Virus record (IMG/VR): IMGVR_UViG_3300031841_002533
Location: 1 to 28,235 of that record
Length of the DNA stretch: 28,235 nt
Source of the DNA: a virus
Strand: one strand, 5' to 3'
Both the position numbers and the translations under genes were made by a program. Under the pieces are notes generated by a model. It saw only the letters and a list, made by a program, of their open reading frames with translations. It did no database searches and was not told the DNA's origin. Of the stretch, positions 1 to 28,235 are shown piece by piece; positions within the stretch are counted from its first letter, which is position 1, and every line of letters begins with the position of its first letter.

Positions 1-458
1 TGGCTGGTGATGTTGGTATGACCATCCTTGGTCGTCCTTCGGCTGCGATTGGATTAGGCGGTCAAATGCTTGGGCAGGCTCAAGCTGGAGCGGCTGGTCC
101 TATGGGACCTCAGTTATTTGATCCCAACGTAGGAATCAATATGGCAATGCAGCAACGCTCACAGGACATTAACCTTATGGGCGCACAGGCACAGGCTAAT
201 GCCGCGCGGAGTGCTGGTAAATCAAGTATGTTCGGTTCAATTGCAGGTGCGATGATAGGTTTGTGCTGGGTAGCTCGTGAGGTCTACGGAGTAGATAATC
301 CTAAGTGGTTGCAGTTCCGCGAGTGGATGCTTGAGGATTCACCCAGCTGGTTCCGTAGCCTGTACATCAAGTACGGCGAGCGCTTCGCTAAGTTTATTTC
401 AAATAAACCATTACTTAAAACCATCATCCGCAAGTGGATGAACACCCGTATCAAATAA
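1..458 (+). CDS. Virion-associated protein with C-terminal CFI-box-like module (5' end missing)
   Basis: The reading frame is open to the left edge, so the gene starts outside the window; the internal ATG at 18 is only the first Met seen and would give 146 aa. The N-terminal part is rich in Gly, Ala, Gln and Met, as in phage internal or tail-associated proteins. The last ~65 residues form a distinct module beginning CWVAREVYG, followed by conserved Trp/Phe/Arg and a YGERFAKFI...P.LK..IRKWM ending. This resembles the bacterial CFI-box-CTERM module (CFIATAAYGS followed by FRD and YYRYSP-like blocks). The role is unknown; attachment to a membrane or a partner virion protein is inference. The stop is one base before the next ATG, so it is in one operon with the next two genes. 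Confidence 0.75.
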   Translation, partial: AGDVGMTILGRPSAAIGLGGQMLGQAQAGAAGPMGPQLFDPNVGINMAMQQRSQDINLMGAQAQANAARSAGKSSMFGSIAGAMIGLCWVAREVYGVDNPKWLQFREWMLEDSPSWFRSLYIKYGERFAKFISNKPLLKTIIRKWMNTRIK

Positions 459-459
459 G

Positions 460-1089
460 ATGGCATTTCAAGCAGGAACACAAGTTGACCCCCGCCTAAT
501 GCAGGCGGATTACAGCGGCTTCACAAAAGCCGCAGAGATACAAGCACAAGGTATGGCTAATCTTGGTGAACAGATTGGCGCAGGCATCAAAGGCTACAAG
601 GCTCGAAAGGATCAAGAGAAGATTGACCAAGCCAAGGTCAACCAGGCTGAAGCATTTGGTGACGCGACCATCGCGTTGCTTGGCGAGGAGTCAGCTGAGG
701 CTGACGCCATCGCTAATATGCTTGCCTTGAATTTCGGAGCTGACATTCCGCTCTCACAGAGAGCTGCCAGTGCTGACAATTTCGCAAAGCTAGTCTCTGG
801 TATGCTTGATATTGGTCAATCACAGGGGCCAGTAACCACCCGCGAGATAGGGGATGGTGTGCTGGGTGTTTTTGAGAACAACAAGTTAGTGGATACCATA
901 ACTCCATCCCAAAGAGATACGGGCGCATCCGCACTGACCGCAGCACTCACTGGGGATGGGGGTGGAACCCCAGCAGCACCAACACTAATGGAAGGTGAAG
1001 TGCTGATGATGACACCGGAGGGCAAGCGTATGGCTGTACCCCAAGAGCAAGTACAGCGGGCGCAAGCGGCTGGATATACGGTTCAATAA
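460..1089 (+). CDS. Phage structural-type protein, function unknown
   Basis: 209 aa. The N-terminal third (DPRLMQADYSGFTKAAEIQ, then GMANLGEQIGAGIKGYK) is predicted helical, followed by a Lys/Gln-rich coiled-coil-like stretch near residues 45-65. I recall this type of start from hypothetical proteins encoded just before large internal virion proteins in podovirus-like phages. The C-terminal half is Thr/Gly/Ala-rich, with a glycine linker (GDGGGTPAAPT) before a short tail. The ATG lies one base after the previous stop and the TAA lies two bases before the next ATG, so translation is probably coupled. No Shine-Dalgarno sequence is visible. A minor virion or ejection-complex role is inferred from position only. 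Confidence 0.75.
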   Translation: MAFQAGTQVDPRLMQADYSGFTKAAEIQAQGMANLGEQIGAGIKGYKARKDQEKIDQAKVNQAEAFGDATIALLGEESAEADAIANMLALNFGADIPLSQRAASADNFAKLVSGMLDIGQSQGPVTTREIGDGVLGVFENNKLVDTITPSQRDTGASALTAALTGDGGGTPAAPTLMEGEVLMMTPEGKRMAVPQEQVQRAQAAGYTVQ

Positions 1090-1091
1090 TT

Positions 1092-4000
1092 ATGGAAGAG
1101 TTTGGGAGACCACTTGATGATGAGGAAGAACTCGCCGAACTGCCGGAAGATCAGCAGGAGTTCGGCAGACCACTTGATGACCCACAGGAAGATATAATCG
1201 AGAAGGGTCAAGAGTTCGGACGAGCAATCGCAGAGGAGAACGCAGGCGAGGAACCTACAGCCACGGACTATGCAGCAGCCCTAGCTGCTGACATTGCTAT
1301 TTCTGAGGGCGGTCGTATGGCTGGCGCCTCCATAGGTAGCGTAGTGCCAGTTGTAGGCACTGGTGTTGGGTGGGTTCTTGGTGGTCTTTCAGCTGGAGCA
1401 GCTGGCTCCGTTACTAGGCAGAAAATGCTTGGTCAAGATATCAGTTACGGAGAGGTCGTGGCTGATATGCTACTGAATGTTATTCCAGTCCCGAAGGCAT
1501 TCAAGCTGTTCAAGAACAAGACCGCCAACCTGGCAGCCTTCCAAGGTATGGTTGGTACAGGCACATCGGTCGGGGCTGAGGTCATCGAGAAATCCATATC
1601 AGAGGATCGACTCCCTACAGTGGAGGAGCTTGAGTCCGCTGGTGTCCGAGGCTTCACGCTTGGCGCTGGTCTCGGTGCTGCTGGATCAAAGATGGATGAC
1701 GCTTACCGCAAGTTCTCAGGTGTAGGTCGCGATGAACTGAACGAAGCCTACAAGATGGGTGATCCCGATGCGAAGATCCTTGTGGACGGAGCCCTAAAGA
1801 ACGCCAAGCAGCACCAAGAGGACGTACGGAACAACTACAAGAAGATGCGCCTCGCAATTAAGACTGCCACAATGGACAGTCGCGCCCAGCTACAGGAGCT
1901 ACAGAAGACTTCTGGGGGTGGTCAGATCAGAAGCAAGGGCGGAGTGTTCGAGGTAATGAGCGATGATGTTGATTACAATATGAACAGCCGTCTCGCCGAG
2001 GGCATCATAGCCGGTAAGAATGCTGAGATTGAGAACATCATTGATCTTGATAATAAGTTCCTTGTCAGCAAGTCCGATGAGATCGGAGTTAATCCGATAC
2101 AGCTATCGGACTCAATCAATAAGTACCTTTACGCAAAGCACGCCTTATCCTTCAATAAGGCTAAGGCTAAAGGATTCAAGGGAGAGGGTGGACCCGCTGG
2201 CATCACCAACGACGAAGCCAAGGACATCATTAAGAACTTTGAGAAGTCCAAGCTGAACACCGAACTCAAGGATATACTGGACAGTCGTCGTGACCTGTCG
2301 AAGCGAATCCTTGATACGCTTGAGGATGGTGGTCTTATGGGCAAGGCTGAGGCTGCACAGCTAAGAAAGACATTCCCTGACTACGTGCCACTGAACCGCA
2401 TTATGGATCAAGACGGAAAGTTCCGTCCAGGTATGTTCACTGCCGTAGGTTCCGAGCGAGAGGTGTCCGACATTGGAGCCAATATTGTTGGTAACTTGTC
2501 AGCCGCGATCCGCAGGGCTGAGTTAAATAAAGCCAATAAGTCATTCCTTCGCCTTGTGCAGAAGAAGAAAAACCAGAAGGCAGCAAAGGACATTGTACAA
2601 ATCTATAAGCCAAGGGAGGGAACCAAGAAGTTCGACCTACCCGAAGGCATTGAGAAAGATTCCGTTGTGACTGTGTACGATAATGGCGTACCTACCGCAA
2701 TGGCATTCAAGGATAAGGAGCTTGCCTCCGCTATGAGGGGTCAAAACAGGGAGGTCCTTGGATCCGTTATGAAGGCTGCCCTTTGGTATAACCGCACGAT
2801 TGGATCAATGTACACTCGATTCAATCCTGAGTTCGTTATCCCCAATCTTTCCCGTGACCGATCCGAGGCTATCGTTAACGCAGCAGCCAAGATGGATCTT
2901 GGCAATGCGCTTCGTGTTGCGAACCCGATCAATGATATAATTACGATTCGTCGTAACCTTTTCAGCAAGGGCAAGGTATCCACTGACCCCAAGGCAGCTG
3001 AGATGGACGCACTGTACAAGCAGTTCGTGACCGATGGTGGAAGCACCGGAAACCTCGGAGCAACAACCATACAGTCCGTAGAGGAAAGCATAGATAAAAT
3101 GAAGAAGAGCCTGTCCAACCCGAGGGCAAGCAAGACTCGTGACTTCCTCAAGGTGTGGGACAAGATCAACGCAATCGTTGAGGACTCAACTAGGTTCAAT
3201 GTTTATCGTCGTGGCTTAGATAGCGGTATGACCCGCAAGCAGGCTGCACTGGCAGCCAGAGATAGCTCCTTTGACCCATTGGTGAAAGGTACGAAGGGCG
3301 ACACGCTTCGTGCCGCTTATCTGTTTGCTAATCCAGCAATTCAGGGCGGTCGCAACTTCCTTAGAAGTATGAGGAACCCGAGGGTTCTTTCTAGTGTCAT
3401 TGCATCAATGATGACTGGAACGCTTGCGCTTGATCTGTTCAATCAAAGCACTGATCCGGACTGGAAAGAGAAGATGAAATCTTCGAGCGGAAGTTCCTGG
3501 AAGACCGATAAGAGCCTAACCATTGTGTACGGGAAAAACCCAGATGGAAGCCTCAAGCACGTGTCGATTCCTATTGGTTACTCCATTGCTCCATTCAAGA
3601 AAGTTGCGGATTATCTTCAGCAGAAAGTTATACAACAAAGACTGATGGGCATTGAGCCATCAGTGGTAGAGGCTGAGAAGAGTCTAGGTGAGCAGGGCAA
3701 GGAACTGTTTAAAGCATTCATCGACGGGTACAACCCTATGGGTGGTTCCCTTCTTCCTACACCCCTTAGACCTTGGTTTGAACTTGCTCAGAACAAGGAT
3801 GGACTGGGTAATGATATTCGTCCCAGCTGGCTGGAAACCAAGAACATCAGTGACACTGAAAAAATGTTCCCCTGGACGATGGACACTCGCGGTGGCGAGA
3901 TGGCAATCTCATTCTCCGAGCAGCTGAAAAATATGGGATACGAGGTATCGCCAGAAAGTTTGGGTTACCTGTACCAGACTTGGGTGGGTGGTCCCGGCGG

Positions 4001-4538
4001 AACGGTGAAGAGACTCTTCAACATTACGTCGAATATTGTTAACAAGGAACCAATCCCCAAGAGGGATTGGCCTGTGCTTAGACGATTCTTTGGGGACAGC
4101 GCAGCAAAGACATTCGAGGAACGGGGCTATGACAATGAGATCATAGAGAACCTCGACAAGGCTTATGGAACCGAGCGCCAGAAGGCCATACGTATTGCGT
4201 CCAGCACCTTCAAGAAAATGAAGGCCAAGGAGTCCGGCGCCGAGAAGCGGCTGGTTCTTCGCAACGTGATCCAAGATAATCCAGAGCTTGCGCCAAGGAT
4301 ACTGAAGTCATTAAACACTAAGTTCGAGGACGATGCCGTGGGTATGACATCACAGGACAGGAGGCTCAAGTATCTGCCAATTGAGGCAAGGGCTGAGTTC
4401 CTGCTCAAGAAGATCGACACTATGCCTCCAGCCAACCTATCGCAGTACCTTAGCGTTATGCAGCAGCGAGGAATCCTTACACCGAAGGTGGTCAATCTAG
4501 TGCTTGAGATGAAAGCACTGCGCGAGTACGGTCAGTAA
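1092..4538 (+). CDS. Large internal virion (ejection) protein, polyvalent-protein type
   Basis: 1148 aa. The first 50 residues contain three copies of an EFGRPLDD-type motif (residues 3-10, 23-30, and EFGRAIAEE at 41-49) in an acidic context. Residues ~74-106 form a Gly/Ala/Val-rich segment like a glycine-zipper membrane helix. The middle is mostly charged and predicted helical. Residues ~570-800 (NPEFVIPNLSRDRSEA, then WDKINAIVEDSTRFNVYRRGL and ARDSSFDP...AYLFANPAIQGGRNFLRSMRNP) resemble the LPD38-type region of phage polyvalent proteins. The family usually travels in the virion and is ejected with the DNA. I see no lysozyme or peptidase motif. It is the last + gene here; its final 7 nt overlap the end of the convergent gene. 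The start has an A/T-rich leader and no Shine-Dalgarno sequence. Confidence 0.8.
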   Translation: MEEFGRPLDDEEELAELPEDQQEFGRPLDDPQEDIIEKGQEFGRAIAEENAGEEPTATDYAAALAADIAISEGGRMAGASIGSVVPVVGTGVGWVLGGLSAGAAGSVTRQKMLGQDISYGEVVADMLLNVIPVPKAFKLFKNKTANLAAFQGMVGTGTSVGAEVIEKSISEDRLPTVEELESAGVRGFTLGAGLGAAGSKMDDAYRKFSGVGRDELNEAYKMGDPDAKILVDGALKNAKQHQEDVRNNYKKMRLAIKTATMDSRAQLQELQKTSGGGQIRSKGGVFEVMSDDVDYNMNSRLAEGIIAGKNAEIENIIDLDNKFLVSKSDEIGVNPIQLSDSINKYLYAKHALSFNKAKAKGFKGEGGPAGITNDEAKDIIKNFEKSKLNTELKDILDSRRDLSKRILDTLEDGGLMGKAEAAQLRKTFPDYVPLNRIMDQDGKFRPGMFTAVGSEREVSDIGANIVGNLSAAIRRAELNKANKSFLRLVQKKKNQKAAKDIVQIYKPREGTKKFDLPEGIEKDSVVTVYDNGVPTAMAFKDKELASAMRGQNREVLGSVMKAALWYNRTIGSMYTRFNPEFVIPNLSRDRSEAIVNAAAKMDLGNALRVANPINDIITIRRNLFSKGKVSTDPKAAEMDALYKQFVTDGGSTGNLGATTIQSVEESIDKMKKSLSNPRASKTRDFLKVWDKINAIVEDSTRFNVYRRGLDSGMTRKQAALAARDSSFDPLVKGTKGDTLRAAYLFANPAIQGGRNFLRSMRNPRVLSSVIASMMTGTLALDLFNQSTDPDWKEKMKSSSGSSWKTDKSLTIVYGKNPDGSLKHVSIPIGYSIAPFKKVADYLQQKVIQQRLMGIEPSVVEAEKSLGEQGKELFKAFIDGYNPMGGSLLPTPLRPWFELAQNKDGLGNDIRPSWLETKNISDTEKMFPWTMDTRGGEMAISFSEQLKNMGYEVSPESLGYLYQTWVGGPGGTVKRLFNITSNIVNKEPIPKRDWPVLRRFFGDSAAKTFEERGYDNEIIENLDKAYGTERQKAIRIASSTFKKMKAKESGAEKRLVLRNVIQDNPELAPRILKSLNTKFEDDAVGMTSQDRRLKYLPIEARAEFLLKKIDTMPPANLSQYLSVMQQRGILTPKVVNLVLEMKALREYGQ

Positions 4539-4939
4539 AGCTCGACCATCTTGCAGTCCTTCTCGTACACGTAGCCAACCTCCTTGGATACCCATTGCCG
4601 CCGAGAGAACTCTGTGGTCATTGGCATATTCTTGTTGCACCATCCGAAGTCATAGCCCTCGGCTAGGAGCCGAGTTATGTTCCATATGTAAGCAAACTTC
4701 TGGTACTCAGTAACATACAGTACTTGATGACCAGTTCTGGACGATGCCTCAATGTTGGCATCAACCTTGTGCTTCTCAATAAGCCAGGGGTCATACTTCT
4801 TATTACGGGACTTTACCTCTATTAGGTAAATGTCATTTGAAAAATCAAATGTGCTGTACTGATCAACGGCCTTCACGGTGTTCCGCATAACGTTGGGGAA
4901 TCTTTCCGTCAGCCTGTTGATTATCTCAGTATCTTTCAT
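4532..4939 (-). CDS. Small PD-(D/E)xK nuclease-like protein
   Basis: 135 aa. Residues ~30-55 read FDFSNDIYLIEVKSRNKKYD, a beta-strand pair carrying a candidate D...ExK metal site (Asp then Glu-Val-Lys) as in restriction-endonuclease-fold nucleases. A following helix has E..K (WLIEKHKVDAN). The later part (GHQVLYVTEYQKFAYIWNI) fits the remaining strands. The size would suit a junction resolvase, nickase or accessory nuclease, but no specific family is recognised. It lies downstream of dnaB, separated by a 220-bp hairpin-rich gap, and its stop overlaps the convergent ejection-protein gene by 7 bp. No Shine-Dalgarno sequence precedes the ATG. The fold assignment is inference from motifs. Confidence 0.6.
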   Translation of the reverse strand: MKDTEIINRLTERFPNVMRNTVKAVDQYSTFDFSNDIYLIEVKSRNKKYDPWLIEKHKVDANIEASSRTGHQVLYVTEYQKFAYIWNITRLLAEGYDFGWCNKNMPMTTEFSRRQWVSKEVGYVYEKDCKMVELY

Positions 4940-5160
4940 AGTAAGTGGCGGAGCCAGCAGGGGTCACTGACTCCGCCTTCGTTTAGGACTAGCATAAAGC
5001 GGGATCCTTTGATCCCAAAAGAGGAGGGGGCCACCGGAACGAATCCCAGCGACACCCTTAACACTGTAGAGACGTGTTAAAGAGAAGTGAAGCAGGCGGC
5101 TGAAAGGGAATATGAACGAAAACCCACGCGCGTCTTAATAGCGCGACTACCCACCTCACC
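4940..5160 (-). other. Non-coding gap with four inverted repeats
   Basis: 221 bp with no convincing gene between dnaB and the next - strand gene. It holds four hairpins: 4947-4977 (GGCGGAG/CTCCGCC extended by G-T pairs to about 13 bp with a 5-nt loop), 5001-5016 (GGGATC/GATCCC, 4-nt loop), 5058-5080 (TTAACAC/GTGTTAA, 9-nt loop) and 5127-5145 (CGCGC/GCGCG, 9-nt loop). The 4947 hairpin is followed on the + strand by TTCGTTT, so it could end the + virion transcript that converges here. The rest could be a 5' leader for the 4532-4939 gene or a structured RNA. Confidence 0.5.
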
Positions 5161-6489
5161 TTAATAAAATCTGCCAATAGAACTACGGAACTTGAATATC
5201 CCTTTAACGTCACGCTCGCCTTCGCGATTCTTTGCAACGTTGTACATCATCTCAATGTATGGTCCGTGATTGTCAAGCGTCTTAGATGATTCTATGTCAC
5301 CTTCTTTCGGCCACATAAGGAGAACAATATCAGCATCGTTCTCAATGTCGCCGGAATCCTTGAGGTCATAAAGCATAAGACCACCAGGTCGCTTGGCTCC
5401 CTCCCGACCCACTTGGCAGAGAAGAATAACAGGGATGTTGAGCTCAAGAGCAAGCTGCTTGATCTTGTGCGAGACGTCAGCGATCGCATCGTTCTTGGAC
5501 ATACGCCCATTACCGAATGGTATCAGCTGAAGGTAATCAACAATAAGCATCTTGATGCCATCCTTGCGAACCATTGTCCGCACCTGTGATGCCATATCCT
5601 GTACACTCTTCACGTTATGGATGCTCTTGATGTTTAGGTCTTGGATCTGATCTAGGGCATCATTCACAGCCTCGACATCCTCTGGCGTTGCCACGCCGTC
5701 ACGTATGCGTCTTATCCATACCCTTGAGAGACAGGACACAAGGCGCTGTGTTACCTGTTTTTGGGGCATTTCGAGAGAAACAATAGCAGAGGATACCTTG
5801 GAGTTAATCGCAGCTCTGAGCGCGATATTGAGAGCCAGCTGGGATTTACCGCAGGATGTGGGCGCAGCAAGAACCATCACCTCTCCTGGCGCTAGACCAC
5901 CATTGCCGAGCTTACTGTCAAGGTGATCGATGTGTGTCTTAACAACATCGGATTCGTACTCACGAGCCATCATCTGGCGGTACTCCTCACGGAGTACCTC
6001 AACCGATGAGCTAAGATCCTTGGATTCATTCTCATCCTCAGCGAGGCTGATCATACTGGACTCAAGGTTCGTGCGAATAATGTCGGCATCAACCGTCTCG
6101 GACAGCGCACTCTCGGCAGCGAGCCTACAGGTTCTGGCAATCTGCCTTAGCTGTGACTTCTGCTTAACAATCTCGGCGAAGTACTTAATGCTGGTGCTTG
6201 TTTCGACCCTGTCCATTACGGACATAATGCCGGGAACGCCACCAACATCCTCAAGAAGGGATGACTTCTTGAGCTCCTCGGCTAATGAGATTTCATTAAC
6301 ATCCTCGCCTCGACTGGCAACCGATGCCAGAGCACCAAAAAGGATTTGGTTCCTTTGTAGATAAAAATCGCTTGAATCGATGGTATGAGAAATCTGATCG
6401 TATCCATCTGCGCCATCAGCGAGACAGCAGCAGGCGATCAGCCCCTCCTCAGCATCGAGATTGTGTGGAGCATTCAGTTCTTCGTTCAT
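5161..6489 (-). CDS. dnaB: Replicative DNA helicase, DnaB family
   Basis: 442 aa, close to the usual length for phage DnaB/gp41-like helicases. The N-terminal helical domain begins APHNLDAEEGLIACCCL, matching the DnaB primase-interacting domain. The RecA-like ATPase follows: Walker A at 209-217 (PTSCGKSQ, Lys215), catalytic Glu in SLEMP (Glu240), Walker B at 314-323 (MLIVDYLQLI), a QVGREG motif near 359, and the H4/DNA-loop region LKDSGDIENDAD at 376-387. It should unwind DNA 5' to 3' as a hexameric ring at the fork and recruit primase. Its first 41 nt overlap the 63-aa gene upstream; both appear to be read from the promoter at 6649-6657. No primase or polymerase gene is visible here. Confidence 0.95.
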   Translation of the reverse strand: MNEELNAPHNLDAEEGLIACCCLADGADGYDQISHTIDSSDFYLQRNQILFGALASVASRGEDVNEISLAEELKKSSLLEDVGGVPGIMSVMDRVETSTSIKYFAEIVKQKSQLRQIARTCRLAAESALSETVDADIIRTNLESSMISLAEDENESKDLSSSVEVLREEYRQMMAREYESDVVKTHIDHLDSKLGNGGLAPGEVMVLAAPTSCGKSQLALNIALRAAINSKVSSAIVSLEMPQKQVTQRLVSCLSRVWIRRIRDGVATPEDVEAVNDALDQIQDLNIKSIHNVKSVQDMASQVRTMVRKDGIKMLIVDYLQLIPFGNGRMSKNDAIADVSHKIKQLALELNIPVILLCQVGREGAKRPGGLMLYDLKDSGDIENDADIVLLMWPKEGDIESSKTLDNHGPYIEMMYNVAKNREGERDVKGIFKFRSSIGRFY

Positions 6490-6640
6490 TGATTATTTCT
6501 TTCATTGCTTCGAGGCATTGCCCAAGGAACTTAAATTTCGCCCGGCTTACGTACACCCCATCTTCGTTCTTAAGATCATTGTAGAAGCGTATTGCTACGC
6601 TGATTCCTTCTTCTAGTTGGTCATCTTCTTGTGTCGTCAT
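6449..6640 (-). CDS. Small acidic protein upstream of dnaB
   Basis: 63 aa, unrecognised. It has an acidic N-terminus (QEDDQLEEG), a central amphipathic helix and a basic, Cys-containing tail. It begins right after an extended -10 promoter motif (6649-6657), so its mRNA would be almost leaderless. It overlaps the dnaB start by 41 nt in another frame, which is long for this genome and lowers confidence in its C-terminus. The terminator and promoter immediately before it mark it as first gene of the dnaB transcription unit. No function can be assigned. Confidence 0.55.
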   Translation of the reverse strand: MTTQEDDQLEEGISVAIRFYNDLKNEDGVYVSRAKFKFLGQCLEAMKEIINERRTECSTQSRC

Positions 6641-6648
6641 AGCTATTC

Positions 6649-6657
6649 AATATATCA
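6649..6657 (-). promoter_or_regulatory. Extended -10 promoter for the dnaB transcription unit
   Basis: On the - strand the sequence reads TATGATATATT, a TGnTATATT extended -10 element; no clear -35 box is present. It lies between the intrinsic terminator at 6670-6700 and the ATG at 6640. The last -10 base is 9 nt from the ATG, so transcription should begin only 1-3 nt before the start codon. The same element occurs before 18862 and 24976 on the + strand. Confidence 0.55.
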
Positions 6658-6669
6658 TATGTGTCGATG

Positions 6670-6700
6670 AAAAAGGGGACGCAGTTTTAACTGCGCCCCC
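6670..6700 (-). terminator. Intrinsic terminator after the DUF1599-like gene
   Basis: On the - strand a GC-rich hairpin (CGCAGTT/AACTGCG with a 2-nt loop, extended by CCCC/GGGG past one mismatch) is followed by TTTTT. It starts 18 nt after the stop of the 6718-7053 gene, so it ends the long - operon. A promoter follows at once and restarts transcription. Confidence 0.85.
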
Positions 6701-6717
6701 AACTCTCACATCATCAG

Positions 6718-7053
6718 TTATTTGGAGCGTTCGATCATACCGAGTGCGATTAGACTGTATCCAATCAAGTCCCGATATATGTCACAAACACTATCCCCTC
6801 TTCCATCCAAGGATATCTCACCATCCTTGCAAAAAGCCTTGAGCCTCTGGAACTTGTCCTGCATTCGCAGTGATAGCCCAAGCAGTGGGTCAATACCGAA
6901 CTCAGTTGATCCGTCGAAGTTCTCGAACGGATTGTCGCAGGATTTACCTCCAGTGTAATCGGAGTTCTTCTTGCCAGTAAGTTCAAGGATCCTATCGACC
7001 TCAGCTCGGCGGAACTCTTCCCACCAGCTTTTATTGTAAAGACCTTCGTCCAT
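6718..7053 (-). CDS. DUF1599/Nmad1-like protein (MazG-type helical fold)
   Basis: 111 aa. The core KNSDYTGGKSCDNPFENFDG, then GIDPLLGLSLRMQDKFQRLKAF and VCDIYRDLIGYSLIALGMIE, matches the all-helical pattern of DUF1599 (nucleotide modification-associated domain 1): Asn/Asp-Tyr-Gly-like start, Lys-x-x-Arg-Leu in the second helix, and Asp-Leu-x-Gly-Tyr in the last. The family is related to MazG-type nucleotide pyrophosphohydrolases and is often found beside DNA-modification genes, but activity here is not shown. Start and upstream stop share TAATG. It is the last gene before a strong terminator. Confidence 0.7.
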   Translation of the reverse strand: MDEGLYNKSWWEEFRRAEVDRILELTGKKNSDYTGGKSCDNPFENFDGSTEFGIDPLLGLSLRMQDKFQRLKAFCKDGEISLDGRGDSVCDIYRDLIGYSLIALGMIERSK

Positions 7054-7310
7054 TAGAAGGGAAGGACCTCATCTCCAGTTGCCGCTGGAGCAGCGGGAGC
7101 AGCGGGAGCGGGAGCGGATTCCTTATCCTGCTTCTTGTCCACGGAGAGCGACAAGTACTTTTTGCCGTCCTTCTTGGATACCTCTGACCACGCTGAGACG
7201 TAGTAGTCAGTACCCTCGATGTTCAGTGGACCCTTAAGATCAGGGTGCTTCTCGGTTTTCTTTTCGGATTGGAACAATGCTCCACGATTAGTGTTGTCGT
7301 ATTCTGTCAT
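7053..7310 (-). CDS. Putative single-stranded DNA-binding protein (DUF736-like) with SSB-type tip
   Basis: 85 aa from the ATG at 7310; a longer frame to 7334 overlaps the ERF gene and adds an atypical MPWRGLYS leader, so it was not chosen. NTNRGALFQSEKKTEKHPDLKGPLNI, then YYVSAWSEVSKKDGKKYLSLSV, has the strand pattern of the DUF736-like family (NRGALFKN...HPDYKG...YW.SAW..K...GKKYLSLS). A Pro/Ala linker (residues ~65-78) leads to the acidic end DEVLPF, close to the DDDIPF tip by which bacterial SSBs recruit partners. Lying directly after ERF, it probably coats ssDNA for annealing or replication. The SSB role is inference. Confidence 0.7.
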   Translation of the reverse strand: MTEYDNTNRGALFQSEKKTEKHPDLKGPLNIEGTDYYVSAWSEVSKKDGKKYLSLSVDKKQDKESAPAPAAPAAPAATGDEVLPF

Positions 7311-7311
7311 A

Positions 7312-7779
7312 CTATACAAGCCCCTCCAAGGCATTTACTTTTTCTTTCTGTGGCTTCCGGGCTGCGCCCTTGCCGTGAGTGTTTGTTGCATCGGCGTCCT
7401 TAGTGTCGTCGATTGCGAACAGTCCGTTAAGTGCGTACTTGCGGGCATAGCTGGATGCGCTGCCAGTGATCTGGCTATCATCCATACCCTTCTTTACCTC
7501 CGCCTCACGGGCGTATCCGTTCACACTTAGTTGGGCGCCCATAGGGTCAATGACCGCTGCGGATGCCTTCACATAAATCCTATTTCCGATCTCAACTATC
7601 TCGTCGGTTAAGATCAGTGCGAGCCCGTTCTTTTTGAGGAGTGGCTTGAGTGATTCAAGTATGTCCTCAGCACTACGGTATCGGTAGTTACCAAACTTGT
7701 TGGTTTGCCCTTTCGGCGCCTTTAGCTCCGATTGGACGGCTTGCAGTCTTTCGACTAGCGTTGTTGTATCAGGTTCCAT
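7312..7779 (-). CDS. erf: ERF-family single-strand annealing protein
   Basis: 155 aa. Two family blocks are clear: KFGNYRYRSAEDILESLKPLL (residues ~28-48) and ITGSASSYARKYALNGLF followed by DDTKDAD (residues ~104-130). ERF proteins, as in P22, form rings on ssDNA and promote annealing for phage recombination and genome circularisation. The C-terminal 25 residues are a Lys-rich tail. The gene overlaps the endonuclease VII stop by 11 nt. AAAGG lies about 13 nt before the ATG. Together with the RecB-like exonuclease upstream and the SSB-like protein downstream it forms a Red-like recombination set. Confidence 0.9.
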   Translation of the reverse strand: MEPDTTTLVERLQAVQSELKAPKGQTNKFGNYRYRSAEDILESLKPLLKKNGLALILTDEIVEIGNRIYVKASAAVIDPMGAQLSVNGYAREAEVKKGMDDSQITGSASSYARKYALNGLFAIDDTKDADATNTHGKGAARKPQKEKVNALEGLV

Positions 7780-8209
7780 TCTTTATTACCTTTCTGTATA
7801 TCTGGGTTCTTTCTTTTGAGTTACTGCACAGGGCGATCTCATCCCTTGTGCAACCTAACGCCATCAATTCAAAGGCCTGTTTATCCTTTGTCAAGCGCGA
7901 AAATCTTTTGCAAAGTTGGGTCAACCCAACTGGGTGAAGGACATCCGCTTGCGGTTTCCTTAAGTAATCAGCCAAAGCATCAAGCACGGCTGGTAAATCC
8001 TGCTTGCGACCAGCGCAACGATTCAGAAAAAAGTTTTCGATCTTGCCCAGGAGGCTATTGGCCTGCCTGGAAATAACGCCACGAACCATCCCGGTCTGGT
8101 GGTCGTGATCCAGTACCCAGTCACTTGTCCTTATGGATAGTATGGGACATCTGCTTGGCTTATTGGCATCCCTGTACTCCTTGATTTTGTTCTGTGGTAA
8201 GTAGGTCAT
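7769..8209 (-). CDS. Endonuclease VII-like junction resolvase lacking the zinc cysteines
   Basis: 146 aa. Residues 34-56 read DHDHQTGMVRGVISRQANS then LLG, the beta-beta-alpha-metal core of recombination endonuclease VII (usually DHDHxTGxxRGLLCxxCNxxLG). His and Asp of DHDH and Asn51 are kept. The paired cysteines of the usual zinc site are not: only Cys21 remains upstream, and the usual C..CN is SRQAN. The family (T4 gp49) cuts Holliday junctions and branched DNA before packaging. The C-terminus (FSRLTKDKQAFELMALGCTRDEIA) looks like a small helical DNA-binding domain. It overlaps the ERF start by 11 nt. The leader has two inverted repeats (8229-8297) and no Shine-Dalgarno sequence. Confidence 0.8.
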   Translation of the reverse strand: MTYLPQNKIKEYRDANKPSRCPILSIRTSDWVLDHDHQTGMVRGVISRQANSLLGKIENFFLNRCAGRKQDLPAVLDALADYLRKPQADVLHPVGLTQLCKRFSRLTKDKQAFELMALGCTRDEIALCSNSKERTQIYRKVIKNGT

Positions 8210-8228
8210 ATTGTTTTGATTGTTAACG

Positions 8229-8297
8229 CCGAGGTTAACCCTCGGTTGATTTCGGCTGTATTTTTGTCACAAGTTGAGGGGGTAATTTGTGACAAAA
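8229..8297. repeat. Two perfect inverted repeats upstream of the endonuclease VII gene
   Basis: Repeat 1 is CCGAGG-TTAAC-CCTCGG (8229-8245). Repeat 2 has 11-bp perfect arms, TTTTGTCACAA (8262-8272) and TTGTGACAAAA (8287-8297), with a 14-bp spacer. Neither arm set is followed by a T-run on the - strand, so repeat 2 looks more like a binding site for a dimeric regulator than a terminator. They fill the 100-bp gap between the 65-aa gene and the endonuclease gene. Confidence 0.6.
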
Positions 8298-8310
8298 TTA
8301 AAAGGTCAAT

Positions 8311-8508
8311 TTAGTGTTGCAGGTCGGTTGCACGGCGATTGATGGCTTCTGACTGCTTCTTATCAATTAGTGCGGACGACTCAGGGGTAATCACCTCCTG
8401 CCCACTGCCATCCGTCACGACCTCAATCTGAATTGCTTCCACCTTCACCGCCCCCTTCTCTTTGGTAGCGGGAATGTAAATGTCAAATGGTACTTGTTTT
8501 GTTTCCAT
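8311..8508 (-). CDS. Small hypothetical protein
   Basis: 65 aa, not recognised. A beta-rich N-terminal half (VPFDIYIPATKEKGAVKVEAIQIEVVT) is followed by a short helical, polar C-terminus (SSALIDKKQSEAINRRATDLQH). The ATG is preceded by ACAATCCACAAT and no Shine-Dalgarno sequence, similar to the leader of the endonuclease VII gene (ACAATCAAAACAAT). Two adjacent hairpins lie 58-113 nt upstream. No function is proposed. Confidence 0.6.
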   Translation of the reverse strand: METKQVPFDIYIPATKEKGAVKVEAIQIEVVTDGSGQEVITPESSALIDKKQSEAINRRATDLQH

Positions 8509-8565
8509 ATTGTGGATTGTTACAAATCTGGGTAGTTAACTGGCTAGTTTAAAGGTAATACACCC

Positions 8566-8621
8566 CAGCGGCGATCAACTCCGCTGCTCCCTGTTGTATC
8601 TCGCAAGATTGTTTCAGGGAG
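8566..8621 (-). repeat. Two adjacent hairpins in the leader of the 65-aa gene
   Basis: CAGCGG/CCGCTG (8566-8586, 9-nt loop) abuts CTCCCTG/CAGGGAG (8587-8621, 21-nt loop with an inner TCT/AGA pairing). They lie in the 128-bp gap between genes. On the - strand no T-run follows, so a leader RNA structure is more likely than a simple terminator. Confidence 0.5.
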
Positions 8622-8636
8622 TAGTCGTCACTTACA

Positions 8637-8888
8637 TTATCGGTTCGCTGTACAGGCGAATGACCTGAGTGGTGCAGCATATCCGATAAGAGGTAAGGAG
8701 AGGACATAGGGTAAAGTGTACGCAGGAACGGGTATGCATCCCCTTTTCAGAGCACGGGTTCCCAAGGTTACGAGTCCTTCGCGACATCTATTAAACATCG
8801 ACTCCCCGACCTCGCCTAAATGCCCAACCAGAAAATTCCAGTCCCGCACACATTTAAGCCGTGTATCTACTCTGCCTGCTAAATTCAT
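8637..8888 (-). CDS. Small hypothetical protein, doubtful
   Basis: 83 aa. Support: GGAGG lies 4 nt before the ATG, and the ATG overlaps the previous gene's stop as ATGA, as at four other junctions in this operon. Against: the sequence is rich in Cys and Arg, has no recognisable fold (a weak hydrophobic stretch at ~57-74), and an opposite-strand frame of similar length exists. If not coding, the interval 8622-8884 is a ~260-nt untranslated stretch leading into the hairpins at 8566-8621. Confidence 0.4.
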   Translation of the reverse strand: MNLAGRVDTRLKCVRDWNFLVGHLGEVGESMFNRCREGLVTLGTRALKRGCIPVPAYTLPYVLSLPLIGYAAPLRSFACTANR

Positions 8889-9103
8889 AGTTCCTCCATT
8901 TCCCTGTCAATGTCCTTCCTCGAACTGAGCCAGTAATTTCCTTCATCAGAAAGAATCCAGTCCAGACGTTTGCCATCCTTGACAAGTGTATCCATCTCTT
9001 CAGCTGTTGGCAAGCCCGCTAGCATTGAGACTGCTTGGTTCAAGTGGATGATTTCAGCGAGCTGCTTGCGGAGTTCAACATTCTCTTGCTCAATCTTTTT
9101 CAT
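8885..9103 (-). CDS. Small coiled-coil protein
   Basis: 72 aa from the ATG at 9103. The start is chosen because AAAGGA lies 6 nt upstream and the ATG overlaps the previous stop as ATGA; the longer frame to 9220 lies inside the neighbouring gene. The N-terminus (KKIEQENVELRKQLAEIIHL) is a strong leucine-zipper-like coiled coil, probably for dimerisation. The rest (LVKDGKRLDWILSDEGNYWLSS) is a common phage-type tail of unknown role. Confidence 0.65.
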   Translation of the reverse strand: MKKIEQENVELRKQLAEIIHLNQAVSMLAGLPTAEEMDTLVKDGKRLDWILSDEGNYWLSSRKDIDREMEEL

Positions 9104-9288
9104 AGTTCCTTTACTGATAGTATTCTTCCGGTGCTGCCGCGCTTGAATACGCAGCGCCCGTCCTTGTCTGGTCTCTTCTTTAGTAAAAGCAGGATCGCAT
9201 CCCTTTCGGAATGCGCCCACTTGAATGATTTACCAATGTACCCATTAGGCATATCGTCGTGCTGTGTAAGTATCTCGTACTCGATCAT
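9100..9288 (-). CDS. Small hypothetical protein
   Basis: 62 aa from the ATG at 9288, which overlaps the exonuclease stop as ATGA; its own stop overlaps the next ATG in the same way. The sequence (IEYEILTQHDDMPNGYIGKSFKWAHSERDAI, then a Leu/Lys/Arg segment) is predicted mixed alpha/beta. No family is recognised. Its lock-step coupling to the exonuclease suggests a partner or accessory protein, but that is inference. Confidence 0.65.
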   Translation of the reverse strand: MIEYEILTQHDDMPNGYIGKSFKWAHSERDAILLLLKKRPDKDGRCVFKRGSTGRILSVKEL

Positions 9289-10046
9289 CTCTTGGGCTGC
9301 TTGACCATTCTCTTGGTCCAGTAGATTTTGGCAAGTTGCTTCGCTGACTCCAGGTAGTGAAGCTTCGCTTCTTCGCTCCACTTGAGGTGGTAGTGCTCGG
9401 CGGTCTCGGTGCAGATGCAAACCGAAATACAGTCCGGGATGTAGTCCAGTTTCAGTAACCTAGAAAGCATCCAGCTTTCTACCGCAAGCTGCTCGCAGTC
9501 CTTTGGGTAAAAGATACCTGATCCCTTGCACTTCCTTGTCTTGTAGTCCGCTAGGAATATCTTGCCATCGGTGTCCTTGCCGACGAAGTCAATGCTTCCA
9601 GCAATCTTCAGCCGAGGATGACCGACAACATACTCAGTTGCCATCAGCTCCACGCCGTTCCCATTGACCCATTCCACGAATGGTGTAGCCCAGTCATCCC
9701 AAGGGGATGCGGATTCATCCGCAGTACCCTGTAGTAAATCCTCGATGCGCTTATGAACCTCTGTGCCGAACTCCGAACTGGGGATTGGCTCATTTGTCCA
9801 AGGGTGATTTCGGAAACCATAGGTCATATCCTTTAGGTCACGCCAAGTTAAACTGTCGAAGTCCTTGTTCCTGGCGAACTCAACCAGCTTGCTTGGTACG
9901 TATATTGCATCAAGGAATGGATCCTTAATCACCGATAGTACGGTTGTCACAGAAGGCCAAGCCTTCTTGTGCTTAACTGCTTGTGCCGGAGTCTCTACAT
10001 CGGGTAGGAACTTGGGCAATTTCTCTGCTGTATAGAAGTGTGACAT
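9285..10046 (-). CDS. RecB/Cas4-like PD-(D/E)xK exonuclease
   Basis: 253 aa. The full motif series of RecB-family nucleases is present: His98 in GTEVHKRI, Glu138 in ATEYVV, GSIDFVG (Asp153), DYKTRK (Asp167, Lys169) and Gln186 in EQLAVESWML. This is the layout of phage exonucleases that resect dsDNA ends 5' to 3' to feed an annealing protein, here the ERF protein encoded downstream. AAGGA precedes the start by 8 nt. It overlaps the next gene as ATGA. A Cas4-type iron-sulfur cluster is unlikely, since the needed cysteine set is absent. Confidence 0.85.
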   Translation of the reverse strand: MSHFYTAEKLPKFLPDVETPAQAVKHKKAWPSVTTVLSVIKDPFLDAIYVPSKLVEFARNKDFDSLTWRDLKDMTYGFRNHPWTNEPIPSSEFGTEVHKRIEDLLQGTADESASPWDDWATPFVEWVNGNGVELMATEYVVGHPRLKIAGSIDFVGKDTDGKIFLADYKTRKCKGSGIFYPKDCEQLAVESWMLSRLLKLDYIPDCISVCICTETAEHYHLKWSEEAKLHYLESAKQLAKIYWTKRMVKQPKR

Positions 10047-10049
10047 ATT

Positions 10050-10241
10050 TTATCCTTTGTTTTTGGGTGGGCGACCTCTTGGTCGATCCCCGCTTGGCTG
10101 GATGGGAGCAACAATCAGTCCCATACGTTTAAAGAACTCGACCGCACTGCGACCCTCGTTCATTATTTTCTCATTCCTTTTCGCGATCTCGTAAAGATCC
10201 GCGAAATCATCCATCGATTTGGTTGCTATTGATTCGCTCAT
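10050..10241 (-). CDS. Small protein with AT-hook-like C-terminus
   Basis: 63 aa. The C-terminus GDRPRGRPPKNKG contains the GRP core of an AT-hook, which inserts into the minor groove of A/T-rich DNA. The N-terminal half is helical and acidic. Start: GGAGGAG lies 5 nt upstream and the ATG overlaps the previous stop as ATGA, so this is one of the better translated genes in the operon. It ends 3 nt before the exonuclease start. A DNA-binding or recombination accessory role is inferred. Confidence 0.7.
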   Translation of the reverse strand: MSESIATKSMDDFADLYEIAKRNEKIMNEGRSAVEFFKRMGLIVAPIQPSGDRPRGRPPKNKG

Positions 10242-10636
10242 AGCTCCTCCTGATCCATAATGTACTCGACGGCTTCGCGTAGAACATCGGAACGCATCTC
10301 GATGCTGGGGTCAAAGACCACCTTGTGAACCTCGGTGAGGTGGATCCAAAGAACCAAGGTAGCTTTGCCGAGTGAGCCCTTATCACCATCCACAAGCGGA
10401 TCAATCCACTGGAAGCGCATCTTGCGGGAGGCGATGAAGTGAAACATATCATCGGAGTTCCGGTTAGGTAGCGGCTTGCCGTAGGGCATTACGTAACGAT
10501 CTCCGTTAACGAGACCCTCGCCGTACTGCATTGCTTGGATGGCGCCGTTAGGCAGCACTCGGTTAACCATATCGTATGATCCAAGGCGCTGGGCTGGACC
10601 ATCTGGGTAAGTGTATACTGTAATCTTATCTGTCAT
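10238..10636 (-). CDS. Hypothetical protein
   Basis: 132 aa, unrecognised. It is beta-rich with many aromatic residues (ITVYTYPDGPAQRLGSYDMVNRVLP, KMRFQWIDPLVDGDKGSLGKATLVLWIHLTEVHKVVFDP) and ends in a helix (SDVLREAVEYIMDQEEL). It has no clear catalytic motif. It starts a coupled block of genes (10636 down to 8637) after a 112-bp hairpin-containing gap, and the leader is A-rich with no Shine-Dalgarno sequence. It may be first in a sub-operon. Confidence 0.7.
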   Translation of the reverse strand: MTDKITVYTYPDGPAQRLGSYDMVNRVLPNGAIQAMQYGEGLVNGDRYVMPYGKPLPNRNSDDMFHFIASRKMRFQWIDPLVDGDKGSLGKATLVLWIHLTEVHKVVFDPSIEMRSDVLREAVEYIMDQEEL

Positions 10637-10662
10637 TTTTATTCTTGTTTATTTTGATCTTG

Positions 10663-10749
10663 ACACCCTAAACAGGTGTAGTTAAAATTGCTATTATCGC
10701 GAAAGTTAATACGCGAGAATAACGCCAACTGGCCTCAAGCCAGGTTGGC
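10663..10749 (-). repeat. Three hairpins between the small membrane gene and the 132-aa gene
   Basis: ACACC/GGTGT (10663-10679), TCGCG/CGCGA (10697-10716) and GCCAACTGGC paired with GCCAGGTTGGC with one bulge (10724-10749). The last begins at the stop of the 38-aa gene and is followed on the - strand by GTTATTC, so it may act as a weak terminator. The others could regulate the downstream operon. Confidence 0.5.
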
Positions 10750-10865
10750 TATATGCCAATGATTCCTGCGATTCCTGCGATGATGTACATTATCGAAAAC
10801 ATACATAAACCAATAAGCACTCCTTGAATGGCGCCTATGAACATTTCTCTGTTTGTTTCTTTCAT
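10749..10865 (-). CDS. 38-aa single-pass membrane protein
   Basis: Too short for many gene finders. It starts MKETNREM and continues as one uninterrupted hydrophobic segment (FIGAIQGVLIGLCMFSIMYI, then IAGIAGIIGI). The codons start 4 nt after the methyltransferase stop. The polar head and all-apolar tail fit one transmembrane helix with a short cytoplasmic N-terminus. A tandem GATTCCTGC repeat in the DNA encodes IAGIAGI. Possible roles are a holin-like, antiholin or superinfection-exclusion peptide; none is proven. Confidence 0.6.
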   Translation of the reverse strand: MKETNREMFIGAIQGVLIGLCMFSIMYIIAGIAGIIGI

Positions 10866-10869
10866 ATGA

Positions 10870-11967
10870 TTAGAGTACTCGTTGAAGTAAGGTTGTAAAG
10901 GCTTTTGTTGCAGTCAATGGCACTACTCCATTGCCGAGAAGTCGCAATCTGTCCACCCGACTGGAAGCCCCATTAGTTGCTCGACCCAATCTGGGTTCAG
11001 CTTGCCCGTTGCTTTCCCGCAGTGACCCGCAATGTCCTCCTCTAGGTTGGACTTCTTGCGATTCGCTAGGTGCGCTCGGTTCTCCTCCGTTATTACTGGG
11101 TGAACCTTGTTGGCTCTCGGTGTCGCCCACTGCTGTGACCCTTGGCTGTTCCCATTCGTGCTGAGGTTCGCCTGGTCTTGCAGGGAAACGTGTGCAACCC
11201 TCTGTCCAAGTGTTTGTTTGGATGGATTCGCACGGCTCGGAGGAACCGTTGCGTTGGTGTCCTTCCAGTCCCTTGTGGTGGCTGTTGGCCAGTTCTGTGC
11301 TGCCTTCCGACTGTGGTTCATATTGGGATAGTGAACCTGCTCCCGTAAGTTCATACATCCCGCGTTCTTCTCCGCTCTGGTCTGAGCTAACTTCTCTGGA
11401 GTCCGCACTATGTTTACGTGGTCGAATGCTTGTGGAGTAGCCCAAGATGAAGACCCGCTTTCTCTGGTGAGGTGCGCCGACTTCACTCGCTGAGAAAATT
11501 CCTGCCTCTGCTCGGTAACCCAGTCCTTCCAACTCTCGGAGGACATACTGGAGAACCGACTCTCCATCGGCGGTCTTACTTGAGATAATTCCTTCAACGT
11601 TTTCGAGGAAAACAATTCGAGGTTCGCACTCCCGGATTCCGTCTCGGATGTATGGGAAGAGATGCCTTGGGTCTTCAGTGCCTGCACGCTTTCCAGCAGA
11701 GCTGAATGGTTGGCACGGGAATCCACCAGAGAGGATGTCCACGCATCCACGAAACCGTCCGTATGGGAAGGTCTTAACGTCCGTGAACACAGGTGCTGGA
11801 TCCAACTCTCCCGCTTCCATCTTTGCAACCAAGTTCGCGACAGGGAATCCTTCCCTCTCCACGTAAGCGATTTCTCGCAGATTTGGGAGAACTCTTTGGA
11901 GTCCAATCCCAATGCCCTCGTACCCGCTACAGAGGCTGAGGTGTGTAATTGTTTTGGAAGTATCCAC
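10870..11967 (-). CDS. DNA (cytosine-5) methyltransferase
   Basis: 365 aa. Family motifs in order: I (LSLCSGYEGIGIGL, residues 10-23, SAM binding), IV (GGFPCQPFSSAG, catalytic Cys85), VI (ENVEGI, 122-127), VIII (QRKRVFILG, 168-176), then a long low-complexity, Gly/Ser/Glu-rich target-recognition region (~180-335), and X (LGNGVVPLTATKAF, 344-357). It would methylate cytosine C5 in a sequence not predictable here, probably protecting phage DNA from host restriction; no partner restriction gene is seen. The start is GTG; AAAGGAA lies 6-12 nt upstream. The same ribosome site also precedes an ATG two bases earlier in another frame, which opens an overlapping 348-codon frame (see that entry). Confidence 0.9.
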   Translation of the reverse strand: MDTSKTITHLSLCSGYEGIGIGLQRVLPNLREIAYVEREGFPVANLVAKMEAGELDPAPVFTDVKTFPYGRFRGCVDILSGGFPCQPFSSAGKRAGTEDPRHLFPYIRDGIRECEPRIVFLENVEGIISSKTADGESVLQYVLRELEGLGYRAEAGIFSASEVGAPHQRKRVFILGYSTSIRPRKHSADSREVSSDQSGEERGMYELTGAGSLSQYEPQSEGSTELANSHHKGLEGHQRNGSSEPCESIQTNTWTEGCTRFPARPGEPQHEWEQPRVTAVGDTESQQGSPSNNGGEPSAPSESQEVQPRGGHCGSLRESNGQAEPRLGRATNGASSRVDRLRLLGNGVVPLTATKAFTTLLQRVL

Positions 11968-11969
11968 AT
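10923..11969 (-). CDS. Frame overlapping the methyltransferase, with its own family-like motifs
   Basis: 348 codons almost wholly inside the methyltransferase gene, same strand, other frame, starting at the ATG of ATGTG. From about residue 105 the translation looks like a real protein: SSKTLKELSQ, MSSESWKDWVTEQRQEFSQR, SSSWATPQAFD (176-179 WATP), NWPTATTRDWKDTNA (~226), QQWATPRANK (~279) and LNPDWVEQLMGLPVGWTD (324-341). From memory, W-P-T-P repeats and an LNPxWVExLMGxPxGWT ending recur in proteins annotated as, or beside, phage cytosine methyltransferases. Residues 1-100 look like an ordinary shadow frame. It could be a second product, the remnant of a frameshifted longer methyltransferase, or a by-product of the repetitive target-recognition region. 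Confidence 0.4.
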   Translation of the reverse strand: MWILPKQLHTSASVAGTRALGLDSKEFSQICEKSLTWRGKDSLSRTWLQRWKRESWIQHLCSRTLRPSHTDGFVDAWTSSLVDSRANHSALLESVQALKTQGISSHTSETESGSANLELFSSKTLKELSQVRPPMESRFSSMSSESWKDWVTEQRQEFSQRVKSAHLTRESGSSSWATPQAFDHVNIVRTPEKLAQTRAEKNAGCMNLREQVHYPNMNHSRKAAQNWPTATTRDWKDTNATVPPSRANPSKQTLGQRVAHVSLQDQANLSTNGNSQGSQQWATPRANKVHPVITEENRAHLANRKKSNLEEDIAGHCGKATGKLNPDWVEQLMGLPVGWTDCDFSAME

Positions 11970-11980
11970 TTAATTCCTTT

Positions 11981-12388
11981 CTAGTTATTGGCCAGTGACC
12001 AGGTTTTTACTTCACTCTCGGTGGTAAGATACCGCTTCTTGGTTACTGCATCCTCGATGATGAATGGGCGCTTGTATGCACGCGGTTTGTAGCCCTTCAG
12101 ATAGAAGAACTTGCCCTTAGGTGTCCGAAGGATACTGCCCAGCCATTCGTCTGGAATGCCAAGCATCTTGTTATTCTCCTGCAGGAACTTCAGTTCCGGC
12201 GTCATTACCTCGCCGTCCTGTATGATGCCCACATTCAGCTTGAAGCTGATGGTATGCGAATCGTACTTGGCGTTGCCAGCACGGATACTGACACCCAGTT
12301 CGCTGCCAAGCGACTGGAGTGCTTCATTGATTTGTTCGCGGATCTCGCGGCAGGAGTCCGCAGTGATGGATTGGATTTGATTTGTCAT
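11981..12388 (-). CDS. Hypothetical protein
   Basis: 135 aa, not recognised by name. A helical N-terminus (DSCREIREQINEALQSLGSELG) leads into a strand (VSIRAGNAKYDSHTISFKLNV), a linker, then a GSILRTPKGKFFYLKGYKPRAYKRPFIIEDA block that resembles small phage proteins I cannot place in a family. The leader contains the 14-bp repeat that also precedes the next two genes upstream. It ends shortly before the methyltransferase ribosome site. Confidence 0.7.
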   Translation of the reverse strand: MTNQIQSITADSCREIREQINEALQSLGSELGVSIRAGNAKYDSHTISFKLNVGIIQDGEVMTPELKFLQENNKMLGIPDEWLGSILRTPKGKFFYLKGYKPRAYKRPFIIEDAVTKKRYLTTESEVKTWSLANN

Positions 12389-12394
12389 ATTATT

Positions 12395-12408
12395 ATTTGT
12401 ATTGGTTA
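12395..12408 (-). repeat. Intercistronic 14-bp repeat, copy 1
   Basis: TAACCAATACAAAT on the - strand. The TAA is the stop of the 12406-12594 gene and the repeat ends 7 nt before the ATG at 12388. There is no Shine-Dalgarno sequence, so the repeat itself may serve as the initiation region. Confidence 0.7.
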
Positions 12409-12594
12409 GGCTTTGATGTACTCAATCAGTATATTGTAAACGATCTCGTACTGTTCATTGAATAATTCTTGGGCTTCCTCGATGAATCTTTCATCGCCGT
12501 TCTCGTCCTTTTGCCACACATCCCCGCCAAGTCTTTGGATAACCTTAAACTCGGCTAGTTCGGCGGCGAAGTCCATTATTTCTGATACTTTCAT
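12406..12594 (-). CDS. Small acidic helical protein
   Basis: 62 aa from the ATG at 12594; the longer frame to 12657 runs into the neighbouring gene and is rejected because the repeated TAACCAATACAAAT leader sits immediately before this ATG. The sequence (MKVSEIMDFAAELAEFKVIQ, then ENGDERFIEEAQELFNEQYEIV) is acidic and helical. No family recognised. Confidence 0.6.
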   Translation of the reverse strand: MKVSEIMDFAAELAEFKVIQRLGGDVWQKDENGDERFIEEAQELFNEQYEIVYNILIEYIKA

Positions 12595-12608
12595 ATTTGT
12601 ATTGGTTA
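12595..12608 (-). repeat. Intercistronic 14-bp repeat, copy 2
   Basis: Identical TAACCAATACAAAT, abutting the ATG at 12594. Its TAA is the stop of the 12606-12791 gene. Confidence 0.7.
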
Positions 12609-12791
12609 AAAGAATTCCACTAGGTAATCGGGCTCCAGCCCGAACCACTCCGAGCATATCTCTTCGGCTAAGTCCAAGTCGCCGGACGCAAGGAGTTCAT
12701 CGAACTCCTGTTTTGCTTCAGCGATTAAACTGTTGGCTTCGTTCTCGGTGATGCCATCCCGTTTCATTATTGTTCTCTTTATTGATTCCAT
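12606..12791 (-). CDS. Small acidic helical protein, conserved phage/plasmid type
   Basis: 61 aa. The pattern MKRDGITENEANSLIAEAKQ, then ASGDLDLAEEICSEWFGLEPDY, matches a widespread small phage and plasmid protein type (a 'DG(I/L)TE.EA...I..A..E....L..GD...AEEI....FGLEPDY' pattern, from memory). No biochemical role is known to me. The leader carries the TAACCAATACAAAT repeat, which also includes the stop of the gene upstream. Confidence 0.7.
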   Translation of the reverse strand: MESIKRTIMKRDGITENEANSLIAEAKQEFDELLASGDLDLAEEICSEWFGLEPDYLVEFF

Positions 12792-12805
12792 ATTTGTATT
12801 GGTTA
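12792..12805 (-). repeat. Intercistronic 14-bp repeat, copy 3
   Basis: Identical TAACCAATACAAAT, abutting the ATG at 12791. Its TAA is the stop of the 12803-13048 gene. Confidence 0.7.
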
Positions 12806-13048
12806 AATGTTATCGCTGTCAGCGTACTCGGTTTTGATGCAGTCCATACACATACCGCGGTCAAGGTACTTGTCTTCCTTGCCGCACAGCTCGCAATGAG
12901 TTGCAAATAATCGCTTCTTTTTGTTCTGCCAGGATTGCATCATTATTTTTGCGGTGAACATCTTGTCTTCCCAAAAGGCGATCTTGCGGTTGCATTCGAT
13001 TACCTTGCTTTGCATTTCGTTATCAGTGCTGTGATGTATTAGTCTCAT
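12803..13048 (-). CDS. Small zinc-finger-like protein
   Basis: 81 aa. A helical N-terminus (residues ~10-45, basic toward the end) is followed by HCELCGKEDKYLDRGMCMDC, two CxxC knuckles (Cys52/55 and Cys67/70) that should bind one zinc ion. The C-terminal tail is acidic. Small treble-clef or ribbon proteins of this kind in phages often bind nucleic acid or host RNA polymerase, but this one is unassigned. The start is 4 nt after the previous gene's stop. Confidence 0.65.
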   Translation of the reverse strand: MRLIHHSTDNEMQSKVIECNRKIAFWEDKMFTAKIMMQSWQNKKKRLFATHCELCGKEDKYLDRGMCMDCIKTEYADSDNI

Positions 13049-13051
13049 ATC

Positions 13052-13657
13052 TTAGCGATCCCACGCTTCTTTGATTGTTACCCATATGATTGCTTGTACT
13101 TGGTAAGCCTTCAGCTTGCGCTTCTCGGCGATCTCGGCTGTGATTGCTTCTAGTCTGCGGTACTGGATCGGGGTCAATGTCTCCTGACATTGTTTGATCC
13201 CATCGGATGGGCTTAGTAGGCACGCTCGGCAATGCCATTTGTCAATGGTTACGTGCTTAGATGAAAGCCTTCCGACATTCATCGCAAATGCGTGGGTCTT
13301 GGGCGATTTCGCGGTCAATTGCACGCCATCGCTCAGGATCCGCCAAGCCTTGCGCTTATTGGCTCCGTACGTACAGACATTGAAGGTATCAATGCCTAGT
13401 CCGTTAACATATGCGTGTACCATTGCGTTCGCATCGAACTTGTTTCGCTCCCATTTGTTATTCGGGGAGAGCGCCGAGATTACTCCCGCCGCCGTGTACT
13501 TCTCAATGCCGTACTCCTTTGCCAATTGCTTGGCAAATTTTTGGGCATCCTTGTACCAAGACTTGCCATCTCGGACATTGACTCGGCTGGCTTTGTTAAG
13601 CCAAGCCGTTAGGTTTTCTCGGATCTCATCATCCGATGTGCTTATGATTCTGTTCAT
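13052..13657 (-). CDS. Conserved phage protein, DUF7178-like
   Basis: 201 aa. The pattern GVISALSPNNKWERNKFDAN, ANKRKAWRIL, KTHAFAMNVG, VTIDKWHCRACL and a final KAYQVQAIIWVTIKEAW resembles a phage family I know as DUF7178, whose helical layout recalls helix-hairpin-helix base-excision glycosylases (invariant Asp in VTIDKW). A DNA-repair or modified-base role is therefore possible but unproven. The start overlaps the previous stop as TAATG. It sits in the same operon as the methyltransferase. Confidence 0.6.
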   Translation of the reverse strand: MNRIISTSDDEIRENLTAWLNKASRVNVRDGKSWYKDAQKFAKQLAKEYGIEKYTAAGVISALSPNNKWERNKFDANAMVHAYVNGLGIDTFNVCTYGANKRKAWRILSDGVQLTAKSPKTHAFAMNVGRLSSKHVTIDKWHCRACLLSPSDGIKQCQETLTPIQYRRLEAITAEIAEKRKLKAYQVQAIIWVTIKEAWDR

Positions 13658-13881
13658 TATTTCTTTCTGATGTAGATTGCTAACTCCTTGGCTTCATCCA
13701 ATGGAATTGATGGGCGGATTCCCCAAGGTGTCTTGGGCTTTCTGCCTCGTGGTACGATCTTGTATTTCGAGCCACAAGCCTTTGCTTGTTGGCGCAGTGT
13801 CTTGATTAGATCCCATCCGGCTCCGTTATTAGGAACCTTTATGAGATAATCGTGCTCATATGTTTTCGTTTTTGTTTTCAT
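13657..13881 (-). CDS. Small basic hypothetical protein
   Basis: 74 aa. The sequence is basic, with KYKIVPRGRKPKTPWGIRPS in the centre, suggesting nucleic-acid contact, and a final helix (LDEAKELAIYIRKK). The stop overlaps the next ATG as TAATG. The leader AGTACAATG lacks a Shine-Dalgarno sequence. No family recognised. Confidence 0.6.
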   Translation of the reverse strand: MKTKTKTYEHDYLIKVPNNGAGWDLIKTLRQQAKACGSKYKIVPRGRKPKTPWGIRPSIPLDEAKELAIYIRKK

Positions 13882-13911
13882 TGTACTGTTTAGCTAAGGT
13901 GCCTGCTGCCA

Positions 13912-14310
13912 TTAGGCAAAGCAGGCTAAATATCGGTGCGCCAGGATTTCACTCCTTCCGTTTCGTGTACTTAGAAGTACGGATGAACACCTTTTGACTG
14001 TTTTGGTGTCATTTGACCAAAGCCTAAAGGAATTGTACTTGTACGGATTGTATACGATCTTTACGTCCCAAAAGAGTTGGGGTCGCTCATCTATAAATCC
14101 GACCACAAATGCGTGCACATTTTTCTTTTTCTCCTTGAGGACTCGATTCCTGCCAGCCTGATTGACCTTGAAGGTCGCGTTCCTTAGAGCAATTCGATCA
14201 GTGTGACCGACCACTAGCCCGCGCTGCTGTATGGAGTACAGATTTCGGTGCAGATTCCAGTACACTTTGACTGGCAGATTTGGGTCAAATGGATTGCGTG
14301 TTCGTTTCAT
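13912..14310 (-). CDS. Conserved phage protein (VYWNLHR type), function unknown
   Basis: 132 aa. LPVKVYWNLHRNLYSIQQRGLVV, then VNQAGRNRVLKEKKKNVHAFVVG, matches a hypothetical protein family that I recall from many marine and freshwater phages. The protein is very basic and beta-rich. It is translated with the upstream gene through an ATGA overlap. A 30-bp gap separates it from the next gene. Confidence 0.65.
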   Translation of the reverse strand: MKRTRNPFDPNLPVKVYWNLHRNLYSIQQRGLVVGHTDRIALRNATFKVNQAGRNRVLKEKKKNVHAFVVGFIDERPQLFWDVKIVYNPYKYNSFRLWSNDTKTVKRCSSVLLSTRNGRSEILAHRYLACFA

Positions 14311-14540
14311 CCCACGATTGAAGCTTGGCGGATTGCTGTAGGTGTGAAGGACAATCCAAGTGACTCGAGCGATATGGTTGCCCTGATGGTCACATTTTCC
14401 GTTGCTTTGCGTGCAACCTTGCGTGCCGCCTTAGCCTTTGCTTTAGCCTGAGCGGGGCAATTGAGATTGCGGCTTGCGTATCCTTTGGACGCGTTCCATT
14501 CCCATTTGCGATTCTTTGGCGTGTAGGTATTGTAGTTCAT
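14307..14540 (-). CDS. First gene of the - strand module; small basic Ala/Lys-rich protein
   Basis: 77 aa. The centre is an Ala/Lys/Arg helix (AQAKAKAKAARKVARKA, residues ~30-46), histone-H1-like in composition, flanked by an aromatic N-terminus and a Thr/Ser/Ile-rich tail. Its ATGA overlap with the next gene supports it. The upstream region has strong hairpins (14579-14656) and presumably the early promoter. Possible role: DNA binding or compaction; inference only. Confidence 0.55.
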   Translation of the reverse strand: MNYNTYTPKNRKWEWNASKGYASRNLNCPAQAKAKAKAARKVARKATENVTIRATISLESLGLSFTPTAIRQASIVG

Positions 14541-14578
14541 ATTATTCGTGCAAACTTGGTTGGCTGAATTGCCGTAAC

Positions 14579-14656
14579 GGTACCGCCACGGGAAGGCGTT
14601 TGCGTGGTACCATTGCAGGGAGCTATCGGTCGCTTGTGCTCCTACGCGCTCCCTGC
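14579..14656. repeat. Two strong inverted repeats in the leader of the - operon
   Basis: GGTACC..ACG (14579-14590) pairs with CGTGGTACC (14603-14611). GCAGGGAGC (14615-14623) pairs perfectly with GCTCCCTGC (14648-14656) across 24 nt. Both lie within 40-120 nt upstream of the first - gene, as expected for a 5' leader or operator region. Confidence 0.5.
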
Positions 14657-15185
14657 TGAAAAACTAGGTTGCTAGTCCAATTTTTCTTTTATGCTTTCAA
14701 TCCCCAAACGATCTTTACAGATCGCCTCGCGGGACTCGACAAATTTAAATCGAGCGTGCAAAGCCTCCATTTTTCAGCAATGCAACTTCCTTGAAGATCG
14801 CAAATTCTCCGCGCGGTTTCATTCAAAAAGCTGTTTCAAGCAAGTTCCACAAGTGGCGCTTCTTTCGGCTTCCGCCTTAACCCAAAAGTGAGCTTTTCAA
14901 ACTAGATCGCATTTCAAAGGTGCTATGTAAAAGAACTTCGTATTTAAACGATGCCAATATAAATGCACATTCCACCAAGCACGTCGATAACTTTTTTAAC
15001 TTTTTTACTTAGAAAAGTGTAAGATATTGAACAGCAACGATTTGCGAACGAAAAAACTTTCAAATTGAGCCCCAAAACCTATTCTTTTCACCGTTTGGAA
15101 ATGGGGATTTGCAGTAAATTGACTCCAAAGTGATGCGCTGAATGTATCTGACTCACAGAAAGAAAAACGCAATCCGCGCGCGAAA
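14657..15185. other. Intergenic stretch without a convincing gene
   Basis: About 530 bp. Short frames are present but none looks like a protein or has a good start. The right half is A/T-rich with T-tracts (around 14992-15008). Small dyads occur, such as CGATC/GATCG near 14710. The early - promoter probably lies here or nearer the gene, but I could not pick it with confidence. Confidence 0.5.
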
Positions 15186-15346
15186 CGTATCCATTTTCTG
15201 AATACACGTATCCACTTTTCCAATACACTGCGCAACGTATCCGGATTTTGAATACACGTATCCACTTTCTGAATACGTATCCAAATCCTGAATACACGTA
15301 TCAAGATTCTCGATACACTTCCTGGCGTATCCAAATCCTGAATACA
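15186..15346. repeat. Seven-unit array of 21-bp dyad repeats (iteron-like)
   Basis: Each unit is CGTATCC-N7-GAATACA or a close variant, and the two halves are themselves an imperfect inverted repeat (consensus YGTATYC-N7-GRATACR). Units start at 15186, 15207, 15236, 15257, 15276, 15297 and 15326, so spacings are 21, 29, 21, 19, 21, 29. Units 5, 6 and 7 lie exactly 90 bp from units 1, 2 and 3: a 90-bp segment was duplicated. With the A/T-rich tract just to the right, this looks like a replication origin. A multi-site operator or a partition centromere are alternatives. Confidence 0.7.
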
Positions 15347-15367
15347 GCAATGAGGGGTGGGGGTGGT

Positions 15368-15424
15368 TCAAAATGCAAAATCATTTTATATTTATATACA
15401 TAAATCGAGCCCTAAAAAAATATC
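15368..15424. other. A/T-rich tract beside the dyad array
   Basis: A run of almost pure A/T (for example TCATTTTATATTTATATACA) lies 20 bp right of the repeat array. Iteron origins typically place such an easily melted element next to the repeats. Confidence 0.5.
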
Positions 15425-15467
15425 CCCCTCAAGGGCTCTTAGCCACCAGCCCCCAAGGCTGGGTGGC
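15407..15467. repeat. Two hairpins bordering the A/T-rich tract
   Basis: GAGCCCT/AGGGCTC (15407-15438, 18-nt loop) and GCCACCAGCC paired with GGCTGGGTGGC with one bulge (15442-15467). Both are GC-rich, and the second has a 5-nt loop. They could terminate transcription from either side or form part of the origin. Confidence 0.5.
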
Positions 15468-15761
15468 GCGTACTGGCGATTAGCTCCTTATGAGCAGATA
15501 CAGCTTCGCTATGCTGCGAAGCATCTGTGACATAGACCAAAGGGTCGGACTAGGTATTATCGAAGAGTCATCCATAAGTCACAGGCATTATTTTAAGCTG
15601 CCCTTCACGCTACTTCAGGGGCAGCAACCTATACCGCGCGTGGTGTCCCCCTGTTCCCAGGAGTCCATTATCCTAACGCAGTGCCGTGTAGTTTATTGTC
15701 ATACGAGTGGCTATCCTCGGAGATCGTTCTCACCCGCATTGGGGCTTACCTCTGGACTATG
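15468..15761. other. Structured, apparently non-coding stretch before the packaging genes
   Basis: About 290 bp. A + strand frame of 104 codons exists but does not read like a protein. Hairpins: CAGAT/ATCTG enclosing GCTTCGC/GCGAAGC (15495-15527, bulge of 3) and GCTGCCC/GGGCAGC (15597-15625, 15-nt loop). Its place just ahead of TerS fits a packaging (pac or cos) site or a leader RNA, but no signature proves either. Confidence 0.4.
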
Positions 15762-15770
15762 TGATAGTAT
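15762..15770 (+). promoter_or_regulatory. Extended -10 promoter for the packaging operon
   Basis: TGATAGTAT fits TGnTATAAT with two mismatches; no convincing -35. It lies 80 bp before the chosen TerS start, the only long gap at the head of the + module. Confidence 0.4.
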
Positions 15771-15828
15771 CATACCATACCTGCCAAGCCTCTGGGTCAA
15801 GTGATTTTTTATGGTTGACGTACATATG

Positions 15829-15851
15829 ATAATGAGATTCAGTCTCATTAT
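15829..15851 (+). promoter_or_regulatory. Perfect inverted repeat overlapping the TerS start codon
   Basis: ATAATGAGA-TTCAG-TCTCATTAT: 9-bp perfect arms and a 5-nt loop, with the first two bases of the ATG at 15850 inside the right arm. In RNA it would hide the start codon; in DNA it could be an operator downstream of the promoter. Confidence 0.55.
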
Positions 15852-16419
15852 GGAACAGGAGGATCACAACAAGCAGCAGTTAATGGAGGGCATCAAGGAT
15901 GCCATCGAGCAGGTTGTTTCGGTGAAGGAGCTCCAGCAGATCAAGAGCCTCTCCGTGTACAATCCCGACAAGGTGGCAAAGATGCTTTACCTGTACAGTA
16001 AGGGAACAAGCCAGACCGCACTGGTCAAGAAGTACGGCTACTCAAGGCAAACAGTTCTAAATGTTCTAGTGGATTATGCTGACCATCTTGGTCGCCTTCG
16101 GGACATAGCCGGCAAGATATCGGCGAAGAACTATATGAACATATCCTCCCTGGAGGAGGATCTGATTGAGAAGGTGCGCGACAAGATGGAGACGGATCCT
16201 GAGTTCGATGTCACCTTTAGGGATCTCAAGGAACTTTCAATAGCCAAGGCTAACTCATTCCGTGAGGCTATGACCTCCCGCGGGGAGGCAAGCCAGATCA
16301 CCGAGGATCGGCAAGTAATAACCCAGCAGGACTACGAGGAGACCCTAGCTGCCGCTAGGTCCCGCATCGAAAAGATGAAGAGTGCTGAAGTAATAGAGGT
16401 GGAGGATACCAGTGACTGA
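15850..16419 (+). CDS. terS: Terminase small subunit-like HTH protein
   Basis: 189 aa from the ATG at 15850. An ATG at 15811 would add 13 atypical residues (MVDVHMIMRFSLI) and place the perfect inverted repeat inside the gene, so the later start is preferred but not certain. Residues ~45-85 hold a helix-turn-helix (AKMLYLYSKGTSQTALVKKYGYSRQTVLNVLVDYADHLG). The region NYMNISSLEEDLIEKVRDKM, then VTFRDLKELSIAKANS, resembles phage proteins encoded just before TerL. It should recognise the packaging site and stimulate TerL. The C-terminus is acidic. It overlaps the next gene by 8 nt. Confidence 0.75.
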   Translation: MEQEDHNKQQLMEGIKDAIEQVVSVKELQQIKSLSVYNPDKVAKMLYLYSKGTSQTALVKKYGYSRQTVLNVLVDYADHLGRLRDIAGKISAKNYMNISSLEEDLIEKVRDKMETDPEFDVTFRDLKELSIAKANSFREAMTSRGEASQITEDRQVITQQDYEETLAAARSRIEKMKSAEVIEVEDTSD

Positions 16420-16645
16420 TGACCTAGATGACAAGCAGGACGTGTACGAGAAGCTTCGGGCAATAATGTCCGAGCACTTTGATAGCTTCTGTTTCATTGT
16501 AATGAACGAAAGGGGTGACCTGTACTATGATTACACCAACTTTCGGGTAGGTCGAATGCTGATGAGTGAAGCCCAGAATGAGCTTAAATCCGAGATGGAG
16601 GACTGCGAGCTAATGTGGTTCGACGACGATGATCTGGATGACTAG
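16412..16645 (+). CDS. Small acidic protein between terminase subunits
   Basis: 77 aa starting at GTG, with GGAGGA 5-6 nt upstream, one of the clearest Shine-Dalgarno sites here. The sequence is acidic (MTDDLDDKQD at the start, WFDDDDLDD at the end) with a central block EHFDSFCFIVMNERGDLYYDYTN that I recall from similarly placed phage genes. Function unknown; perhaps a DNA mimic or packaging regulator, by analogy only. Confidence 0.75.
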   Translation: MTDDLDDKQDVYEKLRAIMSEHFDSFCFIVMNERGDLYYDYTNFRVGRMLMSEAQNELKSEMEDCELMWFDDDDLDD

Positions 16646-16656
16646 GAGGAATAACT

Positions 16657-16788
16657 ATGGGAAAAGGATGCGCACCACGAAAGGGTCATAACCCAGAGAA
16701 GCAAAGCAAGAACCACGACAGCATTGATTGGTCAAAGAAGCCCACTGATCGCAAGATCAAGGTACGGGTGAACGGCAAAGAGGTTTAA
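16657..16788 (+). CDS. 43-aa conserved phage protein next to TerL
   Basis: MGKGCAPRKGHNPEKQSKNH and then DSIDWSKK, ending KVRVNGKEV. It is strongly basic, and the opening is a pattern I recall from small proteins encoded just before TerL in related phages. GGAGGA lies 6 nt before the ATG. Its TAA shares its last A with the TerL start (TAATG), so TerL translation is probably coupled to it. Function unknown; its charge suggests nucleic-acid contact. Confidence 0.75.
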   Translation: MGKGCAPRKGHNPEKQSKNHDSIDWSKKPTDRKIKVRVNGKEV

Positions 16789-18452
16789 TGGAACTGACCT
16801 TCACAGATCATCCCTGCCTACCATCTCCTTCTGACGAGGAGATTGTAATACTGGCTGAGAAGGATCCAAAGCTGCTTGAGCAGCTGTATCTGGCTCACGA
16901 GGGAAGGATCAAGGCAAGTACCGATGACCCAGTACGTCACGGCTTCGATCTGCCAGGATGGGAGCGCGTACGGAGCGCACTGGAGGAGTTCAATGAGTGC
17001 CTTGCCCTAGGGGGCAATCGATCAGGTAAAACAACTGGATGTGCCAAGCTGGTAATGCAGGCTGTCTCCGAGAATACTGATGGTCATATTGTTTGCTTCT
17101 CCCAGAATGCTGATACATCAGTGAAGGTTCAGCAAGCTGCCATCTGGGAAATGATGCCCAAGGAGTTCAAGAAGAAGACCAAGAGCATCGAGGGATACAT
17201 CAATTACAGTATGCAGAATGGGTTCACTGGGAGTTCATTCATCTTCCCTGATACCAGAACCCGCGTGGACTTCAAGACCTACACGCAGTTCAGTAACAAT
17301 TCCACAATCCTTGAGGGATTCGAGTTCGGCTTCAAGAAGCCCGGAATCAAGGCTGGTCAGAACAGCAATATCGGAGCCTGGCTTGACGAGTACCTTGGTG
17401 ATGCCGCACTGGTCAATACGCTGAGGTTCCGTCTAGCAACGCGGGACTCCAAGATGGTAATCGGGTTCACTCCCATTGATGGATACACTCCATTCATAGC
17501 TGATTACCTCAAGAATGCCGAGACACTCCAGACCCGCCCAGCCGAACTGCTGGACGGGAAGCCAGTACCCACCGCTCAGTACAGTCCATCGCGGGACGCG
17601 GCCGTTGTTTACCTGCACTCCGACGAGAATCCATTCGGCGGATACGAGCGTATTGCCAAGGATCTTCAAGGCAGGCCGGAGGACGAAATCAAGGTTCGCG
17701 CATATGGGCTACCCGTAAAGTCGGCGAACTCACTGCTCCCTTACTTCAACACAGAGGTCAATGTCATCAACGAGATACCTAACAAATACGGAATGACCTT
17801 CCCTGATTGCAAGGAATTGACTTGGTACCAGGTGGTTGACCCCGCTGGAGCAAGGAACTACACAATGATCTGGGCTGGGGTATCGCAGACTGGCGAGGTG
17901 TTCATACGCAGGGAGTGGCCCGATAGGGCTACCTACGGGGAATGGGCATTGTTCGGCGACCCCAAGTGGAAGTACGGACCAGCCTCCAAGAAGATTGGTC
18001 TAAACGTCGAAGGGTACTGCGAACTTTTCAATGAAATTGAGGAGGAGCTGGGAATAGAGGTAACCGAGAGGATCGGTGACTCCCGCTTCTTTGCTAGGGA
18101 GAATGAGAACAATGATGACCTGTTCACGGCCTTCTATGACTACGGGGTGAGCTTCATTCCGTCCAGTGGTGTAATGGAGGAGCAGGGCATTGCTGCCCTT
18201 GATGACTGGTTTAACTACAATCCAAACGTAGGCATCGATGAGGCCAACCGACCAATCTGTTTTATTCACAGTGACTGCGGAAATCTCATCGACAGCTTAA
18301 TTAACTATAACTCACAAGGAAAAGCCGACGAAGCCCTAAAGGACTTCTTCGACGTTATCCGATACTTACGGATGTCCAACGGAGGAGAAGGACCGGACTA
18401 CCTTTCCAGTACTTCGATGCTAACAACCAAGAAAAACAAAGGAGGATACTGA
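16788..18452 (+). CDS. terL: Terminase large subunit
   Basis: 554 aa. The ATPase domain shows Walker A at 75-83 (GGNRSGKTT, Lys81) and Walker B/catalytic Glu at 198-202 (WLDEY). The C-terminal RNase H-like nuclease has the expected metal-binding acidic residues: Asp351 in VVDPAG, Asp431 in IGDSR and Asp522 in FFDVIRY. It should drive DNA into the prohead through the portal and cut the concatemer. The start is fixed by the TAATG overlap; AGAGG is just upstream. It is followed one base after the stop by the next gene. Confidence 0.95.
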   Translation: MELTFTDHPCLPSPSDEEIVILAEKDPKLLEQLYLAHEGRIKASTDDPVRHGFDLPGWERVRSALEEFNECLALGGNRSGKTTGCAKLVMQAVSENTDGHIVCFSQNADTSVKVQQAAIWEMMPKEFKKKTKSIEGYINYSMQNGFTGSSFIFPDTRTRVDFKTYTQFSNNSTILEGFEFGFKKPGIKAGQNSNIGAWLDEYLGDAALVNTLRFRLATRDSKMVIGFTPIDGYTPFIADYLKNAETLQTRPAELLDGKPVPTAQYSPSRDAAVVYLHSDENPFGGYERIAKDLQGRPEDEIKVRAYGLPVKSANSLLPYFNTEVNVINEIPNKYGMTFPDCKELTWYQVVDPAGARNYTMIWAGVSQTGEVFIRREWPDRATYGEWALFGDPKWKYGPASKKIGLNVEGYCELFNEIEEELGIEVTERIGDSRFFARENENNDDLFTAFYDYGVSFIPSSGVMEEQGIAALDDWFNYNPNVGIDEANRPICFIHSDCGNLIDSLINYNSQGKADEALKDFFDVIRYLRMSNGGEGPDYLSSTSMLTTKKNKGGY

Positions 18453-18453
18453 T

Positions 18454-18828
18454 ATGGCTAAGAAAAGACTATCGGCTCTAGCAAAGGAGTACGGTATTAC
18501 ATTTGACGAAATCCACGAGATTGTAATGAACAACCTCGAAGAGGATATGGTTACGGGCAAAGGTAAGAACCTTTGGCTCTCGGAGGAGGGACAGGTACTG
18601 ATCGATGACTTGATCCCTATGGTAAGTATTCACAGGGGTATCGTTGTGGCTCAAGCACCGAACCCAAGGTACGTAATGGTTAAGACCAAGGAGGACACAA
18701 GGAAGATACCAGTGCAGATTCCGCTTGCCCTGTCTGGTAAACTTACAGGTAAGGTAATTTACTTCGAGGCTGACCATTCAGGTCAGCAGCCTAAGTTTAA
18801 ATGGATCAAGGCGCCCAAACGACAATAG
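18454..18828 (+). CDS. Hypothetical protein between TerL and portal
   Basis: 124 aa. The N-terminus (KKRLSALAKEYGITFDEIHEIV) is a small helical domain like the IF2 N-terminal fold. A linker (GKGKNLWLSEEGQVLIDDLI) leads to a beta-rich C-terminus (GIVVAQAPNPRYVMVKTKED). AGGAGG lies 8 nt before the ATG, so it is well translated. Position between packaging motor and portal suggests a packaging or head role; unproven. Confidence 0.75.
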   Translation: MAKKRLSALAKEYGITFDEIHEIVMNNLEEDMVTGKGKNLWLSEEGQVLIDDLIPMVSIHRGIVVAQAPNPRYVMVKTKEDTRKIPVQIPLALSGKLTGKVIYFEADHSGQQPKFKWIKAPKRQ

Positions 18829-18842
18829 AGCCTTGCTAGGTA

Positions 18843-18851
18843 TGATATATT
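18843..18851 (+). promoter_or_regulatory. Extended -10 promoter before the portal gene
   Basis: TGATATATT (TGnTATATT), with no -35. The last base is 11 nt from the portal ATG, predicting a leader of about 4 nt. Identical to the element on the - strand at 6649-6657. Confidence 0.55.
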
Positions 18852-18861
18852 AGTAGCATTT

Positions 18862-20958
18862 ATGGAAAACGAAAATATTTCTAAGGCATTAACCTATGCC
18901 GAAAAGAAGCCCAGCATTGAAACGTTGCGCTACGCTTATGACCAAACCGTAACGGAGCTGGAGTCATATTTCGATTTATGCCGTACGAGCTACGATGATC
19001 GACGCAATTGGTGGCCCGGCAAGAGCCGTGACCACCGCAAGCACGGAGCTGACGCATTTCCTTGGGAGGGTGCATCAGATATGGAAAGCCACGTCATCGA
19101 TGAGCGCATTACTCGTCTAGTGTCGTTGTTTGTTGCTTCACTGAACCGAGCCAATGTACGCGCGTTCCCTACCGAGGTATCCGATATCGGTAGGGCTAAA
19201 CTTGTTTCAAGCTTCCTAAAGTGGATGGTATCCAGCGGATACATTCCGCGATTCGCCCGCGAGATGGAACTAGGCGCTAATTACCTCCTTGAGCGCGGTA
19301 TCCTTATTACTTACGTGGGCTGGCACAGAGAGGATCGATCATTCCTACAGGAACTGGACCTACAGCAAATAGCCAGCATTGCCCCAGAGATCGCGGAACT
19401 GATCCAATCGGGTGAAGCCGATGATACATTGGTTGAGCTAATGAAGGGAACATTTCCAGGCGTTACAACAAAAAGAGCCAAATCAGCACTCAAAACATTA
19501 CGCAAAAAAGGGGTAGCTAAATTGCCAGTTGTGCGCCGACAAATTGATGCGCCAGAGGTTAAGACCCTTGCACCCGATGGGGACTTCTTCTTCCCCCCGT
19601 ACGTGACAGATCCGCAGCGAGCGCCTTACTGCTTCTGGAAAACTTACTACACACCTCAGGAATTGCAAAACAAGGTGCTTACCGATGACTGGGATCAAAG
19701 TTTCGTTGATTACATCATTGAACATTACCGAGGCGTTAACACCGACAGCATTGAGCGCGAGCAGGAAGGTCGCCGCAGCACTGGACTCACGGACAATGCC
19801 TACGAGGCAAACGAACTGATTGAGCTTATTCACGGATACCAAAGACTGGTTGACCCAGAGGATGGAGCCGAAGGAATCTACTGCACTGTATTTCACCGCA
19901 ATTTCAGTGGAAACGATCAAGCACAGGGATTTGCTAAGTTCGAGCTACTGAACGGATACGAGGACTACCCAGTCGTGGTAACCAAGCTGTCCGAGGACAG
20001 CAAACGCCTTTATGACACAATGACAGTTCCAGATGTTCTTCGCGGCATCCAGAACCAAGTCAAGGTAGAGCGTGACTCCCGCGTTGATCGTAACAGCGTA
20101 GCAACACTTCCCCCAATTCTTCATCCAGTAGGACAAGCGCCCACGGACTGGGGTCCTGGGCGTATGATCCCATATCGTCGGAAGGGTGACCTGGACTTCG
20201 CGCCTACGCCACCTCCGCCAACTGGATCGATTGAGATTGAGCAAACACTTGAGCAACAGGCTGACCGACTTGTGGGTCTAGACGAGACATCAAGCATCAG
20301 CGGAATCCGAAAGCAGTTCCTTGTTGATAAGTTCCTAAGCCACTCAGCCGAGGTAATGGCTATGGCGTTTAAGTGCTTCCAGCGATTTGGTCCCGACGAA
20401 ATCTTCTTCCGAGTTACTGGCAACGCTAACCCAATGACATTCACAAAGGGCAGCGCGGATGAGAACTTCGACATTATGATCAGCTACGATGTGCTGAACA
20501 CCGATCCAGCCACACAGGAGCAGAAGCTACAGCAGGTTGTTGCATTGACTCAAATGGATCGTAATGGTCGAATCAATATGGACGCATTACTTGATGTTGC
20601 CGCATCAAGCATTGATCCAGTACTTGCTGACAATATCCTTCAGCCAGCACAACAAGCAGCGGAGCAAATCACTAGATTCGTAACGGATGACCTTTCCAAG
20701 ATTTACGCAGGTATGGAAATGCCAGCACGTCCAAATGGTGGTCAAATTGCTATGCAGATCATCAGCCAGTACGCAAACCAGCCGGACATTGCGAAGAGGC
20801 TACAGGAGGATGAGGCTTTTGCGGTTCGTTTGCAGAAGTACGCTGGTCAGTATCAGTTTGCTCAACAGCAGCAAATCAATGCCACACAGTACGGACAGTA
20901 TGGTACATCTGCGGCAAGTGTCGGAAACATCCAGACACAGAACCTTACACAGCAGTAA
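18862..20958 (+). CDS. Portal protein
   Basis: 698 aa, a length typical of podovirus-like portals. The order of features fits the portal family: an N-terminal region with DRRNWWPGKSRDHRKHGADAFPWEGAS, then a long alpha/beta core (PDGDFFFPPYVTDPQRAPY, residues ~235-255), a stem-like helical part (VLRGIQNQVKVERDSRVDRN) and a Gln/Asn-rich C-terminus. Twelve copies should form the vertex through which DNA enters and to which the connector binds. It has no Shine-Dalgarno sequence and appears to be read from its own promoter. The base and codon use match the surrounding head genes. Family identity rests on pattern and position. Confidence 0.85.
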   Translation: MENENISKALTYAEKKPSIETLRYAYDQTVTELESYFDLCRTSYDDRRNWWPGKSRDHRKHGADAFPWEGASDMESHVIDERITRLVSLFVASLNRANVRAFPTEVSDIGRAKLVSSFLKWMVSSGYIPRFAREMELGANYLLERGILITYVGWHREDRSFLQELDLQQIASIAPEIAELIQSGEADDTLVELMKGTFPGVTTKRAKSALKTLRKKGVAKLPVVRRQIDAPEVKTLAPDGDFFFPPYVTDPQRAPYCFWKTYYTPQELQNKVLTDDWDQSFVDYIIEHYRGVNTDSIEREQEGRRSTGLTDNAYEANELIELIHGYQRLVDPEDGAEGIYCTVFHRNFSGNDQAQGFAKFELLNGYEDYPVVVTKLSEDSKRLYDTMTVPDVLRGIQNQVKVERDSRVDRNSVATLPPILHPVGQAPTDWGPGRMIPYRRKGDLDFAPTPPPPTGSIEIEQTLEQQADRLVGLDETSSISGIRKQFLVDKFLSHSAEVMAMAFKCFQRFGPDEIFFRVTGNANPMTFTKGSADENFDIMISYDVLNTDPATQEQKLQQVVALTQMDRNGRINMDALLDVAASSIDPVLADNILQPAQQAAEQITRFVTDDLSKIYAGMEMPARPNGGQIAMQIISQYANQPDIAKRLQEDEAFAVRLQKYAGQYQFAQQQQINATQYGQYGTSAASVGNIQTQNLTQQ

Positions 20959-20959
20959 T

Positions 20960-21520
20960 ATGGCACAAGGCAAGCAGCAGAAGGTTGCAAACAAGAGCGC
21001 AGCTCAGTACGGCATTGACCGTGCGGAGCAGAAGCGCAGGGATGACGTGGTGAATTACCTTGTTGATGCAATCGCATTGGAAGCAAGGGGCGAGGGCGTG
21101 CCAGGAATGGCACTTGTCGCCAAGAGCATCATTAACCGTAGGAAGTACCTCAAGGATAAGAGGGACTACAAGGGTCGCAAAGTATTCGGTAACGCTTATC
21201 TTACTGATGGGGATTACAGCATAATGGGAATCCTTAAGGCGCCCAAGCAGTACCAAGTGGTGGGTAAGGACGGTAACCTTCGTTATGACAAACAAAAACC
21301 CCTCACGAATGAGGATCGCCAAAAGGCGCGTCACGCCTTGGCGATTGCTACCCGTGATGATGCGTTCGCTGAACTTGCAAAACAGGAAGGATGGCCAAGC
21401 CAATCATTTAACGTAACGGGCTTCCGAACCAAGAGGGCAAAGGAGGACAAATCCCAGAACATAAATAACTTCACCCACAAGAACCACGTGTTCAATACGG
21501 CCACTGGTAACCCGGAATAA
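20960..21520 (+). CDS. Cell-wall hydrolase, SleB/Hydrolase_2-like
   Basis: 186 aa from the ATG one base after the portal stop. The frame is open further upstream, inside the portal gene, but only as overlap. Residues 33-60 (YLVDAIALEARGEGVPGMALVAKSIINRR) match the SleB/CwlJ-type lytic enzyme core, with Glu41 the likely catalytic acid of ALEARGE. A later KARHALAIATRD helix and a final FRTKRA...NINNFTHKNHVF block complete the fold. It should cleave peptidoglycan, either for lysis or, given its place between portal and scaffold, from within the particle during entry. No signal peptide or membrane segment is visible, so export would need a holin or release with the virion. Confidence 0.7.
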   Translation: MAQGKQQKVANKSAAQYGIDRAEQKRRDDVVNYLVDAIALEARGEGVPGMALVAKSIINRRKYLKDKRDYKGRKVFGNAYLTDGDYSIMGILKAPKQYQVVGKDGNLRYDKQKPLTNEDRQKARHALAIATRDDAFAELAKQEGWPSQSFNVTGFRTKRAKEDKSQNINNFTHKNHVFNTATGNPE

Positions 21521-21522
21521 TT

Positions 21523-21744
21523 ATGCAACTAGAAGAAGACCTTAAGCAGTTATCTAACTACGAGTGCTTTGCTCGATTCCTACAGATGATCGAGCAGCTC
21601 CGAGAGGAAACCATTGAGGAGTTGCACAATGCGGACTCAACCCAAATACAGCAAATCTCTGGTCGTGTTCTGACCTATGACCAAGTGCTGCAAATGTGTA
21701 ATTGGAGGAGCCTAAGGCTAATTCACAGTGAAAGCCTAAAGTAG
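21523..21744 (+). CDS. Small helical protein between hydrolase and scaffold
   Basis: 73 aa. YECFARFLQMIEQLREETIEEL, then ISGRVLTYDQVLQMCNW, matches a short phage protein that I recall repeatedly between portal and scaffold genes; role unknown. It begins 2 nt after the hydrolase stop, with an A/T-rich leader and no Shine-Dalgarno sequence. Confidence 0.7.
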   Translation: MQLEEDLKQLSNYECFARFLQMIEQLREETIEELHNADSTQIQQISGRVLTYDQVLQMCNWRSLRLIHSESLK

Positions 21745-21756
21745 GCTTGCATCGTG

Positions 21757-21765
21757 TGTTAAAAT
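21757..21765 (+). promoter_or_regulatory. Extended -10 promoter before the scaffold-capsid genes
   Basis: TGTTAAAAT fits TGnTAAAAT, 46 nt before the scaffold ATG. A 66-bp gap here, the longest in the head operon, supports a separate promoter for the highly expressed scaffold and capsid genes. Confidence 0.4.
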
Positions 21766-21810
21766 ACTTTCATCGCCATCGCTCGGCGTTAAGGAGTGGA
21801 AACAACAATT

Positions 21811-22941
21811 ATGTCAGATGAAACAGTAACGGAGATCGCTGCATCCGTAGAAAGCGCAGTGGAAAATACTAATATATCAGCGGCTGACTTCGCAGTCAGA
21901 CGTTTAGGGCAAATGAAAGCAGCCCAACCAACCGAGGAGGTAGCGGAAGTTCCCGCCGAACCAGACGTTGAGGAGGCTGCACAGGAGTCCACAGAGGCAA
22001 ACGAGTCAGAGCAACCAGAAGAAACCGAGGGAGGTCAGGAAGCTGAGAACAGCGAAGGGACCGAACAAGAAGAAACTGAGAGCTCTTCCGAGGATGTTCT
22101 TTCACAGTTGGATCTAGATGATATGTCCGAAGAGGATCTTCGGGAACTATCCGAGAAACTTGGCAGTCGTGCTGTAGCGCGATTCGGCGAACTTACGGCT
22201 AAACGTAAGGCAGCCGAGGAACGCATTGCAATACTGGAAGCCAAGATGCGCGAAAGCGGCGAAACCAAGGAGCCCGCACCCAAGGTTCAGAACAACCCAT
22301 TCTCATCCCTTGATACGATCGAATCGGTTCAAGAGAAGTACGATGAGGTTAATTCTGTTATCGAATGGGCTGAGGAAACCTTATTCAATGCTGACGGATA
22401 CGGACCAGAAGACGTGGTGACCACCGTAGGTGACAAGGAAATGACAAAGGCTGAGGTGCGTAAGGCTCTTATGAACTCACGCAAAAGCCGAGATAAATTC
22501 CTTCCAGCACAAATGCAGGTCATACAGGATTCCATCAAGGGCAAACAGCTCAAGGAGGGATTCCAGGCCAAGGCAATCGAGGAGCTACCTTGGTTGTCCG
22601 GCGAGGACAACGATGTACGCCATCAGTACAATGCAATAATGCAGGACAAGCGCGTTGAATCAATGCTTAAGGATTTACCGCCCGATGTCTCAGCACAAAT
22701 GCCGTACCTTATGGCTCACGCAGCTAACAGCCTTTATGGCCGCAAGCCAATTAAGGAGGAAAAGCCAAAGGCAGCGCCCAAGCTTAATCCTCCTGCATCG
22801 GTCAAGTCAGCGGCAGCTCAATCAGAGCAGCCACAGGATCCCACAAAGAAAGCAATCTCAAAGCTCGTTGAACAGTACAGGACCTCTGGTGATAAATCTG
22901 ATTTCATCAAATTCCGTACCCAACAACTTAAGAACCGATAA
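21811..22941 (+). CDS. Scaffolding protein
   Basis: 376 aa from the ATG at 21811; an in-frame GTG at 21796 sits on the AAGGAG and is unlikely. The N-terminal 120 residues are extremely acidic (long Glu/Ser/Thr/Pro runs such as EPDVEEAAQESTEANESEQP), followed by a helical, coiled-coil-prone region (ELTAKRKAAEERIAILEAKM) and a Lys-rich C-terminus. This composition, and its place directly before the capsid gene, is typical of scaffolds that shape the prohead and then leave it. AAGGAG is about 13 nt upstream, further than usual. Confidence 0.85.
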   Translation: MSDETVTEIAASVESAVENTNISAADFAVRRLGQMKAAQPTEEVAEVPAEPDVEEAAQESTEANESEQPEETEGGQEAENSEGTEQEETESSSEDVLSQLDLDDMSEEDLRELSEKLGSRAVARFGELTAKRKAAEERIAILEAKMRESGETKEPAPKVQNNPFSSLDTIESVQEKYDEVNSVIEWAEETLFNADGYGPEDVVTTVGDKEMTKAEVRKALMNSRKSRDKFLPAQMQVIQDSIKGKQLKEGFQAKAIEELPWLSGEDNDVRHQYNAIMQDKRVESMLKDLPPDVSAQMPYLMAHAANSLYGRKPIKEEKPKAAPKLNPPASVKSAAAQSEQPQDPTKKAISKLVEQYRTSGDKSDFIKFRTQQLKNR

Positions 22942-22953
22942 TTTAATAACACT

Positions 22954-23973
22954 ATGGCATTCTCAAATACATATGACCCAACCTCTGGCGTAGGTCCCGG
23001 ATCCAGCGTTTCAAATCGCGAGGACTTGACTGACGTCTTGACTATTCTTGCACCCGAAGAAACACCAGTCCTTTCTTCTGCACAGAAATCACGCGCTGCT
23101 GCAACATACAGCGAGTGGACAGTTGATAGCCTTGATGGCCCTAACACCGATGGTATCGTCGAAGGTGATGACGTATCAACCTTCACTGACCAGTTCGCAG
23201 GACGCGCACGTATGGGTAACTACACCCAGAAGTTCCGCCGCGATTACCGTGTATCCGACCTCCAAGAGGCCGTTGATTCCGTTGGTCCAGCCAAGATTGC
23301 ACAGGCTGAAGCTAAAGCAATCCGCGAACTGAAGCGTGACGTTGAGGCAACTCTTTGCTCGGCTAACGTAAAGCAGTCAGCAGGTACTTCGACACCATAC
23401 AAGATGACAGGTCTTGGTGGATTCATTGATAGCGGAGCAGCTGATACAACCGTACCAGCTGGATTCAAGACTCCAGCAAGCAGCATCTACTCGACCACTG
23501 AGGCAACTGCCGCCGAGTTCAGCGAGACCGCAATGAACGACCTTATCTCAAGCATCTTTGAGGTTAATGGCGTTTCCAATGGTCTTATCCTTGTTGCTGA
23601 TGTTGGTCTTCGTCGTGTAATCAGCGACTTCGCTCGTCTGTCAACCGTATCGACCGAAACAAGCGTCCGTAACGTTAACTACGATGGTGGTACAGCTGCC
23701 ATCAAACTTAGCGTTGAGCTCTACCAGAGCGACCACGGTATCGTTTCCATCGTTAACGCTAACCCTGACTGTATGCCTGACTTCGGTGTTTCTGGCAACA
23801 ATGGTGCTGGTTACCTTCTGAATCCTGAATACTACGGTGTCCACGAACTGATCCCAATGGGTTCGACTCGCCTGCCTAACCAAGGTGGCGGTGAGCGTGG
23901 ATTCGTTGATTGCGCCCTGACCCTCGGTGTTTACCACCCACAGGCTCACGGCTTGATCCAGGCAGTAAGCTAA
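22954..23973 (+). CDS. Major capsid protein, DUF5309/SU10 type
   Basis: 339 aa. The N-terminus NREDLTDVLTILAPEETPVLSS then AQKSRAAATYSEWTVDSLDG, and the later QAEAKAIRELKRDVEATL, are hallmarks of the DUF5309 (SU10-type) HK97-fold capsid family. The C-terminal half is beta-rich (VELYQSDHGIVSIVNANP). It should form the icosahedral shell with the scaffold. It lies 12 nt after the scaffold stop, with an A/T-rich leader and no Shine-Dalgarno sequence, although it should be the most abundant product. A strong terminator follows. Confidence 0.9.
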   Translation: MAFSNTYDPTSGVGPGSSVSNREDLTDVLTILAPEETPVLSSAQKSRAAATYSEWTVDSLDGPNTDGIVEGDDVSTFTDQFAGRARMGNYTQKFRRDYRVSDLQEAVDSVGPAKIAQAEAKAIRELKRDVEATLCSANVKQSAGTSTPYKMTGLGGFIDSGAADTTVPAGFKTPASSIYSTTEATAAEFSETAMNDLISSIFEVNGVSNGLILVADVGLRRVISDFARLSTVSTETSVRNVNYDGGTAAIKLSVELYQSDHGIVSIVNANPDCMPDFGVSGNNGAGYLLNPEYYGVHELIPMGSTRLPNQGGGERGFVDCALTLGVYHPQAHGLIQAVS

Positions 23974-23981
23974 TTCTATCT

Positions 23982-24017
23982 GGGGGAGGTTGGTCATTCT
24001 GACCTCCCCCATTTTTC
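23982..24017 (+). terminator. Intrinsic terminator after the capsid gene
   Basis: GGGGGAGGT (23982-23990) pairs perfectly with ACCTCCCCC (24002-24010), followed by ATTTTTCT. It starts 8 nt after the capsid stop. Partial read-through would lower expression of connector and tail genes relative to the capsid. Confidence 0.9.
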
Positions 24018-24021
24018 TATT

Positions 24022-24327
24022 ATGCAGATTGTAAACCAAAAGGCAGGCATCTCCGAAGAGGAAATTAATGATGCCCTTATGAAAGAAATCCAAGCGAGCT
24101 TCACTAAGGAGGTCGCAACGGAAGGCAAGCGTTATGACCTAGCTCGTCGTGATGCCCGAAGCAATGTAGGTAAAGAGCATCCTACATTAGGACGCTGCGT
24201 AGCAGCTATGCCACCACGGGAATATTTTCGGCTGATCAAAAAGTACGGTCACGCCGAGGTTCATTCCAAAGAATTTCTTAAGTACTTCCAGCGCAAGTTC
24301 AGCGACCTTAGCCCCAATAAGATTTAA
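24022..24327 (+). CDS. Conserved phage protein after the capsid
   Basis: 101 aa. GRCVAAMPPREYFRLIKKYG then HAEVHSKEFLKYFQRKF is a block I recall from small genes between capsid and adaptor in related phages. It is basic and predicted helical. It shares its final A with the next ATG (TAATG). Role unknown; perhaps head completion or minor virion. It starts just 4 nt after the terminator's T-run, so it is probably fed by read-through. Confidence 0.7.
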   Translation: MQIVNQKAGISEEEINDALMKEIQASFTKEVATEGKRYDLARRDARSNVGKEHPTLGRCVAAMPPREYFRLIKKYGHAEVHSKEFLKYFQRKFSDLSPNKI

Positions 24328-24953
24328 TGCAGACTCGTACATATGGTGACTTATTCAAGTTGATCCAATCCCTTGCTGGGGTCGGATCATTTGCCGAATC
24401 AGAACAGGACGATGTGGCCAATCTGATTAACCGCAGATACTTTGAGGCATATCAAACCAGTCAGCTATGGCCTCGTTACCTAGTGGCTGGAGAGGGGCGA
24501 ACGGTGGACTCAAATCAAGTCATCTCGTACAGCGAGACTGGCAAAAACAATATCGGGGAGTTCATTCGCATTCATCGGCAGCAGCCATTCCTAAATCAGT
24601 CCAGCCTTGAGTACGACTTCTACGTGGACTCAAGCGGAGCCCATATACTGAACATTGTGAGTTCAGAGGAAAGCGAGGCTTACGTAACGTACAAGAAAAC
24701 ATTTACTCCACTCACAACATCCTCCGGCTACACCACAAGTGTAGAGGAGGTTCCGTCCGAGTTCTTTCACTTCATTGCTCATACCGCTTATGCTGACTTC
24801 CTGCGTATGGATGGTCAGACCGATAAGGCACTCATCGAGGAGGGTACTGGTCAAAAGTATCTTGACCTCGAAATTGAGCGAGTTGATTTAATCACTAATA
24901 ACAATAACGTAAACAAACGATTCTCAACATACGTGAGCCGCCAGGCTCGCTAG
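24327..24953 (+). CDS. Head-to-tail adaptor (connector) protein, SU10 adaptor-like
   Basis: 208 aa. MQTRTYGDLFKLIQSLAGVG and the following DDVANLINRRYFEAYQTSQLWPRYL form the helical start seen in SU10-type and T7 gp11-like adaptors. A beta-rich middle (GEFIRIHRQQPF, EAYVTYKKTFTPL) and a final helical region (EFFHFIAHTAYADFLRMDGQ) complete the pattern. Twelve copies should join portal to tail, which agrees with the SU10-type capsid. Family assignment is from pattern and context. Confidence 0.75.
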   Translation: MQTRTYGDLFKLIQSLAGVGSFAESEQDDVANLINRRYFEAYQTSQLWPRYLVAGEGRTVDSNQVISYSETGKNNIGEFIRIHRQQPFLNQSSLEYDFYVDSSGAHILNIVSSEESEAYVTYKKTFTPLTTSSGYTTSVEEVPSEFFHFIAHTAYADFLRMDGQTDKALIEEGTGQKYLDLEIERVDLITNNNNVNKRFSTYVSRQAR

Positions 24954-24960
24954 CACGTTG

Positions 24961-24969
24961 TGATATAAT
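24961..24969 (+). promoter_or_regulatory. Extended -10 promoter before the 87-aa gene
   Basis: TGATATAAT is a perfect TGnTATAAT. The last base is 7 nt from the ATG at 24976, so transcription should begin at or beside the start codon, giving a leaderless mRNA. No -35 is seen. Confidence 0.6.
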
Positions 24970-24975
24970 AAAGCT

Positions 24976-25239
24976 ATGGCAAGTTCACGAAACAACGCAT
25001 TGGAGTTCTCGTCAGTTGGATCAATAATCCTTGACGGAACCAACCACGCAAGCACACCGACTGGCTCGTATGGAGCAATCCAGTTCCTTAAGGACACTCA
25101 GATCGAAAGCATCACTGCTCAAAACATCACAAACGAGGATGAGTTGTATGTCGGTCTAGGCGCCGGTACAATCATTTATGGTAAGATTTCGGCTGTGACC
25201 ATCGCGGCTGGAGGTCTAGTAGCAGTACACAAGGTCTAA
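24976..25239 (+). CDS. Small virion-type protein
   Basis: 87 aa, beta-rich and Gly/Thr/Ile-rich (GSIILDGTNHASTPTGSYGA, ELYVGLGAGTIIYGKI, VTIAAGGLVAVHKV). Small beta proteins of this kind before the receptor-binding gene could be capsid decoration or fibre-attachment proteins. It has its own promoter, consistent with a product needed in many copies. The next gene starts 1 nt after the stop. Role inferred. Confidence 0.7.
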   Translation: MASSRNNALEFSSVGSIILDGTNHASTPTGSYGAIQFLKDTQIESITAQNITNEDELYVGLGAGTIIYGKISAVTIAAGGLVAVHKV

Positions 25240-25240
25240 G

Positions 25241-27931
25241 ATGCACATCAGCCTTGATTCAGCACTGGGTCGCCAGAGACGGCTGAACTCGGTTGGCGAG
25301 AGCGTACTTCAGATAGCACCTGATGCTGCTGCTGCGTACAGCCTACGGAGTCTCACTGGAGGTGATCCTAACGTGGTACGTGTACGCCGTGACACTGATA
25401 ACTCCGAGCGTGACTTTAGTGCCAGCGAGATTGGAACCCCTCTGGAGAAATGGGTAAACACTCAGAGCATCGCTCCTCTGGATATTGGAACCGAAGTAGA
25501 TGGTACACGGGTTCACATTAAAGACGGAGGTACATCCATTGGTACTCCTGTTGGTGCTTACTCCCTGCGTAGCTTAGGAGATGCACAAGCTGACGTTATA
25601 CCTGTTGAGGAGTTCTCTTTTACTGGAGCTACTGGAACCGCTGAAGCGTACAACGGTATTAAATTCAAACGCTTGCACTACCCAAGACAGGGCAAAGCAT
25701 ACTACGAAGCGGAGACCCCAGACGGAACCGCTCACTTTATGTTCTTTATAGAGTCCGACAATACCATCAATGCTTGGCGTTTCAAAACACCAACAATAGG
25801 TAATATATTCTCCAGCAACTCAGATGACCCAAGATTCCCTTGGGAAGCTGATTGGACAGGGACAGATTTTCAAGACGCTGTGTTCGGAGAAGCTGAGAAG
25901 GGTAAATATGTTGCAGCTATCAGACGTAGTTCCGACGACCTTACCAAATCCTTTACCCAAGAAGAGCTAGAGGACGGCACCGCTGTTGATTGGGTAAACA
26001 CCATAAAGACAGTAAAGTATAACCTTGAAGAAGAATATGCGGACTTTGATATTTTTGATAATGTTAGAACTGATTTCGTAGAGAGCTTTGAAGGTGTTTC
26101 CAATGTGATGAAAGTCACCGCTGAGGGGGCTACCGCAAGAACTCGTCCAATCAGATTTCCAGATAGGGGTTTTAGGTATGAGCTAAACTCTGGTGAAATT
26201 TATCATATTAAATTTAAGTATTTTATTCCTGATACTGGAGGGAACCAAGTAGAGAAAATTAAATTATACGTTAACGGCTCAGGTTGGAATAATTACCCAG
26301 ACAATGTCCAACCCAAACTAACAACAACGGGTCAGTGGGTTGAGATAGACCAAGAAGTACAACCAGTGTCATCTGCATACACTAGAGGTTATCTTCAAAT
26401 TTATATCAATGCAGCGCAAGAGAGTCTTAAATTTACACCACAAGATAACGGTAATGATTGCTACTACTTGGCTGATATTGAAGTAAGTATTAAAAGTGCG
26501 AACGGTAAGTTAGATACTTGGTATGACCAATCTGGAAACGCTAACCACCTACACCAAATCAACTACCTAACAGCCTATGGAGACTTTAACCCAACAGTCA
26601 TCAAGGGTTCTAATTATTTAGGAGAGGTGGACTTTGACGATTTAGATGGCGCAACGACTACACCTACGACTACTGATGAAACCGAAACACTAGCTAAAAG
26701 GAAAAATAACGCAGACCGTCTTGGTGCGCCTTTTGAGTTAAACATCGACCCTGCTGGTGGTTCAGAGTTCGCTTCGTTTATTGTCGCTGCTTACGACAAG
26801 ACCGTTTCTGTTGAACCGCAAGTACTCTTACGCAACGCAGGTACAGAGCCTTTACATTCATTTAAGTTCCTAAGTGATGGTTCGTACTCAGTCTCTCTTA
26901 AGGATGGTGTTGACACCGCAAACATAGGTAGTGGTGGGCGCGACTTAGGAGACAACCAGTACCACCTGTTCAATACTTTAATTGAAGAGACTTCTGGGCG
27001 TAACTTTATTGACGGGACTGTGGTTGGTGAGGGATTACCTTTAAGTGACATTAACTCAACCTCTAACTCAAGTAATGAGCTAATCAGTACGACAAAAGAA
27101 GACACTCCTTTCTATGGACAAGTAAAGGAAATCATTCTGTACGATACTGCACAGCTAGACAACCGTGCTGCTATTGAGGCTAACATCGGTGATTACTATA
27201 ATCTATCCGAAGTTCCCACTTCGATAGACAACCGTAACGGACACGTCAGTGTTTGGTATGACCAAAGCGGTTTAGGTAACGACCTTTATCAAAGTGCTGT
27301 AAATAACCAACCATACATTGTTAAGGATGGTGTAGTAGCTAAAACTCCAGACGGTAGAAAAGCTGTTTATTTCTTGAATGACACTTTGGGTCTATCAGGG
27401 GTGGAAGGAAAAGATATGCTTAGTGACACTGGTCATTCATCGTGTTTTATCGTCGGAGCGCACGGAGATAGGACGAACCCAACCAGCACTTGGCATAACT
27501 TTTGGTACGTTCTTAGTAATGAGGCAAGTCCAAACAACCGAAGACCTTACATATTCAGAACGCTTGCTACTGACAATATGACACTCACCTATGATTCAGG
27601 TGGGGGTCCCGTTGCTGCTATGGGAACAGATGTTACAGAATTGTTTTCTTGTGTTGTAACCGGTAGGCCTATACCAGTTGGGGCTGCTGATGCTAGAATA
27701 TCAATATCTAAAAATGGCGGCGACCAATCGTCTTGGTATGGTCAAACACTGAACAAAGGAACTACACTTTCTGGAGCGCGTATTGGAACCGACTACAGTA
27801 GTAGACAAACAAACAGTGGACCATACGCTCAATGGGTATCCGAAGTGATTCATTATACTTTTGACCAGTCAACTAACCTTCCAGCTATTGAGGCTAACAT
27901 CGCCAACCAGTACGGCATCACCCTATCTTAA
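25241..27931 (+). CDS. Large receptor-binding/tail fibre protein with arabinofuranosidase-B-like and LamG-like repeats
   Basis: 896 aa. Residues ~30-75 (AAAYSLRSLTGGDPNVVRVR then DFSASEIGTPLEKWVN) match the start of the alpha-L-arabinofuranosidase B-type module often used in phage fibres; a second AYSLRSL occurs near 105. The RRSSDDLTKSFTQEELEDGT block near 230 repeats the same theme. Two WYDQSG motifs (~427 and ~671) open jelly-roll (LamG/concanavalin-like) carbohydrate-binding segments. The protein should bind a surface glycan. From about 25600 the DNA becomes visibly more A/T-rich, with A/T-ending codons, unlike the head genes. Catalytic activity is not demonstrated. Confidence 0.8.
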   Translation: MHISLDSALGRQRRLNSVGESVLQIAPDAAAAYSLRSLTGGDPNVVRVRRDTDNSERDFSASEIGTPLEKWVNTQSIAPLDIGTEVDGTRVHIKDGGTSIGTPVGAYSLRSLGDAQADVIPVEEFSFTGATGTAEAYNGIKFKRLHYPRQGKAYYEAETPDGTAHFMFFIESDNTINAWRFKTPTIGNIFSSNSDDPRFPWEADWTGTDFQDAVFGEAEKGKYVAAIRRSSDDLTKSFTQEELEDGTAVDWVNTIKTVKYNLEEEYADFDIFDNVRTDFVESFEGVSNVMKVTAEGATARTRPIRFPDRGFRYELNSGEIYHIKFKYFIPDTGGNQVEKIKLYVNGSGWNNYPDNVQPKLTTTGQWVEIDQEVQPVSSAYTRGYLQIYINAAQESLKFTPQDNGNDCYYLADIEVSIKSANGKLDTWYDQSGNANHLHQINYLTAYGDFNPTVIKGSNYLGEVDFDDLDGATTTPTTTDETETLAKRKNNADRLGAPFELNIDPAGGSEFASFIVAAYDKTVSVEPQVLLRNAGTEPLHSFKFLSDGSYSVSLKDGVDTANIGSGGRDLGDNQYHLFNTLIEETSGRNFIDGTVVGEGLPLSDINSTSNSSNELISTTKEDTPFYGQVKEIILYDTAQLDNRAAIEANIGDYYNLSEVPTSIDNRNGHVSVWYDQSGLGNDLYQSAVNNQPYIVKDGVVAKTPDGRKAVYFLNDTLGLSGVEGKDMLSDTGHSSCFIVGAHGDRTNPTSTWHNFWYVLSNEASPNNRRPYIFRTLATDNMTLTYDSGGGPVAAMGTDVTELFSCVVTGRPIPVGAADARISISKNGGDQSSWYGQTLNKGTTLSGARIGTDYSSRQTNSGPYAQWVSEVIHYTFDQSTNLPAIEANIANQYGITLS

Positions 27932-27933
27932 TT

Positions 27934-28164
27934 ATGTACCTAATCTACGAAACAGAACAAGGAGCCATTGACCGCGCTGACGAGGAGGGCAAGTACCTGA
28001 ACTTCTCTTACTGGACTGAAGGCAAGGGCACACGCTGGCTGACATCTCCAGTGCCTACGGCTGACGGCAAGTGGGCATTGGACGTACGGGGCTATGACCT
28101 CGATGACTACGAGGAGAACGCAGTGTTTGAAACCTATGCTTTACTAGAAAGTGACGAAGTATGA
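27934..28164 (+). CDS. Small conserved phage protein after the fibre gene
   Basis: 76 aa. The pattern EQGAIDRADEEGKYLNFSYW then TRWLTSPVPTADGKWALDVR recurs, from memory, in short proteins next to phage fibre genes; possibly a chaperone-like partner of the fibre. It starts 2 nt after the fibre stop and overlaps the next ATG by three bases (ATGA). DNA returns to the G/C-richer codon use of the head genes. Confidence 0.7.
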   Translation: MYLIYETEQGAIDRADEEGKYLNFSYWTEGKGTRWLTSPVPTADGKWALDVRGYDLDDYEENAVFETYALLESDEV

Positions 28165-28235
28165 TGGAAGATATGATTTTCAGATCAACCCTTGGAACAG
28201 GAGGATTCTTGGCTACTTTGAGTCTCACACCGATC
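28161..28235 (+). CDS. Putative small membrane protein (cut by right edge)
   Basis: 25 codons are visible: MMEDMIFRSTLGTGGFLATL followed by SLTPI. The apolar run after a short charged start suggests a membrane segment, and a small holin-like protein here would fit the order fibre-chaperone-holin seen in related phages. The ATGA overlap with the previous gene supports the start. The rest lies outside the window. Confidence 0.55.
   Translation, partial: MMEDMIFRSTLGTGGFLATLSLTPI

Follow-up and report, generated by a model that had tools for sequence, protein, structure and literature searches.

In canonical C5-cytosine methyltransferases, the variable region and motif IX are located in the small domain (PMC3404938), and in the one-chain order of these enzymes both lie between motifs VIII and X. 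M.AquI is split after motif VIII into two chains that make up one enzyme, its small subunit having motif X as well (PMC3404938). In M.EcoHK31I, motifs I-VIII, motif X and the predicted target-recognition region (TRD) are assigned to the large subunit and only motif IX to the small one (PMC3404938), so that TRD and motif IX are not bound to the same chain. The ShiLan domain, an HNH endonuclease, lies hidden within the gene of a phage methylase (PMC11855218), and the orphan prophage C5-methyltransferase BA_3814 has a predicted EaeI/EagI-type specificity (PMC4722110).

The window analyzed here is the whole 28,235-base virus record IMGVR_UViG_3300031841_002533, and both of its methyltransferase frames, A and B, are on the minus strand (Table 1). 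Frame B is shifted by +1 from A, with an overlap of about 1,040 nt. For M.EcoHK31I (YGGCCR), too, the small subunit is reportedly encoded in an alternative, overlapping frame within the gene of the large one, and B, the predicted second polypeptide of the window, occupies such a frame. Compared by description, the two systems are further alike in how the motifs are divided, with motif IX on a different polypeptide from motifs I-VIII and X. However, window B is nearly as long as A, has its start in the shared ATGTG and not inside the other gene, and contains TRD-type modules, whereas the predicted TRD of M.EcoHK31I is in the large subunit; the position of the TRD-type region in B makes the window locus a variant rather than a plain M.EcoHK31I-type member. 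No partner restriction gene was recognized beside the window locus. We regard it as very probable that the locus is a split C5-cytosine DNA methyltransferase of the M.EcoHK31I kind, with A as alpha and B as beta subunit behind one ribosome site.

The first-pass annotation had described one ribosome site leading to ATGTG and from there to two frames of 348 and 365 codons; the frames were found as described, and all motifs quoted in it were located in them. The minus-strand sequence AGAAAGGAATTAAATGTG holds one ribosome site and two start codons, and AAGGA is a single site serving both ATG (5 nt) and GTG (7 nt). The Shine-Dalgarno sequence overlaps the stop of the upstream gene, and comparable purine-rich sites were present in most relatives. 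The RNA structure at the start was ordinary (z 0.46).

Table 1. Features of the overlapping methyltransferase frames in window coordinates.
Feature	Position	Strand	Remarks
Frame A	10870..11967	-	GTG start at 11967, stop 10870, 365 aa; C5-cytosine methyltransferase with motifs I-VIII and X, without motif IX
Frame B	10923..11969	-	ATG start at 11969, stop 10923, 348 aa; TRD-type WPTP modules and motif IX
Shared start ATGTG	11965..11969	-	ATG opens B, GTG opens A
Shine-Dalgarno AGAAAGGA	11975..11982	-	5 nt before ATG, 7 nt before GTG; read from sequence
A motif I (LSLCSGYEGIG)	11908..11940	-	Alignment of A homologues
A motif IV, catalytic cysteine (GGFPCQPFS)	11701..11727	-	Alignment of A homologues; aligned with M.HhaI
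A motif VIII (QRKRV)	11452..11466	-	Alignment of A homologues
A motif X (RLRLLGNGVVPLTATKAF)	10897..10950	-	Runs beyond B's end; alignment of A homologues and hhalign
B TRD-type region, WATPQA to motif IX start	11004..11444	-	Homologous to the region between VIII and X in one-ORF L254 and RitaG
WPTATTRDWKDT in B TRD-type region	11256-11291	-	
WATP in B TRD-type region	11118-11129	-	
B motif IX-like KLNPDWVEQLMGLPVGWT	10950..11003	-	Corresponds to A 319-336; also in L254, L244 and L255

Frame A matched PF00145 of Pfam (1.1e-33, profile positions 3-214 of 324) and phrog_363 of PHROGs (1.1e-53), and a profile search of the PDB returned M.HhaI (2.4e-25). Motifs I, IV (PCQ), VI (ENV), VIII and X were all recognized, the catalytic residues were invariant in an alignment of 45 homologues, and the motif X end of A matched the tail of phrog_1008. 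TRD and motif IX were not found in the same chain, the Pfam match stopping at position 214 of 324. A motif IX pattern was found in none of 86 A homologues and in 73 of the 86 B proteins, counts that are descriptive because the pattern was composed with these same sequences in view. Without TRD and motif IX, A by itself falls short of a complete one-chain enzyme.

Frame B matched the family phrog_1008, 'DNA methyltransferase', over residues 75-343 (2.6e-13, PHROGs) and gave no match in Pfam; it reads WPTP-type modules and terminates in the motif IX-like LNPDWVEQLMGLPVGW. A profile comparison was performed between the window B family and a family of Pelosinus L254, Brevibacillus L244, Alicyclobacillus L255 and Paenibacillus phage Tadhana, and the two were joined over B residues 74-343 with 99.7% probability (E 3.3e-26), whereas A aligned with that family only at its WEQPRV-to-motif X end. 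When B was modeled alone with AlphaFold, a pLDDT of 48 was obtained and the TRD was not confidently predicted, and in the fused Pelosinus enzyme the TRD was likewise mostly below 50. Foldseek ranked C5-methyltransferases first, with alignments of about 170-180 columns, a length that corresponds to the catalytic domain. Neither the B profile nor the profile including the fused form found a methyltransferase among PDB sequences, and an HMM of the actinophage in-frame TRD was too divergent to be informative (window B -2.7 bits, B homologues median 6.1, A -2.1). Residues 1-170 of B are conserved (W37, R38, W47, W51; predicted helix 144-170) and under selection in the window's clade.

Loci were gathered from IMG/VR with B and A as separate queries, together with annotated phages. 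This gave 163 loci, 162 of which matched A and 161 both frames, and the overlap was at +1 in every pair (161/161). The sole A-only locus was that of actinophage RitaG, whose one-ORF enzyme includes the B-type region in frame. It had been considered that homologous methyltransferases might carry stops scattered through B, or that its LNPDWVEQLMG end might be without homologues; instead, 161 of the 162 A-matching loci had an open, homologous B, and the end had homologues across phages, one-ORF methyltransferases included. Among 104 untruncated unique loci, whose upstream flanks differ, ATGTG was present in 88 and GTGTG in two, the other 14 having mostly separate starts close together. That GTG is the usual start of A is expected if the ATG of B is fixed. 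The two-frame arrangement was observed in phages of cyanobacteria, Proteobacteria and Bacillota, and actinophages had one-ORF or partly overlapping forms; among 299 genomes sampled from the phylum of Lihuaxuella, phrog_1008 was rare (4 genomes).

The chance of an open B frame was estimated by shuffles preserving A's protein and codon usage. B stayed open in 1.0% of 500 such shuffles of the window, with a mean of 3.2 stops, and in 0.5% as a mean over 107 loci. The open frame by itself is therefore only moderately unusual in the window and is weak evidence, and since its chance openness (1%) was not negligible, the argument was shifted to homologues. One of five shuffled controls matched phrog_1008 at 24.8 bits in the N-terminal part only, compared with 51.1 bits for the real B, so some of the family-likeness of B's N-terminal half is imposed by A; none of the five matched the motif IX end. 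The decisive evidence beyond chance is the conservation in relatives, and we regard dual coding as near certain.

Selection in both frames was followed through A's third positions, each of which serves as a second position in B. Relative to change at first/second positions, third-position change was 1.42 in A and 2.57-2.93 in four neighboring genes of the same phages, so the third-position suppression proposed as a check on homologues was indeed seen, with strong selection on B. Four-fold sites of A were then analyzed in 419 locus pairs with unsaturated control genes, the rates being given relative to these controls; the pairs are not independent, and the figures are effect sizes, not p-values. 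Over motifs I-VIII the sites changed at 0.19-0.50 of the control rate, over the NWPTATTRDWKDT module at 0.17 and over residues 291-318 at 0.15. Over residues 319-336, which face motif IX of B, the rate fell to 0.00 of control (0.2% observed vs 50.6% expected), whereas beyond this motif, over residues 337-363, it was 0.86, B stopping at about A residue 348. The stretch of A just past B's motif IX, where the four-fold sites vary 45%, thus varies normally and serves as an internal control. Within 319-336 the amino acids of A differ by 37.5% and the matching B stretch by 15.8%; here the sequence is set by B, and A follows. Suppression was weak (0.68-0.80) in the highly variable A segments 179-222 and 237-270. 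For a second group, from Proteobacteria and consisting of BcepC6B, N15, three copies from E. coli and one from Klebsiella, A four-fold divergence was 0.54-0.62 in the first 120 residues, 0.20 at 121-180, 0.21 over B motif IX and 0.56 after it. It seems that the proteobacterial B matters only from mid-gene; the window's clade is constrained from the shared start. Both frames were thus shown to be under purifying selection.

Relatives in which the same segments are joined or divided differently were also found, with 34 distinct one-ORF members; the naturally joined forms bear independently on what B is. Pelosinus L254 is a single chain of 419 aa in the order A (I-VIII), B (TRD and IX), A (X): its first part shares 48% identity with Tadhana A, its middle, with WPTP modules and QLNPDWVECLMGFPIGWTD, is 41% identical to Tadhana B and 75% identical to window B over 24 aa, and its motif X end is 55% identical to Tadhana A. 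In RitaG the B-type sequence is in frame and the Pfam match reaches profile position 317 of 324; RitaG and L254 each match both phrog_1008 and phrog_363. In L244 and L255, A stops after motif VIII, and TRD, IX and X are all in B. L254, L244 and L255 all have a motif IX-like sequence in frame ahead of motif X. Phage YungJamal has an annotated pair of 197 and 188 aa overlapping by 209 nt, with motif X in B. With motif X also in its small subunit, M.AquI is closer in its split to L244, L255 and YungJamal than to the window. In the L254 genome, the stretch for motifs I-VIII is also open in an alternative frame of 164 aa (G002:C148:3311-3679), which matches phrog_1008 in that family's N-terminal part with 43 bits; it may be left over from an overlapping ancestor or imprinted by A. 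In Gordonia phage CheeseTouch (L272:1189-2223), the A frame holds motifs IX and X, and the +1 frame has LPTPTASD-type modules and is open over 267 codons, ending before IX; the locus is possibly an intermediate form.

Three other readings of the locus were weighed. That B is not a gene, its openness and family look being forced by A's protein and codon usage, seems highly improbable. The shuffles that leave B open in the window and the weak N-terminal phrog_1008 match of one control do favor it, as does the ease with which WPTP arises from V-A-D-T in high-GC codons. However, A's synonymous sites are near-frozen exactly over B motif IX and normal past it while its amino acids vary there, the ATG of B is conserved, and the pattern recurs in the proteobacterial lineage. 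As a full explanation, this reading is refuted by the four-fold sites of A over motif IX.

A frameshift product had been offered among the first suggestions, namely programmed frameshifting in which the ribosome leaves A for B once motif VIII is read and returns to A for motif X, yielding one A-B-A chain. The one-ORF relatives have exactly this segment order, but two shifts would be required, each frame is open from its own conserved start, and selection on the N-terminal half of B is not explained by a shift after motif VIII. A programmed frameshift would leave one frame incomplete, and both frames here are full-length. Moreover, motif X lies in B in L244, L255 and YungJamal, so two chains suffice in these relatives, which argues against a double frameshift; of the early suggestions it is the least supported, and we consider it improbable. 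Equally improbable is the reading of B as a regulatory or accessory protein in its own right, such as an inhibitor or one with another target, that has TRD-like repeats but is dispensable for methylation by A. In its favor, B is longer than a TRD requires, and the N-terminal half over motifs I-VIII is conserved as well; against this, motif IX is absent from A and present in B, and the fused relatives put B's segment inside the enzyme. The suggestion of two proteins from one locus gained support, B carrying the TRD-type region and motif IX missing from A, and so did that of a long-standing overprinted target-recognition region, which is the same thing.

From the sequence comparisons we strongly infer the subunit roles of the split enzyme. 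A would be the catalytic subunit, with AdoMet binding, the catalytic cysteine and motif X, and B the specificity subunit, with the target-recognition region and motif IX. A ribosome at the one Shine-Dalgarno sequence may start at ATG to make B, or 2 nt later at GTG to make A, so that one message would give both subunits from start codons 5 and 7 nt from the ribosome site. The two chains are predicted to be translated and to assemble in trans into one active enzyme, which probably methylates the phage's own DNA and may thereby protect it against host restriction. The window and over a hundred relatives thus appear to encode both enzyme halves in one stretch of DNA.

Our literature search found no paper on a methyltransferase overlap of this kind in phages. 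What is new here is the near-total overlap with a conserved shared start and the broad distribution in phages, where annotations often show a single gene; relative to M.EcoHK31I, a beta chain nearly of alpha's length and TRD-type modules in beta are also new. The ShiLan case is similar in that a second protein lies in an alternate frame within a phage DNA methylase gene, but it is a mobile nuclease insertion, whereas B extends over the entire gene and looks like the part that the enzyme itself lacks. PHROGs keeps phrog_1008 (B) and phrog_363 (A) as separate 'DNA methyltransferase' families, with the two-frame link unrecorded. In RefSeq, only A was listed in the three E. coli loci examined, while only B was annotated, and A missing, in Acidovorax phage Alfacinha1 (L005:2501-3634) and Synechococcus phage Ssp-JY39 (L003:2501-3616), under the names 'cytosine-specific methyltransferase' or 'hypothetical protein'; both frames were annotated in Tadhana. 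As many annotations show one frame, sometimes the non-catalytic one, specificity predictions can miss the subunit with the recognition region.

As an instance of two full-length proteins on the same DNA strand in viruses of prokaryotes, the locus is unusually clean, and the one-ORF, tandem, nested and fully overlapped forms make a natural series on the origin and resolution of overlapping genes. On balance, we lean toward a broader proposal, in which phage C5-methyltransferases across many host phyla would be obligate two-subunit enzymes with the specificity subunit in the catalytic gene's +1 frame. Near-complete overprinting would have arisen in one marine clade, with ATGTG dual initiation setting the subunit ratio, and movement of TRD and motif IX between frames would interconvert the gene with one-ORF and tandem split forms.

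Two further observations were made elsewhere in the window. A 135-aa protein at 4532-4939 (minus strand), without a match in PHROGs, has a LIEVKSR stretch that looks by eye like a small nuclease motif. An array of repeats of about 20 bases, with the consensus ACGTATCCA...GAATAC, is present at 15180-15318, in the region that separates the leftward from the rightward block of genes.
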